NCBI GenBank assembly: GCA_001464455.1
Contig: LNEI01000015.1
Location: forward strand, 1-64,000
Length of the DNA stretch: 64,000 nucleotides
Source: Acidobacteria bacterium Ga0077534
GTDB lineage: Bacteria > Acidobacteriota > Blastocatellia > Pyrinomonadales > Pyrinomonadaceae
Reading direction: 5' to 3'
Part shown: positions 1 to 64,000 of the stretch, piece after piece
How the letters are laid out: each line of letters opens with the position of its first letter
Position numbering within the stretch: the first letter of the stretch is position 1
Position numbers and translations under genes: made by a program
The notes under the pieces: generated by a model
Database searches by the model: none
What the model was told of the DNA's origin: nothing
The model's input: only the letters and a program-made list of their open reading frames with translations

Positions 1-2975
1 CCCGGAAGAGGGATACCAATGATCGCATCATCTGCTGCGGAACCCGCTACGAATGTGCCTCCTGCCGGTATCGTGGCACCCGCAGTACTGACAAACGTGT
101 AGTTCGGATTCGCGGTCTGTCCGACTCCCAAGGTCAGGTTAAAGACCTGCGGCGAAGCTCCTCCCGTGAATGTCACTGTCAATACCAGATTGATCGTGCT
201 CGCACAGGCTACCGAGTTGCTCGTGGATATCTGGAACGGCGTCGTATTGGTCTGCGTTCCGCCGGCAGCGATCGTCGGGTATGCCGAATTCGGCTGCGAG
301 ATCGTAACCCCAGGAGTTGTCGTCGAAAGAACTGCACTGACAGCTGTAGCCGCCACATCAGGGCTGGCGTTTGAGAGGGCAATGTTTACTGTATTGCACT
401 CATTTGGCTCGATCAGATTGTTACCGGACGTAACCGTCGGCGTTCCGGCCGAAAGCAAAGCGTTAACCGTCGCAGAGTTAGCATTATAGGCGACCAGAGC
501 GAAATCCTGATCGGTCGTATCGGCATTTCCGGGAACGCCGTCACCGGCGATGTTTGTTCCGCGTACGAAGATCAACACCTGAGTTCCGGTCGCAAGAGTG
601 CCTGCGGGAATGAAGACTGATTCGATGTTGTTACGTGCATCGGCGGTTCCGCCTGTGCTCGAGTTAGCGCCGGTGAAGACATTTCCGCGATAAGTATTGC
701 CGCCTGCGACAACCTCGAGATCGAGGTTATTGACAAAAGCATTACCTGTCGTCGCGCCCGGAGCGTCTGTAAACGCCATCGTGACCCGGAACGGTTTAGC
801 CCCGTCGACGATCGTCGCTCCAAAGGCCTTCGACTCACCAGTCGCTCCGATCATATCTGCCGAGGCTTGGTCGCGAATGATTCTCGGTGTCGTGTCAAAC
901 GCGGTTCCAAGGTTCATCATGCCGAACCCTTGCGAATTCGACGGAAGCGTGTCGTTTGCTGCGGCACCCGTCATATAACGCGACGAATTGACGATGTAGG
1001 CCTTGTTCATTGCCGGGCTCGGAGGAGCACTGCCGGCGGGGGTTCGATTGTTTGCGATGTAAGCCGGGTTGTTTATGAACTGCTGATAGACCAGAGCCGC
1101 ACCACCTGCTACCGCAGGGTTCGAATGGCTCGTACCCGAAGATGCGGTATACCATGCCTGGCCGCCACCCGGAAAAAGGCCGCCGGCCAAACCGCCGCAC
1201 ACGCCGTCGTTTCGAAATCCGGGATCACCGGTCCCCAACCCGGTAGAACCATTCGTTACGTAGGCGATACCAGAAACGTGAGTACCTGGTGCCTGGATGT
1301 CAGGTTTGATACGAAGGTCGTCGGTCGGACCGCGGCTTGAAAAGCCAATGATGTCATTGGCGCTGTCAGCTCCTGCATCACCCGTATTACATCCGTCGTT
1401 GCCCCCAAATGGATGAACATTCTCAGCGGCTCCAACGGTGAAGACATTCTTCCCGGTTCCAGGAGATCCGATCGTGTTTGCGCCGGATCCAGAATTTCCG
1501 GCGGAAAAGGTGATCAGCATCTCCTGATTCCCTGCGGTTCCAGCTTGTGCGTCACGCACGAGTCCATCGTAGGTTTGGGCATTTGCATTATAAGCTCCCC
1601 CGACCGATGCTCCCCAACTGTTTGAACTGATGCGGGTGCCGCTCGCATAACCGCCCGATATCATGTTCGGAATATTCGGTGACGTAAAGTTCGGATCAAA
1701 GATCACAGAGTTCGCCATCCGAACAAACGGAGCAACACCAAGTGCGTATCTAAATCCCTGCAAGTCCTGATGAGGAGCAGCTCCAAATGGAGCCCCTGAA
1801 GTCGGGACGTATCCGCCAACGATACTCATATTCAGCTGACCATGCCCGCTAAGGCCAAGGCCGCCATCCGCTGTCGATGCGTTACCCCACCGCCCTTTGT
1901 ACATAAAACGGCTCGTGCCAGACGGAGTAGAGCTTCCGATGGGACGATTACCGCCTTCAAATAAAGCAAAGTGTCGTGCCGCTACCGGCCCCGCGTTTGC
2001 ATTTGTAGCGATGGTTCCGGGGTCTGCTCCGGTTGGATTACGGTCCGCTCCGTCATCTGTGACGTCGACGATAAAGCCGGATGAATTGAACTGACCCTGA
2101 GTAAAGCCCCAAGCCGTCAGGAGATCGAGATAATTGCCAGTATTCGGAATATTGCCCGTTATATTCCCGGCGAGGATCATGTTCTGCCGTTCATCCATTT
2201 GCTTCGGCTCAATATACGGATTGATAGAGATCACATCACCGCGTGAGGCTATCTCCTGCACCCCTTCCGGTGATAGAGCGACTACAAGGTTGACGTAGTG
2301 ATGAAAATTGAATTCCTGCTTGACCGGAGCAGTCTCGATCTGTCCGATGCGGCTGCGAGTCGACTGATTCGCTACCGGATCGTTGAATAGCTGGACCTCA
2401 AAATAGCCGGTCGGACTTTCGATCTTCCGTTCTGCTTCTTTCTCGTTCTCTCCCAGGCTACGGAACACACGAGGTTGGATCCTGTGCTCAGCCTTGTACT
2501 CGCCGATCCACGTGATACCTGAATCACCACCGCGATTCGCATCCATGTGAAGCCGATTCATTTCATTAGCATCACCGTAAACCAGGTAGGCATAGTTTGG
2601 GATGTAATCGACGACCGCTACGCCACTTGCGTCTAGAGCGTCTCTCCATTCGCCTTGAATAGGACCGCTGTATTTGACGAGTCTCATTTCCTTTCCGGAA
2701 AAGCTCTCGCCGCTTCCGGGGGCAAGACGATTGGGTGCAGATCGGGTATCGATCGGCCCAACGTTAAGCAAAATACTGTCGGGCTGCTCGTCCCGAGCGA
2801 TCTGCGACGCCAAGCGATCCTGCCCGGCCTCCCGTTGTATCTGGTCTTTCTGACGTTTATTTTGGGCGTCAGCCTGCCAAGAAATGATCCCAAATACTCC
2901 TAAGCATACAAGTACGCCGAGAGCAGCTAGTGTTCGCCTGCCGAAGCGATTTTTTGACTTTGCGGTCCTGATCAT
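1..2975 (-). CDS. Secreted subtilisin-like (S8) serine protease, N-terminal part; 3' end beyond the window
   Basis: The frame is open from ATG at 2975 to the left edge, giving about 991 codons without a stop. A GAGGAG ribosome site lies just upstream. Residues 1-40 are a basic stretch plus a hydrophobic segment, an export signal ending near ADAQ. A long propeptide-like region follows. The S8 triad is visible: Asp307 in VTDDG, His378 in SGHGQ, Ser616 in SGTSHSNP, with the oxyanion Asn in SSNSWG. Spacing fits the Kp43-like branch, and the following beta-rich domain (FRVTMAFTDAPG, NNLDLEV) fits that branch's C-terminal jelly roll. Asn/Thr-rich Ig-like sequence continues to the edge. It is probably an extracellular general protease. 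It has its own promoter and no functional link to the sugar genes. The substrate is unknown. Confidence 0.9.
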   Translation of the reverse strand, partial: MIRTAKSKNRFGRRTLAALGVLVCLGVFGIISWQADAQNKRQKDQIQREAGQDRLASQIARDEQPDSILLNVGPIDTRSAPNRLAPGSGESFSGKEMRLVKYSGPIQGEWRDALDASGVAVVDYIPNYAYLVYGDANEMNRLHMDANRGGDSGITWIGEYKAEHRIQPRVFRSLGENEKEAERKIESPTGYFEVQLFNDPVANQSTRSRIGQIETAPVKQEFNFHHYVNLVVALSPEGVQEIASRGDVISINPYIEPKQMDERQNMILAGNITGNIPNTGNYLDLLTAWGFTQGQFNSSGFIVDVTDDGADRNPTGADPGTIATNANAGPVAARHFALFEGGNRPIGSSTPSGTSRFMYKGRWGNASTADGGLGLSGHGQLNMSIVGGYVPTSGAPFGAAPHQDLQGFRYALGVAPFVRMANSVIFDPNFTSPNIPNMISGGYASGTRISSNSWGASVGGAYNANAQTYDGLVRDAQAGTAGNQEMLITFSAGNSGSGANTIGSPGTGKNVFTVGAAENVHPFGGNDGCNTGDAGADSANDIIGFSSRGPTDDLRIKPDIQAPGTHVSGIAYVTNGSTGLGTGDPGFRNDGVCGGLAGGLFPGGGQAWYTASSGTSHSNPAVAGGAALVYQQFINNPAYIANNRTPAGSAPPSPAMNKAYIVNSSRYMTGAAANDTLPSNSQGFGMMNLGTAFDTTPRIIRDQASADMIGATGESKAFGATIVDGAKPFRVTMAFTDAPGATTGNAFVNNLDLEVVAGGNTYRGNVFTGANSSTGGTADARNNIESVFIPAGTLATGTQVLIFVRGTNIAGDGVPGNADTTDQDFALVAYNANSATVNALLSAGTPTVTSGNNLIEPNECNTVNIALSNASPDVAATAVSAVLSTTTPGVTISQPNSAYPTIAAGGTQTNTTPFQISTSNSVACASTINLVLTVTFTGGASPQVFNLTLGVGQTANPNYTFVSTAGATIPAGGTFVAGSAADDAIIGIPLP

Positions 2976-3127
2976 GTTTTGAAACTCCTCGTTAATTTAA
3001 GGGTTGAAAACCCCAAGAAATAAGCTTCTGCCAACGCATTTCAACGAAAATGGCGAGCCTAAGACAAATTGAAGTTCCGGAAAGTCCGAAACCAGAATTT
3101 TTGACGTTTGAAAATTAAATTGTTTGG

Positions 3128-3157
3128 AGTATAAAACGGTAAGTGCGGAAATGTCAA
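3128..3157 (-). promoter_or_regulatory. Sigma-70-like promoter of the S8 protease
   Basis: On the minus strand TTGACA (3157-3152) is followed after 18 nt by TATACT (3133-3128), close to the -35/-10 consensus. Transcription would start near 3120, leaving a leader of roughly 145 nt before the ATG at 2975. This is the clearest conventional promoter in the window. The 234-bp gap 2976-3209 holds nothing else I can name. Confidence 0.65.
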
Positions 3158-3209
3158 CGCTTTGCGAAGAGAAATCCTGAAGGTCCCGAGAATGTTACTG
3201 CGTTAACGT

Positions 3210-5042
3210 TTACGACGCCCCACAGATCTCATCGATCGCTTCGGAGTATTTCTCGTCGATTATTGACCGCTTGATCTTTAGCGTAGGAGTCATTTCCCCT
3301 TTGTCGATCGAGAACTCGCGGGGCAGGAGGTATACGCGTTTGACGCGTTCGTAGTCGGAGAGTTCGCGGGTCAGGTCGACAGCGTCTTTTTGGATGCGTT
3401 TTACAAAATGCGGATCTTCGCACAGCTCTTCGCGGGAGCGCTTGATGTCATGCCCAGCAGCCGACATCTCTTCTTTCAAAGCGTCCCAATCCGGCACGAT
3501 GAGCGCTCCGACCTGTTTGCGGCCCGAGCCGACGACGAGCGGTTGAGAGATGAGCGGACTTTGCTTTAGAAGACTCTCGACCTGAAGCGGTGCAATGTAT
3601 TTACCGTTTGAGAGCTTAAAGAGGTCCTTGATACGGTCGGTGATGTAGAAATGTCCGTCTTCGTCCACGTAGCCAACATCTCCGGTATGATAAAAACCTT
3701 CGCTATCGATCGCGGATGCTGTAGCTTCCGGATTGTTATAGTAGCCCCGCATGACGTTCGGGCCGCGGACGAGGACTTCGCCGTCTTTTTCGGCGATCTT
3801 CATTTCGATCCCTTCAAATGGAGTTCCGATCGAGCCGACCTTGTTGTCATCCGGGCGATTCGCACAGGTAACGCACGCCTCGGTCATTCCGTAACCCTGA
3901 AGGATCGGGATTCCCGCTGCCCAGAACGCATAGCTAAGCTTCTTCGACAAGGGAGCTCCGCCGGAAACGAAAAACCTCAAACTGCCGCCGACGCCGGCCC
4001 GCCATTTTGAAAAGACCAGACGGTTCGCTATCGCGTGCTTTGCTGCCAATGCGGGCGAAACTGAATTGTTGTTATCTTTTGCTGACCAATAGTCCTGACC
4101 GACTTCCAGAGCCCAATCGAAGAGCTTGGTCTTCCAGCCACCAGCCGCCTTACCTTTCTTAACGATCTTATGATAAACCTGCTCAAAAAGACGCGGCACC
4201 GCCGTCATTATCGTCGGCTTTACTTCCTGCAAATGCGACGCGATCTGGTCAAACGCGGCACAATAATGGATCGACACGCCATTCGAACAAAGTACGTAGA
4301 AAACCGTCCGCTCAAAGATGTGCGAGAGCGGCAGAACGGCGAGGCTGCGGTCAGTCGATTTGATCGGCAGCCCTTTTGAGACCGCCACGACATTTGAGAC
4401 AAAATTTTCGTGCGAGAGCATCACGCCTTTTGGCTCACCGGTCGTGCCTGATGTGTAGATGATGGTCGCGAGGTCGGACGATTGGATCCGTGCGAGCGAG
4501 TTCTCGACGGCGTCGGCATCGATCTTGGTAAACTCGTCACCCTTTTTTTCGACATCACTTAAGGCCAAGGCCCGGCTATTTCCCGCCGGAATGCCTTCGC
4601 TTTCGAAGAAGATCAGTTTCTCGATGTGTTCGACACTGTGTATCGCATTCTCGGCGTGTTTCCAGAGCTTCTTGCCCGAGATGAAGAGCATCTTCGCTCC
4701 GGAGTTTTCGAGGATGAACCTGATCTGCTCGACCGCCTGCGTCGTATAGATCGGAACGTTGACCGCACGAAGGCTGAGAATGGCGAGGTCGACCATTGAC
4801 CACTCCGGCCGATTTTCTGAGATGATCGCGACGCGGTCGCCTTCTTTTACGCCCAGGGCTGCGAGGCCCATGGCAATGCGTTTGACGCGTTCGATAACCT
4901 CGTCGCCACGCAGATAACTCCACGCGTCGCCGACTTTGAACGCCAGAGCGTCCCGCTTGTTGTGTCGCCGGAACGACTCAAAACAGTAATGCGGGATCGT
5001 CTGCGGTAGATTTTCGAAACCTATTAGGTTCTCAGCTATCAT
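3210..5042 (-). CDS. fadD: Long-chain fatty-acid-CoA ligase (AMP-forming)
   Basis: The 610-aa ANL-superfamily enzyme activates a fatty acid to its CoA thioester via an acyl-adenylate. The P-loop YTSGTTGEPKG lies at about residues 196-206. GYGMTE follows near 390, then YHTGD and the hinge ITDRIKDLFKLSNGKYIAP. The length and the long insert resemble bacterial FadD15-type ligases. It follows the MaoC hydratase by 56 bp on the same strand, so the two may be co-transcribed and act together in acyl-CoA metabolism. Nothing ties it to the rhamnose genes beyond shared orientation. The chain length of the substrate cannot be read from the sequence. Confidence 0.92.
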   Translation of the reverse strand: MIAENLIGFENLPQTIPHYCFESFRRHNKRDALAFKVGDAWSYLRGDEVIERVKRIAMGLAALGVKEGDRVAIISENRPEWSMVDLAILSLRAVNVPIYTTQAVEQIRFILENSGAKMLFISGKKLWKHAENAIHSVEHIEKLIFFESEGIPAGNSRALALSDVEKKGDEFTKIDADAVENSLARIQSSDLATIIYTSGTTGEPKGVMLSHENFVSNVVAVSKGLPIKSTDRSLAVLPLSHIFERTVFYVLCSNGVSIHYCAAFDQIASHLQEVKPTIMTAVPRLFEQVYHKIVKKGKAAGGWKTKLFDWALEVGQDYWSAKDNNNSVSPALAAKHAIANRLVFSKWRAGVGGSLRFFVSGGAPLSKKLSYAFWAAGIPILQGYGMTEACVTCANRPDDNKVGSIGTPFEGIEMKIAEKDGEVLVRGPNVMRGYYNNPEATASAIDSEGFYHTGDVGYVDEDGHFYITDRIKDLFKLSNGKYIAPLQVESLLKQSPLISQPLVVGSGRKQVGALIVPDWDALKEEMSAAGHDIKRSREELCEDPHFVKRIQKDAVDLTRELSDYERVKRVYLLPREFSIDKGEMTPTLKIKRSIIDEKYSEAIDEICGAS

Positions 5043-5098
5043 CGGCGGCGTTTAGTTAATCGTATATACTGACAAATCAGCGGCTCCAAGTCCAATAG

Positions 5099-5521
5099 TT
5101 ACGCATGGTTAGCGGGCGCTTCTAAATCGAGAAGCATGATCACTGCCTCGCCCGTAACAACGGTCTCGCCATTTTGATTGGTGCAAAGGGTCGAGAGCGT
5201 GACGATATTCTTATCCTCGCGTATGCGTGTAACGCGGGCTGTGGCGGTAACAAGATCCCCCTCGAAAACCGGATGGGTAAAATTCAGCGTCTGCGATAAA
5301 TAGATCCCGGCGAGGCCGGCAGGGCCATCGGCGAGAAGTGCAGAGATAAAAGCCGCACTCAACATTCCATGGGCAATCGGGCGTCCGAATTTGGTGGCCC
5401 GGGCAAATTCCGCATCGAGATGGATCGGGTTCCGGTCGCCCGAAACGTCGGCAAAGCGGCGGATTACCTCCGCCGTCACGTGCCGTTCTCTTGAAAATTC
5501 GTCACCGACTTTTAGCTCCAT
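5099..5521 (-). CDS. MaoC-family (R)-specific enoyl-CoA hydratase
   Basis: The 140-aa single hot-dog-fold protein carries the hydratase motif GDRNPIHLD, with Asp29, Asn31 and His34 as the expected catalytic residues, followed by GRPIAHGML. Family members hydrate trans-2-enoyl-CoA to (R)-3-hydroxyacyl-CoA in polyester synthesis or beta-oxidation bypasses. It lies between xylB (39 bp upstream) and fadD, probably in one transcript. The fatty-acid role is inferred from family and neighbour. Confidence 0.88.
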   Translation of the reverse strand: MELKVGDEFSRERHVTAEVIRRFADVSGDRNPIHLDAEFARATKFGRPIAHGMLSAAFISALLADGPAGLAGIYLSQTLNFTHPVFEGDLVTATARVTRIREDKNIVTLSTLCTNQNGETVVTGEAVIMLLDLEAPANHA

Positions 5522-5560
5522 AAGAAATCCTCGACTGAAGGCAACGGCAATAAGAAAAAT

Positions 5561-7036
5561 CTAAGCACCTGCCTCTTTAAGAGCGGAATATAGACGCCGA
5601 TATATGTCGTAATTTTCGCCAAGCCGCCGGACGGCTTCTTCTCGCGGGTCAAGCCGGAGCGAAACGCGGATGGCGGCATCGCAGGCATCTTCTACAGAGT
5701 CCCATGCGCCTACGCCGACGCCCGCGAGGATCGCCGCACCAAAGGCAGCACCTTCGTCTGCGGCGATAGTTTCGACGGTTTTGCCGAAGACATCTGCCTG
5801 GATCTGACGCCACACAGGCGAATGCGAACCGCCGCCGCCGAGGCGAATATTTCCGACAGATGCACCGAGCGATCTGAATATCTCGAGAGCGTCCCGGAGG
5901 CTAAACGCCACGCCTTCCATCACCGCTCTGACAAGATGCCCGCGGGTGTGGCTGGCGGAAAGTCCGACGAAGGCGGCCCTCGCGTGCGGGTCAAGATGCG
6001 GGGTTCGCTCGCCCATCAGATACGGCAGCCAGATAGCACCATCGGAACCAGGCGGCACGCCAGCCGCTTCCCGGCCTAATTCATCGAAAGACATTCCGCC
6101 GCCGAAGTTGTCGCGAAACCACTTCAGGCTCATCCCGGCGCCGAGCGTGACGCCCGTCATGTGCCAACGGCCGGGCATCGCGTGGCAAAGCGTGTGTGTG
6201 CGGCCATCGGGGTCAACCTTTGGTTCGCCGGTGACTATAAATATGACGCCGGAAGTTCCGATGGTCGCACTGACCATGCCGGGACGGACGATCCCCATCC
6301 CGATGGCCCCGGCTGCATTGTCGCCGGCACCGGCGACGACCGGCGTACCTGCGATCAGGCCGGTTTCCCCGGCACCCGCCGCGGAAATGCGTCCTGTGAT
6401 CTCAGTCGACTCATAAGCCGTCGGCATCAGGCTCGCGTCGAGTTCCATCAAGTCGAGCATTTCGCCCGACCAGCGGCGACCACGGACATCGAACAAGAGC
6501 GTTCCGGACGAGTCTGCGACATCGCTCGCTTTATCCCCGGATAAACGCAGTCGAACATAATCCTTGGGCAGCAAAACTGTGCGAACCTTCGCCCAATTGT
6601 CCGGCTCATTCTCACGCAGCCAGAGCAGTTTTGGAAGTGTGAAGCCCGTGATCGCCGGATTTGAGACGAGTTCGATCAGCTTTTTTCGCCCGACCTTTTC
6701 CGTTATCTCGTTACATTGCTTTTCTGTACGCTGGTCGCACCAAAGCAGTGCGGGACGGATCACCTCGTCTCGGTCATCGAGAAAGACCGAGCCGTGCATC
6801 TGACCGGAAAACCCGACCGCCGCGATGCTTTCCGCCGAGACGCCGCCCGATAGAACGCTCCGGATCGCCTCGCACGATGCCCGCCACCAATCTCTGGGGT
6901 CCTGCTCGGCCCAGCCGATCTCGGGCGAAGCAAACGCCGCGTGTTCAGCCGTCGCCGAAGCAATTACGCTCCCCGCCGTGTCGATAACAACAGCCCGCGA
7001 ACCGCCTGTCCCGATGTCGATGCCGAGGAAATGCAT
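5561..7036 (-). CDS. xylB: Xylulokinase (FGGY carbohydrate kinase)
   Basis: The 491-aa protein has FGGY architecture. It starts with the phosphate-binding strand LGIDIGTGGSR, has GFSGQMHG at 75-82 (typical of xylulokinases) and LLPKDYVR near 156. The expected catalytic base is Asp239 in AGAGDN. It would phosphorylate D-xylulose with ATP in the cytosol. The start lies 6 bp after the stop of the LacI regulator, so the two are surely co-transcribed and LacI may respond to this kinase's pathway. No xylose isomerase is present in the window. Another ketose substrate is possible. Confidence 0.88.
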   Translation of the reverse strand: MHFLGIDIGTGGSRAVVIDTAGSVIASATAEHAAFASPEIGWAEQDPRDWWRASCEAIRSVLSGGVSAESIAAVGFSGQMHGSVFLDDRDEVIRPALLWCDQRTEKQCNEITEKVGRKKLIELVSNPAITGFTLPKLLWLRENEPDNWAKVRTVLLPKDYVRLRLSGDKASDVADSSGTLLFDVRGRRWSGEMLDLMELDASLMPTAYESTEITGRISAAGAGETGLIAGTPVVAGAGDNAAGAIGMGIVRPGMVSATIGTSGVIFIVTGEPKVDPDGRTHTLCHAMPGRWHMTGVTLGAGMSLKWFRDNFGGGMSFDELGREAAGVPPGSDGAIWLPYLMGERTPHLDPHARAAFVGLSASHTRGHLVRAVMEGVAFSLRDALEIFRSLGASVGNIRLGGGGSHSPVWRQIQADVFGKTVETIAADEGAAFGAAILAGVGVGAWDSVEDACDAAIRVSLRLDPREEAVRRLGENYDIYRRLYSALKEAGA

Positions 7037-7042
7037 TATTGA

Positions 7043-8050
7043 CTACGTCGCCTTTCGCGGCGGGGCGGTCGAGTCGCGCTGGACGAGCGATGTGGGGATC
7101 TTTATCTCGATACCCTGCTGATGCGGCTTGTCGACTGTCAGCAAAAGAGCCTCAACGGCACGGCGGCCGATCTCGACGCGAGGCGAAAAGACCGTCGTCA
7201 ACGCCGGTTCGGACAAACTCGCGAAAGAAATGTCGTCGAAGCCGATAATGGAGATGTCCTGCGGCACGCGGAGCCCGGCGGCCTTGAATTCCTGCATCGC
7301 TCCGAGTGCCATGAGGTCGTTTGCGACGACGACGGCGGTTGGCCGGTCCTTCTCGGCGAGGATCTGACTCGCCGCGAGTCGTCCGCCTTCGAAACGAAAG
7401 TCGCCTTCGAACATCCTCGGCTCTACTTCGTTCGGCAGATGGCGTTTCATGGCGTCCGAAAACGCCTCCCATCGGACCGCAGCCGAATATATCTCGTGCG
7501 CTCCGCCGATGTGGACGATATTGGTGTGCCCCAGTGAGACCAGATGCCGAACCGCCTCGTCGATGCCCGCAGCGTAATCGAGATTTATCTTGCTAGAGCG
7601 CTCGCCGACGAAGCCGAGGTCCTGAAAAACGAAGCTCGTCTTCTTCCGCTTCGCCTCTTTAACGAGGGCCTCATCGAATTCGGCGGTCATCAGGATGATG
7701 CCGGCCACCTTCATCTGGATCAGCCTCTGGACGTATTCGAGCGTGCGTTCCGTTTCGTAATTGGTGTTGAGCAAAAAGAGGTTATAACCGGCCGCGATGA
7801 CCGATGCCTCGACGCTTTTGATAATTTCGGGGAAAAACGGGTTCGCAATGTCCGAGACCAGCAGGCCGATGATCTTGCTGCGCCCGAGCGCGAGCATCTG
7901 GGCGTGGGCGTTCGGGTGATAACCGAACTTCTTGATCGCCAGCTCGACCTTTTCCCGCGTCGGGTCCGAAACGTATTTTGTCTTGTTGATCACATGCGAA
8001 ACGGTCGCCGTCGAAACGCCCGCTTCCCGTGCAATATCCTTGATCCGCAT
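7043..8050 (-). CDS. LacI-family transcriptional regulator
   Basis: The 335-aa protein has an N-terminal LacI helix-turn-helix (IKDIAREAGVSTATVSHVIN, residues 3-22) and hinge. A periplasmic-binding-protein-like effector domain starts at IIGLLVSDIANPFFPEI. It heads the xylB-maoC-fadD gene run. It is the only recognisable regulator in the window, so it is a candidate for the AANCGNTT boxes found in front of rhaD, GH28/SBP, the two TonB genes and GH51. That assignment is inference. Equally it may control only xylB. No Shine-Dalgarno is obvious before its ATG. Confidence 0.9.
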   Translation of the reverse strand: MRIKDIAREAGVSTATVSHVINKTKYVSDPTREKVELAIKKFGYHPNAHAQMLALGRSKIIGLLVSDIANPFFPEIIKSVEASVIAAGYNLFLLNTNYETERTLEYVQRLIQMKVAGIILMTAEFDEALVKEAKRKKTSFVFQDLGFVGERSSKINLDYAAGIDEAVRHLVSLGHTNIVHIGGAHEIYSAAVRWEAFSDAMKRHLPNEVEPRMFEGDFRFEGGRLAASQILAEKDRPTAVVVANDLMALGAMQEFKAAGLRVPQDISIIGFDDISFASLSEPALTTVFSPRVEIGRRAVEALLLTVDKPHQQGIEIKIPTSLVQRDSTAPPRKAT

Positions 8051-8156
8051 CTGTAAGAAGGTAGATTAATTCCCGGTAAAAATCAATTAGTTCACGGTTT
8101 TAGCTCCGGCAACGGTTCCCGGAGTTTCGGTCTGCCCTACGGGGCTTCTCCTGGAC

Positions 8157-8512
8157 TGCTCCCGGAACCTCTGAAACTGCTCCCGGAACGTCTGGGATTG
8201 CTCCCGAAACCTCTGGGATTGCTCCCGAAACCTCTGGGAGTGCTCCCGGAACCTCTGGGAGTGCTCCCGGAACCTCTGGGAGGGCTCCCGGAACCTCTGG
8301 GAGGGCTCCCGGAACCTCTGGGAGGGCTCCCGGAACCTCTGGGAGGGCTCCGGAACCTCTGGGAGGGCTCCCGGAACCTCTGGGACTGCTCCCGGAACCT
8401 CTGGGAGTGCTCCCGGAACGTCTGGGAGGGCTCCCGGAACGTCTGGAACTGCTCCCGGAACGTCTGGAACTGCTCCCGGAACGTCTGGAACTGCTCCCGG
8501 AACGTCTGGAAC
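8157..8512. repeat. 21-bp tandem repeat, 17 copies
   Basis: Seventeen head-to-tail units with core CTCCCGGAACCTCTGGGAG plus two linker bases. Unit 10 (8346-8365) lacks one C and is 20 bp. Variation is patterned: GGAACG/CTGGAAC units cluster at the right end, CCGAAAC/GGGAT units at the left. Most units contain the inverted pair CTCCC/GGGAG, and each GGGAG also faces the next CTCCC, so two alternative hairpin registers exist. Open frames on both strands are artefacts of a 21-bp period; the single-base loss breaks the heptapeptide frame. Together with the hairpin cluster at 8558-8703 it fills the 734-bp gap 8051-8784. Confidence 0.9.
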
Positions 8513-8557
8513 TGCTCCAGTCCGGGGAGCGTCATGAAAAGTCTTGGGCGGATCGCA

Positions 8558-8703
8558 GCTCCCTTAGGAGCGACCTGTCTGTAGAAAGCAACCGACCGAT
8601 CCCGCCAAACCCCTTTAGGGGTGACATCCACTCGGGGCCGCTCCTACGGAGCTTTGGCGGACATATCCCACCGCATCCTACAAACATTCCGCTCCTACGG
8701 AGC
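8558..8703. repeat. Cluster of small REP-like hairpins
   Basis: Four short palindromes: GCTCCCTTAGGAGC (8558-8571), ACCCCTTTAGGGGT (8609-8622), and GCTCCTACGGAGC twice (8640-8652 and 8691-8703). They share the GCTCC/GGAGC theme and look like a degenerate intergenic repeat element. Bases 8704-8784 after it contain nothing recognisable. Confidence 0.6.
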
Positions 8704-8784
8704 TTAAAACCTTCCTAAACCGCGATCGATGCTCCCCAGTTCGCGCTCCAGTCGCCGTTCCAACCGGCTCTCCATTCGCCTGCT

Positions 8785-10872
8785 CTAAAAATCGAACTGA
8801 TCCACGTTCTCCTTATTAAAGATGAACGGCTTGCCGAGCCGCACTTCGTCGCCGACGACCTCGATCTCGCCCAGGCGGCCGGCCTTGACCGACTTATCGC
8901 CCGGCTTGAACGTGCCGTTCGCTAGCGAATTCGCGGTAAATACGGTCAGGAAGCCGAGATCGCCCGTGTTCCAGAGCACGATGCTGTCGATAATGCCGGC
9001 CTTGATGTACGGTTTGCACATGTTCGGGAGCGACAGGCCGGTGACCTTCACGTCGGAACGGTTCGCCTGCTTGACCGCCTCGGCGATGCCCGGAACTGCG
9101 GGAGCGGCGATGCCCATGACGACCTTGACGTTCGGATAAACCTTGAGGACGTTCTGCGTTTCCTGAAACGCACGGTCGCGGTCGCCGTCGCTGGGCTGGA
9201 TCGTGACGAGTTTCATCTCAGGATACTTCGATTCGAGCCGCTGTTTGATGTGCTTGATCCACTCGTTCTGGTTCGCGGCACTTAAGGATGCGGTGATGAT
9301 CGCGAATTCGCCCTTCCCGCCCATTATCCTCGCCGTCTCGTCCATCAAAGTCTCGCCGATCCCCTGCGGCGTCGCCTGATTGATAAGGAAATCGCGAGCA
9401 TCCTTCTCGGCGTCGGCGTCCCAGGTCACGACCTTGATGCCCTTTTCCTTGGCTTTGCGAAGAACGGTAGAAATTCCTTCCTTATTCTCGACGCTGACCG
9501 CGATCACATCGACGCCGCGAGTGATCCATGCCTCGACGACCTCGTTCTGCTTCGCCGGATCGAGGTCGGTCGGGCCGTCCCAGAGGAGTTCGGCCCCGAG
9601 TTCCTTCGCCGCTTCCTCGGCGCCCTTGCGGCAGCTGATAAAATACGGGTCACCCTTTGCCTTTGGCATCATCGCGATGACGCTTTTCTTGCCGGGGGCG
9701 GGCGAATTCGTGTTAGCCGCCGCCGTCGGGGCCGCACTTCCGCGTTCTTCCTTGATCGAGCGGACCAGCAGCCAATTGCTGCCCGCAACAATAAGCGCCG
9801 CCGCGACGATAACGCCGCTTAGGACTCCAACTTGCCAATTTTTCACTTCAAATTCCTCCTCTGAAGCCGCTTTCGGCTTCGCAACACTAGCCCTCGACAG
9901 ACGGTCGAGCAAAATTGTGACGACGAGCAAAACGCCGGTCAGGATCCCGGCGAGCTCCGCCGGCTGCCCGCTGAGCCGCAGACCGTTCTGCAGAATAACT
10001 ATCGCGAACAGCCCGAGAACCGTCCCCAAAACAGTACCGCGTCCACCAAATATCGACGCCCCGCCGAGCACGACGGCGGTAATTGCCGTCAATTCGTAAC
10101 CCGTTCCCGCGTCCGACTTCGCCTGCCCGAGATGTGCGACATAAATAACCGCCGCCAGCGCCGCCGTCAGGCCCGACAGGCAGTAAACGAAGTTCAGTCG
10201 CCGCCGAACTTTGATGCCGGCGTAACGCGAACCCTCCTGCGAGAAGCCCACCGCGTAGAAACTTCGCCCAAACGCCGTCCGGTGCAGCCACCACCACACC
10301 GCAATGATCGCCGGCACGAAGATAAATAACTGCGTCGGAATGAACCCGAAAACATAGCCCTGGCCCAGCGATAGAAACGTCGGCGAAAAGCCGGAATAGT
10401 TCTCGATCCCGCGCGTCAAACCTTCCGCGATGCCGCGAAACAGCGAGAATGTTCCAAGCGTCACGATCAGAGGCGGAGCTTTTAGCTTCGTGATCATCGC
10501 GGCATTCAGAGCCCCGCCCGCTAATCCGACGAACAGCGTTATCGCAATTGCCACCGGCATCGAAACACCGCCGTCCCGCCACAGCGATCCCATCACCACC
10601 GCCGACAAACCCATCATCGAACCAACCGAAAGGTCGATGCCGCCCGTAATAATGATCGGCGTCATCACCAGCGCGAGCAGCCCGATCTCCACCGCCAGCC
10701 GCGTGATCTCAAATGCGTTGCCCGAAGTCGCAAAATTGCTGCCCGTGACCGAAAAGATGAGGCATTCCGCGATCAGGACGATCAGCAGGATCCATTCGTT
10801 ATTCGGAAAAAGCCGCTCGCGAAGCGACTGTTCCGTACTAAGCGGCCGCTCCGGCGATATTACTTCTTCCAT
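8785..10872 (-). CDS. Fusion of RhaQ-like ABC permease and RhaS-like rhamnose-binding protein
   Basis: The 695-aa protein has two halves. Residues 20-330 are an RbsC/RhaQ-type inner-membrane permease (IIITGGIDLSVGSMMGL near 74-90; GGASIFGGRGT near 270-280). An extra membrane helix (about 346-370) and an Ala/Pro/Asn linker (371-395) follow. Residues 396-695 are a type I sugar-binding protein whose end (VLWNTGDLGFLTVF, LGKPFIFNKENVDQFDF) resembles RhaS, the rhamnose-binding protein. The extra helix would place the binding domain, tethered, in the periplasm. The start overlaps the end of the RhaP-like permease gene by 35 bp. It is one uninterrupted frame, so a sequencing-error fusion is unlikely. 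Substrate assignment rests on homology and operon context. Confidence 0.85.
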   Translation of the reverse strand: MEEVISPERPLSTEQSLRERLFPNNEWILLIVLIAECLIFSVTGSNFATSGNAFEITRLAVEIGLLALVMTPIIITGGIDLSVGSMMGLSAVVMGSLWRDGGVSMPVAIAITLFVGLAGGALNAAMITKLKAPPLIVTLGTFSLFRGIAEGLTRGIENYSGFSPTFLSLGQGYVFGFIPTQLFIFVPAIIAVWWWLHRTAFGRSFYAVGFSQEGSRYAGIKVRRRLNFVYCLSGLTAALAAVIYVAHLGQAKSDAGTGYELTAITAVVLGGASIFGGRGTVLGTVLGLFAIVILQNGLRLSGQPAELAGILTGVLLVVTILLDRLSRASVAKPKAASEEEFEVKNWQVGVLSGVIVAAALIVAGSNWLLVRSIKEERGSAAPTAAANTNSPAPGKKSVIAMMPKAKGDPYFISCRKGAEEAAKELGAELLWDGPTDLDPAKQNEVVEAWITRGVDVIAVSVENKEGISTVLRKAKEKGIKVVTWDADAEKDARDFLINQATPQGIGETLMDETARIMGGKGEFAIITASLSAANQNEWIKHIKQRLESKYPEMKLVTIQPSDGDRDRAFQETQNVLKVYPNVKVVMGIAAPAVPGIAEAVKQANRSDVKVTGLSLPNMCKPYIKAGIIDSIVLWNTGDLGFLTVFTANSLANGTFKPGDKSVKAGRLGEIEVVGDEVRLGKPFIFNKENVDQFDF

Positions 10873-11806
10873 TTTTCTCCAGACGCCCGAGTGCTACGTC
10901 GGACACGAGGGCGATCAAGATGATCGCGCCCTGAATTGCTTTCTCCCAGAAGGGATTTATCCCCAAAAACGTGAGCGCGGTCCCGATCGTGCCTAACAAA
11001 GCGACGCCGATCAGCGTTCCGACCAACGTTCCGCGTCCGCCGGTGATCGCGGCTCCGCCGACGACGACCGCCGCGATTGCCTTTAATTCCAAACCGACGC
11101 CCGAGTTCCCCGGGATCTCGGAAAACCTCACCGCGTTCATGAGCGCCGCGATCCCCGTTAGGGCGCCCATCAAAGCGAATACGCTCAGAACGACCGTCGG
11201 CCCGCTGATACCCGCGAGCCTCGCCGCCTCGGCATCAGAGCCGACGGCGTAGATCTTTCGCCCGGCCACAAGGTTTCGCAGCGTCCAGGCAAAGGCGACA
11301 AATATAGTGAGTGTGATGGCAACGATCGTAAGTTCGCCGCCGCTCTGCGACAACCCGAACCACTGAAAGTTCTCAGGCAGGTTCTGCACCCACGCACCTT
11401 CCGTCAGCCACCTCAAGGCGTCCCGCCACAGCACGAGCATTGCCAAGGTAACAATGATCGACGGCAAACGCAGCCAGCCGACGAGAACACCGTTCAGCGA
11501 CCCCATCATGGCGCCGACGAGGAAGATCGAGAGAAAAAGAACCGGCATGGGCATCCCGGTCTTTGCGAGAAAACCCGCCGCAATACTGCAAACCGCGAAC
11601 TGCGAACCCACGGAAATATCGATCTCGCCGACCAGAATGACCATCGTCATGCCAACCGCGATCAAGAGCGTCGGCGCATTATTGATCAACAGATCGCGAA
11701 GATTCCCCGCACTAAAGAAAGACGGCGCGACGATGGCGAGGACGATCAGTATCGCCACAAACGCCCCCGCAGCCGAGATCTCTCTTTTGTATCTGCTGAA
11801 GTTCAT
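10838..11806 (-). CDS. Sugar ABC transporter permease, RhaP/RbsC type
   Basis: The 322-aa polytopic membrane protein has the family motifs VGEIDISVGSQFAV and VVGGAAITGGRGT. The start is set at ATG 11806 (MNFSRYKREIS). The frame stays open to 12001, but that upstream stretch translates an intergenic repeat and overlaps the preceding gene, so it is rejected. It forms the second permease of the rhamnose-type importer with the ATPase upstream and the permease-binding-protein fusion downstream, whose start it overlaps. Confidence 0.87.
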   Translation of the reverse strand: MNFSRYKREISAAGAFVAILIVLAIVAPSFFSAGNLRDLLINNAPTLLIAVGMTMVILVGEIDISVGSQFAVCSIAAGFLAKTGMPMPVLFLSIFLVGAMMGSLNGVLVGWLRLPSIIVTLAMLVLWRDALRWLTEGAWVQNLPENFQWFGLSQSGGELTIVAITLTIFVAFAWTLRNLVAGRKIYAVGSDAEAARLAGISGPTVVLSVFALMGALTGIAALMNAVRFSEIPGNSGVGLELKAIAAVVVGGAAITGGRGTLVGTLIGVALLGTIGTALTFLGINPFWEKAIQGAIILIALVSDVALGRLEKNGRSNIAGAAA

Positions 11807-11818
11807 ATTCCGCAAACT

Positions 11819-11945
11819 CCCCTCCTTACGAAGGAGGGGTGGCAGTTTCAGCGGTTTTTGCTGGAACTGACGGGGTGGTTCTCTCCCCGGGGGCGAATTT
11901 GTCGCTTGACGCCACTCCGCCCGCTTACACAGGCGGTTCTGACCC
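11819..11945. repeat. Intergenic multi-hairpin element between ATPase and permease genes
   Basis: Three stem-loops fill the gap. One is a perfect palindrome at 11819-11839 with 9-bp arms CCCCTCCTT/AAGGAGGGG. One is CAGTTTCAGC...GCTGGAACTG. The third is CCGCC...GGCGG directly after the ATPase stop. On the minus strand the arm nearest the permease ATG contains AAGGAGG, a Shine-Dalgarno-like sequence locked in a stem about 14 nt upstream of the start. The stop-proximal hairpin and the following GGTTCTGAC recur at 24274-24300 after another stop codon. Confidence 0.7.
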
Positions 11946-13442
11946 TCAATGCCCCAACGCGACCGCGAGGATCTTATCCTGCGTCGCCTCGCTCCTATCA
12001 AAAACCTTTGCTATCGTCCCGCCCCGCATGACAGCGATCCTGTCGCTCATCCCAAGTATTTCCGGCAACTCCGACGAGATCATCAGGATCGCAACGCCCT
12101 GTTCCGCGATCTCCATCATCAACGAATGGATCTCAGATTTTGCTCCGACATCGATACCCTGCGTGGGTTCATCGAGGATCAAAACCGACGGTTTCGTCAT
12201 CAGCCAGCGGCTCAGGGCAACCTTCTGCTGGTTCCCGCCGGAAAGCGTCGAGACGGCGTTGTGTATGGTCGGCGTTTTCACCCCGAGCCGCCGCGTATAC
12301 TCGGCAGCGATCTCCTTCTCTTTTCCGAAATTCATGCCCTTGAAGCCAGAAAGCTTCTTCAGCGACGCAAGCGTGATATTCGCACTGATGGGGAAATCGA
12401 GTACAACGCCGTGTTTTCGCCGGTCTTCAGGCAAATAGGCGATGCCAACATCGATCGCCTCGGACGGATGCCCGAAATGCATCGGTTTGCCGCGAAGGAG
12501 GATTTCCCCCGCGTCGGATTCAACAATGCCAAAGATCGCTTTTGCCAGCTCGGTTCGCCCTGCGCCTATCAAACCAGCGACGCCGACGATCTCGCCGGCT
12601 CGAACAGAAAGATTGATATTCTTGATCCCGACTGCTCGCGAACCCAGATTTTTCAGCTCAAATATGGTTTCACCGATCTCGACTACGCGCTTCGGAAAAA
12701 CAGCGGAAAGCTCGCGGCCGACCATTAATTTGATCAGCTCCTCGCTGCTGACTTCAGCCATTACTTTAGTTCCGATAGTCAGGCCGTCTCGCAAAACCGT
12801 GACGCGGTCAGCAATTACGGGCAATTCTTCGAGGCGGTGCGAGATGTATATCATCCCAACGCCTTGCGAGCGAAGTTCGCGGATAACGCGAAACAAATTC
12901 TGCGTATCTTCCTCAGAAAGCGACGCCGTCGGCTCATCAAATATAAGGATTTTGGCGTTTGCTCCAAGTGCCCGAGCGATCTCAACGAGTTGCTGTTGCG
13001 GCATCGAGAGCTCGCCAGCGGGCGTTTCCGGATCGATCTTCGCCCCGACGCGGTCGAGCAGTTCCTTCGCTGCACGGCGGCGTTCATTCCAGTTCACAAA
13101 GCCGAAAAAGCCTTTGCGTTCGAGACCGATAGCTATGTTCTCGGCGACAGTAAGTTCCGGGAAAAGAGCAGGTTGCTGATAAATTGCCGCGATGCCAAGC
13201 GACTTGGAGATAGCCGGTGAATTCTCGCGGACCAGATCGCCATTTACCGTCAATTCCCCGCTATCGGGCGTTACCGCTCCCGTTACGATCTTAATAAAAG
13301 TCGACTTCCCGGCACCATTTTCACCCACCAAAGCGTGAACTTCACCGCCACGAAGCTCAAACGACGCGTCACGAAGCGCCTGAACGCCCGCATATGATTT
13401 CGTCACTCGCTCGGCCGTAAGTAGTGGTGTCTGTCCCGTCAT
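11946..13442 (-). CDS. Sugar ABC transporter ATP-binding protein, RhaT/RbsA type
   Basis: The 498-aa cytoplasmic ATPase has two ABC domains in one chain. The first carries Walker A GENGAGKST (40-48), signature LSMPQQQ and Walker B ILIFDEPTAS. The second has the degenerate P-loop GLIGAGRTE usual for RbsA/XylG proteins, signature LSGGNQQKV and VLILDEPTQGID. It energises the two permeases encoded downstream. The position after lutC in the rhamnose operon supports rhamnose as substrate. Confidence 0.93.
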   Translation of the reverse strand: MTGQTPLLTAERVTKSYAGVQALRDASFELRGGEVHALVGENGAGKSTFIKIVTGAVTPDSGELTVNGDLVRENSPAISKSLGIAAIYQQPALFPELTVAENIAIGLERKGFFGFVNWNERRRAAKELLDRVGAKIDPETPAGELSMPQQQLVEIARALGANAKILIFDEPTASLSEEDTQNLFRVIRELRSQGVGMIYISHRLEELPVIADRVTVLRDGLTIGTKVMAEVSSEELIKLMVGRELSAVFPKRVVEIGETIFELKNLGSRAVGIKNINLSVRAGEIVGVAGLIGAGRTELAKAIFGIVESDAGEILLRGKPMHFGHPSEAIDVGIAYLPEDRRKHGVVLDFPISANITLASLKKLSGFKGMNFGKEKEIAAEYTRRLGVKTPTIHNAVSTLSGGNQQKVALSRWLMTKPSVLILDEPTQGIDVGAKSEIHSLMMEIAEQGVAILMISSELPEILGMSDRIAVMRGGTIAKVFDRSEATQDKILAVALGH

Positions 13443-13452
13443 AAGAAAAAGT

Positions 13453-13485
13453 AGCTAATAGCTGATAGCTAACTAGCTATTAGCT
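13453..13485. repeat. AGCTAATAGCT palindrome
   Basis: Perfect 11-bp arms AGCTAATAGCT (13453-13463) and AGCTATTAGCT (13475-13485) with an 11-nt loop, in the 48-bp gap between lutC and the ABC ATPase gene. The same short palindrome recurs at 18119-18153 and, degraded, at about 27255-27300. Confidence 0.8.
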
Positions 13486-13490
13486 TTTAT

Positions 13491-14162
13491 TCACCGATCA
13501 TTTAACACGATAATGTGCAATTCGCCGGGTCCGTGAACCCCAATTGCCAATGTCAATTCGATATCTGAGGTCCGCGACGCTCCGGTAATGAAGGTCATCG
13601 CGTGTCCCAAATTCGCTTGCGTCAGTTCTAGTATCTCACCGAGCGTCTGACGTATCTTGCTCGCCTCCAGCAAACAAAGGTGAACAGGCGGAACGAGCGA
13701 GATCAGACGATGATCCTCGTTTTCGGCCTCAAGCACAAGCGTTCCGGTCTCAGCGATCGCCCATTGGGCGGATGTTATTCCGAGGTCGGAATCAAATAGA
13801 AAATCTATCGACGCATTTCGCGTAAACTCAACCGTTTCAATAATTTCTGTGACCTCAGAAACAAGCTGAGAGTTCGAGACTGCGATCTTTTTTGCACCCG
13901 TTCGGTCAATAACCGATTCGATCAAAACGGCCGCTTCCCGCTCATCAGAGGCAATCTCGATATGAATACCGAGCATCTCGGCACTAGCACAGAAATTATC
14001 CAAAAGCTTCCGGACATCAGTCACGTTCTCAACCGGAAGTGCTTGATTTGCAACGACTTCAAAATGTCTATGCTCACCGTGAACCGCGTCGAACGGCCTA
14101 CTCGTCGCGAGATGTCGGCGAATCGATCCAATTATGTCTTCGCGAGCGGTCGTCATAACCAT
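13491..14162 (-). CDS. lutC: Lactate utilization protein C (LUD domain)
   Basis: The 223-aa protein is of the LutC/YkgG type: N-terminal REDIIGSIRRHLA, a central LUD fold (GAKKIAVSNS), WAIAETGTLVLEAENEDHRLISLVPPVH and the C-terminal TGASRTSDIE...GVHGPGELHI. It is a subunit of the LutABC complex that oxidises L-lactate to pyruvate. ATG 14162 is the first ATG downstream of an inverted repeat; ATG 14156 is an equally good start. No Shine-Dalgarno is seen. It follows lutB by 70 bp. Confidence 0.88.
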   Translation of the reverse strand: MVMTTAREDIIGSIRRHLATSRPFDAVHGEHRHFEVVANQALPVENVTDVRKLLDNFCASAEMLGIHIEIASDEREAAVLIESVIDRTGAKKIAVSNSQLVSEVTEIIETVEFTRNASIDFLFDSDLGITSAQWAIAETGTLVLEAENEDHRLISLVPPVHLCLLEASKIRQTLGEILELTQANLGHAMTFITGASRTSDIELTLAIGVHGPGELHIIVLNDR

Positions 14163-14169
14163 TTTTGCG

Positions 14170-14250
14170 GAAGCCCACACGAAGTAAGGGCTCTGTTCAC
14201 GTCAATCGAGTTTAAACCTGTCAAGAGAGCCCTTACTTCGTGCGGGCTTC
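14170..14250. repeat. Long inverted repeat overlapping the lutB stop codon
   Basis: Arms of 25 bp at 14170-14194 and 14226-14250 match with one mismatch. The right arm encodes the final residues EARTK and the stop codon of LutB. The left arm ends 8 nt before the first ATG of lutC. It is therefore a repeat that supplies coding sequence and could fold in the lutBC mRNA. Confidence 0.85.
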
Positions 14251-15711
14251 TGCAATGCTTCCATCCTTCCACATCTCACGAAAAGATCTCGGAGCGACCG
14301 CCGGAGCATCGCGCCAAGCAGTCCAGGCACCAAGCGGCGGCAGCAGTTTTGCGATCAGTCCGCTCGCTTTTCCGATCTTGCCATCGCGGACTATCAGTTT
14401 TTGCATCAGCCTGGCGGCTTTGATACCAAGGCCGTATGAGAACTGTCCTGACCATGCTTTGCCATACATCTTAAAAGCCAGACTCTCGGCAAATCTTCGT
14501 TTTCGCTCTGGATTGTCCGGTGAACCTCCCGCTGTTCCATCCGTAATTTCTGCTCGCAGATGCAGCAATAGTTCCGGAATATCGATCTTGACCGGGCAAA
14601 CTTCTTTGCACGCTCCGCATAGGCTCGACGCATATGGAAGCTGCTTTGCTTTCGAAATTCCGATCAACTGCGGAGTGATCACCGCACCGATCGGCCCCGG
14701 GTATACCGAACCATACGCGTGACCGCCGACCTGTTGGTAGACCGGACAGGCGTTCAGGCACGCTCCGCAGCGGATGCAGGCGAGGCTCTGCCGCGTGACC
14801 GGATGACTGAGCATTCGAGAGCGGCCGTTGTCCATCAGGACGATGTGAACTTCCTCGGGCCCCGCATCGTCGGCGTTTTTCTTGGTTCCGGTGATCAACG
14901 ATTGGTACGCGGTTAATCGCTGGCCTGTCCCCGAACGCGGCAAAAGCTTAAGAAAAACGTCGAGATCGGCGAATTTGGGGATCACTTTTTCGATCCCCAT
15001 GATCGCGATATGCGTTTTCGTCAGGCTCGTCGTTAATCGAATATTGCCTTCGTTTTCAAGGATCAAGATCGTGCCGGTCTCGGCAACTCCGAAATTCACG
15101 CCGCTTATCCCAACCTCAGCCTCTGCGAACCGCTCGCGAAGTATCCGCCGCGTGGTCTTTGTCAGCACATCGACGTTGTCGGTCTTCTCGATCCCGACCT
15201 TTTCGACAAAAATATCCGCGATCTGTTCCTTCGTCTTATGTATCGCAGGAACCACGATGTGCGAAGGCGTTTCGCCCGCTAGCTGGATGATCCACTCGCC
15301 TAGGTCTGTCTCGACCGGCTCGATGCCCGCTTTTTCGAGAGCCTCGTTGAGATGGATCTCTTCGCCGGCCATGCTCTTGGCCTTGACCACCATCTTGGCG
15401 TCGCTTTGTTTTACCAGGTCGATCACGATCTGGCACGCCTCTTTCCCATCGCGTGCCCAGTGGATCTTGGCCCCGGCATTCTCCGCGCTCTCAACGAATT
15501 TCAACAAGTATTCGTCGAGGTGTAGCAGCGTTTCTTCCTTTATCGCCCGAGCTTTTTCACGGAGGCCTTCCCAATCGTCAACGGACGCGATCGCATTTTT
15601 TCGACGGCCAACAAAATTATCAGCCAAATTCCGCAAAGCACCGTGCAACACGGGATCGCGTAGAGCGGCCCGGGCATTCTGGTCAAAAGTTTCTGCGGTC
15701 AACTGCTGCAT
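14233..15711 (-). CDS. lutB: Lactate utilization iron-sulfur protein B
   Basis: The 492-aa protein has an N-terminal LUD domain (VGISGVNFGVAETGTILILENEGN) and a ferredoxin-like region with CIRCGACLNACPVY and CGACKEVCP for two 4Fe-4S clusters, plus a C-terminal extension. It is the electron-transferring subunit of L-lactate oxidation. The start is set at ATG 15711 (MQQLTAETFDQ). The open frame up to 15828 reads through a repeat and into lutA, so it is not used. The last five residues are encoded by an inverted-repeat arm. Confidence 0.9.
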   Translation of the reverse strand: MQQLTAETFDQNARAALRDPVLHGALRNLADNFVGRRKNAIASVDDWEGLREKARAIKEETLLHLDEYLLKFVESAENAGAKIHWARDGKEACQIVIDLVKQSDAKMVVKAKSMAGEEIHLNEALEKAGIEPVETDLGEWIIQLAGETPSHIVVPAIHKTKEQIADIFVEKVGIEKTDNVDVLTKTTRRILRERFAEAEVGISGVNFGVAETGTILILENEGNIRLTTSLTKTHIAIMGIEKVIPKFADLDVFLKLLPRSGTGQRLTAYQSLITGTKKNADDAGPEEVHIVLMDNGRSRMLSHPVTRQSLACIRCGACLNACPVYQQVGGHAYGSVYPGPIGAVITPQLIGISKAKQLPYASSLCGACKEVCPVKIDIPELLLHLRAEITDGTAGGSPDNPERKRRFAESLAFKMYGKAWSGQFSYGLGIKAARLMQKLIVRDGKIGKASGLIAKLLPPLGAWTAWRDAPAVAPRSFREMWKDGSIAEARTK

Positions 15712-15726
15712 ATTTCGGGTCGGTAC

Positions 15727-15790
15727 CACCTTCGGTAGTGGGTGGGGTTTTGACTCGCGACTATAAGAACTCCACCCGCTACCGCAGGTG
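15727..15790. repeat. Inverted repeat between lutA and lutB
   Basis: Arms of 19 bp, CACCTTCGGTAGTGGGTGG at 15727-15745 and its near complement at 15772-15790 (two mismatches), with a 26-nt loop. It ends 16 bp before the lutB start and leaves no visible Shine-Dalgarno there. Confidence 0.8.
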
Positions 15791-15805
15791 TTACTGACAT
15801 TATTC

Positions 15806-16525
15806 TTACGAAGCCAAAACCTCTGCAAGGTGCTTTGTCTTCACCTTCGACTCGATCCGCGACAGCCGTCCATTGATCTGCATTAGACAGCTTGCGTCGC
15901 AGGCGACGACTGTATCGGCTCCCGACTTTTCTATCATTTCGATCTTGTTATCGAGCATTCCGGCTGAAATTTCAGGGTATTTTACTGAGAACGTTCCGCC
16001 GAAACCGCAGCAGACATCGGCGTTCTCCATCTCGGCAAACTCAGCCCCTTTCACGTTTTTCAAAAGCTTCCGCGGCTCGTTCCTAATACCGAGGTCACGC
16101 AAACCGTGACACGCGTCGTGCCAGGTGATCTTTTCGTTGGATGCCGCCCCGACATCTTCTACTTTCAAAACATTCACCAAAAAGCTGCCGAATTCGTGAG
16201 TCTTCGCCGCGATTTTCTCCGCTCGTTGTCGCCATTCCGGCTCGTCGGGAAACAACTCGTGAAAATGTTTGACCATCGCCGTACACGAACCCGAAGGGCT
16301 GACGATCGCTTCTGCATCTGAACTTTCAAAGATCTCGATGAACCGCTTTGCAAACTTGCTCGCCTCTTTGCGATAGCCGGTGTTAAATGCCGGCTGGCCG
16401 CAACAGGTCTGGCGTTCATCAAAAACAACCTCACAACCAGCACGCCGCAAAACCTCAACCGTAGCGACGCCGACGTTCGGGCAAAGCTGGTCGACGAGAC
16501 ATGTAACAAAAAGCGAGACTTTCAC
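15806..16525 (-). CDS. lutA: Lactate utilization protein A (CCG-domain protein)
   Basis: The 239-aa protein has two cysteine-rich CCG domains: CCGQPAFNTGYRKEA near 42-56 and CCGFGGTFSVKYPEIS near 172-187. This is the LutA/GlpC-type fold that binds an iron-sulfur centre and passes electrons toward the quinone pool. It is the first gene of lutABC, 69 bp after rhaB. In a rhamnose operon, LutABC would consume the lactate made from lactaldehyde. Confidence 0.92.
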   Translation of the reverse strand: MKVSLFVTCLVDQLCPNVGVATVEVLRRAGCEVVFDERQTCCGQPAFNTGYRKEASKFAKRFIEIFESSDAEAIVSPSGSCTAMVKHFHELFPDEPEWRQRAEKIAAKTHEFGSFLVNVLKVEDVGAASNEKITWHDACHGLRDLGIRNEPRKLLKNVKGAEFAEMENADVCCGFGGTFSVKYPEISAGMLDNKIEMIEKSGADTVVACDASCLMQINGRLSRIESKVKTKHLAEVLAS

Positions 16526-16594
16526 GATGTTTTACAGCCGGTTCCAAAATAAGTTAGAACTGATAAGTTCTAAGTTTTAAGTCCAGAAAAGTAA

Positions 16595-18106
16595 TCACTT
16601 ATCACTTCCCACTGAGTCCGAAGCTGATAAACCAACAAATTTATTTTCGATTGTCCTATATTTGCTGCCTGCTTCGTCTATCGCGACAGATCGCTGCGGC
16701 TCGTACCCAATAAGCTCAAAACTCTTACTAACGTGTTTTCTGGCATCCGCGATCGATGAAAATCGCCCTGCCGTTACCGCCTGAACGAGCACATTTCCGA
16801 CAACGGTCGCCTCGGTCAGTCCTGCCTGAACGGTGATGCCGCTGGCGTTCGCTGTCATCTGATTCAAATAAGAATTTCGTCCGCCGCCGCCTAAGATTTG
16901 AATGCTCGCAAGGTTCTTTCCAGTCAGAACTTTGATCGAGCGAAGCACCGATGCGTATCGAAATGCGAGCGAATCGAATATTATCTTTGAGATCACTGCC
17001 GGGCTGTTTTCAAATTGCTGTCCCGTTTCCGCGAGCTGCTCCGCGATCGCATCGAGCATGCTCGGCGGATTCAAGAATCTCGGATCGTCGGGAAAAATGA
17101 ACGCTTTAAACTCTTTCTCTGCTGATACTTCCGCAAGGAGCGTATCGTATTCTACATCGATACCGGCGGCTTTCCACTCGCGGCGGCACGATTCGAGCAG
17201 CCACAGACCCATTACATTTTTGAGGAAACGAACAGTGCCATAGACCCCGCCTTCGTTCGTGAAATTTTGCGCGGCGACATCTTCGTTTATCAGAGCTTCG
17301 TCGAGCTCTACGCCGATCAGCGACCAAGTGCCGGAGGAAATATACGCCGAATCTTTATCGAGCGGTGCTCCGGCGATAGCACTGCCGGTGTCATGCGTTG
17401 CTGGTGCAACGACATGAACACCGTCGAGGCCAAGTTCCGACGCGATCTCTGGCTTCAACTGCCCCAGATCAGTTCCCGCAGGAACGATCTCCTGCAAAAT
17501 TCCCGCTGGAAGATCAAGCCGCTCAAGCAGATCGCGATCCCACTCACCGGTCGCAGCGTTCAGAAACTGCGTGGTCGTCGCGTTAGTGTATTCCGCCGCT
17601 TTTGTTCCTGTCAGGAAATAATGCAGCAGGTCTGGCAGCAGCAGAAGGTCCGCCGCCTCACCGCTTCGCTTTTCTGAATCTAACTGGTAAAGCGTGTTGA
17701 AATTCTGAAATTGGATTCCCGTTTTTTCAAAGATCTCGGAACGCGGCACGCGGACAAAAACCTGCTCCATGGCCTCCTTTGTACGATCGTCACGATAGCA
17801 AACCGGTTCGGCAATGAGTTCACCGCTTGCATCGAGCAGGCCATAATCGACAGCCCAGCTATCGATGCCGAGGCTCTTGATCTTGCGTCCAAGTTCGCGT
17901 GCACGCTCGCCAGCAGTTTTCAATCCAAACTTGATCTCAGCAAAAATGTGGTTCAGATCCCATCGAAGATTCCCGTCCTTTTCCGTCGGCGGATACTGGA
18001 ATCTATGGATCTCCTCAAGCAAAAACTCACCCGTATCGACACCAGCCAAAAAAACTCTACCGCTGCCCGCACCGAGATCTACCGCAATAAAAAGTGGACC
18101 AGCCAT
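16595..18106 (-). CDS. rhaB: L-rhamnulokinase
   Basis: The 503-aa FGGY kinase starts with the nucleotide-phosphate strand AVDLGAGSGR. It carries SWAVDYGLLD, a rhamnulokinase hallmark, and the expected catalytic Asp in ATHDTGSAIAGAP, followed by SGTWSLIGVE. It phosphorylates L-rhamnulose to rhamnulose 1-phosphate. It sits between rhaI and lutA; the 69-bp gap to rhaI holds an AGCTAATAGCT-type palindrome. Confidence 0.93.
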   Translation of the reverse strand: MAGPLFIAVDLGAGSGRVFLAGVDTGEFLLEEIHRFQYPPTEKDGNLRWDLNHIFAEIKFGLKTAGERARELGRKIKSLGIDSWAVDYGLLDASGELIAEPVCYRDDRTKEAMEQVFVRVPRSEIFEKTGIQFQNFNTLYQLDSEKRSGEAADLLLLPDLLHYFLTGTKAAEYTNATTTQFLNAATGEWDRDLLERLDLPAGILQEIVPAGTDLGQLKPEIASELGLDGVHVVAPATHDTGSAIAGAPLDKDSAYISSGTWSLIGVELDEALINEDVAAQNFTNEGGVYGTVRFLKNVMGLWLLESCRREWKAAGIDVEYDTLLAEVSAEKEFKAFIFPDDPRFLNPPSMLDAIAEQLAETGQQFENSPAVISKIIFDSLAFRYASVLRSIKVLTGKNLASIQILGGGGRNSYLNQMTANASGITVQAGLTEATVVGNVLVQAVTAGRFSSIADARKHVSKSFELIGYEPQRSVAIDEAGSKYRTIENKFVGLSASDSVGSDK

Positions 18107-18118
18107 TCAGAATAAAAG

Positions 18119-18153
18119 TAGCTAATAGCCATCTAGCTAACAGCTATTAGCTA
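18119..18153. repeat. AGCTAATAGCT palindrome, second copy
   Basis: Arms TAGCTAATAGC (18119-18129) and GCTATTAGCTA (18143-18153) are perfect complements. It lies between rhaI and rhaB and belongs to the same family as 13453-13485. Confidence 0.8.
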
Positions 18154-18175
18154 TGATTCTTCCGAAACCCTCAGC

Positions 18176-19474
18176 CTAGACAATTCCCGCTGAGATACCG
18201 ATCTGTGCCGGACGCTCTTTTGCTTTTTGCGTGCGATAGCCGCTTGCCCGATAGACCGCGACCGGGTCGATAGCACCGCCGCTTCGCTCTCGTGCGGCGG
18301 CGAGGATCGGCGAAACATCGGTCGTAAATGCTTCTTTTAAAGTGCCAAGTGCCGTGATCGCATCGCCAGCTTTTTGAGCTTCGCGAAGTTTCGAACGATC
18401 GACCATATGGGCCTGGACGAACGCCCGCGAGATCTCGATCGAACTCGTTACTAATGACTCGATCGGATCAGTTACGTTGTGCGACTGGTCGAGCATGTAG
18501 CACGGATCAAAGCCTTCGACCTCGCTCAATTCAGCATCGACAAGCTCGTTAAAGATAAGGAAAAGCTGAAATGGCTTTACCGAACCTGCGTCGAGATCGT
18601 CGTCGCCGTATTTGCTATCGTTAAAGTGAAAACCGCCAAGTTTTTTGAACTGGATCAGCCGCGAAACGATCTGCTCTATGTTCACATTTGGTGCGTGATG
18701 GCCAAGATCAACGAGACACGACGCCTTCGGCCCAAGTTCGGTCGCACAGATGTAGCTTGTTCCCCAATCGTTTATGACGGAAGAATAGAACGCAGGTTCG
18801 AAGAATTTGTGCTCGATGAAAAGCTTCCAGTCGTCAGGTACGGCCGCGTAGATCTCACGCATCGATTCGAGATACCGACCCAACGCGAGCCGGAAGTTCG
18901 ATTGCCCAGCAAAATTGCTGCCATCGCCAACCCAAACGGTCAACGCTTTGGAACCGATCTTTTTGCCGATCTCGATGCACTCGATATTGTGCTCGACCGC
19001 TTGTTTTCTCGTCGCGGCGTCTTCATGGGAAAGGCTGCCGTACTTGTAAGACTGTTTCTGCCCAAGCTGATCCTGAAACGTATTCGAATTCATCGCGTCG
19101 AATTCGAGTCCGTGTTGTTTTGCTGCAGCGATAAGCTGATCGGTATGCTCAGGTTTATCCCACGGAATGTGTAGGGAGACGGCTGGTGTCGTGCGAACTA
19201 GCTTATTAATGGTCGAGCAGTCTTCGAGCTTTTCAAAAACACCGCGTGGCTCACCCTGCCCGGGAAAACGAGCAAAACGCGTGCCGCCGGTGCCGACTCC
19301 CCAAGAAGGGACGGCGACCTTTAGCCCGCGAGCTTTTTCGATTAGCGATTCTACATCGCCGCCGTGACGAGCAAGCTTTTTGCCGAGATACTCGAGGTCT
19401 TCGGCAAGCCAAGCACTCTTCGCCCTGTTTTGCTCAGCGATAAAATCCTGTTCGATCTCAAAATTTGCCGCCAT
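18176..19474 (-). CDS. rhaI: L-rhamnose isomerase, RhaI type
   Basis: The 432-aa TIM-barrel isomerase is of the kind found in Pseudomonas and Rhizobium, not the E. coli RhaA type. Family signatures are VAVPSWGVGTGGTRFARFPG, SLHIPWDKP, CLVDLGHHAPN and the metal-ligand segment GGFHFNDSKYGDDDLDAG. It converts L-rhamnose to L-rhamnulose. ATG 19474 has GGAGA five bases upstream, while the longer open frame (to 19546) runs through an intergenic hairpin; hence this start. It is the second gene of the rhamnose operon. Confidence 0.93.
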   Translation of the reverse strand: MAANFEIEQDFIAEQNRAKSAWLAEDLEYLGKKLARHGGDVESLIEKARGLKVAVPSWGVGTGGTRFARFPGQGEPRGVFEKLEDCSTINKLVRTTPAVSLHIPWDKPEHTDQLIAAAKQHGLEFDAMNSNTFQDQLGQKQSYKYGSLSHEDAATRKQAVEHNIECIEIGKKIGSKALTVWVGDGSNFAGQSNFRLALGRYLESMREIYAAVPDDWKLFIEHKFFEPAFYSSVINDWGTSYICATELGPKASCLVDLGHHAPNVNIEQIVSRLIQFKKLGGFHFNDSKYGDDDLDAGSVKPFQLFLIFNELVDAELSEVEGFDPCYMLDQSHNVTDPIESLVTSSIEISRAFVQAHMVDRSKLREAQKAGDAITALGTLKEAFTTDVSPILAAARERSGGAIDPVAVYRASGYRTQKAKERPAQIGISAGIV

Positions 19475-19490
19475 ATTTTCTCCGCTGGAA

Positions 19491-19510
19491 GGTGAGCATC
19501 TCTGCTCACC
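19491..19510. repeat. Perfect hairpin between rhaD and rhaI
   Basis: GGTGAGCA and TGCTCACC flank the loop TCTC, a perfect 8-bp stem. It lies 16 bp before the rhaI start and could modulate expression of downstream genes relative to rhaD. A further GGAGGG/CCCTCC hairpin follows at about 19530-19561. Confidence 0.65.
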
Positions 19511-19563
19511 CAAACCGTTTTGCTGTATGGAGGGATGAGCGAGCAAGATGCCCGCCCTCCAGT

Positions 19564-21765
<2,202 letters not shown>

Positions 21766-21836
21766 GCTCGTTTGGTATTTTTGCTTATAAAATAGGTCGC
21801 TTCTTAGGAGCAGCTAGTGCTGTCTCCCGACTCGTT

Positions 21837-21852
21837 AGAAAACCGCTTAACC
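21837..21852. promoter_or_regulatory. LacI-type operator upstream of rhaD
   Basis: The core AACCGCTT (21841-21848) matches the LacI-family consensus AANCGNTT and is followed by AACC, as at the other copies in this window. It lies about 75 bp upstream of the rhaD start, a plausible position for repression. Confidence 0.55.
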
Positions 21853-21911
21853 TGCCGTAAAACAGAAGAGTAACAACTTTCCAAACGAATGGCAATACCT
21901 TACCAGAAAAA

Positions 21912-21926
21912 AGTGGTAATACCAAT
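21912..21926. promoter_or_regulatory. TTGGTAWTACCAA-type box upstream of rhaD
   Basis: AGTGGTAATACCAAT differs at one base from the perfect palindrome ATTGGTAATACCAAT at 38415. It touches the galK stop codon and lies about 150 bp upstream of rhaD. The half-site resembles hexuronate GntR (UxuR/ExuR) operators. Confidence 0.5.
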
Positions 21927-23083
21927 TAACTTTTAATTATGTCACGTCGCCGGTCCTGCAACTCGCGCACGCCGCCCCCAATTCTGCACTCATAGAACTC
22001 CGGCTCAATGCCCGTTTCCTCTTTGTATTCCATCGCTATCGCGTCCGGAAGATCCAGCGACACGTCGTCCTCCAAAAGGGCTATCGCACAACCTCCGAAC
22101 CCGCCGCCGGTCATCCGAGCAGCAAGAACTCCAGGCTGCCGCCGGGCGGCTTCGACCATGACATCAAGTTCGCGACAGCTTATCTGAAAATCGTCACGCA
22201 GGCTTTCATGTGAAGCATCGATCTGACGAGCGAATGATGCAATATCGCCGACACGCAGGGCTTGGACCGAATCGAGTACGCGACGGTTCTCATAGAGAAT
22301 ATGTCTCGCACGCTTTTGCTCGATCACTGGCATTTGCGAGCGGCTACGCTCGAAATCCTCGATCGAAACGTCCCGAAGTGAAGTTTTACCAAAAAACGCC
22401 GCCGCACGCTCGCATTCCGCTCGCCGCCGGTTATATTCGCCGTCGGCGAGTTCGTGTTTTGTCTTCGTATTGCAGATCAAAAATCGCGAAGAAACCGGCA
22501 CCGCTGACCAGTCCAAAGACCTGCAATCGAGAAAAAGCGCATTTTCATCGCGGCCAAAAACCGAAGCGAATTGATCCATTATCCCGCTTCGAACTCCCGC
22601 AAATTCATGCTCGGCCCGCTGCCCGACTTGAGCCAGTTTCATCCCGTCGATCTCGGCACCAACGATACGTGTCAGCGCAAATCCCACGGCTACCTCAAGC
22701 GCCGCCGAAGAACTCAGTCCCGCCCCGATCGGAATATCGCTATTGATCAAAAGATCGGCACCGCCGAGGCGAAAGCCCTCGCGCTCGAGAATCGTCCCGA
22801 CACCCTGGACGTATCTGGCCCATCCGGGGAGAATGCTTGCGTTAGGTTGATCAAGATCGAATTCGTACTCGCCTGCAAAATTCAACGATGCCGCTCGGAT
22901 CTTGCGGTCGTTCCTGCCCGCCGCCGCGACATTTGTCGCAAATCCGATCGCAGCCGGCAATACGAAGCCGTCGTTGTAATCGGTATGTTCGCCGATCAGG
23001 TTAACTCGCCCCGGAGCACGAAAAACACGGGCCTCTCCGCCAAACCGGGAAAAAAAGGCTTCTTTTAGCTGACCCGCATTCAT
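21926..23083 (-). CDS. galK: Galactokinase
   Basis: The 385-aa GHMP kinase has the galactose-binding signature GRVNLIGEHTDYNDG (near 25-39), the ATP loop IGAGLSSSAALE and the C-terminal GGGFGGCAIAL motif. It phosphorylates alpha-D-galactose to galactose 1-phosphate. It is the last gene of the GH28-PL22-esterase-galT-galK run, 70 bp after galT. It presumably handles galactose released from rhamnogalacturonan side chains. Confidence 0.95.
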   Translation of the reverse strand: MNAGQLKEAFFSRFGGEARVFRAPGRVNLIGEHTDYNDGFVLPAAIGFATNVAAAGRNDRKIRAASLNFAGEYEFDLDQPNASILPGWARYVQGVGTILEREGFRLGGADLLINSDIPIGAGLSSSAALEVAVGFALTRIVGAEIDGMKLAQVGQRAEHEFAGVRSGIMDQFASVFGRDENALFLDCRSLDWSAVPVSSRFLICNTKTKHELADGEYNRRRAECERAAAFFGKTSLRDVSIEDFERSRSQMPVIEQKRARHILYENRRVLDSVQALRVGDIASFARQIDASHESLRDDFQISCRELDVMVEAARRQPGVLAARMTGGGFGGCAIALLEDDVSLDLPDAIAMEYKEETGIEPEFYECRIGGGVRELQDRRRDIIKS

Positions 23084-23153
23084 AAACTAACGACTAACAA
23101 TTAAGAACCAAGAACTCTTGAAAAGGTATGCGTGTCACGATTCGCGCACTAGT

Positions 23154-24197
23154 TTACGCGAAAGTCGAATAATGAGATTCACTCAATCCGCGCAGTCGTT
23201 CGGCCGCTGATTCAGGCGTGATGTCACGCTGCGGGCTGCCGAGGATCTCGAAACCGACCAGGAACTTGCGCACCGTCGCCGAGCGTAACAGCGGCGGGTA
23301 AAAATGCGCGTGAAAATGAACTGCGGCATGCTCACGACCGTCTGTCGGCCGCTGATGAAGACCCATTGAGTACGGGAACGGCGTTTCAAAAAGGTTGTCG
23401 TAACGAGTCGTCAGCCGTTTGAGAATGTCCGCCAAGGCGTCACGTTCATCGCCGCCGAGTTCGTCGATCGAACCGCGATGATCGCGGCCGAGAATCATTA
23501 CTTCAAAAGGGTAAACCGCCCAAAACGGAACGATTGCGGCAAAAAACTCATTTTCGCAAACGACCCGCTCGCCAACTTCGATCTCTAATCGGAAATATTC
23601 ACACAGCAGGCACCCGCCAGTTTTTTCGAGATATTCTTCCTGTCGAGCTAACTCTTTCGCAGGCTCGTTCGGTACCGATTCACTTGCCCAGATCTGGCAA
23701 TGCGGATGCGGATTGCTTGCCCCCATCATCTCGCCGCGATTCTCGAATATCTGGACGTGGTCGATGAAATCACGATTTCCCAGATCGACATACTCGTCAG
23801 CCCAGCGGTCGATCACCGCACGAATTTCAGACCGCTCCATCCGCGGCAGCGTCAAGCCATGATCCGGTGAAAAGCAAAGCACACGGGCCACGCCGCGTTC
23901 CGGCCGGGCGATCAGCAGGCCCGAATCGTTCAACTCGTTTCCGCAAACATCAGGCTGCAACGCAGCAAAATCGTTATCAAAAACAAAAACGCCTTCATAC
24001 AGCGGATTCACATTCCCGCCAGCTCGATCGTTCCCCGGACAAAGATAACAATCGGGATCATAACTCGGCAAAAAAGCCCTTGAGGATGTTTCTGTCTGTC
24101 CCTGCCAAGGACGTTTTGTCCGATGCGGAGACACGATCACCCATTCGCCCGTGAGCAGATTGAACCTTCGGTGGGAATGTTCGTTGAGGTCAAACAT
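23154..24197 (-). CDS. galT: Galactose-1-phosphate uridylyltransferase
   Basis: The 347-aa HIT-superfamily enzyme has the active site [10 protein letters not shown], with His166 as the nucleophile that is transiently uridylylated. A CYLC zinc pair lies at 50-53, and the N-terminal [20 protein letters not shown] is typical. It exchanges UMP between UDP-glucose and galactose 1-phosphate. With galK it forms a partial Leloir pathway; no epimerase (galE) is in the window. Confidence 0.95.
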
Positions 24198-24300
24198 AAG
24201 TTACAACCGCCTGCGTAAACGGACGGTCAAGATGTAGAGAGCTCTCCAACGTCCGGAATCATCGGGAACTTCGCCGCCCGCTGACGCAAGCGGTTCTGAC
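24198..24300. repeat. Hairpin-containing spacer after the esterase stop
   Basis: CCGCT...AGCGG (24278-24293) and the adjacent GGTTCTGAC directly follow the esterase stop codon. The same arrangement follows the ABC ATPase stop at about 11918-11945. A second hairpin (CCGCCTGCG) lies just before galT. Confidence 0.5.
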
Positions 24301-25863
24301 TCAGCGCTTCCCCGCTGTCGGATCGGGCCAGTTATCGGTACGGAACGGCGACGCGGGCAAACCGGAGTCGTTTGTCAGGTTTGGATTCTTCGGATTGCTG
24401 TTGAAGGCATACCGAACCGCAACCGGTGAAGAAATGCTCTGCGACCAGACCTCGATCTTGTTCTTCCCAACAATTTTCGCCTCAGCCCAGACAAATTTCT
24501 TATCCGCGCTTGCGATCGCAAATTCATCGAGCCGGTCTCCGTTTTTTACTCTGAGCCCACCGCCGACCTCGGCAAAAGTTAGAACGATCTTATTGCCTTT
24601 CATTTCCGACTTATTTAGAACCGGCGAATCGACCAACTTGTTCCCGTAAGCATTCTTTAAAGCCCAGACCGCCATTCTCTTGCCGACATCAAGTTTGTTC
24701 TTTGGGTGAATGTCACTCGCCTCGCCGATGTCGATCGTTACGATCAATCCCGCATTGATGGTTGTTAAGGCCGCCTTCCGTTGCGCTTCACGGATAAAAC
24801 TCCACGCAGATTCTTCAGGTTCCGGCTTCACGGCACGATAATTCGGCAACTGAATAATGCCGAACGGAAAGCCTCCTTGTCCCCAACGCTCGCGCCACGC
24901 GCGGATCATTGTCGGCAGAAGTAGATTGTACTGCTCAGCCCGTGCTTCGTTCGATTCGCCCTGATACCAGATCGCCCCTTTGATTGCGAAGGGCATCAGC
25001 GGCTCAATCATTCCGTCATAGATCGATGAGGCAATACGGTAATCTCGCAACGCGTCCGGCACACCCGGCGACGGTGAAGGCCTAGCCCCCGCAGCCCTTG
25101 CTTTGTCCGAATCTTCCCGCCATTTTGCGATTGCCGCGGCGTAGTTCGCCCTGACCGTTTCGCGTTCGGTCTCCCATATTTTTGTTCGGTCGACGGTGGG
25201 TTTGAGATCGGGCGACGCGTTCAAGTAGGAAACCGGCGTCCAAGCCTCGGCCTGTGAACCGCCGTAGGAAGAATTGATCAACCCGACGGGCACCTTCAAC
25301 GTCTTCTGCAGTTCGACCCCGAAATAATACCCGGCGGCGGAGAATTCCTTGACACTCTCCGGTGTGCATCTGAGCCATTCGGCTAGCTTCCCCTGCTTCT
25401 TCTTGAACGCAACCTCGCGGCTGACATTGAAGAGCCTCATCGTCGGATGATTTGCCGCGGCTGTCGCTGCCGCTCCATCAGTCGATTCGGGCAAACGCCA
25501 CTGCATATTCGATTGACCAGAAACAAGCCAAACCTCTCCGACGAGGATGTCTTTCAACTCGATCGTGTTCTTTCCGGCTACCGTCATTGACCGAGGCTCA
25601 TCGCTCGCATTCATCTTCGCGAGGTCAACGCGCCACTTACCATCGGCTCCGGCGACGACAGTTTTCTTTTGCCCCGCGAATGCCACCGTGACCGCTTCGC
25701 CCGGCTCTGCCCAGCCCCAGATCGGAACGACGTGTTTCTGCTGCAAAACCATCGAACTCGCGATCACATCGGGCAATCGAACGTCGGCTAAAACGGCAGA
25801 ACCACTAAATGTAAGAACGATCGATACAGCTAGCAATGAAATTGTTTTCGCTTTGATCCTCAT
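24301..25863 (-). CDS. Secreted SGNH carbohydrate esterase (sialate O-acetylesterase-like)
   Basis: The 520-aa protein has signal peptide MRIKAKTISLLAVSIVLTF...VLAD. It follows the SASA/DUF303 pattern: VLQQKHVVPIWGWAEPGE, nucleophile block VSGQSNMQW, SSYGGSQAEAW and IWYQGESNE. Its relatives remove acetyl groups from sialic acid or from plant polysaccharides; next to GH28 and PL22, acetylated pectin is the likely substrate. ATG 25863 overlaps the stop of the upstream PL22 gene in ATGA, indicating translational coupling. The longer open frame is rejected. Confidence 0.85.
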   Translation of the reverse strand: MRIKAKTISLLAVSIVLTFSGSAVLADVRLPDVIASSMVLQQKHVVPIWGWAEPGEAVTVAFAGQKKTVVAGADGKWRVDLAKMNASDEPRSMTVAGKNTIELKDILVGEVWLVSGQSNMQWRLPESTDGAAATAAANHPTMRLFNVSREVAFKKKQGKLAEWLRCTPESVKEFSAAGYYFGVELQKTLKVPVGLINSSYGGSQAEAWTPVSYLNASPDLKPTVDRTKIWETERETVRANYAAAIAKWREDSDKARAAGARPSPSPGVPDALRDYRIASSIYDGMIEPLMPFAIKGAIWYQGESNEARAEQYNLLLPTMIRAWRERWGQGGFPFGIIQLPNYRAVKPEPEESAWSFIREAQRKAALTTINAGLIVTIDIGEASDIHPKNKLDVGKRMAVWALKNAYGNKLVDSPVLNKSEMKGNKIVLTFAEVGGGLRVKNGDRLDEFAIASADKKFVWAEAKIVGKNKIEVWSQSISSPVAVRYAFNSNPKNPNLTNDSGLPASPFRTDNWPDPTAGKR

Positions 25864-27242
25864 TTTCGTTTCAACCACGCTTCCGGAACCGGGATGATGC
25901 AAATATTCATGGAACGATTATCCGCCGAAAGCATCGCCGACTGGATCTGGATCTTCGTCCCATCCGGACTCATTGTCGGATGTGGATGATCTTGCGCCGT
26001 GGCTTTGTGGCCAGTAGAGAGAAGCATCATTTCGCTGTTGCGTCTGTCGATGAGATAAATATTGCGGGCAAAATCGTCGCCGACGGCAAAACGCCCGTCC
26101 GGCGAACCGCTCACGTGCCATAGCCCGCTGCCTTCCTTTGTCTGGCCGACGATCAGAACCTCGCGTGTTCGAAGATTCGCTATGCCCAGCCCGGTCGGAC
26201 GTTCACGCGTTCCTGATGGGCCCCATTCCGGCTCCTGGCCAGGATTCACGCCGCCCACGCCGGTCGCCTGGCCAAGGTCTTTCGTGCCGCCCGGTATCTT
26301 GCGGTGTCCCATGATCGCGAAAGCGACCTCGTCCTTGCCGATCACCGCTTCGTGAGTTACCCAATCGCGGTCATCCTCGGGAAACACAGGCCGCAGGCCC
26401 GTTCCGTCTGACCTGACCGTCCACATTCGCTGCGGCGATTTCCCTCCGGTTTCCCAGCAGAAAACGATCTCGCCCTCGACCCACGGATTAGTCTGGATAT
26501 GACCTACCTGAAACGGGACCGAAATGACGTGTTTCAGTTCGCCGGTCTTGATATTCATCGCACCGATGCCCGAAGGCCCGGAGCCCATATTTCGCGGTCC
26601 AAAATTCGATTCGACCTTGGTTCCTTCCGGCAAACGCCGCTGAGCCTCTTCGCGGCCAATGCGGAAAAAGACCCATTCCTCATTCCCTCCGTCAAGTGCC
26701 ATATCGCCGCCCGCTCCGATCTCCGGCGGTGTCCTGCCGCAAACCTTTTGATAAGCATCTTTCCCTTTCAGCGTTCCGGCTTTACTGTCGGCAAAAAGCT
26801 TCTCAAGATCGACTTCGACGACTTCCATTGATGGCGGCGTTCTCGGAGTTCCCGGCTGCGGCGGAGCCGGTGGCTGGCCGGGCCGAATGTTCGGATTTCG
26901 CAGGAAATAAAGCTTCATCGACTTCCGCGCAATGTTCAGCATCCCGCTGTAACCGCCTTCGGTCACCTGTACCATTTCGCCGGTCTCTTCATTGACAGCC
27001 ATCGCTTCGCCGGGAACGCGGTTTGAGCGGAAGATGAGCCATTTACCGTCAGAAGTCCACTGATTATGCGTCTGATAGATCTTGGCGTCCCCGTTCGGCT
27101 TGCTGGTTAGAAACGTCAGCATCGTCCCCGTTACCGGGTCTTTTACGACTTTCTTTTCCGAAGGAAAACGCCGGCCGATCTGGGCTTCGACAACGGATAC
27201 GAACATCATCGCGAGCACAACAAAAAAGATCGTTTTCTTCAT
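25860..27242 (-). CDS. Oligogalacturonate lyase-like beta-propeller (PL22)
   Basis: The 460-aa protein has signal peptide MKKTIFFVVLAMMFVSVVEAQ and a seven-bladed WD40/PD40-like propeller. PFPSEKKVVKDPVTG-type start, NQWTSDGKWLIFRSNR and the histidines His248 (VGHIQ), His297 (VTHEA) and the QDHPHP cluster (417-422) fit the Mn-binding site of PL22 oligogalacturonide lyases. It would cut unsaturated or saturated digalacturonate in the periplasm. The enzyme class is inferred from motifs; a TolB-like non-catalytic propeller is the alternative. It is coupled to the downstream esterase. Confidence 0.75.
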   Translation of the reverse strand: MKKTIFFVVLAMMFVSVVEAQIGRRFPSEKKVVKDPVTGTMLTFLTSKPNGDAKIYQTHNQWTSDGKWLIFRSNRVPGEAMAVNEETGEMVQVTEGGYSGMLNIARKSMKLYFLRNPNIRPGQPPAPPQPGTPRTPPSMEVVEVDLEKLFADSKAGTLKGKDAYQKVCGRTPPEIGAGGDMALDGGNEEWVFFRIGREEAQRRLPEGTKVESNFGPRNMGSGPSGIGAMNIKTGELKHVISVPFQVGHIQTNPWVEGEIVFCWETGGKSPQRMWTVRSDGTGLRPVFPEDDRDWVTHEAVIGKDEVAFAIMGHRKIPGGTKDLGQATGVGGVNPGQEPEWGPSGTRERPTGLGIANLRTREVLIVGQTKEGSGLWHVSGSPDGRFAVGDDFARNIYLIDRRNSEMMLLSTGHKATAQDHPHPTMSPDGTKIQIQSAMLSADNRSMNICIIPVPEAWLKRK

Positions 27243-27309
27243 ACAAAACTCCGAAGACAGTTTAGCTAAAAGCTTTGAGCTAACTAGCTATTTGCTAGAT
27301 TTCTATTGA

Positions 27310-28959
27310 TCACCACCGGCTCATTTCAGCTCTTTCTATCCGCTGATCGCTCAAACCTTTGCTTTGAAATATCGCGATATTCTCGACATTTTTGAGCACA
27401 AAACGCGACGACGACAGTGGTTCCTGAGCGTCAATGCGAAAGAGGTCGATTCCATTCACACTATCGAAAAAGAGCGCCGGGCGTTCTTCTGCCTTTTCGT
27501 ACGTGACCTTGACGTTATCAAACGTAATGCCCCGGGCATGGCGAACGTAAAAACCGTAAGCCGGTGTCACGCCGAACATACTTGGTTCCGGATAGTTTTT
27601 CTCGTTTTCAGGTATCGTGCGTTCGGCATCGGCTTTCGTGCCGCCGCCGTTGTAGTGGATGCGAATGTTCGACAGCCGAACATCCTCGACCGGGCTTTCG
27701 GCGAGGCCGGCGATGATCGAGGCATACTCGTGATGAGCCCCGGAAACCGTGACGTTGTCGATGATTATGCGTCGAACCTTAGCCACCGGCGTTCCTTCCG
27801 GAGCTCGCTGACGTTTGCCAAGACGGATAAATATCGGAGCTGTCGTAATATCGCGCATAGTGATGTTCGAGACGACTACGTCCTCAATATAGCCGCCGTC
27901 GACCGTCTCGATCGCGAGACCGCGGCAGCGGACAAAGTTGATATTTGTGATGGTGATGTTCTTAAATCCGCCGTTAGATTCCGTACCGAACTTGATGCGG
28001 CCCGTAACGCGGTCGCGGTCCGGAGCGAATTCGGTTTTCGTTTGATACGTCCCGTCGAGCATCGTTCCGAGATCGAAACCGGAAACCTGCGAATTCGTTA
28101 TCGTCACATTCTCAGTCGCACGGTTAAATCCAAGTGCGTATGAGCTTTTCAAAACGATCGCATCGTCGTTCGGCGAATTGACGTAAACGTTAGAAATACG
28201 CACGTTGCGGCACGCATCGATGTCGAAACCATCGCGGTTCGTATCGACCCGCAACCCGTCGATCGTCAGGTTGTCCACGCCCGTCGCGATGACAGCAAAA
28301 TGCCCGCCGCGAAAGATCGTGAAGTCTTTGAGCGTGATATTTTTCGAGAGTTTCAGAGCGATCGCTTTAGTTCCGAGGCCTTCCATCTCTTTTCGGTCGG
28401 ACATTTCACCGAGAGGCGAAACGTTATTCGCCATGCTAACCGGCGTTTCGCCTTCGGTTCGCGGACGTCGCGGCCCCGGGCTGCGTTTTGATAAACCCAG
28501 ACCATCGATCCTGCCCTGTCCGATGATCGCAAAATTCTCGATCCCGATCCCCCACATCAGCGAATTCTGCCAATGGGAATGCCCGAAATCCTGGTACATG
28601 TCCCAGGGATTGGGCTCCGGCATATCGTACTTGCCTTTGTGGATCGCCGGATCAGCCGCAAGCAGCGTCGCTCCGTTGTCGAGATGGATAGTAATGTTGC
28701 TTTTTAGTCGTATCGAAAAACTAAGATAAGTTCCTGCCGGGAAATAGACGGTGCCCCCACCTTTCGACGCAGCTGTTTCGATCGCTTTGTTGATCGCGGC
28801 GGTATCCAGCGTTTTGCCATCGCCCTTGGCACCGTAGTCCCGTATGTTAAAGAAAACGGAGCTCTGTGCAGATGTCTTAGTTTGCGCGTCTGGCAGCCCG
28901 AACAGAAATGCCAGCGAAGCAACGATAATGACTAAAAAATACTTCGAAACACGTTTCAT
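27310..28959 (-). CDS. Secreted GH28 polygalacturonase-family glycosidase
   Basis: The 549-aa right-handed beta-helix has signal peptide residues 1-32 and the pectinase start NIRDYGAKGDGKTLDTAAIN (39-58). Catalytic-region motifs are NRDGFDID (241-248) and NDDAI (264-268). The segments aligning with the usual GHG and RIK motifs read GRIKFGTESNGG and RGLAIETVDGG, so the canonical His and Arg-x-Lys are not evident. It is expected to hydrolyse galacturonan or rhamnogalacturonan in the periplasm or outside. It is first gene of its operon, with a promoter-operator region shared with the divergent binding-protein gene. Confidence 0.85.
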   Translation of the reverse strand: MKRVSKYFLVIIVASLAFLFGLPDAQTKTSAQSSVFFNIRDYGAKGDGKTLDTAAINKAIETAASKGGGTVYFPAGTYLSFSIRLKSNITIHLDNGATLLAADPAIHKGKYDMPEPNPWDMYQDFGHSHWQNSLMWGIGIENFAIIGQGRIDGLGLSKRSPGPRRPRTEGETPVSMANNVSPLGEMSDRKEMEGLGTKAIALKLSKNITLKDFTIFRGGHFAVIATGVDNLTIDGLRVDTNRDGFDIDACRNVRISNVYVNSPNDDAIVLKSSYALGFNRATENVTITNSQVSGFDLGTMLDGTYQTKTEFAPDRDRVTGRIKFGTESNGGFKNITITNINFVRCRGLAIETVDGGYIEDVVVSNITMRDITTAPIFIRLGKRQRAPEGTPVAKVRRIIIDNVTVSGAHHEYASIIAGLAESPVEDVRLSNIRIHYNGGGTKADAERTIPENEKNYPEPSMFGVTPAYGFYVRHARGITFDNVKVTYEKAEERPALFFDSVNGIDLFRIDAQEPLSSSRFVLKNVENIAIFQSKGLSDQRIERAEMSRW

Positions 28960-28990
28960 TAGTGATTCCCTAAGCTCACGAGGCGGAAAA

Positions 28991-29005
28991 TTGGTAAAAC
29001 CAAAT
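28991..29005. promoter_or_regulatory. TTGGTAAAACCAA box in the GH28/SBP intergenic region
   Basis: TTGGT and ACCAA flank three A bases, one base away from TTGGTAATACCAA seen elsewhere. It lies 32 bp upstream of the GH28 start, downstream of the predicted start of transcription, where a bound repressor would block elongation or initiation. Confidence 0.5.
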
Positions 29006-29044
29006 ATTTTTGATTACTCTATCACGCTCCTGGACATTTGCAAA

Positions 29045-29072
29045 ATTATAATTAAGCGATTAACCTTAGCAA
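29045..29072 (-). promoter_or_regulatory. Predicted GH28 promoter with LacI-type operator in its spacer
   Basis: On the minus strand TTGCTA (29072-29067) and TATAAT (29050-29045) are 16 nt apart. The AANCGNTT core AAGCGATT (29054-29061), within TTAAGCGATTAACC (29052-29065), lies inside the spacer. On the plus strand a TATAAT also sits at 29047-29052, directly before the same operator, so one site could control both the GH28 operon and the binding-protein gene. Confidence 0.5.
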
Positions 29073-29108
29073 TAATCAGTACTTTCTAATTCGAAAAACG
29101 GAGATAAT

Positions 29109-30107
29109 ATGAGAAGACGAATTTCCATCTTCTGTTCGTTCTTAACGGCTGTGGCCGTTCTGACTTCATGCAGCGGCACCGCGACCACACCTACGAATGG
29201 CGGTTCGAACAACGCCGCACCGGCGAGTAAGGAACTAAAGCTCGCCTTCGTCACCAACAATGCTTCTGATTACTGGACCATCGCTCGAAAGGGCGTCGAA
29301 AAGGCCGATGGCGAACTCGCGGATGTAAAGGTCGAGTTCAAACTCCCCGGCGAGGGCACGGCTGCCGAGCAAAAGCGCATTATCGACGACCTGACCTCAA
29401 CCGGCGTCCAGGGCATCGCGATCAGCCCGGTCGACCCTGACAATCAGACTCAGCTTATCAATGACACCGCGAAAAAGACCTTGGTCATCACGCAGGACAG
29501 CGACGCACCGTCGAGCGACCGTGCTCTCTACATCGGGACAGACAACGTCGCCGCGGGACGCCAGGCCGGCGAACTCGTAAAGGAAGCTTTGCCGAACGGC
29601 GGTAAGATCATGGTCTTTGTCGGCAAGAGCGACGCCCGCAACGCTGCTGAGCGTTATCAGGGCCTGAAACAGGCGCTCGAAGGCTCAAAGGTCGAGATCA
29701 TCGACATCCGCACCGACGATACCGATCGAGCCCGCGCTAAAACCAACGCTGCCGATACCCTTGTCAAATACCCCGACATCGCCGGCATGGTCGGCCTTTG
29801 GAGCTACAACGGCCCCGCGATATACAACGCCGTCAAAGAGGGCGGAAAGCTCGACAGCGTCAAGATCGTTTGCTTTGACGAAGAAGACGAAACGCTGGCG
29901 GGTGTGAAGGAAGGCGGCATCTTCGCCACAGTCGTCCAACAGCCGTACGAATTCGGTTACCAATCCGTAATTCTTATGTCAAAGATCCTAAAGGGCGACA
30001 AATCGGTCATCCCGGCCAACAAACAGATCAACGTCCCGACCCTCGTCGTCAAAAAAGACACGGTCGAAGAGTTCACCAAGAAGATCAACGGCCTGCGAGG
30101 ACGATAA
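29109..30107 (+). CDS. Sugar ABC transporter substrate-binding lipoprotein (RbsB type)
   Basis: The 332-aa lipoprotein has basic MRRR, a hydrophobic stretch and lipobox LTSC (Cys21). A low-complexity Asn/Gly/Pro linker precedes a type I periplasmic binding domain (LAFVTNNASDYWTIARKGVEKA, GIAISPVDPDNQ, ALYIGTDNVAAGRQAGE). GGAG precedes ATG. No permease or ATPase is adjacent, so it may serve the RhaT-like importer encoded on the other side of the GH28 operon, or a transporter elsewhere. It is divergent from GH28 and probably co-regulated. The ligand is unknown; ribose/galactose-type sugars are typical of the family. Confidence 0.88.
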   Translation: MRRRISIFCSFLTAVAVLTSCSGTATTPTNGGSNNAAPASKELKLAFVTNNASDYWTIARKGVEKADGELADVKVEFKLPGEGTAAEQKRIIDDLTSTGVQGIAISPVDPDNQTQLINDTAKKTLVITQDSDAPSSDRALYIGTDNVAAGRQAGELVKEALPNGGKIMVFVGKSDARNAAERYQGLKQALEGSKVEIIDIRTDDTDRARAKTNAADTLVKYPDIAGMVGLWSYNGPAIYNAVKEGGKLDSVKIVCFDEEDETLAGVKEGGIFATVVQQPYEFGYQSVILMSKILKGDKSVIPANKQINVPTLVVKKDTVEEFTKKINGLRGR

Positions 30108-30138
30108 CAAATCATCTCGCGGGTCATGTATTGTTCCT

Positions 30139-30341
30139 GTCGCCAACGGCGACGAACATTAAAGCCTAGGGTGTAAACCCTAGGTCGCGGCCGTAATCAG
30201 TTACGCTCGCTGAAGGCGAGCAACAAACGCCGCGAACCATGTCCGTCGCCTTCAGCGACGCGAACCGTTTCTATATCATTCCTAGGGTTCCGCTCGAAAC
30301 TCGCTTCACCCTAGGCTTTAATATTTGTCGCCGTTGGCGAC
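30139..30341. repeat. Composite palindromic element, copy A
   Basis: The 203-bp element is bounded by GTCGCCAACGGCGAC (30139-30153) and GTCGCCGTTGGCGAC (30327-30341). Inside are CCTAGGGT/ACCCTAGG hairpins at both ends and two central hairpins (GCTCGC..GCGAGC and GTCGC..GCGAC). It ends 14 bp before the GH2 start. The open frame of that gene continues into the element from 30239, a false N-terminal extension. Confidence 0.9.
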
Positions 30342-30355
30342 CCACATCAGCCGTT

Positions 30356-32704
30356 ATGACCGACTCCAAACTCAACCGTCGCCACTTCCTAAAAACCACC
30401 GCCGTCGGAGCCGCAGGGCTTTCGCTGATCTCGAATGCCTCGGCCGAGCCGATCGAGCCGACGATCACCCCGTCGTTCTCAAAACGCCATATCTTCCCGC
30501 TCAATCACCGCTGGCTCTATAACGAGAAGTTTTCGCCCGCCGCGATGCAGGCCAACTTCAACGACAAAGGCTGGAAACAGGTCACCATCCCGCACACCAA
30601 TAAAATGCTCCCGATGAGCAACTTCGACGAGAGCGAATATACATTCGTGTCGGCTTATCGGCGTCATTTCCGCCTGCCTAAAGAATTAAAAGATCATCGC
30701 ATCTTTATCGACTTCGGCGGAGTCATGACCGCGTCAAAGGTCTACCTCAACGGCAAATTCCTCGGCGAATACAAGGGTGGCTATTCGCAGTTTTCTTTCG
30801 AGATGACGAAAGAGATCAACTGGGCGGGCGACAACGTCCTCGCCGTCGAGGTCGATTCGACCGAGCGAAAAGACATCCCGCCGTTCGGAAACTTGGTCGA
30901 CTACCTCACATTCGGCGGCATCTATCGCGATATTGAGATCCGTGCCGTGCCGATGAACTTTATCTCGAACGTCTTTGCGAAACCGGTAAATGTCCTCACG
31001 CCCAACCGCTCGGTCAAGGTCCGCGTCGATCTTCAAACTGATGGCAGTATTCGTTCCTCGTCGACCGGCTACGTGCTCAAAGCCGAGTTGCTCGACGGCG
31101 GCAAAGTCGTAAGCACCGCAACAAAAACGTATGTGCCCTTCGGCGTAGTTGCTACCGAAGAGATCGAACTGAAAGAGAATCTCGCCGGCATTCAGCTTTG
31201 GGATACTAAAACGCCAAAGCTTTACGACGTTCGCGTCACGCTGAACGAGCTGACGACGACACTCGACCACTACGAAACCCGCATCGGTTTCCGCGAAGCC
31301 AAATTCACACCCGAAGGCTTTTATCTCAACGGCAAGCATCTAAAACTTCGTGGTCTAAACCGCCATCAGACTTATCCGTTCGTCGGCCAGGCGATGCCCG
31401 CTCGCGTGCAGCGTCGTGATGCCGAGATACTTAAAAAAGAGCTGCACTGCAACATGGTGCGCACCTCGCATTACCAGCAATCGCCGCATTTTCTCGACGC
31501 CTGCGACGAACTCGGGTTGCTCGTTTTTGAGGAGATCCCCGGCTGGCAGCACATCGGCGACGCGGCGTGGCAAAAGCTGATCGAGCAAGAAGTGTACGCG
31601 ATGGTCCAGCGTGATTGGAACCATCCGTCGATCGTGCTGTGGGGCGTTCGCGTCAACGAATCGGGCGACAACCGCGAGCTTTATACAAAAACAAACAAGA
31701 TCGCCCACGACCTCGACGACTCGCGGCAGACCGGCGGAGTGCGCTTTCGCTACGACTCCGAACGGCTTGAAGACGTCTACACGATGAACGATTTCCGCTG
31801 GCCGATGCGCGAGGCTAATCATCCGCTGTACCTGGTCACCGAATTCAACGGCCACATGTTCCCGACCAAGCGTTTCGACAACAGCGACCGCCTTCGCGAG
31901 CACACGCATCGTCATGCCCGCGTTCACAACCATATCGCCGGCGACAAGAAGATCGCGGGCGGCCTCGGCTGGTGCGCGTTCGACTACAACACCCACGACT
32001 ATTTCGGCTCCGGTGACCGCATCTGCTACCACGGCGTTTCGGACATCTTCAGAATGCCGAAACCGGCGGCCGGATTCTACCGCTCCCAGTGCGACCCGTC
32101 TGAGGAGATCGTCCTCGAACCCGCGTTCCGCTGGGCATCAGGCGACGAGAACGAAGCCTTTACCGAAGCTCTCGTGTCCTCGAACTGCGAACGGCTGAAA
32201 TACTTTGTTGGCGAAAAACTGATAGCCGACGTCGAGCCTGATCGCAAGACCTATCCGCACCTGAAATATCCGCCCTTCAACACGAACCTCCGCGCCGCTA
32301 TATGGGGAGCTGGCCGTTGGGCCGACCTCCGCATCGAAGGCTGGATCGGCGGCAAAAAGGTCATCGAACGCAAAATGTCCGGCCGCGGCGTGGACCGCGA
32401 TTTTGTCGTCAAAGCTGATGATCTCGAACTAAAAGCCGACGGCATCGACATGACTCGTGTCACCTTCCGCGTCACCGACGAACACGGCAACGACCGCCCA
32501 TACGCCACCGGAGCCATCCAGTTCACCATCGAAAACGGCGAAATAGTCGGGGACAACCCCTTCGCCCTCGTCGGCGGAGCCGGAGCGATCTGGATAAGGT
32601 CGACCCAGAAAGCCGGTACCCTCCGCCTAACCGCGAAGCATGCGCGACTTGGCACAAAGATCGTAACGATCAAATCGATCGCCGCAGCGCCGCATACTAT
32701 CTGA
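30356..32704 (+). CDS. Tat-exported GH2 beta-galactosidase-like enzyme
   Basis: The 782-aa protein has a twin-arginine signal (NRRHFLKTTAVGAAG). GH2 sugar-binding, Ig-like and TIM-barrel domains follow. The acid/base is Glu435 in WGVRVNES, the nucleophile Glu496 in LVTEFNGH, and a C-terminal beta domain completes it. It probably removes beta-galactosyl (or beta-glucuronosyl) units from rhamnogalacturonan side chains in the periplasm. ATG 30356 is chosen because the 39 extra upstream codons lie in a repeat element. No Shine-Dalgarno is visible. It follows the binding-protein gene by 248 bp. Confidence 0.9.
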   Translation: MTDSKLNRRHFLKTTAVGAAGLSLISNASAEPIEPTITPSFSKRHIFPLNHRWLYNEKFSPAAMQANFNDKGWKQVTIPHTNKMLPMSNFDESEYTFVSAYRRHFRLPKELKDHRIFIDFGGVMTASKVYLNGKFLGEYKGGYSQFSFEMTKEINWAGDNVLAVEVDSTERKDIPPFGNLVDYLTFGGIYRDIEIRAVPMNFISNVFAKPVNVLTPNRSVKVRVDLQTDGSIRSSSTGYVLKAELLDGGKVVSTATKTYVPFGVVATEEIELKENLAGIQLWDTKTPKLYDVRVTLNELTTTLDHYETRIGFREAKFTPEGFYLNGKHLKLRGLNRHQTYPFVGQAMPARVQRRDAEILKKELHCNMVRTSHYQQSPHFLDACDELGLLVFEEIPGWQHIGDAAWQKLIEQEVYAMVQRDWNHPSIVLWGVRVNESGDNRELYTKTNKIAHDLDDSRQTGGVRFRYDSERLEDVYTMNDFRWPMREANHPLYLVTEFNGHMFPTKRFDNSDRLREHTHRHARVHNHIAGDKKIAGGLGWCAFDYNTHDYFGSGDRICYHGVSDIFRMPKPAAGFYRSQCDPSEEIVLEPAFRWASGDENEAFTEALVSSNCERLKYFVGEKLIADVEPDRKTYPHLKYPPFNTNLRAAIWGAGRWADLRIEGWIGGKKVIERKMSGRGVDRDFVVKADDLELKADGIDMTRVTFRVTDEHGNDRPYATGAIQFTIENGEIVGDNPFALVGGAGAIWIRSTQKAGTLRLTAKHARLGTKIVTIKSIAAAPHTI

Positions 32705-32772
32705 CCGGGCGCACGTATTTCGGCGAACAAGCGTTCATAGCAACTAGGGATGCCTGCCGCGTCAGTCGGGGA

Positions 32773-33651
32773 TTACTTCAAGTTTGCGACAAACGTTTTG
32801 GGAGCTGGCTGTATCGGGTCGGCCCTTTTAGAGAGAAGCTTCTTCAGATCGGGCGTTTTGAGGGACTTGACTGCGGCGACGACCATTTGGGCATTTAGCA
32901 GAGCACCGGCTTGGGTTGAATGTGTGCGGCGATCAGCGAAAAGAGGCTCCACTTTTGCGGGGCCGAGGCGTTCGAATTCTAGGGCGATCAGTTCGTTTAG
33001 GTCGATATAGGCGGCTCGGGTGGCTTTGGCGGCGTTGGCGGTCCAGAGGACCCATTTTTCACGTTCTTTGCGGACGATCTTGGCGTCGGCCCAGTCTTTG
33101 TGGGGAACCATCGACGCGAAGATCATCGACGCACCTTTCGCCTTTACATCATTTCCGTATTTCCGCATGTACCAGCCGAAGCTTCGGACGGTTTCCAGCT
33201 TGCCATCGGCGTTGCGTTTTACTTCGACTGCTTCGTCGCCTTCGCTGTGGAGCGACGGGCGGTCCTTTGAAGCCGGATCATCGTATTTACCGACGTCGTT
33301 GTGGCCGAATTGGAGGATGACGAAATCTCCTTTCTTGATCTCCGCCATTACCCGATCCCAACGTCCTTCGTAGATAAACGTACGGCTTGAACGTCCGCCG
33401 ATAGCACGGTTGACGACATTGATCTTTGATAAATCAAAAAACTGTGCCAGTTCCTGCCCCCAACCGCGCATCGGTGCGTTGCTGTTCAGCGTGGAATCAC
33501 CAACGATCCACAGCGTAGGCAATTTAGGATCGCGAACCTGAGCCGGCGTCGTTTTCGAATCGTCGACCACCGGACGGGCATCGTCGGTTGATTGCGCGAA
33601 GACGCTAAACGTAAAGACGAACGACAGGATAGATAGCAATACGATTCGCAT
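32773..33651 (-). CDS. Rhamnogalacturonan acetylesterase (CE12, SGNH fold)
   Basis: The 292-aa secreted protein has signal peptide MRIVLLSILSFVFTFSVFAQ. SGNH blocks are IVGDSTLN (Ser53), NRAIGGRSSRTF, LQFGHND (Asn118) and FADRRTH (Asp240, His244). The Asp-His spacing here is DxxxH rather than the usual DxxH, worth checking. It removes acetyl groups from rhamnogalacturonan. The start is set at 33651, since an ATG 24 bp further up lies in repeat copy B, whose terminal hairpin ends only 7 bp before the chosen ATG. Confidence 0.87.
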   Translation of the reverse strand: MRIVLLSILSFVFTFSVFAQSTDDARPVVDDSKTTPAQVRDPKLPTLWIVGDSTLNSNAPMRGWGQELAQFFDLSKINVVNRAIGGRSSRTFIYEGRWDRVMAEIKKGDFVILQFGHNDVGKYDDPASKDRPSLHSEGDEAVEVKRNADGKLETVRSFGWYMRKYGNDVKAKGASMIFASMVPHKDWADAKIVRKEREKWVLWTANAAKATRAAYIDLNELIALEFERLGPAKVEPLFADRRTHSTQAGALLNAQMVVAAVKSLKTPDLKKLLSKRADPIQPAPKTFVANLK

Positions 33652-33658
33652 TTGGTTA

Positions 33659-33865
33659 GTCGCCAACGGCGACAAATATTAAAGCCTAGGGTGAAGCGAG
33701 CCCTCGAGCGGAACCCCTAGGACTGACGTGGAAGGATTTCCGTTGCTGAAGGCGACGAACATACACGCGGCGGATTATTGCTCGCCTTCAGCGAGCCTTT
33801 ACCTAGAGTTCCATTCGCTATCGCTCATTTCACCCTAGGCTTTAATATTTGTCGCCGTTGGCGAC
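33659..33865. repeat. Composite palindromic element, copy B
   Basis: The 207-bp element has terminal hairpins GTCGCCAACGGCGAC (33659) and GTCGCCGTTGGCGAC (33851-33865), AAATATTAAAG/CTTTAATATTT next to them, and CCTAGG-flanked inner hairpins. With the hairpin at 33932-34004 it fills the 376-bp gap 33652-34027 between the TonB receptor and the acetylesterase. Bases 33866-33931 hold nothing I recognise. Confidence 0.9.
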
Positions 33866-33931
33866 CCGAAGCCGATTCGCCTTGATTATGCGGAGGCTGT
33901 GCAATTGCTCGCGTTCGTTCTTAGGATATTG

Positions 33932-34004
33932 TTCCGTATTTTTCCGTGCGCTCGGTGGTTAATTTCGAAAAATTCAACCACCGAAGGCACGGAAAAACAC
34001 GGAA
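33932..34004. repeat. Long hairpin after the TonB receptor gene
   Basis: TTCCGTATTTTTCCGTGC and GCACGGAAAAACACGGAA, with CGGTGGTT/AACCACCG inside, form a near-perfect 73-bp stem-loop. It starts 24 bp after the receptor stop on the minus strand. It may act as a transcription end, and belongs to a common type of intergenic repeat. Confidence 0.75.
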
Positions 34005-34027
34005 ACGAAACGCGATAAATGCCCTTC

Positions 34028-37000
34028 CTAGAAGAAGAGGCGAAGCCCGAATTGGATGTAACGCGGATTGTTCACCGCGAACAGTGTTCCGAAATTCGGG
34101 TCGTATGACTGGCGCAGGCGATAGTGTTTGAGGCCCTGGAGCGTCGTGATATCGAACGAATTCGGGTTTCGGGTCGCAAAGCCTTGCGGAACCTGAATGC
34201 TGAAGAAGTTCAGCGGGATCGCACCCGTTGACAGACGATTGTTGATCGTCAGGTTTTGCACCGCTATGAGCGCCGGATCGGTCGCACCGGTCGCGTTTGG
34301 CCGGCCGTTGAATGCTGCCCACGCGTTGTATTCCGCTAGGGTGACGGGGGCTTCGTTTGGCAGCGTTCCGTATCCCGGAGGAGTGTTTCCGGTATTAGAC
34401 AGGCGAAAAACGGGATGATTAAAGGCATTTAGCAGGTCGACGCGGAAATTGAGTTTGCGTCGGCCTTCGCCGCCGAGGAATCCGAGCGTCCAGGTCTTCT
34501 GCACCGAGAGGTCAAACAACTGCTGCATCGGCCCGCGAATGCCGACCGTGCGACTCGCGTTTCCGAGCGAGCCTTTGTCGGGACGCGTAAACGCCGCCGG
34601 ATTTACCCAGGGCTCGCAGGCTGCCCCGATCGAACATTCCGACGAGTAGAGCGGGTTCTTAAGCGGAACTCCCGGTACGACGTTCAGTCGGATCGAACGG
34701 TTGACGCCGCCGAGGCGGTTGGTGTCCGTAATGAACGGCGAAAACGGCTGGCCGCCCTGCAAACGGAAAATACCAGACATTGACCACCCGCCGACGATCG
34801 CATCGACCGCTCCGGGAAGTTTGTTGAAGAAAGCTCGCTTGTTTCCGAAAGGCAGATCCCAAACGAATGTGGTGTTAAAGTTATGCCGCAGATCGAAGGC
34901 CGAAACGGCACGGTCCTCTGTTCGCGGAGCTCCGTAGTAAGACTGCCCGAGCGTCGAACCGCTGGTCAAAACACGAACGTCAGGCGACGAATCGGAGGCG
35001 TCGTCGATCGATTTGCCAAAGGTATAGTTCGACGAGAAGCTAAGTCCGCCCGAGAATCGTCTTCGAACTTCGATGTATGTGCCGTGATAGATGCTGCTCG
35101 CCGACGGGTTGAAATACTGATTCAGCGTGTTAAAACCAAAGTACGGCGAATTGATGCTGTTTCTCTGGATGGTCAGCACTGCACCGAGAGCGTTGCGGCG
35201 TCCGAGCGGGTCGGCAAACGCAGTCTCCGCCGCCACGTTACTCGCCTCGAGCAGTTCGACGAAATCACTGCTTCGCGGGTTGATATTTACATTCGGCATG
35301 TAAAGGTGAGTTCCTTTGTTGCCGACATATGCGATCTCGACCGAGGTGTTCTTCATCAACTCAAACGAGAAGGTCACGTTCCAGTTCTGCGAATACGGGA
35401 TCTTTTCCGAGCCTTCAGGAAACACTGCAAAGCCCGGAACGCCAAGGCTGTTAAGGCCTATAACTCCGGTGGTCGGATTGAACTGAAACTGATTGGTTAA
35501 GGCCTGTTGGAATGTCCCGCCGCCGACCAGGGGGGCATTGCCCGACAGCCTTACCGGCTGGGCCGAAAACGACGTGCCACCCACCGTCGAGCCATTTGCA
35601 AGCGTCGAAACGGCCTGGAAACCACCGAAGTCAGGATTTGGCAGACGATTGTTACCCGTCAGAGGAGCGTGTGAAATACCGTAACCGCCGCGGATCGCCA
35701 ACCCGCGTCGAGCCGCAAATTCCCAGAATTTCGGACTCCAGGCGAAACCGAATCGTGGCTCGAAATTGTTCTTTACGACCTCGGTAAGGTAGGGTGACCG
35801 GCCATCGTATCCGGCCAACGCAAATACAGGGATCCGGACCGTGGTCGGTATCTGGGCGACGATCTGGTTGTAGTTCGGATTTGCCGTAGTGATGCCGAGC
35901 CCCGTTATGATCGCCGTCCTTTGAGCATCGGTAAGCGTTACTGACTCCGCCATGTCGGGCCGGAATGCTCCCTGCTGATTATTTCGTTCACCGCGAGGGG
36001 TTTGGAGAGAGTAGCGAACGCCGAGATTCAGCGTTAGATTCGGCCGGACCCTCCAATCGTTCTGAACGAATGCCGCCCCGCTCTTCCAATAGTAATTATA
36101 ATCGAGGAGTAAAGGACGAACCTGAACAGCGTTTGGAACACCAAGCAGCAAGCTCGCGAGTGGATCGCCGCCGTTCGCGACGTTGGTCGAACGGTTGTTG
36201 CTCGTATTAAGCGTCCTGAACTCCCAACGGCCGCCCGAGGCTCCGAAGAACGGAATGACGTTTAGCCTGGCAAGTGACATGTTTATGCCGAACCTCCATG
36301 TCTGATTGCCGCGGTTCCAGTAAACGATGTTGTCGAGGCCGTAACGTTCTTCTTTATTGAAGTTGTTCGTCGATCCTGACGAACCGATGTCAGCGAAAGC
36401 TGAGTTGGTACCCGAATCGCCGCTAAGCTGAAACAGCGGCAGTCCGCCGCTAGTCAGGCTCGGCAAGCCGAGTTCCGTCGCCAGATTTCTACCGCCGTTG
36501 ATCGAGAACTCAGGCGCGAAATCTTCGCTGAACACGCCTTTCGTGTAGCTGAGCCGCAGGTTGTTCACAATGCTCGGCGTAAAGATGTGGTCGTCCGTCA
36601 GCAAAAACTGCTTCGCATCGCTGAACACGCCTGTGCTGCCGTTGACGTCAGTACCAAAATCGCGAACCGCGATCGCCGGTGTGAGCGAGTAGCGGAAGCT
36701 CATCTTGTTTGAACGCGTTATCTGATGGTCAAACTTTACCGTATATCGTGTCTCATTCTGCTGCACCTGGCGATTGACCACATAATTGCGGATCAGCCCG
36801 TTATCGAGAAAATACTCACCGCCGAAGGGCATGTACTCAAGAACTCGTCGAGCGGTCGGGTCGATAAATGCTGTTGGCACGACGTTCAGTGCATTATTTG
36901 GTGCGGCGTTCTGTGCAGCCGTACATTGCGGCTGACCTGCGGCGTTAAACGACACGTTAGTAGCACCAAACTGACAAAACTGGAAAGTGGTGTTCGTCAG

Positions 37001-38167
37001 CACAATTGGAATAAGTGTCCCGTTCGTGCCGAGCGTGAACTGCTGATAGATGTTCGCCTGTCCCGTAGAGGTCACTGTCGGGAATTGTGCGGCAACGGCG
37101 GCAGGAACCCAACCACCTGATGTGCGGACAAGATTACGAAAATCACCATTTCGCTCGGCCTGCGAGCGAAGCAGCGTGGTGACGGTAACAAAATCTTTTC
37201 TCCAACGTGGTTCATACGCAAAGAAGAAGAACGTGCGGTCGCGTCCGTCATAGAGTTTCGGACCGCCTTCGCCGAAGCCAGGCAAAAACACAGGGCCGCC
37301 GACGGTAAGCGAGCCTTGACTGTATTTGAGGTTGTTAGGAGTTCTGGGCGTGGTTCCTATGCGGTATGGCTGTGCATTCGTTTCGGGATTGCGATGGTAA
37401 AAAAGTGCCGTACCGTTCAGCCGGTTAGTACCTGACTTGGTCGTTGCATTGATGACGCCGCCGCTAGTATTGCCGTATTCGGCAGAGTAGGCCGACGTCT
37501 GAACGGTGAATTCCTGCACCGTTTCGGGTGTAAAGCTGACGACCGCACGACCGATGCCGACACCGGTGTTATTGACGCCGTCCGCGAGGATCGATGTCCC
37601 GCCTGGACGCCCTCCATTCAGGCTGAGATTGTATCCGGGAACCGGTTGACCCGAGGTAACCTCTGCATCTTCGCTTCCGGCATCGCCCGAGACGTTGGCA
37701 ACAGTCACCGCAAGATCGAGAACGCTTCTGTTATTAAGCGGCAACTCGCGAAGCTGTACCTCGGAGATCGTCCTCGACGTAGTCCCCGATTCTGTATTGA
37801 TCAGAGCATCCTCGGCCTCGATATTGACGACCTCGGCGAAGTTGCCTACTTCAAGCACGATGTTTACGGTCAGAATGGTTGCGGTATCGACCTTTACCTT
37901 CTGGACGACGGCTTTCTTAAAGTTAGGAGCCTCGGCCATTATTTCGTACTCGACCGGTTCGAGCGATGAGACCGCGAAAGAACCGCCAGCAGATGTGACG
38001 ACAGTTGTCGCCTGGTTTGTACCGGCATTCTTGATCGTCACCTTGGCATTCGGAACCACGGCTCCGTTCGAGTCCGTTACCGTCCCGCTGATACCGCCTC
38101 TATTGGTTTGACCAATTATTACTAATCCAGCCACCAAAACTAACAGTGTTGCTTTAATGAATTTCAT
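34028..38167 (-). CDS. Oar-type TonB-dependent outer-membrane receptor
   Basis: The 1379-aa protein has signal peptide MKFIKATLLVLVAGLVIIG. A carboxypeptidase-regulatory-like domain follows (GGISGTVTDSNGAVVPNAKVTI, about 24-110). Next come a plug (ELPLNNRSVLDLAVTVANVSG; SAYSAEYGNTSGGVINATTKSGTN) and a long beta-barrel ending in aromatic FGLRLFF. Such receptors import large ligands across the outer membrane in Acidobacteriota. Located between acetylesterase and a second receptor, with boxes of the pectin regulon upstream, it probably takes up rhamnogalacturonan oligomers. GGGAG precedes the ATG. No SusD-like lipoprotein accompanies it. Confidence 0.92.
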   Translation of the reverse strand: MKFIKATLLVLVAGLVIIGQTNRGGISGTVTDSNGAVVPNAKVTIKNAGTNQATTVVTSAGGSFAVSSLEPVEYEIMAEAPNFKKAVVQKVKVDTATILTVNIVLEVGNFAEVVNIEAEDALINTESGTTSRTISEVQLRELPLNNRSVLDLAVTVANVSGDAGSEDAEVTSGQPVPGYNLSLNGGRPGGTSILADGVNNTGVGIGRAVVSFTPETVQEFTVQTSAYSAEYGNTSGGVINATTKSGTNRLNGTALFYHRNPETNAQPYRIGTTPRTPNNLKYSQGSLTVGGPVFLPGFGEGGPKLYDGRDRTFFFFAYEPRWRKDFVTVTTLLRSQAERNGDFRNLVRTSGGWVPAAVAAQFPTVTSTGQANIYQQFTLGTNGTLIPIVLTNTTFQFCQFGATNVSFNAAGQPQCTAAQNAAPNNALNVVPTAFIDPTARRVLEYMPFGGEYFLDNGLIRNYVVNRQVQQNETRYTVKFDHQITRSNKMSFRYSLTPAIAVRDFGTDVNGSTGVFSDAKQFLLTDDHIFTPSIVNNLRLSYTKGVFSEDFAPEFSINGGRNLATELGLPSLTSGGLPLFQLSGDSGTNSAFADIGSSGSTNNFNKEERYGLDNIVYWNRGNQTWRFGINMSLARLNVIPFFGASGGRWEFRTLNTSNNRSTNVANGGDPLASLLLGVPNAVQVRPLLLDYNYYWKSGAAFVQNDWRVRPNLTLNLGVRYSLQTPRGERNNQQGAFRPDMAESVTLTDAQRTAIITGLGITTANPNYNQIVAQIPTTVRIPVFALAGYDGRSPYLTEVVKNNFEPRFGFAWSPKFWEFAARRGLAIRGGYGISHAPLTGNNRLPNPDFGGFQAVSTLANGSTVGGTSFSAQPVRLSGNAPLVGGGTFQQALTNQFQFNPTTGVIGLNSLGVPGFAVFPEGSEKIPYSQNWNVTFSFELMKNTSVEIAYVGNKGTHLYMPNVNINPRSSDFVELLEASNVAAETAFADPLGRRNALGAVLTIQRNSINSPYFGFNTLNQYFNPSASSIYHGTYIEVRRRFSGGLSFSSNYTFGKSIDDASDSSPDVRVLTSGSTLGQSYYGAPRTEDRAVSAFDLRHNFNTTFVWDLPFGNKRAFFNKLPGAVDAIVGGWSMSGIFRLQGGQPFSPFITDTNRLGGVNRSIRLNVVPGVPLKNPLYSSECSIGAACEPWVNPAAFTRPDKGSLGNASRTVGIRGPMQQLFDLSVQKTWTLGFLGGEGRRKLNFRVDLLNAFNHPVFRLSNTGNTPPGYGTLPNEAPVTLAEYNAWAAFNGRPNATGATDPALIAVQNLTINNRLSTGAIPLNFFSIQVPQGFATRNPNSFDITTLQGLKHYRLRQSYDPNFGTLFAVNNPRYIQFGLRLFF

Positions 38168-38288
38168 ATACTTCTCCCGAAACTTACCTCAGTCTTTTGC
38201 TTCATTTCCACACCCGAAAATGCGTTGGAATCCAAATATTGCTGCCTTCGGTTACCGTCGGAGGTTCACCCCAAACGCCGCTCTGATC

Positions 38289-38306
38289 ATTGGTAAACCG
38301 CTTAAC
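38289..38306. promoter_or_regulatory. LacI-type operator upstream of the first TonB receptor
   Basis: TTGGTAAACCGCTTAAC is identical over 17 bp to the site at 50460-50476 and contains the AANCGNTT core AACCGCTT. It lies about 125 bp upstream of the receptor start. The 447-bp gap 38168-38614 otherwise holds the 38415 box and the terminator at 38558-38590; no gene is supported. Confidence 0.6.
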
Positions 38307-38414
38307 TCCGTCTGCTAACTAATTTCCCAACGAATCAAGAAGCCTACGGTCGGCGTGTTCAAGATCGGGGAACTAACTTTGGTTCAAAAAATTAAGACGG
38401 GGGGAGATTAACAT

Positions 38415-38429
38415 ATTGGTAATACCAAT
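38415..38429. promoter_or_regulatory. Perfect ATTGGTAATACCAAT box
   Basis: A 15-bp palindrome with 7-bp arms ATTGGTA/TACCAAT and one central base, about 250 bp upstream of the first TonB receptor. It is similar to the enterobacterial UxuR/ExuR operator core TTGGTATACCAA, but one base longer in the centre. Confidence 0.6.
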
Positions 38430-38557
38430 GTCTAGCATTAAATGCGAAAAAAATGAAGAATCAGAAAATATATTTTTCCCGTTTCTTTGGCGGCTATTTC
38501 AATTTGAAGGCTGGAAGGGGCGAACTCCAATTTTTGCCGTTCCAGTCGTGGCGAACG

Positions 38558-38590
38558 AAAAAGGCGAGAACGGAAAATTCCGTCCTCGCC
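38558..38590 (-). terminator. Rho-independent terminator of the second TonB receptor
   Basis: On the minus strand a GGCGAGGACGGAA...TTCCGTTCTCGCC stem (only G-T wobble as imperfection) with a tight loop is followed by TTTTT (38562-38558). It begins 25 bp after the receptor stop. It is the best terminator structure in the window. Confidence 0.8.
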
Positions 38591-38614
38591 CAAGTTCGTG
38601 GTCTACCTATTTTT

Positions 38615-41600
38615 TTAAAACAGGAGCTTGATGCCGATCTGAGTTCGTCGGGCGTAATTGTCCTGGTTGGACGGGGCGATTGTTCCAAAGGTGGACGCGG
38701 TCGGGTTTACCGCCGGTGCCGGGAAGTACGCTTCGTTGAACGCGTTGCTAAATTCGAGACGGAACTGCAACCGTACTCGTTCGTTGATCTGCGTATTCTT
38801 TAGCAGTGAAAGCCCGACATCGTTGATGTTGTCGCGGCGAACATCGGCGAAACGCAAGGGCAGGGTTCTCAAATGTGCAACCGGCGCCGCGGTGGTCGTC
38901 GTACCGCCATCTCGAACGTTGACGAAAGCAGCCGTGTTAAACCAACGGTCGGTGGTTCTTTGATCTTTCGGCAAAGCGATCTCACCGCCGAGATAAAAAG
39001 CGTTCGTTCCAAAGGCGATCGGGAAACCTTCCTGATACTGGAAGACACCCTGGATCTGCCAGCCGTTAACGAGCCTATCAACAAAACCGTTCGCACCATT
39101 TAGAAACATCTTATTCTTGCCGAACGGAAGTTCGTAGATGCCACTGATCGAGAGACGGTGAGGCGTGTCCTGATCTGAGATCATCTTCGTGGGTGCTTCG
39201 TCACCTGCATTCAGCGTTTCAGTCGCCTGCAGCCATTTCGACCATGTATAAGCAACGCCAAGTGTATAACCTTGGGCAAATCGTTTGTTCAGGTTGACCT
39301 GCAGTGAGTTGTACCACGATTTCCCGTCGTTTACTGAAGTATTGATATCGCCAAAGTTCGGGAACGGACGAAGCAACTGCTGTCGAGCAATCGTAGCGTT
39401 GAAGAAGCTCGTACCACGATAATCTTCGATCGTCTGGAATGGATTAGCCACAGCCTGACCGAGTGCGGTGCTGCGAGCTGTCTGGGCCGCAGTTCGTGAG
39501 TTATCAGTATTTAGATACTGGTTCGGAAGGGCATTGATGTTCTTTGTACGTTCGATGTCGTAGCCGTAGTTACCGACGTACACGATCTCGCCCGTCCAGC
39601 CCTTACCGATATCATGCTGAAAGCCAAACTGATAACGAAGCTGCTTCGAAACCTCGGGATTCTGGTTGAAGAAGGAGATACCGGTTCCCAACCCGGTTAG
39701 CTTACCACGGGCATTGCCAACCGGTTCGATGACCGAGATGCCCGTCGGGAAGGTTGAAAGGGTGAACGGTATCGGAGCGTTGTTCGGCCCCACTGTGCTC
39801 AACGGACGAGTCGTCGTCTGCGTGTATCCCGGCTGAATAACGTCTCCGCGTCGCTCACCAAGGAAACCTGCGAACAGACCAACACCGCCGCGAATAACTG
39901 TCTTGTCGGTCAGCCTGTAAGTAAGGCCGAATCGCGGGAGAAAAGTGTCCTTTGGCGTTTCGTACAGTCCTGAACCAGTGTCAACTCCTGCAAAAAGCAA
40001 GCCACCTCTGACATTGAACGAGGCCGCATCGATCGCCGGCAGCCCGTCCGAACCTACGACCGGGCTCGCTATTAGACGAGCACGTGCAGCTGCCTGGCTG
40101 GTCTGCACAAACGAAGCGTCGAAGGATGAGACGCTCTTGTTCTGCTTCTCAACCATGGGCGTTTCTACTTCCCAACGAAGGCCGAGATTGAGCGTGAGTC
40201 GATCGGTCACCTTCCAATCATCCTGGAAGAAAATGCCGTAGGTCTTCGAGTACTCGGCATAATCTGCCCGCCGTACGATCTGCTGCGTGCTTGGATAGCC
40301 AAGAAGAAATGCTGCCATCGCCTGAAGGCCATTCACATCAGTGCTGGCAGCGCTGCTCGGCCGCGTGTACGTGTTGTCAAAAATGAACTGTCCCGTTTGA
40401 TCGTTGCTGTTGAACGAAGATGTCTCGATGTAGGTTCGTTGCTCTCCGCCAAACTTCATCGAGTGCCGATTGAAAAGTTTAGTGAGAATGATCGAATACG
40501 AGTGTGTATCGACCGGCCTGAACTCGTTGCTCAAACCATTCCCTAATGCTCCGCCAGTGAAATCAAATCGTGGGAAACGACGTACCCCCTCGCCCACCAG
40601 GCTGTTGTACGCAGCACCTGCGGCTCCGGCCCAGAGCTTGCTCAGGTCGAAGTCGCGGGCGTCAGGCTCCTGATCAGATTGTCGGATAAAGCGGTTATAG
40701 CCGTAACGAACGTTCAGGAACGTGGTCGAGTTGAACGTATGAACGTCGTCGACGACCGCTTGCCGGGCCTTGAAGATAAAATTAACGCCAGAATACTCGG
40801 TAGCAGTGTAGTCGTTGTACACGCTGACTCGGTCATAGTAGCTACCGCGGAAGAAAAGATGATTCTTACTGCCGATATTCTGATCGATGCGGAAGGTGTA
40901 GTTATTGTAAGGTTCGGTTAGCTCGTTTAGGCTCGAGTCAAAAATGTTTCCAACCAGACCGGGCTGCTTTGGCTTTGCGAAGTAGGTCATCACGGCACGG
41001 GCGACGGGATCAATGCGATTGGCGGGAATGACGTTGCCTGCGAAGGCTGTACCCGTAAACGTATTTCCTGTCGCTACACGTGTTGTCGGATCATATATGC
41101 AAACCTGGCTGAGAGCCGCATTCGCCGTGCATCCGCTTGCCGGAAGGTAAGCGGAGAAATCACCGTTTGCGATGGCGGCCGTTGGAACCCATGATCCGGC
41201 GGCGGCGTCGAATCGCGGACGAGCGTCACGAATACCTTCGTAACCGAACAGAAAGAAGGTTTTGTCTTTTCCGTTGTAAAGCCAGGGGATCCTAACCGGG
41301 CCGCTCAGGTAACCACCGAAGCGATTTGATTCCGTCTCAGGCCGCGGGGTGCCGCGTCCGTTTCCGAAGAAGTCGTTCGCCGCCCAGGTTCCCGGTTGTG
41401 CGTGGTAATAGGCTGAACCGTTGAGGGTGTTCTTTCCGGATTTGATGCTGATGCTGGTCACGCCGCCTTCGGTGTTGCCAAACTGCGAATCGAACGTCGC
41501 CGTCTGCACCTTGAATTCCTGCACGATGTCCGACGGAGGAACGTAGGTCGCGATGACCTCGTTTGCGTTAGCGGTCGCCGTACTTGGAGCACCGTCGATC

Positions 41601-42199
41601 GTTAGATCGCTTCGGTTGCCGCGTGTTCCGTCGATCGCGTAGCCGATGATGTGAGTCGGTTCGAACGGGCGATCGAGTCTTGCCGATCCCGTGTAAGCAA
41701 CACCGGCCGAAAGGCCGATCAGTTTATAAGGGTCGCCTTGGGGCAGCGGGAGATCCTCGAGGCGACGAGCGTCGACTACCTGTCCAAGCGAGGCGTTCTC
41801 CGTATTCAGCGGCGGAATGTCACTCGTAACAGTGACCGTTTCCGTAGCTCCGCCGACCTCAAGCCGGATATCCGCCTGGATCGCCGCCCCGATCTGAAGT
41901 TCGACGTTGTCGCGGATCGATTTCTTAAATCCGGCAGCCTCAACAACGATCTGATAAAAGCCAGGCGTCAAATACGTTGCCTGATACAGGCCTTCTCCGT
42001 TCGTCGTAAAGGTTCTTCGTCCGCCACGGGCGGGGTCGAGCACCAAGACACTTGCATTTGGAACTGCCTGCCCGTTAGGGTCCGTAACGATTCCACGAAT
42101 CGTGCCGCGCGTCTCCTGCGCATTTGCTGTTTGCACTGCCAATGCAAACAACGACATCGACAGCACCAAAACTGTCAATCTAATGTTCCTCAACCTCAT
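38615..42199 (-). CDS. Second Oar-type TonB-dependent outer-membrane receptor
   Basis: The 1194-aa protein has signal peptide MRLRNIRLTVLVLSMSLFALAVQTANA. A carboxypeptidase-regulatory-like domain follows (TRGTIRGIVTDPNGQAVPNASV, about 30-120). The plug has TATFDSQFGNTEGGVTSISIKSGKN, and the barrel ends QIGIKLLF. AAGGAG stands before the ATG. It is only distantly similar to the neighbouring 1379-aa receptor, so the pair probably bind different ligands, for instance galactan-rich and backbone fragments. It is flanked by a terminator downstream and the densest operator cluster of the window upstream. Confidence 0.92.
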   Translation of the reverse strand: MRLRNIRLTVLVLSMSLFALAVQTANAQETRGTIRGIVTDPNGQAVPNASVLVLDPARGGRRTFTTNGEGLYQATYLTPGFYQIVVEAAGFKKSIRDNVELQIGAAIQADIRLEVGGATETVTVTSDIPPLNTENASLGQVVDARRLEDLPLPQGDPYKLIGLSAGVAYTGSARLDRPFEPTHIIGYAIDGTRGNRSDLTIDGAPSTATANANEVIATYVPPSDIVQEFKVQTATFDSQFGNTEGGVTSISIKSGKNTLNGSAYYHAQPGTWAANDFFGNGRGTPRPETESNRFGGYLSGPVRIPWLYNGKDKTFFLFGYEGIRDARPRFDAAAGSWVPTAAIANGDFSAYLPASGCTANAALSQVCIYDPTTRVATGNTFTGTAFAGNVIPANRIDPVARAVMTYFAKPKQPGLVGNIFDSSLNELTEPYNNYTFRIDQNIGSKNHLFFRGSYYDRVSVYNDYTATEYSGVNFIFKARQAVVDDVHTFNSTTFLNVRYGYNRFIRQSDQEPDARDFDLSKLWAGAAGAAYNSLVGEGVRRFPRFDFTGGALGNGLSNEFRPVDTHSYSIILTKLFNRHSMKFGGEQRTYIETSSFNSNDQTGQFIFDNTYTRPSSAASTDVNGLQAMAAFLLGYPSTQQIVRRADYAEYSKTYGIFFQDDWKVTDRLTLNLGLRWEVETPMVEKQNKSVSSFDASFVQTSQAAARARLIASPVVGSDGLPAIDAASFNVRGGLLFAGVDTGSGLYETPKDTFLPRFGLTYRLTDKTVIRGGVGLFAGFLGERRGDVIQPGYTQTTTRPLSTVGPNNAPIPFTLSTFPTGISVIEPVGNARGKLTGLGTGISFFNQNPEVSKQLRYQFGFQHDIGKGWTGEIVYVGNYGYDIERTKNINALPNQYLNTDNSRTAAQTARSTALGQAVANPFQTIEDYRGTSFFNATIARQQLLRPFPNFGDINTSVNDGKSWYNSLQVNLNKRFAQGYTLGVAYTWSKWLQATETLNAGDEAPTKMISDQDTPHRLSISGIYELPFGKNKMFLNGANGFVDRLVNGWQIQGVFQYQEGFPIAFGTNAFYLGGEIALPKDQRTTDRWFNTAAFVNVRDGGTTTTAAPVAHLRTLPLRFADVRRDNINDVGLSLLKNTQINERVRLQFRLEFSNAFNEAYFPAPAVNPTASTFGTIAPSNQDNYARRTQIGIKLLF

Positions 42200-42266
42200 T
42201 TTCTGCTCTCCTTAAACTACATTTGACCGCTCGAAAGTGAGACGGCTGAATTGACTTTTCCAACTA

Positions 42267-42289
42267 TTTAATTGGTATTACCAATTAAA
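42267..42289. promoter_or_regulatory. Extended TTGGTATTACCAA palindrome
   Basis: The palindrome has 11-bp perfect arms, TTTAATTGGTA and TACCAATTAAA, around one central T. It is the longest version of the box in the window, 68 bp upstream of the second TonB receptor. The 394-bp gap 42200-42593 also holds 42319-42334, a half-type ATTGGTAAAAT at 42396-42406 and a further box at 42571-42585; no gene is supported. Confidence 0.65.
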
Positions 42290-42318
42290 GCGAGTTCTCA
42301 AGATCTTCCAATTAACCG

Positions 42319-42334
42319 TGATAATCGGTTAACC
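42319..42334. promoter_or_regulatory. LacI-type operator upstream of the second TonB receptor
   Basis: AATCGGTT (42323-42330), within TGATAATCGGTTAACC, fits AANCGNTT and keeps the TTAACC flank seen at rhaD and GH28. A TTAACCG half lies just before it at 42312, making a longer inverted pair. Confidence 0.5.
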
Positions 42335-42570
42335 GGCTGATAACGCCGCCCGATCACAGGCCGTCTAATGCCTCTGGCGGGAACTAATTGTCTAAATTGG
42401 TAAAATCTCTAAACCCGGCTTGATTCGATTGGTAACATAACAGGTTTACAGCACACTGTCCAGCAGAAAAACCAGCAAAAGCTGAAAACATTGCAAAAAC
42501 ATCGATTTTTGAGATTTTCAGGTGATTTCCTAATGAGGCGATGCATGTGTCGCCCCAGTAAGAAACTGCA

Positions 42571-42585
42571 ATTGGTATTACCAAA
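42571..42585. promoter_or_regulatory. ATTGGTATTACCAAA box near the GH106 stop
   Basis: One base from the perfect palindrome. It lies 9 bp after the GH106 stop and about 370 bp upstream of the second TonB receptor, so it may be a distal auxiliary site for looping. Confidence 0.5.
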
Positions 42586-42593
42586 GCAAAGAA

Positions 42594-45347
42594 CTAGCGA
42601 AAGATCCGCAGATTAACGTCACCGATAATGCCTGATGGCAAGGACTGGATCTTTTCCATCTCCTGCGGCTGGAAGCGGTCGCCATAGCGAAGTATCAACA
42701 ACTTGTAATCCGGCAGCCTACGGCCGGCCATGTAATTCAACGCTGTGTTGCCGACTAAGATCCGAATATCATTGCTCCCCGCCTTGAGATACCGCGAGAC
42801 ATCGACGCGGTACGGTGGACTCCAAAGCGAACCGGCCTTCTGCCCGTTGACGTAAATGACCGCTGACTCTCTGATCGGCGGGTCGTACCACGTGCGCATA
42901 CCGTTGCGGAGTTCCTGCTCTTCGAGGGCCGTACCGTCGCCAAAATCGATGACTGCTTTCGACCCGCCGCCGAGCCGAGCGGCAGGGACATCAACTGTCT
43001 TTGTGTATGTCGCAGTCCCAGAGAAGTATTTGCCGTTCTCCGTGTCTGCCCACGATGTAAGCTTTGGATATTGCGAACTCTGGCCGCTGCCGAGCGTGAC
43101 CGACCAGTTTGAACTGAGATCGATAGCGTCGCCTGATTCGCGCGTTTCCCTAACCGGTTCGGCTTCCGGGCCGCCCTTCGCGACCATGATCACGGTCGAA
43201 CCGTATGGCTCAAATTTGTATGCGACTGTGATCGAATCGTTCGCCCTGCGCACGACTTTCGCCGCCGAGGATTTGCCGCTCATCGGATCCCATATCTCAG
43301 GCCTGCCGCCGGATGCACGAAGTGTGACTTCTACCTGTCGTTTCTGGTTAGAGGTGTTTGCAACAAAATACACCGTTCCGGCCGAAGTCTCTCGCTCGAC
43401 AAAGCCAAATCCTTTTGCAGACGGCGATATTTCAACGGCAGGCTTTAACAAACTGCGCAGGGCCGCTCCCGCTTCCTCATCCTTCTCGACAAACCTGACC
43501 GAGGGATTGCCGCGGAAAAGCCTTGCCGCGATGGTATCGAACTCTGCCTGCTGGCGCTGGCGGTCAGTCAGGCCTGGAACTTTGGATGGCAACGTTCGCG
43601 TCGCGACGATCTTGCCGCCGCTTTGAACAAAAGCATCGAGCCGCTTGAGTGTTTCGAGCGGCATTCGTTCGATGCCGGGCAGGACGACGACGCGGTGCTT
43701 GCTTTCGCCGAGCGAGAGAACTCCGTTCGCACTTCTACCAACGGTTCGCAGCACTTCATCGTCAAAAAAGTCGAGATTGTAACCGGCCTCGAAGATCGTC
43801 GGCATCAACGTTTCGCCGACCAATTCACGATTCTGCTCGATGAGATGAACTCGGCCGGGACGGAAATGCGTGTACGAATCCGCCGTTGGCATATAAAGAG
43901 CGACGTCGTTTCGCGGCTCGCCCTGACGCAGCAGATAACTCGTCCTCTGCAGATACTTGGCGAGATCAGGCATGACGATCCACCAGGGGTTCTGCTCGGA
44001 ATACGCTCCAGCCGCATAGAAACGCCATCCCGGATACTCGACACCCGGCGGAGTATAACCCCAACCGTGGCCTATAAGCTGATTGATCCCTTGAAGAAAA
44101 TGAACATCGGCCTCAGCCTTCATATCAAGCGGAGTCGCTCGGAAAACGGGCGAATTTAGCCACGTCCAGGTTTCGGACGAGGTGACTTTGCGTCCGTAAA
44201 TATGGCTTGCCGATGCTGCCCAACGCGACGCACGGACGACTTTCCACTGAGCACCTTCGCCATCCGAAATGTCCGCCCACTTGTTACTTGAGATGTTTGC
44301 GGCGGGGATACCGTAGCCCTGGATGCGAAACCTCGTGCCATTTTTCTGAGACCAAGCCTGCATCGGAACCATAAAACGCTCATCGAACAGCTCAGTTATC
44401 GTCCTGCCCCAGTCGTATCTGACATCCGCCCTCTCGGGCGTTCCGGGCCCGACGAGTTTGGGAAGGTGATCCTTTATGTCATATCCACGCCGCCGCTGAA
44501 ATTCTGCGTCGAAATCGTCCGTCCAATCCTGATGATAGACTTCAAGGCTGTCGCAAAACACCGAATATGGCCGCTCATTTGCAGCAAGCTTCTCGAAAAG
44601 CCGGTCGCCCGTAAGTTTTAAGTAATTGTCCACCGAAGGTTTATCGAGATGGTTGAGAACATACCCTTCCGACCCGACCGCCGGACGCTTGACCTGCATC
44701 CCGCTCTTGCCCGCGATAAAAAACAGCACTTCAGAGCCCGCAACGCCCGTTGCGGGAAGCACGACATAACCATCGCGAAATTCCGTAAGCCGCGTTAGAT
44801 CGCTTTCGGCGATCGCGTTGCCGCCCTTTGATGAAAGGTATGCTCCGAGAAATTTCTCGGCTGGGATCATAGACGGCATCGGTATCCGCCGTGCGCCCGC
44901 ATCGACCTTGACACGATCGATCCTAAGCTGCCCAGCAGCCTCGGTTATAGGCGTGTGAGCTCCGCCAAACGACCAGCCGCTTCCTAGCGTTAGGTCGAAA
45001 CGCATGCCGAGTTCGTTCGATTTCTGAGCCGTAAATTTCAGCATTTCGAGAAATTCGTCCGATAGATAGGGAAGATTGCGATGGCCGGTTTTCGGGTCGT
45101 CAGGAAGCAAAGGATAAACCGGCTGAACCTCAACGCCGCCTATGCCGCCGTCACGCATAACGCGAAGTTCCCGCTCCAGTTCCGCCTTGGTCACCGAGGG
45201 TCCAAACCACCACCAACGCATCATGATCCGCGAATCTGCCGGCGGTTCCATAAACCCGCTACGAAGTTCTGCCTGAGTCTGGGCAAAAACCGGTACAAAC
45301 AGTGCAAAGGCAAACAGAATCGAAGCAAATACTCGCAGTTTTTTCAT
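42594..45347 (-). CDS. Secreted GH106 alpha-L-rhamnosidase
   Basis: The 917-aa protein has signal peptide MKKLRVFASILFAFALFVPVFAQ. The GH106 N-terminal block follows: PPADSRIMMRWWWFGPSVTKAELERELRVM. FDLTLGSGWSFGGAH and YSVFCDSLEVYHQDWTDDF are typical active-site region segments, and the C-terminus is a beta-sandwich (IYVNGQKAGSLWSPPYRVDVSRYLKAG). It releases terminal alpha-L-rhamnose, probably in the periplasm. It is the last gene of the GH51-unknown-GH105-RhaM-DUF6807-GH106 run, starting 10 bp after the DUF6807 gene. Confidence 0.9.
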   Translation of the reverse strand: MKKLRVFASILFAFALFVPVFAQTQAELRSGFMEPPADSRIMMRWWWFGPSVTKAELERELRVMRDGGIGGVEVQPVYPLLPDDPKTGHRNLPYLSDEFLEMLKFTAQKSNELGMRFDLTLGSGWSFGGAHTPITEAAGQLRIDRVKVDAGARRIPMPSMIPAEKFLGAYLSSKGGNAIAESDLTRLTEFRDGYVVLPATGVAGSEVLFFIAGKSGMQVKRPAVGSEGYVLNHLDKPSVDNYLKLTGDRLFEKLAANERPYSVFCDSLEVYHQDWTDDFDAEFQRRRGYDIKDHLPKLVGPGTPERADVRYDWGRTITELFDERFMVPMQAWSQKNGTRFRIQGYGIPAANISSNKWADISDGEGAQWKVVRASRWAASASHIYGRKVTSSETWTWLNSPVFRATPLDMKAEADVHFLQGINQLIGHGWGYTPPGVEYPGWRFYAAGAYSEQNPWWIVMPDLAKYLQRTSYLLRQGEPRNDVALYMPTADSYTHFRPGRVHLIEQNRELVGETLMPTIFEAGYNLDFFDDEVLRTVGRSANGVLSLGESKHRVVVLPGIERMPLETLKRLDAFVQSGGKIVATRTLPSKVPGLTDRQRQQAEFDTIAARLFRGNPSVRFVEKDEEAGAALRSLLKPAVEISPSAKGFGFVERETSAGTVYFVANTSNQKRQVEVTLRASGGRPEIWDPMSGKSSAAKVVRRANDSITVAYKFEPYGSTVIMVAKGGPEAEPVRETRESGDAIDLSSNWSVTLGSGQSSQYPKLTSWADTENGKYFSGTATYTKTVDVPAARLGGGSKAVIDFGDGTALEEQELRNGMRTWYDPPIRESAVIYVNGQKAGSLWSPPYRVDVSRYLKAGSNDIRILVGNTALNYMAGRRLPDYKLLILRYGDRFQPQEMEKIQSLPSGIIGDVNLRIFR

Positions 45348-45357
45348 GATGTAATTC

Positions 45358-46383
45358 TTATCTGGCAGTCCATTTCCCGAATTCCCGCTCGATCTCTTTG
45401 GCTCCCGCTTTACCGGGAAGGATCAGCAACCGGTGACGAAATGTCATATTCTGGCGCGAACGAAGCGTGAATTTCCGCTCCGCCCGATCGGCGCCAAACG
45501 CCTTCTGACCAAAGGGGTTAAGAGCAAGCAGTCCGTATGGGCGCACCATCATATTCGAGGGATAATTGTGATTAGAAGGCGAGTCAAAGACCGCAACGGT
45601 GACATCCTCGCGGCCGATGGTTCCTGTAACAGCCGCCCACTTCCCTTCCGTGCCCCAGATCTTTTCGGCAGCAAGCCCTTCGCTGTTAAAGTATTGCCCC
45701 GTCAAACCTTCGCCGCTTTTGCGATCCGTTGTGACTCCGGCGGCGGACGTGATCTTCAGCGGAAACTGATTATTCTGCTGCAAGGCAGAGTTCAGATGAA
45801 TGGCAAAAAGCCCCTCTTTATTGTCACCGAAAACGACATCCTCTTCATTCGCGGTGAGCGTCGTGATCCGATCGATCAAACGGAGCTTTCCCTTGGCGTG
45901 AAAGATAAACTTCGTAGTTTCGAGCACCAGCACTTTACCGTTCGGATGGGTCCATGCCGAGCTAGTTTCCAGTTCGCCCTTGCCGTTGCCGCTTTTTGTG
46001 TCGATTATCTTCCGAAGAACGATGCGGCCCATCCGCTCTAGTTCTTTTTCGCTGCGAAAGATCGACGTGTTCCAAAAGTCGATGCCGTTCACGTCGCCAT
46101 AACTAAACGACGCCCCGACCTGATGCGGATGCCCGACCGCCTCGTTATCACGCGTTTCGATCGGAAATCCGCGCGTCAGAAATGCGCCGCCGCTAGTCAT
46201 AATCGGCAGTAGAACCGGCCGCTTGATCTTCTCGTCCCAGCGAAACGAGGTAAACAGTTTTCCATCGATCTCGACGTCAACCCGCGTTTCCATCTCGCGG
46301 GGGATCAACACAACGCTCTGGCCGTTTGCCAGAAACGTCGTGGCAAGAAGAAAAAGGCATGTGAGCGTAAATAGCTTGCTCAT
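45358..46383 (-). CDS. Secreted DUF6807 (PmoA-like) family protein
   Basis: The 341-aa protein has signal peptide MSKLFTLTCLFLLATTFLANGQ. MTSGGAFLTRGFPIETRDNEAVGHPHQVGASFSYGDVNGIDFW and NHNYPSNMMVRPYGLLALNPFG are hallmarks of the DUF6807 family, often labelled methane-oxygenase PmoA by a misleading name transfer. No enzymatic function is established from sequence. It starts 4 bp after rhaM and 10 bp before GH106, so it is certainly part of this rhamnogalacturonan operon. A role on a released sugar is plausible but unproven. Confidence 0.75.
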   Translation of the reverse strand: MSKLFTLTCLFLLATTFLANGQSVVLIPREMETRVDVEIDGKLFTSFRWDEKIKRPVLLPIMTSGGAFLTRGFPIETRDNEAVGHPHQVGASFSYGDVNGIDFWNTSIFRSEKELERMGRIVLRKIIDTKSGNGKGELETSSAWTHPNGKVLVLETTKFIFHAKGKLRLIDRITTLTANEEDVVFGDNKEGLFAIHLNSALQQNNQFPLKITSAAGVTTDRKSGEGLTGQYFNSEGLAAEKIWGTEGKWAAVTGTIGREDVTVAVFDSPSNHNYPSNMMVRPYGLLALNPFGQKAFGADRAERKFTLRSRQNMTFRHRLLILPGKAGAKEIEREFGKWTAR

Positions 46384-46387
46384 CGTG

Positions 46388-46699
46388 CTAATCGAGATGA
46401 AAAACCTCCCTCAATTCCCGCGAGATCGGGCTGTTGTCGGCGTTGGACGGCATTATGTCTTTCATAAATGCCCACCACCGTTTGCACTCGTCGGTTGCGG
46501 CGATCGAGTTCCAAAGTTCTTCTGACTCGATCTCCGCATACCCAAAAAGCTGGCTGGTTTCCGCATCAAGAAAGATCGAATAATTCGAAACGCCGTGATT
46601 CTTCAAAACCGCCTCTAACTCCGCCCATATCGGCCGATGCCGCCGCTCGTATTCGGCATGCGACGCAGGATCGACCGACATCAAAAAAGCTTTTCGCAT
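46388..46699 (-). CDS. rhaM: L-rhamnose mutarotase
   Basis: The 103-aa protein matches RhaM throughout: [12 protein letters not shown] with the conserved His21, [30 protein letters not shown] and the C-terminal LREVFHL. It interconverts alpha- and beta-L-rhamnose, feeding the isomerase and importer. There is no signal peptide, so it acts in the cytosol although its neighbours are secreted. It is separated from GH105 upstream by a 140-bp palindromic repeat. Confidence 0.94.
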
Positions 46700-46701
46700 A
46701 A

Positions 46702-46841
46702 GCCGGGAACGCAGGCGCCCTCGCCTGCAACGCCGGTTCCGCCGGCGTGACGAAGATAGATATTCTTCAAGTTAACAAACTACCAAATACGTCAGCGTCC
46801 GAAGCGGCCCGCTTGCAGGCGAGGGCGCCTGCGTTCCCGGC
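46702..46841. repeat. GCCGGGAACGCAGGCGCC inverted element, copy 1
   Basis: The 140-bp element has arms of about 28 bp starting GCCGGGAACGCAGGCGCC at 46702 and its complement ending at 46841. An inner CGCCGG hairpin lies in between. It separates GH105 from rhaM inside an otherwise tight operon. A second copy lies at 55518-55659. Confidence 0.85.
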
Positions 46842-46842
46842 A

Positions 46843-48183
46843 TCAGTTCCCTAAAAGCTGCACCGAGCTATCGTTTATCTCAAACTTCCTATTCTTGAGT
46901 AGCAAGATAACTTCCGAGCCCGCTAGCAGTGCCGGGCCGTAGCCGTGTGCCGCAAATTTGCTGATCGGGCGGTAATAATAGAACGCGGGATCGAATCCCA
47001 TCCCCGTTCCGACACAAGTTCCCTCGACCTGACCTTGAGCGTTCACCTTCGTCGATACCGCATTCCACGCCAGCAAAGTCGCAGGGGCAAACGCCTTCGC
47101 ATCGATCCAACCACGGTTTATGCCGCGGGCCAACGAATATGCATAGATCGCCGTCGCCGACGTTTCCAGATAAGAGTCGCTGCGATCGAGCAGTTGGTGC
47201 CAGAAGCCCGTTCCGTGCTGCATCGCAACGAGGCCACGAGCGTGATCTTGATAAAGCTTCAGGATCTCAGGCCGCTTTCCATGATTTTCGGGAAGAACCT
47301 CGAGCAATTCCGCGAGCGTCATGAATGCCCAGCCGTTCGCACGGGCCCACCGAAACTCGGGCTTGACCGACATCGATTCGATCCAGCCGTGCATGAAAAC
47401 GCCCTTTTCCTTGTTGAACATTTTGTCGCGGAAAAGCAATACCTGACGCGTCGCTTCGTCGTAATATTTATTGTCGCCGGTCAACTTTCCCATCTGAGCC
47501 ATCGCCGGAACGCTCATGAAGAGATCGTCGAGCCACAACGAATTCGGCTGAGGACGATTTCGCGCCAACGTTCCGTCAGCAAGGCGGTGCTGGCGGTTCA
47601 TGATGTGGTTCAATCCGTTATCGATGATCGGACGAAGATTGGCCTTGCTGCCCGCACGCATAGCTTTGATCATAGCCGCCGACATCGCTCCTGTGTCATC
47701 GAGCACACGCGGATTGATCAGATTGCGCAGGGGCATTCTGGCTTCCCATTCTTCATAATTTGCCGACGGCCGTCGAAACGCGGCAGCCGAATTACCAATG
47801 AACAACAAACGCTTTTCCGCGTAATCACGATACTTCGAATCACCGGTCGCCTCAGCCGCTAGCAACATCCCCGCGTACGTCACGCCCCATTCATAAGAAA
47901 CGATTCGAAAATCTCCCCGCTGCAAAATGGTATCCGAATTGATCTTCGACGCGTCCGTAAACAGCTCGCCCGTCTTTTCATTTGCAAAGGACGGCGGCGT
48001 GACTTTGTCGAGATAACCGTGAATACGCCCGATCACCGCCGCGACATCTTCCTGCTTTGGAATACCGTACGGAACCGGATAGTCAGGCTTCAAGAGATGA
48101 AGCGGTGTTGTCGCGTCGGTTTGAGCAACGAGCGTCTGAGATGCGATCAAAACGCAGAGAGCCAGGGTAATGATTTTTTTCAT
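46843..48183 (-). CDS. GH105 unsaturated rhamnogalacturonyl hydrolase
   Basis: The 446-aa protein has signal peptide MKKIITLALCVLIASQTLVAQ and an (alpha/alpha)6 barrel. GH105 signatures are SLWLDDLFMSVPAMAQ (Asp219/Asp220 region), HGW (265-267) and RWARANGWAFM (278-288). It removes the 4,5-unsaturated galacturonyl residue that PL11 cleavage leaves at the non-reducing end of rhamnogalacturonan oligomers. This exported version would act in the periplasm, unlike cytosolic YteR. It lies 4 bp after the unknown gene upstream. Confidence 0.92.
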   Translation of the reverse strand: MKKIITLALCVLIASQTLVAQTDATTPLHLLKPDYPVPYGIPKQEDVAAVIGRIHGYLDKVTPPSFANEKTGELFTDASKINSDTILQRGDFRIVSYEWGVTYAGMLLAAEATGDSKYRDYAEKRLLFIGNSAAAFRRPSANYEEWEARMPLRNLINPRVLDDTGAMSAAMIKAMRAGSKANLRPIIDNGLNHIMNRQHRLADGTLARNRPQPNSLWLDDLFMSVPAMAQMGKLTGDNKYYDEATRQVLLFRDKMFNKEKGVFMHGWIESMSVKPEFRWARANGWAFMTLAELLEVLPENHGKRPEILKLYQDHARGLVAMQHGTGFWHQLLDRSDSYLETSATAIYAYSLARGINRGWIDAKAFAPATLLAWNAVSTKVNAQGQVEGTCVGTGMGFDPAFYYYRPISKFAAHGYGPALLAGSEVILLLKNRKFEINDSSVQLLGN

Positions 48184-48187
48184 CGAG

Positions 48188-48772
48188 TTAATAGTATTTC
48201 TTTAGTTTCTCTTCTCTTTTCCAAATATTGAGGCGAAGTTCCTCACATTCCTTGTCCTCTATTCCCGCATTTTTCCAGGTAACGTTACCTTCGAAAACTA
48301 CGCACTTTACCGCTACTTCCTGGCGATACGGCGATATCGCATCCTTTTTGAGGTCATCAGCGCCGACGAGCGGTGTCGGTGGGACGTCCATCGTATTCCT
48401 TACTTTTCGCGATCCGCCTTTAGCAATTGGAACAAGGTAATAAAACCTATGATTTTTGAGAACCCGACCGTCTTCCTTGCTCGAAAAAACATGATCCCAC
48501 AAAATGCCGCGAATCCGCTTTCCCGACGTATTCTTAAACGTCGTCTCATAAACAAAATATCGGTCAGACCTTAATTGGAGGTCCATCGGATCTACCGCGC
48601 CGAGAGTTCCTCTAATATGTGAATTGCCATCAACCGGCACAAGACGCGTAAACGTTTCGACAAACCATTTAACTCCACTTACCTGCAACCCATTTCTCTC
48701 ATCGGTCAGACCCTGAGCCCAGATCGAGGCCCCGAGAAGGGGGATGCAAATGCATTGCAAAATGATCTTCAT
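48188..48772 (-). CDS. Secreted protein of unknown function in the GH51-GH105 operon
   Basis: The 194-aa protein starts at ATG 48772, one base after the GH51 stop codon, and ends 4 bp before GH105. This is strong operon evidence. Signal peptide MKIILQCICIPLLGASIWAQ precedes a single beta-rich domain (DLQLRSDRYFVYETTFKNTSGKRIRGILWDHVF has the look of an Ig-like surface fold), then a charged C-terminus rich in Lys/Glu. The open frame extends 9 bp upstream via TTG, not used. I recognise no family. It could be a periplasmic accessory or binding protein. Confidence 0.8.
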   Translation of the reverse strand: MKIILQCICIPLLGASIWAQGLTDERNGLQVSGVKWFVETFTRLVPVDGNSHIRGTLGAVDPMDLQLRSDRYFVYETTFKNTSGKRIRGILWDHVFSSKEDGRVLKNHRFYYLVPIAKGGSRKVRNTMDVPPTPLVGADDLKKDAISPYRQEVAVKCVVFEGNVTWKNAGIEDKECEELRLNIWKREEKLKKYY

Positions 48773-48773
48773 T

Positions 48774-50438
48774 CTACGCAAGCTGCAACGTCAGCCTCGT
48801 CACTGACGCTGGAGCAAATTTGTATACCAATTTCCCACTCGCTCCAACGGATACGCTTTCGTTCCTAGGCACAAGCCCATTTGGATTTTCGAACGAATTC
48901 TTAGCTCTAATATTTGTAGATGACAAAACTCTCGCTTCGGCGCTAACGATCTTTGCTCCGCCGATGTTGATCTCGGTTTCGCGGCCGTTTACGGCGTCGG
49001 GATTGACGGCGGTTAGCGTCACGGTCTTGCCTTTTACCGAAGCCGAGCCCTGCAGGCCCCAAAATTTCGTCGGGATCTCTTTTCGCTGAGCGTCAAAACG
49101 AGAGAACGAGATCTCGGGCGAAGTAAATTGCGTCCTCACAGCCGTCGCTCCCGAATGCGGCATGTACATCTCGAAAACGTGATAGTTCGGCGTCAAGATG
49201 AACTTGTCCTCGTAGCAATGAAAGAGCGAATGGATCGTGTTAACAAGCTGCGCCGGGTTTGCCATCACGACCTTGTCGGCGTGGCGTTGGAAAGTGTCAA
49301 GATTAATGCCGGAAATTAATCCGTCACGCAGCGTTCCGGCGTACGCATAAAGATACGCGGGCGGCACATCTGAGTCCTGCCAGTGCCATGCTCCCCATTC
49401 GTCGACGACGAGTTTTACGCGGTGTTCGCGATCGATCTCGCCCATGACCTGCCAGTGTTCGCGAATCAAGCGGTCCATCTCGTCCGACTTCTTGAGCAAG
49501 TCGTACCACTGGTTAGTGTCGTATTCCGACGCGTTTCCACTGCCCGTCGTGTGGCAATAATAATGCAAAGCCCATCCGTACATCCGGTTCAGTTGGCCCA
49601 TTCCCTTCTCGGTAAGTTTGGTAAAAAATTTCCGTGTCCACGCGAGATCGCCCCCGTTCGGCCCGGCAGCGATCAACTGCAATTTCGTTCCGTAGGTCGG
49701 AAGCCATGCGACGTATTTGCGGTATTCGGTTGCGTATTCCTCCGGCGTAAATTCACCGCCGCAGCCCCAGGATTCGTTGCCTACGCCCCAGAACGAGATG
49801 TTGTAGGGATCTTTGCTCGCGTTCGCTGCACGCTGATTCGAAAGCGTCGTCACACCGGCCGGAGCGTTGCAGTATTCGAGCCACTGCATGAATTCCGCGA
49901 CGCCGAACGAGCGCAAATTCGCGGCCATATACGGCTCAGCACCGACGAGTTTGCAGAATCTGATAAATTCGTCCGTGCCGAACCAGTTCGGCTCATATTT
50001 CTGCGGACCGTCTTTTACGTCCTGATACGATTTCGGAGCTTTGTACGTTGTGTCGGCCCAGAAATTGACTCGAGTCGGACGCTTGTCACGGGGTCCGATA
50101 CCGTCGCGCCAGTCATATTGATCGGCAAAACAGCCGCCGGGATATCGGATAACACCGGGTTTGAGTTTCTTTAAGTTATCAACCAGTTCCTTTCGAATAC
50201 CGCCGTAATTTGGGATCTTAGATTTCTCGCCCACCCAGATGCCGTCATAAACGACCGCACCGAGATGCTCGACAAAGTGGCTGTAAATATTCGGGTTGAT
50301 CGTACCGATCGGCTCGTTGATCAGGATCTCGACCCGCGAGTCGGCTCCAGCCTGTGCATACATCGCTCGCGGAGCGATCACCGCGGCTGTTCCGGTAAGC
50401 AGCGAACGATTTAAGAAATCTCGTCTTCCGATAGTCAT
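48774..50438 (-). CDS. Tat-exported GH51 alpha-L-arabinofuranosidase
   Basis: The 554-aa protein has twin-arginine signal GRRDFLNRSLLTGTAAVIAP. A GH51 TIM barrel follows with acid/base Glu222 in GVGNESWGCGG and nucleophile Glu347 in LVVDEWGAWHW, then a C-terminal beta-sandwich. IRYPGGCFADQYDW is another family mark. It removes arabinofuranose from arabinan side chains. It is first gene of the six-gene minus-strand operon, with a LacI-type operator 20 bp upstream of its start. Confidence 0.93.
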   Translation of the reverse strand: MTIGRRDFLNRSLLTGTAAVIAPRAMYAQAGADSRVEILINEPIGTINPNIYSHFVEHLGAVVYDGIWVGEKSKIPNYGGIRKELVDNLKKLKPGVIRYPGGCFADQYDWRDGIGPRDKRPTRVNFWADTTYKAPKSYQDVKDGPQKYEPNWFGTDEFIRFCKLVGAEPYMAANLRSFGVAEFMQWLEYCNAPAGVTTLSNQRAANASKDPYNISFWGVGNESWGCGGEFTPEEYATEYRKYVAWLPTYGTKLQLIAAGPNGGDLAWTRKFFTKLTEKGMGQLNRMYGWALHYYCHTTGSGNASEYDTNQWYDLLKKSDEMDRLIREHWQVMGEIDREHRVKLVVDEWGAWHWQDSDVPPAYLYAYAGTLRDGLISGINLDTFQRHADKVVMANPAQLVNTIHSLFHCYEDKFILTPNYHVFEMYMPHSGATAVRTQFTSPEISFSRFDAQRKEIPTKFWGLQGSASVKGKTVTLTAVNPDAVNGRETEINIGGAKIVSAEARVLSSTNIRAKNSFENPNGLVPRNESVSVGASGKLVYKFAPASVTRLTLQLA

Positions 50439-50457
50439 ATTGTTCTGGCCCTCGATA

Positions 50458-50476
50458 ATTTGGTAAACCGCTTAAC
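50458..50476. promoter_or_regulatory. LacI-type operator between GH51 and GH2 genes
   Basis: TTGGTAAACCGCTTAAC (50460-50476) matches the 38290 site exactly and contains the AACCGCTT core. It is 20 bp from the GH51 start and about 270 bp from the divergent GH2 start. The 309-bp gap 50439-50747 also holds the inverted repeat at 50619-50706; nothing else is recognised. Confidence 0.6.
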
Positions 50477-50618
50477 TGGCATTTTGATCCGGTTGCTGTT
50501 ATAGTGCCTTTAATCAGCCAACGCCAAGAGGATCAGGTTATGTTCAAGGATTACAAAACGGTATTTTGTAGAACTTTTCTATAACATTTCGCGCTCAATT
50601 ACAAGCGGTTTTCTCAAT

Positions 50619-50706
50619 TTCTTCTTGGCGTCTTCTTTGCGATCTCTGCGACTTTGCGTGAGGAAGGCCCGTTTTAACGCAAAGACGCAAAGCACGCAAA
50701 GAAGAA
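50619..50706. repeat. TTTGCGT/ACGCAAA inverted repeat
   Basis: TTCTTCTTGGCGTC...GACTTTGCGT pairs imperfectly with ACGCAAAGACGCAAAGCACG...AAGAA. It is a hairpin-forming intergenic repeat whose translation (AKTQSTQRR) gives the false N-terminus of the downstream frame. Confidence 0.75.
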
Positions 50707-50747
50707 TCTTGTTTGTCTATACGACTGTATCTATGAGGTTTACCCGC

Positions 50748-53700
50748 ATGTCGTTCAGATTAGTCGCCGCCACATTAATTCTGCTCGCGACCATGTCGAT
50801 CTCAGCCCAGATCGACCTTTCCGGCGAATGGCGATTTGCCCTCGATCCGACAAATGTCGGCGTTACCCAAAATTGGTACGACCAATCTTTGAAGGATAAG
50901 ATCAAGCTGCCCGGCATTCTGCAGTCGCAGGGCTACGGCGACGAGATATCAACCAAAACGCCCTGGGTCCTTTCGCTCTACGACCGAACTTGGTTCGAAC
51001 GCGAAGATTACAAAGCCTATACAAAACCCGGCAACGTCAAAGTTCCCTTCCTATCGCAGCCGCCGCGTCATTACATCGGCCCGGCTTGGTATCAGCGTGA
51101 CATCGTCATACCCGAAAGCTACAGAGGAAAACGCGTCGTTCTACACCTCGAACGCCCTCGTTGGGAATCGACCGTCTGGCTCGGCAGCAAAAAGATCGGC
51201 TCCGCCCGCAGCCTCGTCGCCCCACACGAATTCGACCTCGGCCAGGTGGAGCCCGGCAAACACACTCTGACCGTCCGCGTCGACACCTCGATGATCCTAC
51301 CGTACCGCCCCGACGCCCACGCGGTTTCGGATTCCCTTGGGAGGAGTTGGAACGGGATCGTCGGGAAGATGGAGCTGCGGGAGACGAGCAAGGTTTGGAT
51401 CGAGGATGTACAGGTTTATCCAACCGTCATTCCCGCTCGCAACGATAAATCACTTCCTCCGGGAACGTTGGAGATTGGCGCTCCTGGCGTGTCGGCTGTT
51501 CCTGGAACAATCAAGGTAAAAGTAAAGATCGGGAATTCGACGGGCGAATTTGGAACCGGCAAGTTGATGGTACACGGGTGGGAAGGCAGCATTTCGTGGA
51601 CTAAGAGTGGCACTGAGCGTGAAATCGAGATCACGCACCATTACGCGGGCCCCTGGGACGAATTTCAGCAAAATGTTCAAAAACTAAAGATCGAACTTCG
51701 AGGCGACAATATCGAAGATGTTCGAGAGGTTACCTTCGGCTTCCGTGATATCAAAGCTGTCGGCAAAGAATTCCAGCTAAACGGCCGCCGCATTTACCTT
51801 CGCGGTAACCATCACGGTGGCGATTTTCCGCTGACAGGCTATCCGCCAACCGATGTTGCTTATTGGAAAAAGATCTTTCAGGTTCACAAAGATTTCGGGC
51901 TGAATCACGTTCGTTTTCACTCATTCTGCCCGCCGAAAGCGGCGTTCGAGGCAGCGGACGAACTCGGCATTTATCTCCAGCCCGAACCCGGAATGTGGAA
52001 CGAGGTTTCGCCCGGAACCGAGATGGAAAAGATGCTCTACGAGGAAACCGAGCTGATGATAAAGCACTACGGCAATCATCCGTCGTTCCTGCTTTTCTCG
52101 CCCAGCAACGAGCCAAAAGGCCGCTGGAAACAGGCCTTTGACAAATGGATCGCCCATTACCGCCTCGCCGATCCGCGTCGAATCTACACCAACGGAACCG
52201 GCCACACCGAGCCATCAGTTCCTGGTCTCGCTGAGGGAACCGATTACCTCGCTATGCAGAGGATCGGCCCTAAAATGCTTCGCGGAAACACGGCATGGTT
52301 CGGCAAGGACTACGGTGCATCACTCGAAGACATCAACGTCCCCGTCGTCTCGCACGAACTCGGCCAATGGGTCGCGTATCCCGATTACGACATCATCAAA
52401 AAGTTCACCGGCTACATGCGGCCCGGAAATTACGAGATATTCCGCGATTCGCTCGCCGCAAAGGGCCTCGCTCACAAAAACAAAGATTTCGCGATGGCCT
52501 CCGGCAAATTCCAGCTCGAATGCTACAAAGAAGAGATCGAAGCCAACCTGCGAACGCCCGGAATGGACGGCTTCCAACTGCTCGATCTGCACGATTATCT
52601 CGGGCAAGGCACGGCACTGGTCGGGTTGATCGACGCATTTTGGGAAGAGAAAGGTTATGCGACCGCGAACGAGGTTCGGCGGTTCAATAACGTAACCGTT
52701 CCGCTCGCTCGATTGGATAAGCGTGTCTACACAAACATTGAGGAGTTCACGGCGAACGTCGAGATCGCTCACTTCGGGGCGAAACCAATAGAAAATGCTT
52801 CGCCGTATTGGAAGCTCGTCGACGGCGAGGGTAAAACGGTCGCTAGCGGCGATCTCGCGTCGCGTTCCGTGCCGATCGGTAAGAGCATCCCGCTCGGAAC
52901 TGTCAAACAGTCGCTAAATTCATTCACCAAAGCAACCGCTCTGAAACTTATCGTTGGCCTGAAAAACACGACCTTCGAAAACGATTGGGATTTCTGGGTC
53001 TATCCATCAGCAGTCAACGCCGACGTTCCAAAAGACGTCACGATCAGCCACGACTGGCCCGAGGCCGAAGCGATCCTCGCCAAAGGCGGAAAAGTCCTTT
53101 TTATGCCGCGAAAAGCCGATCTCGACTGGACCAGCCCGCCGCTTGATTGGGTTCCGGCGTTCTGGAATCGGCTGATGAATCCCAATTGGACCAGAATGCT
53201 CGGCCTCTGGATCGACAAAACGCATCCGGCCCTAGCCGCATTGCCGACCGAATCGCACTACGACTGGCAGTGGATCGAACTCGTCCGAGGCACGCGAACG
53301 ATGAACCTCGATAAACTACCAAAAGAACTCCAGCCGATCGTCCAGCCGATCGACGACTGGAACCGAAACTACAAACTCGGCCTGGTCTTCGAAGCCAAAG
53401 TCGGCAGCGGAAAACTCCTCGTCGCAACACCCGACCTCGCCAATTCGTTAGACAAACGTCCGGTCGCCCGCCAACTTCGCCGCTCGCTCCTCGACTATAT
53501 GGCGAGTGCTCGGTTCGAGCCGAAGACAAACATTGTACCGTCAAATTTCCGCGAAGTCTTCTTCGACACCAAGGTGATGAAGAAACTCGGTGCCGTGGGC
53601 TTGAATAAGACCACGACGGTAAATCCAGATGCCGCATTCGACGGTGACCCAAACACGTTCTGGACAGTCGGCTCCGCTCGAGATCAAGCCCGGACAAATG

Positions 53701-54107
53701 CCGAGCTAGCCGTATCGTTCCAAAAACCAGCGATCTTCACGGGCCTCGTCATCATGCCGCGACAAAATCACCGCGAACACGAAGGCGATATTCGCGAATA
53801 CGCTATCGACGTGAGCGACGACGGCACGACCTGGCGAGAAATAAAACGCGGCAGCCTGATCTCGACATTCGACCCGCAAAGGATCGATCTGGGCGGAACG
53901 ATTACGACAAAGTTCCTGAGATTTCGCTCACTGTCCGGCTTCGGCACCGACAAGGTCTCGGCACTCGCGGAATTGGCGGTAATTTACACCGGCCCGCCGC
54001 TGCCGCCAGACCTAAGCGACACCGAGTATCAGCGAAGCATCTCGGCTTCGCCCGATATTGACGAAGGCGTGATTCCGGCCAAGCCGACACCAACGCCGAA
54101 GAATTAA
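50748..54107 (+). CDS. Large secreted GH2 glycosidase with C-terminal F5/8-type domain
   Basis: The ~1119-aa protein has signal peptide MSFRLVAATLILLATMSISAQ. A GH2 jelly roll, Ig-like domain and TIM barrel follow, with acid/base Glu455 (SPSNEP) and nucleophile Glu537 (VVSHELGQW). After a long middle region comes a discoidin-like carbohydrate-binding domain (AAFDGDPNTFWTVG...LRFRSLSGFGTDKVSALAELAV). The start at 50748 has GAGG 9 nt upstream; 50733 is an alternative, and the frame before it is repeat-derived. It is probably active on galactan or a rarer rhamnogalacturonan side chain. Confidence 0.88.
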   Translation: MSFRLVAATLILLATMSISAQIDLSGEWRFALDPTNVGVTQNWYDQSLKDKIKLPGILQSQGYGDEISTKTPWVLSLYDRTWFEREDYKAYTKPGNVKVPFLSQPPRHYIGPAWYQRDIVIPESYRGKRVVLHLERPRWESTVWLGSKKIGSARSLVAPHEFDLGQVEPGKHTLTVRVDTSMILPYRPDAHAVSDSLGRSWNGIVGKMELRETSKVWIEDVQVYPTVIPARNDKSLPPGTLEIGAPGVSAVPGTIKVKVKIGNSTGEFGTGKLMVHGWEGSISWTKSGTEREIEITHHYAGPWDEFQQNVQKLKIELRGDNIEDVREVTFGFRDIKAVGKEFQLNGRRIYLRGNHHGGDFPLTGYPPTDVAYWKKIFQVHKDFGLNHVRFHSFCPPKAAFEAADELGIYLQPEPGMWNEVSPGTEMEKMLYEETELMIKHYGNHPSFLLFSPSNEPKGRWKQAFDKWIAHYRLADPRRIYTNGTGHTEPSVPGLAEGTDYLAMQRIGPKMLRGNTAWFGKDYGASLEDINVPVVSHELGQWVAYPDYDIIKKFTGYMRPGNYEIFRDSLAAKGLAHKNKDFAMASGKFQLECYKEEIEANLRTPGMDGFQLLDLHDYLGQGTALVGLIDAFWEEKGYATANEVRRFNNVTVPLARLDKRVYTNIEEFTANVEIAHFGAKPIENASPYWKLVDGEGKTVASGDLASRSVPIGKSIPLGTVKQSLNSFTKATALKLIVGLKNTTFENDWDFWVYPSAVNADVPKDVTISHDWPEAEAILAKGGKVLFMPRKADLDWTSPPLDWVPAFWNRLMNPNWTRMLGLWIDKTHPALAALPTESHYDWQWIELVRGTRTMNLDKLPKELQPIVQPIDDWNRNYKLGLVFEAKVGSGKLLVATPDLANSLDKRPVARQLRRSLLDYMASARFEPKTNIVPSNFREVFFDTKVMKKLGAVGLNKTTTVNPDAAFDGDPNTFWTVGSARDQARTNAELAVSFQKPAIFTGLVIMPRQNHREHEGDIREYAIDVSDDGTTWREIKRGSLISTFDPQRIDLGGTITTKFLRFRSLSGFGTDKVSALAELAVIYTGPPLPPDLSDTEYQRSISASPDIDEGVIPAKPTPTPKN

Positions 54108-54110
54108 ATC

Positions 54111-54223
54111 GTCACGGAGTGACAAACGATTTTAGCCGTGAGTAAAGCCCACGGAAAAGTGTAAACATGATTTTTGTTACCGCGGGCTGTGCCCACGACT
54201 AGATTCGAGCGTCACTCAGCGAC
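54111..54223. repeat. Hairpin-bounded element, variant family
   Basis: The 113-bp element lies between GTCACGGAGTGAC (54111-54123) and a hairpin GTCACTCAGCGAC (54211-54223), with GCCGTGAG/CCCACGG inner pairs. It starts 3 bp after the GH2 stop and ends 20 bp before the acetylesterase start. It is smaller than copies A-E but has the same plan of terminal hairpins. Confidence 0.7.
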
Positions 54224-54243
54224 AAATTTTTCGCAAAGTAGTT

Positions 54244-55515
54244 ATGTTTATTCGTTCGTTAATCTTCGTTTTCTTCCTGTGCATTCTCGCCGCGAGCTCC
54301 GAGGCACAATCGTTTAGCTTCGGCTCGCCCAAGTCGGGCAGCTCGATGGTGGGTGCAGACACGATCTACGACCGGGAGAGAGGTTTTGGTTTCGAACCCG
54401 ATGCATCGGTCAAATGTGGGGCGGACGGCTGTACTTCGGACAGACCGTTCTATTTTTCGGCCAAGGTTCCGGAAGGCAATTATCGCGTTACGGTCCGGTT
54501 CGGCAACGCCGTCTTCGCGACCGCTCCGGTCGTAAAAGCGGAGCTTCGGCGTTTGATGCTCGAATCATTTTCGACCGCTCCGGGCAAGTTCGTGACGAAG
54601 AGCTTTGTCGTCAACGTCCGAACGCCCGTGATCGCAGGTTCGACCGGGTCTGTAGCGGGTGGGGATTTGATGGTCAAGCTAAAGGATCGCGAGAAAACCT
54701 CGGAACAATGGGCCTGGGATGAAAAATTGACGCTGGAATTCAACGGCACGCAGCCTTCGATCAGCAGCATCGTGATCGAGCCGGTCAATGTTCCGACGGT
54801 TTTCCTGCTCGGCGACTCGACCGTTTGCGACCAGCCGGGCGAGCCCTATGCTAGTTGGGGACAGATGATAACGGCGCTTTTTGGCACGAATGCCGCGGTC
54901 GCCAATCACGCCGAATCTGGCGAGTCGCTACGCAGTTCGTTCGGTGCAAAGCGTTTGGACAAAGTCGTCAGCCAGATCAAACCCGGCGATTTTCTGCTTA
55001 TCCAGTACGGCCATAACGACATGAAGGAAAAGGGTGAGGGTGTCGGTGCCTTCACGACCTACAAAGCAAGTTTGAAACAGTTTACCCAAGCCGCGAAAGC
55101 CAAAGGTGCGACCGTTATCTTAATAAGCCCGATGCACCGCCGCACGTTCGACCCGACGGGCAAATTTATCACCAATTCTCACGGTGATTTTCCAGAGGCT
55201 GTCAGGCAGGCGGCGAAAGAGGAAAACGTCGCGTTCATCGATCTAAATGCGAAAAGCAAGGAACTCTACGAAGCATTTGGCAAGGAAGGTTCGGGCGTTT
55301 TGTTCAAAGAAGGCGACGGCACGCATCATAATGCATTTGGTGCGTTTCAGCTAGCAAAGGTCATCGTCCAATGGATCCGCGACCAAAAGCTGCCGCTGGC
55401 GAAATATTTGATTAAGGATTGGAAAACGTTTGACGCGCGAAAACCGGATGACGCCAAGGCTTTTGCGGTTCCGGCGAGCCCGGCCGTCGCGAACTTGAAG
55501 CCGTTAGGAAGTTGA
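54244..55515 (+). CDS. Rhamnogalacturonan acetylesterase with N-terminal beta domain (YesT-like)
   Basis: The 423-aa secreted protein has signal peptide MFIRSLIFVFFLCILAASSEAQ and an N-terminal galactose-binding-like domain (about 25-180; DRERGFGFEPDAS, YFSAKVPEGNYRVTVRFG). An SGNH esterase domain follows, with Ser192 (LLGDSTV), Asn258 (YGHND), Asp358 and His361 (GDGTHH). It deacetylates the rhamnogalacturonan backbone so lyase and rhamnosidase can act. It is the second such esterase here; unlike the 292-aa one, its Asp-His spacing is the standard DxxH. No Shine-Dalgarno is evident. Confidence 0.9.
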   Translation: MFIRSLIFVFFLCILAASSEAQSFSFGSPKSGSSMVGADTIYDRERGFGFEPDASVKCGADGCTSDRPFYFSAKVPEGNYRVTVRFGNAVFATAPVVKAELRRLMLESFSTAPGKFVTKSFVVNVRTPVIAGSTGSVAGGDLMVKLKDREKTSEQWAWDEKLTLEFNGTQPSISSIVIEPVNVPTVFLLGDSTVCDQPGEPYASWGQMITALFGTNAAVANHAESGESLRSSFGAKRLDKVVSQIKPGDFLLIQYGHNDMKEKGEGVGAFTTYKASLKQFTQAAKAKGATVILISPMHRRTFDPTGKFITNSHGDFPEAVRQAAKEENVAFIDLNAKSKELYEAFGKEGSGVLFKEGDGTHHNAFGAFQLAKVIVQWIRDQKLPLAKYLIKDWKTFDARKPDDAKAFAVPASPAVANLKPLGS

Positions 55516-55517
55516 AG

Positions 55518-55659
55518 GCCGGGAACGCAGGCGCCCTCGCCTGCAAGCGTCCTGCTTTGAGGACGCTGACGTTCGTGATGATAGTTCAACTTGAAGAGCC
55601 GCAAACTCCGTCACGCCGGAGGAACCGGCGTTGGAGCCGAGGGCGGCTGCGTTCCCGGC
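55518..55659. repeat. GCCGGGAACGCAGGCGCC inverted element, copy 2
   Basis: The left arm starts at 55518 right after the acetylesterase stop; the complementary right arm ends at 55659. Inner GCGTCC/GGACGC and CGCCGG/CCGGCG hairpins lie in between. It is the same family as 46702-46841, here 21 bp before the next GH2 start. Confidence 0.85.
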
Positions 55660-55680
55660 GTTATCGGCCTTCATGATCTT

Positions 55681-58641
55681 ATGAGCAGATTTTTATTTAC
55701 CTTTATTTTCGTTCTGATGCTCGGAGCATCGAGCGCAATGCTTGCATCGCCTAGGGCAACATACAATTTCAACTCGGATTGGCGGCTTCTCGTAGGCGAT
55801 CCAGCTGGCGTCGAGAGGGCCGGCTTCGACGATTCCGCATGGAAAAAAGTCACGCTGCCGCGGCCCTGGAACGAAGACGAGGCATTTCGTAAGGACATCA
55901 AGGACCTTTCGACCGACATCGCCTGGTATCGCAAGGCATTCACGCTGCCGCCGAGTGCGGCTGGAAAGAAGGCCTTCATCGAGTTCGAAGGGGTGCGTTT
56001 CGCGGGCGAAGTTTACCTGAACGGTAAGTTCATCGGTCGGCATGAGAACGGCGTCACAGCGTTCGGCTTCGACATCACAAACGATCTCGTCAAAGGCGAA
56101 AACGTTGTCGCCGTCCGCACCAACAACGCGTGGGATTACCGCGAAAAATCGACCAACAGCACCTATCAGTGGAACGACAAAAACTTTAACGCCAACTACG
56201 GCGGCATCCATAAAAACGTCCGTCTCCACGTCACGGAAAAGCTCTACCAAACGCTTCCGCTGTGGGCGAATCTGCAAACGACCGGCGTTTACGTTCATGC
56301 GAGCGAAATAGATGTTAAGAATAAAACCGCGAAGGTCACGTTTGAGACGCAGGTTCGCAACGAACACGCTTCCGCGAAAAGTGTCACCTATGAAGTGACC
56401 GTCGCGGATCTAAACGGTCGCATCGTCAAGAAAATAAATGGCCTTCGACACAGCGTCGCTGCGGGAGAAACAAAGACCATAACCGCCGCCGACACCCTCA
56501 CGGGATTGAATTTCTGGAGTTGGGGCTACGGTTACCTTTACACCGTAACAACCGATCTAAAGGTGGACGGAAAGATCGTCGATTCGGTAAAAACCCGAAC
56601 CGGTTTTCGCAAGACCGAATTCGGCAACGGCCTTTTCAAGCTCAACGACCGCACGCTGCAAGTAAAAGGCTACGCCCAGCGTACTTCGAACGAATGGCCC
56701 GCTCTCGGCAGTGCGGTTCCGCCGTGGTTGTCGGATTACAGCAACCGTTTGATGGTCGAGTCGAATGCCAATCTCGTCCGCTGGATGCACATCGCCCCTT
56801 GGAAACAGGATGTCGAATCCTGCGACCGCGTCGGCCTCATGCAGGCGATGCCGGCAGGCGATGCCGAACGTGATGTCGATGGCCGCCGTTGGGAACACCG
56901 CCGCGAAGTGATGCGTGATTCGATCATTTACTATCGCAACAACCCGTCGATCATCTTTTACGAATCGGGCAACGAGAGCATCTCCGAACCGCACATGGCC
57001 GAGATGAAAGCGATCCGCGACCAGTATGATCCGCACGGAGGCCGAGCGATCGGATCGCGTGAGATGCTCGACAGCAAGGTCGCCGAGTGGGGCGGCGAGA
57101 TGCTTTATATCAACAAAAGTGCGAAACACCCGATGTGGGCGACGGAATATTCCCGTGACGAAGGGCTTCGCAAATACTGGGACGACTATTCGCCGCCGTT
57201 CCACAAAGACGGCGACGGCCCGCCGTACAAGGATGCTCCGGCACGCGAATACAACCGCAATCAGGACACGCACGCGATCGAGAACATTGTCCGCTGGTTT
57301 GATTATTGGGAATCGCGGCCCGGAACCGGAAAACGCGTCAGTTCAGGCGGTGTGAACATCATCTTCTCAGACACTAACACACACTATCGCGGGGCCGAAA
57401 ACTACCGCCGCAGCGGCGAGGTCGATGCGATGCGGATCCCAAAAGACGGCTTCTTCGCCCACCGCGTGATGTGGGACGGTTGGGTCGATGTCGAACGGCC
57501 ACGAACTCATATCATCGGCCACTGGAATTACACTCCCGAAGTGAAAAAGCCGATCTATGTCGTCTCAAGCGGCGAAAAAGTTGAGCTGTTTATTAATGGC
57601 AAATCGCTCGGTTTTGGCGAGCAGTCGAGCCGTTTCTTGTTTACTTTCAAGAACGTCGAATGGCAGACCGGCGAGATAAAGGCAGTCAGTTATGACGCGA
57701 CTGGAAAGTCCGTTTCACAGGACATCAAGCGAACCGCAGGCGAGCCGTTCGCGGTAAAGTTAACGCACATCAAGTCACCAAACGGCCTCGCCGCCGACGG
57801 TTCTGACGTTGCCCTTTTCGAAGTCGAAGTCGTTGATAAGCAAGGCAACCGCTGCCCGACCGCTCTGAACACTATCGATTTCACTCTCACCGGCGAAGCC
57901 GAATGGCGCGGCGGTATCGCGCAGGGGCCGGACAATTACATCCTCGCCAAAAGCATTCCTGTCGAAGGCGGCGTCAATCGTGTGATGATCCGCTCAACGA
58001 CAAAAGCGGGCTTAATAAGCCTGAAAGCAACATCAGGCGACCTCGGCCCGGCGGAAGTGCAATTGAGATCGCAGCCCGTCGTTGCCAAAAACGGATTCTC
58101 TGAAACGTTCCTGTCCGACGGCCTGCCATCATATCTCGATCGCGGCCCGACACCTTTAACCGAGTCGTTCACGCCGTCGCGACGCACGCTTGAAATTGCA
58201 TCGGTCACGGCGGGCTCCGATTCTGAAAAAGCGAAGAATACATTCGACGACAACGAACTTTCCGACTGGTCCAGTGACGGCAAAAAGGAGAACGCTTGGA
58301 TCAGGTACGAACTCGCCCGCCCCCAGCAGATCGATCAGGTCTTGCTTAAGATGATCGGCTGGCGCACGCTGCTCTATCCGCTGAAGATCAGCGTCGATGA
58401 TCAGGTTGTATTTCTCGGAACAACGCAGCGGTCACTGGGCTATGTGACGATAAACTTCCCGCGAACAACCGGGAAATCGATCAAGATCGAACTCGACGGC
58501 GAAGCCGCCAATCGAGACGCACTCGGCAACATCATCGAAATAACCGGCACGCCCGACCCAAATTCCCAGGCCAATCGCGGCGGTAGGACAAAGCTCGGGA
58601 TCGTTGAGGTGGAGTTTTATGAGGTTTTGGGCAAGAAATAG
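55681..58641 (+). CDS. Secreted GH2 beta-galactosidase with DUF4982-type and F5/8-like domains
   Basis: The 986-aa protein has signal peptide MSRFLFTFIFVLMLGASSAMLA. GH2 jelly roll (WRLLVGDPAGVERAGFDDSAWKKV), Ig-like domain and TIM barrel follow, with acid/base Glu432 (YESGNES) and nucleophile Glu489 (WATEYSRDEG). A DUF4982-like domain (about 605-690; VVSSGEKVELFINGKSLG), a GH2 C-terminal domain and a discoidin-like end complete it. The start at 55681 avoids 30 repeat-derived codons. It probably releases galactose from side chains, which GalK/GalT then use. Confidence 0.9.
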   Translation: MSRFLFTFIFVLMLGASSAMLASPRATYNFNSDWRLLVGDPAGVERAGFDDSAWKKVTLPRPWNEDEAFRKDIKDLSTDIAWYRKAFTLPPSAAGKKAFIEFEGVRFAGEVYLNGKFIGRHENGVTAFGFDITNDLVKGENVVAVRTNNAWDYREKSTNSTYQWNDKNFNANYGGIHKNVRLHVTEKLYQTLPLWANLQTTGVYVHASEIDVKNKTAKVTFETQVRNEHASAKSVTYEVTVADLNGRIVKKINGLRHSVAAGETKTITAADTLTGLNFWSWGYGYLYTVTTDLKVDGKIVDSVKTRTGFRKTEFGNGLFKLNDRTLQVKGYAQRTSNEWPALGSAVPPWLSDYSNRLMVESNANLVRWMHIAPWKQDVESCDRVGLMQAMPAGDAERDVDGRRWEHRREVMRDSIIYYRNNPSIIFYESGNESISEPHMAEMKAIRDQYDPHGGRAIGSREMLDSKVAEWGGEMLYINKSAKHPMWATEYSRDEGLRKYWDDYSPPFHKDGDGPPYKDAPAREYNRNQDTHAIENIVRWFDYWESRPGTGKRVSSGGVNIIFSDTNTHYRGAENYRRSGEVDAMRIPKDGFFAHRVMWDGWVDVERPRTHIIGHWNYTPEVKKPIYVVSSGEKVELFINGKSLGFGEQSSRFLFTFKNVEWQTGEIKAVSYDATGKSVSQDIKRTAGEPFAVKLTHIKSPNGLAADGSDVALFEVEVVDKQGNRCPTALNTIDFTLTGEAEWRGGIAQGPDNYILAKSIPVEGGVNRVMIRSTTKAGLISLKATSGDLGPAEVQLRSQPVVAKNGFSETFLSDGLPSYLDRGPTPLTESFTPSRRTLEIASVTAGSDSEKAKNTFDDNELSDWSSDGKKENAWIRYELARPQQIDQVLLKMIGWRTLLYPLKISVDDQVVFLGTTQRSLGYVTINFPRTTGKSIKIELDGEAANRDALGNIIEITGTPDPNSQANRGGRTKLGIVEVEFYEVLGKK

Positions 58642-58689
58642 GTGGCGGGGCGTTTGAATTTTTCACAACGTCAAAAGCGATGTCTGTTG

Positions 58690-58903
58690 GTCGCCAACGG
58701 CGACAAATATTCAAGCCTAGGGTGAAGCCGCTTCGGCGGAACCGTAGGTATAAATAATGTTTTTTTCGCTCCCTGAAGGGGAGCAATAGCACACGAATTT
58801 TGTTCGTCCCCTTCAGGGACGGGCCGCGATTGCGGATTCTACCTAGGGTTCCGCTCGAAGACTCGCTTTACCCTAGGCTTTAATGTTTGTCGCCATTGGC
58901 GAC
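58690..58903. repeat. Composite palindromic element, copy C
   Basis: The 214-bp element lies between GTCGCCAACGGCGAC (58690) and GTCGCCATTGGCGAC (58889-58903). Inner stems differ in sequence from copy A (GCTCCC..GGGGAGC and CGTCCC..GGGACG) but keep position and loops TGAAG/CTTCA. It lies between two plus-strand genes. Confidence 0.9.
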
Positions 58904-58923
58904 AGGAATTTGGAGAAAGATCT

Positions 58924-61209
58924 GTGAGTATTTCCAAGACAACCAGGCGTGAATTCATCGGCTCGATCGCTGCAGCCGGAGTTTTGGCGAAAACGGGAAT
59001 CGGTAACCCCGAACAACCGCAGGGCAAGATCGACCGTTACGCCCTCGTCTCGCGACACAATCCGGTGATGAGAAAGCTCGATCCGCTCTCGCCGTTGTCG
59101 GTCGGGAATGGCGAATTTGCGTTTACCTGCGACATCACCGGCCTGCAAACCTTCCCCGAGGAATACGCCAATGGCATGCCGCTCTGCACGATGTCCCAAT
59201 GGGGCTGGCACACCAAACTAATGCCGGAACATCTCAAAGGGCAAAAGCTAAAGCTCACCGAATACGAAACCTACGGCCGCAAGGTGGGATACATGACGAC
59301 CAAAACCGGCCAGGAAGAACTGTTCGACTGGCTTCGCGAAAACCCGCATCGGCTGCATTTGGGGCAGATCGGGTTTGACTTCGGCCCGGGTGCAAGTTCC
59401 AAAGACATTACTGAAATTGAACAGCGTCTCGATCTCTGGACCGGGATTATCCACAGCCGCTTCAAGTTTAAAGGAGAATCTGTCTACACACAGACTTGCG
59501 TCGATCCGTCTTCGGATACTATTGCGGTGAGAGTGGAGTCTGCACTTCTGGCAGATATGAAACTAGGGGTTAAAATTGCATTTCCCTATGGATCGCAAAC
59601 GATGCAAGCTGTCGATTGGTCTCAACCGAGTAGTCATAAGAGCGAACTTAAACCGGGAACCTATGAAGCTGAGATTGAAAGAACACTCGATGGTGACGCT
59701 TATTTCGTTCGGCTGAACTGGGCCGGTGGCGATAAGATCGAAACGAACGGTCCGCACGAGTTTGTGATTCGTGGGCATAGATATGGTCGTCTGGATCTCT
59801 CGATTGCATTTAGTCGCAAACGAAGTAGAAGTACGATACTCGCCGACAAGGCCTTATCAGCCTCTTCCACTTATTGGAAAAACTTCTGGCAAACCGGAGC
59901 CGCTGTCGATTTCTCAGGCAGCAAAGACCCGCGAGCCAAAGAACTCGAACGCCGAGTCGTGCTTTCGCAATACGTGACTGCGATCCAATGTTCCGGTTCG
60001 CGGCCGCCGCAGGAGACGGGGCTGACTTCGAATAGTTGGTACGGGAAGTATCATCTTGAAATGCACTGGTGGCATGCGGCGCAGTTCGCTCTGTGGAATC
60101 GCTTCCCGCTTCTCGACCGCAGTCTGGATTGGTACAACGACGTGCTGCCGAGTGCTAAAGCGAGAGCCAAGGAGCAAGGTTACCGAGGTGCTCGCTGGGC
60201 CAAAATGACTGAAACTTCAGGCCGGGACAGCCCTTCACCAGTTGGCACTCTGCTGATCTGGCAACAGCCGCACCCGATCTTTTACGCGGAACTCGCGTAT
60301 CTGACAAAACCTACAAAAGCGACGCTGGCTCGCTTCAAAGACATCGTCGAAGAAACCGCGACGTGGATGGCCGATTACGCTCATTACGACAAAGAAAAAG
60401 ACCGCTACGTCCTCGGCCCACCGGCGATCCCGGCACAGGAAAATCACCCGGCACGCGAGACGTGGAATCCGACTTACGAACTCGAATACTGGCATTTCGG
60501 CCTCAAAACCGCGCAGAAATGGCGAGAACGCCTAGACCTAACGAGGCATAAAGATTGGGACACGATCATCGCCAAGCTATCAAAGCTCCCCGTCGGCGGT
60601 CCCGGTCCGACGCCTCCAAAAGTCCGAGCGACAGCCTCGCCCGCGGCGAATGTCGACCCGATAATGCTCGCACAGCAGCAGAACGATGCGGCGAAAGCGG
60701 CGATGACAAAAACCGTCGCCGAGCCGTTTGATCCCGCGACTTCAGTTTACTGGGCTCACGAGAACGCTCCGCAGTCGTTTAGCGTCCGCAATCACGATCA
60801 CCCTTCGATGCTGGCGGCTCTCGGCGTTCTGAGCGGCGAAAAAGTCGACCGCGAAACCATGCGGCGAACGCTCAAAAAGGTCTTCGAGGTATGGGATTGG
60901 CCTTCGACGTGGGGTTGGGATTACCCGATGATAGCGATGACTGCGGCGAGGCTCGGCGAGACAAAACTCGCGATCGACGCACTAATGGTCGACACGCCAA
61001 AAAACGGCTATTCGGCCAACGGCCATAATTACCAACGCCCAAACCTGCCTCTCTACCTGCCCGGCAATGGCGGATTGCTCTACGCGATGGCCCTGATGGC
61101 CGGCGGGTGGAAAGGTGCTCCGAAGAAGCACGCACCGGGATTCCCGGATGATGGCTCGTGGAGCGTGAAAGTTGAGGGGTTTGATCAGACGATCCTGAGG
61201 GAAATTTGA
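58924..61209 (+). CDS. Tat-exported putative (alpha/alpha)6-barrel glycoside hydrolase, family unassigned
   Basis: The 761-aa protein starts at GTG with GGAG 8 nt upstream. Twin-arginine signal RREFIGSIAAAGVLA precedes an N-terminal beta domain (LSPLSVGNGEFAFTCDITGLQTFPEEY, resembling the start of GH65/GH95-like proteins). The long C-terminal part is helical and Trp-rich (HWWHAAQFALWNRFPLLDRSLDWYNDVLP; TWGWDYPMIAMTAARLGE). I infer a six-hairpin fold from this pattern. No catalytic pair can be named. Lying between GH2 and PL11 genes, it likely acts on a rhamnogalacturonan-derived oligomer. It could be a new or sparsely studied family. Confidence 0.75.
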   Translation: MSISKTTRREFIGSIAAAGVLAKTGIGNPEQPQGKIDRYALVSRHNPVMRKLDPLSPLSVGNGEFAFTCDITGLQTFPEEYANGMPLCTMSQWGWHTKLMPEHLKGQKLKLTEYETYGRKVGYMTTKTGQEELFDWLRENPHRLHLGQIGFDFGPGASSKDITEIEQRLDLWTGIIHSRFKFKGESVYTQTCVDPSSDTIAVRVESALLADMKLGVKIAFPYGSQTMQAVDWSQPSSHKSELKPGTYEAEIERTLDGDAYFVRLNWAGGDKIETNGPHEFVIRGHRYGRLDLSIAFSRKRSRSTILADKALSASSTYWKNFWQTGAAVDFSGSKDPRAKELERRVVLSQYVTAIQCSGSRPPQETGLTSNSWYGKYHLEMHWWHAAQFALWNRFPLLDRSLDWYNDVLPSAKARAKEQGYRGARWAKMTETSGRDSPSPVGTLLIWQQPHPIFYAELAYLTKPTKATLARFKDIVEETATWMADYAHYDKEKDRYVLGPPAIPAQENHPARETWNPTYELEYWHFGLKTAQKWRERLDLTRHKDWDTIIAKLSKLPVGGPGPTPPKVRATASPAANVDPIMLAQQQNDAAKAAMTKTVAEPFDPATSVYWAHENAPQSFSVRNHDHPSMLAALGVLSGEKVDRETMRRTLKKVFEVWDWPSTWGWDYPMIAMTAARLGETKLAIDALMVDTPKNGYSANGHNYQRPNLPLYLPGNGGLLYAMALMAGGWKGAPKKHAPGFPDDGSWSVKVEGFDQTILREI

Positions 61210-61228
61210 TAACGGGATTCACAGAGGG

Positions 61229-61442
61229 GTCGCCAACGGCGACAAATATTAAAGCCTAGGGTGCAGCCGTTTCGGCGAAACCCTAGGTCTCGAAAGCAAA
61301 GATTCCGCTCGCTGAAGGCGAGCAATATCGCAGGCGGATTATTCGTCCCCTTCAGGGACGAATCGTGATCACCGTTTCTACCTAGGGTTCCGCTCGAAGA
61401 CTCGCTGTACCCTAGGCTTTAATATTTGTCGCCGTTGGCGAC
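61229..61442. repeat. Composite palindromic element, copy D
   Basis: The 214-bp element is the cleanest copy, with six hairpins in the order GTCGCC..GGCGAC, CCTAGGGT..ACCCTAGG, GCTCGC..GCGAGC, CGTCCC..GGGACG, CCTAGGGT..ACCCTAGG, GTCGCC..GGCGAC. AAATATTAAAG and CTTTAATATTT lie between outer and second stems. It ends 8 bp before the PL11 ATG. Confidence 0.92.
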
Positions 61443-61450
61443 CGAAAACT

Positions 61451-63403
61451 ATGAAAAGAGAATTTCTTACGATCCTATTGTTGATACTTTTGGCTGTTCC
61501 CGCTTTCGCTCAGTCCGGGAAGCTCCGCCAAATGGAGAAGCTGTCCCGAGGCGTCGTTGCCGTAAATCAGGGCGACGGGAAGGTCTTTGTCAGCTGGCGA
61601 ATGTTTGGTACCGATCCGGACGGCGTTGCGTTCGATGTCTATCGCGAAACCGCAGGTGCGAAGCCGCTGAAGCTAAACGATAAACCGATCGCCGACGTGA
61701 CATTCTTTGTAGATGACAAAGCCGACATGACGAAGAACAACGCGTGGTTTGTGCGGCCGGTTTTCGGCAAAAACCAGCAGGCCCCCAGCGCAAAATTCAC
61801 GCTCCCGGCCAATTCGCCTGTCCGGCAGTACCTTTCCGTTCCCCTGCAAACTCCGGCCGGCTACACGCCGAATGACGCTTCGGTCGGCGATCTGGACGGC
61901 GATGGCGAATACGAGATCGTCCTGCATCAGACCGGCCGGGCACGTGATAATTCGCAGGCAGGCATGACCGATCCGCCGATCCTGCAGGCGTACAAGATGG
62001 ACGGCACTCTGATGTGGGAGATAAATCTCGGCATCAACATTCGCGAAGGTGCCCATTACACACAGTTCATGGTCTACGACCTCGACGGCGACGGACGGGC
62101 TGAGATCGCCTGCAAAACGGCTGACGGTACGAAAGACGCCAAAGGTAAGATCATCGGCGACCCGAAAGCGGATTGGCGTTCGCCTGAAGGCACGACGGCG
62201 GACGGCATCGCACTTCCGGGCGAGCGTGGATCACGAAATATCACCGGCTACGTTCTCAAAGGACCTGAATATTTGAGCGTCTTCGACGGCAAGACAGGAG
62301 CAGAGCTCGCGACCACAAAATACATTCCCGCGAGACATCCCGAAACAGATAACCCGACGACCGAGCAGATGAAAACCGTCTGGGGCGATGGGTACGGCAA
62401 TAGGATCGACCGCTTTTTAGCGGGCGTAGCGTACCTCGACGGCGAACGTCCCAGCCTGATATTTTCACGTGGGTATTACACCCGCAGCGTCATAGCGGCA
62501 TGGGATTTTCGCGGCGGAAAGCTCACCAGCCGATGGGTTTTTGACAGTGATTCGAGCGAAGAGAATCGCAAATATCGCGGGCAAGGAAATCATCAGCTAA
62601 GCGTCGCGGATGTCGATGCGGATGGACGCGACGAGATCATTTTCGGGGCCATGGTGCTCGACGACGATGGAAAAGGCCTGCATTCGACCGGTCTCGGGCA
62701 CGGCGATGCCTTACACGTTTCTGATCTCGATCCCGATCGTCCAGGCCTCGAGATATTCGGGATTCAGGAACGCTTTGACGATGCCGGAGCACACTTTCGC
62801 GACGCGAAAACCGGTGAAGTGATATGGAAAAAACCTTCGGTGAAAGCCGGCGAAGATGGCGAGGGCCCGGGCCGCGGGCTATCGATCGACATCGATCCGC
62901 GCCATCGCGGCCATGAATCATGGGTCGCGGGTGCTCAGATAACAGGACTATTTAACGCAAAAGGCGAAAAGATCTCAGACCGAAATCCTCGTTCATGTAA
63001 TTTCGGGGTGTTTTGGGATGGCGATCTTCTCAGGGAGCTGCTCAACGGCACGACCGTCTCGAAATGGAACTGGGAAAAGGAAACTACCGACTCCGTTTTC
63101 GTCGCCCAGGGAACTGCGTCGAACAACGGAACGAAATCTACACCAGCATTAAGTGCCGACCTTGTCGGAGACTGGCGCGAAGAGGTGATGTTGCGCTCGA
63201 CCGATAACAAAGAGCTGCGGATCTACACAACAACGATCCCGACCAAGCATCGTTTCTACACATTCATGCATGATCCGCAATATCGATTAGCGATCGCCTG
63301 GCAAAACGTCGCCTACAACCAACCGCCGCACACGAGCTTTTTTGTTGGCGAGGGAATGAAGCAACCGCCGAAACCGGTGATAGTAACAAAGGGCAGTAAA
63401 TGA
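61451..63403 (+). CDS. Rhamnogalacturonan endolyase (PL11)
   Basis: The 650-aa protein has signal peptide MKREFLTILLLILLAVPAFAQ. The PL11 beta-propeller starts at RQMEKLSRGVVAVNQGDGKVFVSWRMFGTDP and carries repeated calcium-type loops (DLDGDGEYEIVLHQ, DLDGDGRAEIACKTADG, DVDADGRDEIIFG). It cleaves the Rha-GalA bond of the rhamnogalacturonan-I backbone by beta-elimination, as Bacillus YesW/YesX do. Its unsaturated products are substrates for the GH105 enzyme encoded in the same window. Expression may be shaped by repeat copy D directly before the ATG; no Shine-Dalgarno is visible. Confidence 0.94.
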   Translation: MKREFLTILLLILLAVPAFAQSGKLRQMEKLSRGVVAVNQGDGKVFVSWRMFGTDPDGVAFDVYRETAGAKPLKLNDKPIADVTFFVDDKADMTKNNAWFVRPVFGKNQQAPSAKFTLPANSPVRQYLSVPLQTPAGYTPNDASVGDLDGDGEYEIVLHQTGRARDNSQAGMTDPPILQAYKMDGTLMWEINLGINIREGAHYTQFMVYDLDGDGRAEIACKTADGTKDAKGKIIGDPKADWRSPEGTTADGIALPGERGSRNITGYVLKGPEYLSVFDGKTGAELATTKYIPARHPETDNPTTEQMKTVWGDGYGNRIDRFLAGVAYLDGERPSLIFSRGYYTRSVIAAWDFRGGKLTSRWVFDSDSSEENRKYRGQGNHQLSVADVDADGRDEIIFGAMVLDDDGKGLHSTGLGHGDALHVSDLDPDRPGLEIFGIQERFDDAGAHFRDAKTGEVIWKKPSVKAGEDGEGPGRGLSIDIDPRHRGHESWVAGAQITGLFNAKGEKISDRNPRSCNFGVFWDGDLLRELLNGTTVSKWNWEKETTDSVFVAQGTASNNGTKSTPALSADLVGDWREEVMLRSTDNKELRIYTTTIPTKHRFYTFMHDPQYRLAIAWQNVAYNQPPHTSFFVGEGMKQPPKPVIVTKGSK

Positions 63404-63412
63404 GTATAACGC

Positions 63413-63619
63413 GTCGCTGAAGGCGACAAAGATAATAGCCTGGGGTGGAGGCTTTGCGGAACCCCAGGAATATTGCGGATCAGCATTTTGCTCCCTGAAG
63501 GGGAGCCACCTGATGCAACGATGTGCGACCCCTTCAGGGTCGAAAGCAAATTCTTTGAACCTAACCTGGGGTTCCGCAAGGCTGCACCCCAGGCTATTAT
63601 CTACGTCGCCTTCAGCGAC
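63413..63619. repeat. Composite palindromic element, copy E (diverged, compensatory changes)
   Basis: The 207-bp element has the same six-hairpin plan, but stems are rewritten: outer GTCGCTGAAGGCGAC/GTCGCCTTCAGCGAC, second CCTGGGGT..ACCCCAGG, inner GCTCCC..GGGGAGC and GACCCC..GGGGTC-type. Changes occur in both arms. It lies between the convergent PL11 and sulfatase genes. Confidence 0.88.
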
Positions 63620-63627
63620 ATCGGAGT

Positions 63628-64000
63628 TCATCGCTTTGCGATCGGCGAATTGACGAGGAGTCTTTTCATCTCGGCCACGACGGCCGCGTGCTTAGGATCT
63701 TCGGCAAGATTTTTCAGCTCGTGCGGATCCTCCTCGGTCGCGTAGAGCATTTTGCCTTCTTTGCCTTCGTCCCATTCGGCGTAGTGCCATTTGGCGGTGC
63801 GGACGGAGCGGCCGGTGATGCCGCGGATCTCGACGATCGCAAACGCCGGGCGATCGAACGCCCCCTTTGGATCTTTGACAAGCTTTGCAAAACTGTCGCC
63901 CGAGACTTTATCCGGTTTTGGCAGGCCGCACATTTCGGCAAGCGTAGGATAAAGGTCCACAAGCTCGACCACGCGTTTCGTCGAGTTTGCTTTACCTTTT
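63628..64000 (-). CDS. Sulfatase, C-terminal part; 5' end beyond the window
   Basis: The frame is open from the right edge to the stop at 63628 (about 124 codons). RVVELVDLYPTLAEMCGLPKPD and the C-terminal TAKWHYAEWDEG...LYATEEDPHELKNLAEDP are typical of the C-terminal half of iduronate-2-sulfatase-like type I sulfatases. The catalytic formylglycine site lies outside the window. A sulfatase next to the pectin genes might act on sulfated polysaccharide, but could also be unrelated. Confidence 0.85.
   Translation of the reverse strand, partial: KGKANSTKRVVELVDLYPTLAEMCGLPKPDKVSGDSFAKLVKDPKGAFDRPAFAIVEIRGITGRSVRTAKWHYAEWDEGKEGKMLYATEEDPHELKNLAEDPKHAAVVAEMKRLLVNSPIAKR

Follow-up and report, generated by a model that had tools for sequence, protein, structure and literature searches.

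ABC importers for L-rhamnose, binding domains fused to transporters, and internal translation starts are each already known. Binding proteins are usually produced in excess. What determines the proportion of binding protein to transporter, and why certain importers keep the binding domain tethered, has mostly been studied in OpuA and GlnPQ. In the rhamnose importer of Rhizobium, RhaSTPQ, the binding protein RhaS is a separate protein (PMC3870299). GlnPQ has a linker of 19 aa and is a homodimer (PMC8025302), so that a tethered set is present on each half. In phage endolysins with in-frame internal starts, one frame with two ribosome sites gives rise to the full-length protein and to its C-terminal part (PMC9430671). 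In Clostridia, an excess of binding protein is set by internal transcription terminators (PMC9045158).

We analysed a stretch of 64,000 nucleotides from Acidobacteria bacterium Ga0077534 (contig LNEI01000015.1; hereafter the window) that contains a gene, here designated rhaQS, comparable with each of these systems. As in RhaSTPQ, a member of CUT2, an ATPase, two permeases and a RhaS-type binding protein are encoded beside rhamnose catabolic genes, and the RhaS model is matched over its full length; unlike in RhaSTPQ, RhaS is fused to one of the permeases and has an apparent second start. As in OpuA and GlnPQ, the binding domain is attached to the C-terminus of the permease via a short flexible linker (∼23 aa in rhaQS), whereas the permease belongs to another family, only one of two different permeases bears a domain, a single one, and the connection involves an extra helix and an internal start. 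With the endolysins, rhaQS shares the arrangement of one frame with two ribosome sites (the second product being predicted here), but the proteins are unrelated and the short product of rhaQS would be a membrane-anchored receptor. As with the clostridial terminators, more binding protein than transporter would be obtained from one operon, but by a translational device inside a gene instead of a transcriptional one between genes. The closest relatives of both domains, encoded in the same order, are the split rhaQ and rhaS of some Vicinamibacteria (L083, L108, L145, L147), which differ from rhaQS in being two genes, with rhaS encoding a lipoprotein. No published report of the combination, or of a fusion in the RbsC/RhaQ branch, was found in a search of open-access papers. 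From the comparative data presented below, we estimate at roughly three in four the probability that rhaQS is a two-product gene, encoding a tethered RhaQ-RhaS (74 kDa) and, in addition, a separate membrane-anchored RhaS (38 kDa).

Architecture of the fused protein

The rhaQS frame is uninterrupted over its 695 codons, counted from ATG (Table 1), and covalently joins a binding domain to a permease. Pfam matched BPD_transp_2 at residues 53-319 (7.5e-43) and Peripla_BP_4 at residues 399-653 (7.1e-63), domains of the RbsC/RbsB branch and not of the OpuA or GlnPQ families. For the binding domain, the top NCBIfam model was TIGR02637 (RhaS), matched over the full model length with 258 bits (E 9e-77), which is below the equivalog cut-off of 342 bits. 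The AlphaFold prediction, made with 56 fused homologues, consisted of about ten helices up to residue 330, disorder at 333-344, one 34-residue helix at 345-378, disorder at 377-393, and a binding-protein fold at 398-695 (mean pLDDT 83). The initial annotation of a RhaQ-like permease, an extra helix, a linker and a RhaS-like domain in one frame is supported. All matches listed in the fold search came from the binding domain. The closest solved structure was the rhamnose-binding protein of Kribbella (4kvf; 36% identity, Z 39.6, rmsd 1.6, 300 residues), whose Z is shared by apo LsrB (1tm2) and 5bq3; the permease sequence had no match in the PDB at E 0.001.

Table 1. Features of the rhaQS locus (window positions; all on the minus strand).
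Feature	Position	Strand	Basis or remark
rhaQS, RhaQ-type permease, additional TM helix and RhaS-type binding domain in one frame	8785..10872	-	695 aa, ∼74 kDa; Pfam, NCBIfam, AlphaFold, Lys/Arg count
RbsC/RhaQ-type permease domain, residues 21-330, about ten TM helices	9883..10812	-	Pfam BPD_transp_2, AlphaFold, positive-inside count
Variable cytoplasmic linker 1, residues 331-342; its end encodes the Shine-Dalgarno as Glu-Glu	9847..9882	-	
Internal Shine-Dalgarno AGAGGAGGA, 7 nt from its end to the internal start	9854..9862	-	GAGGA at -12..-8 in homologues
Internal start codon GTG (Val343)	9844..9846	-	GTG or ATG in 54/54 homologues with the helix
Conserved anchor module, TM helix 11, residues 343-373	9754..9846	-	Column conservation
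Flexible periplasmic linker 2, Ala/Pro/Thr/Ser-rich, residues 374-396	9685..9753	-	Low pLDDT, low conservation
RhaS-type binding domain, residues 397-695	8788..9684	-	TIGR02637; structural match 4kvf
Predicted second product, signal-anchored RhaS, 353 aa, ∼38 kDa	8785..9846	-	Inferred
RhaP-type separate partner permease	10838..11806	-	Pfam, NCBIfam; ORF runs to 12001, ATG at 11806 likelier
RhaT-type ATPase, two ABC domains	11946..13442	-	Pfam, NCBIfam
lutC, lutB, lutA, lactate oxidation, downstream of rhamnose-derived lactaldehyde	13491..16525	-	Pfam, NCBIfam
Rhamnulokinase (RhaB/RhaK type)	16595..18106	-	TIGR02627, 484.6 bits, below cut-off (527.95)
L-rhamnose isomerase RhaI	18176..19546	-	TIGR02629, 689 bits, above cut-off
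Bifunctional rhamnulose-1-phosphate aldolase/dehydrogenase	19564..21765	-	NF006189 (1056 bits) and TIGR02632 (978 bits), both above cut-off

The predicted inner loops of the permease contain 11 Lys/Arg residues, versus two in the outer loops. This count places the C-terminus of the permease inside, so that helix 11 carries the binding domain to the periplasm, the location already proposed in the initial annotation. Third-position GC showed no break across the junction between the two domains. The possibility that a frameshift or an assembly error had fused two genes, named at the outset as what would refute the fusion, can be dismissed: separate genes elsewhere do share the rhaQ-rhaS order, but the same fused frame was present in dozens of independent assemblies (52-85% identity) and in a cultured isolate.

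Helix 11 stands where the split RhaS of Vicinamibacteria has its (lipoprotein) signal sequence, and in the window protein the residues just ahead of Asn366 form a weak small-x-small motif (A-G-S). It could thus be thought of as the internal signal peptide of a polyprotein, from which signal peptidase frees RhaS from RhaQ. This is highly improbable. The residue preceding the invariant Asn366 is Thr in 13/44 sequences, and Thr ahead of a cleavage site is poor for signal peptidase I; furthermore, both the hydrophobic stretch and a conserved LVRS extend beyond the Asn366 site, and AlphaFold gives a single helix here.

The rhamnose operon and its surroundings

rhaQS is the last gene of an operon for L-rhamnose import and catabolism. 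The presence in one operon of a BPD_transp_2 permease and of an ATPase having two ABC domains, together with the linked catabolic genes, is what is expected of CUT2 systems of the RhaSTPQ type; the binding protein is a separate polypeptide only in prediction, via the internal start, as its frame is fused. Further along from the operon are genes for a rhamnogalacturonase-type GH28, a galactokinase and GalT, which is consistent with growth on rhamnogalacturonan. The rhamnose context assigned in the initial annotation is borne out by the operon's RhaI and RhaD equivalogs. These, the rhamnogalacturonase-type gene close by, and a rhamnose-binding protein as the top structural match make L-rhamnose the likely substrate of the importer, likely rather than proven because both RhaS and the rhamnulokinase score under their equivalog cut-offs.

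The genome has no RhaS-type gene apart from the fusion. Two other CUT2 binding proteins were found, one 25% identical over most of the RhaS domain, the other 29% over part of it. The former, an RbsB-type lipoprotein with an LTSC lipobox (29109-30107), adjoins a GH2 gene and has neither permease nor ATPase genes alongside. It had been suspected to compete with the tethered domain for the same ATPase. Binding proteins dock on permeases, however, not on ATPases, and the low identity and the GH2 neighbour likewise speak against competition, as does another CUT2 ATPase-permease pair in the genome for which no binding protein is listed. This pair (contig C16, L120), adjoining a GalT-type gene, may be served by the 29109 lipoprotein.

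Between the rhaQS stop codon and the gene for a LacI-type regulator, a 21-bp unit is repeated 17.5 times in tandem (window positions 8153-8518; 93% matches).

A conserved, probable internal start at Val343

In the window, the codon for Val343 is preceded by a Shine-Dalgarno sequence of its own (AGAGGAGGA-ATTTGAA-GTG). When the anchor module was searched for with its first residue left free, 54 distinct loci were obtained, of which 44 had GTG and ten ATG at this position, and none another Val codon (48/48 GTG or ATG in an earlier, smaller set). Elsewhere in anchor-bearing rhaQS genes, GTG accounts for ∼38% of the Val codons. Only GTG or ATG remained when one sequence was taken per cluster (19 clusters at 72% identity), and, in the manner of start codons, the two replace each other from clade to clade. 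Third-base identity at Val343 was 1.00; across 32 Val-rich columns, the median was 0.37 and the second-highest value 0.52.

GAGGA was present at -12..-8 of the internal start in 75-89% of 44 homologues. Glu339, which encodes the core of this Shine-Dalgarno, had the strongest GAG bias among 28 Glu columns (88% vs a median of 47%). The mean duplex energy with the anti-Shine-Dalgarno was -7.4 at the internal start versus -2.9 at other in-frame ATG/GTG codons. Synonymous resampling of the site still gave a mean of -5.4, so that the Glu-Glu codons could account for some of the signal, though not for all of it. A simple start score ranked the Val343 site first among the in-frame starts in 31/44 genes and among the top two in 35/44, and the local mRNA was less structured there in 42/44 genes (-7.9 vs -13.7 kcal/mol). 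Thus, the site combines a conserved codon with its own ribosome site, stronger than those of other in-frame codons. A Shine-Dalgarno was lacking in 5/9 ATG members and in 0/35 GTG members (cut -2.5; a pattern read after the fact), that is, the members without it all use the stronger ATG.

That the gene yields the full-length fusion only, as a plain tethered importer, with GTG and GAGGA being a relic of an old rhaS start or slowing the ribosome while the last helix is inserted, appears unlikely against these data. Several lineages manage without the internal start, a pause ahead of a helix is conceivable, and the Glu-Glu codons explain a share of the Shine-Dalgarno. A relic, however, should have decayed, whereas the third base is fixed in 100% of cases at a residue type for which it is otherwise nearly random (0.37); and a pause would neither require NTG at a start-like spacing nor explain the exchange of GTG for ATG. 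The low local mRNA structure is typical of starts as well. The two-product reading accommodates these features, and it implies that the annotation of a single fused protein can conceal a second conserved product.

Conservation of the protein sets in abruptly at Val343, the start codon. The anchor (residues 343-373; consensus [VM][KR]NSQVAxLSAxILAAALIVAGSNWLLVRSL) has 3.3-3.6 bits per column, level with the domains, as opposed to 1.0-1.4 for both flanking linkers, and was not found in proteins other than rhaQS in the 40 genomes searched. Since anchor and start are the best conserved part between the two domains, one could suppose that the internal product alone matters, and that the fusion is a tolerated by-product of ribosomes running past rhaQ. 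We consider this scarcely credible: linker 1 occurs in 16 different lengths among the homologues, yet is always in frame and stop-free, and for this reason the fusion itself also appears to be selected. Moreover, the module or the start is missing or altered in the Acidobacteriaceae clade and in L060/L092, L069/L081 and L072, which are nested among bearers and have kept the fusion; in L065, likewise fused, GTG is retained without a Shine-Dalgarno. The internal start is hence dispensable in the former lineages and, because the start-less lineages keep the fused frame, the fusion is functional by itself. Judged from these comparisons, both the fused frame and the internal product appear to be selected.

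A model for two products from one gene

Translation from the first start would produce the RhaQ permease, whose C-terminus recrosses the membrane and holds RhaS on a periplasmic tether of ∼23 residues. Together with RhaP and RhaT, this RhaQS protein would assemble into an importer in which each transporter has a single captive binding domain, and the captive domain would secure delivery of the sugar, presumably L-rhamnose, at the channel. Initiation at Val343 would yield a separate RhaS, with helix 11 serving as an uncleaved signal anchor; also delivering the sugar, this second product would increase the number of binding proteins per transporter on the inner membrane. The initial annotation had capture depend on the tethered domain alone, a view that is not supported in that form, as the conserved internal start should also yield a separate membrane-anchored RhaS. 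Extended to the phylum, the model probably describes an importer in which one gene supplies a permease with a captive domain plus extra anchored copies of that domain, in which translation alone would set the ratio of separate to captive domains, and in which loss of the start in several lineages would have left captive domains only.

Distribution and origin of the fusion

Fused rhaQS genes occur in many soil Acidobacteriota. They were found at over 50 distinct loci across the phylum, in Blastocatellia, Vicinamibacteria, Bryobacteraceae and Acidobacteriaceae, and Pyrinomonas methylaliphatogenes K22, an isolate, is among the bearers. Of the 62 loci obtained by scanning named genomes, nearly all those that span the junction were fused. 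Among 396 Acidobacteriota species surveyed, the fusion was intact in 20 and interrupted in two, where either the frame or the contig is broken, and the genes were separate in one. Wherever flanks were present, the gene order was rhaT-rhaP-rhaQS. The notion that such a fusion is unusual in the RbsC/RhaQ branch holds for the open-access papers searched, in which we found no description, but not for the rhamnose system of the Acidobacteriota, where it is the usual form.

In Phycisphaerales and Armatimonadota, rhaQ and rhaS are separate and mostly in the same order as in rhaQS. The split Vicinamibacteria genes represent three lineages, whose separate rhaS encodes a lipobox; at L083 and L108 the two genes overlap, with ATGA comprising both the start of rhaS and the stop of rhaQ. 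All fused members group together in the binding-domain tree (99/99), with the split Vicinamibacteria just outside, so that a single origin of the fusion is likely on phylogenetic grounds. The permease tree argued neither for nor against this placement of the split lineages (p-AU 0.316). One phylum thus offers related natural forms (split lipoprotein, fusion with and without the internal start) for a direct comparison of tethered and separate capture.

Several candidate split genes were rejected: the frames of L076/L107/L117 and L085/L160 are broken elsewhere in the gene, and L075, L077, L079, L080, L084 and L109 lie at contig ends. Likewise, further permease-binding-protein fusions suggested by the length of the open frame (G049:C114, G144, G208, G215, G265, G219) were two same-frame genes with one stop between them. 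The only other fusion of this kind is a divergent one from a single genome (L017:1474-3489, G057; 32% identical), in which an ATG with a Shine-Dalgarno occurs right before the extra helix. This may be a case of convergence, albeit a single one.

A single mutation would suffice to fuse the CUT2 permease and binding-protein genes at L118:3446-5386, L111-L114, L116, L136 and L141, which share a frame and have only one stop codon between them. Four contigs labelled Gemmatimonadetes (L044, L049, L053, L078) carry a fusion of the Acidobacteriota type, two of which (L044, L049) are nested in the trees; transfer or mis-binning may account for them. Three Vicinamibacteria loci (L161, L163, L165) encode proteins that share 42-50% identity with the RhaS domain and lack a visible signal peptide; they are possibly cytoplasmic sensors or the products of mis-started genes.
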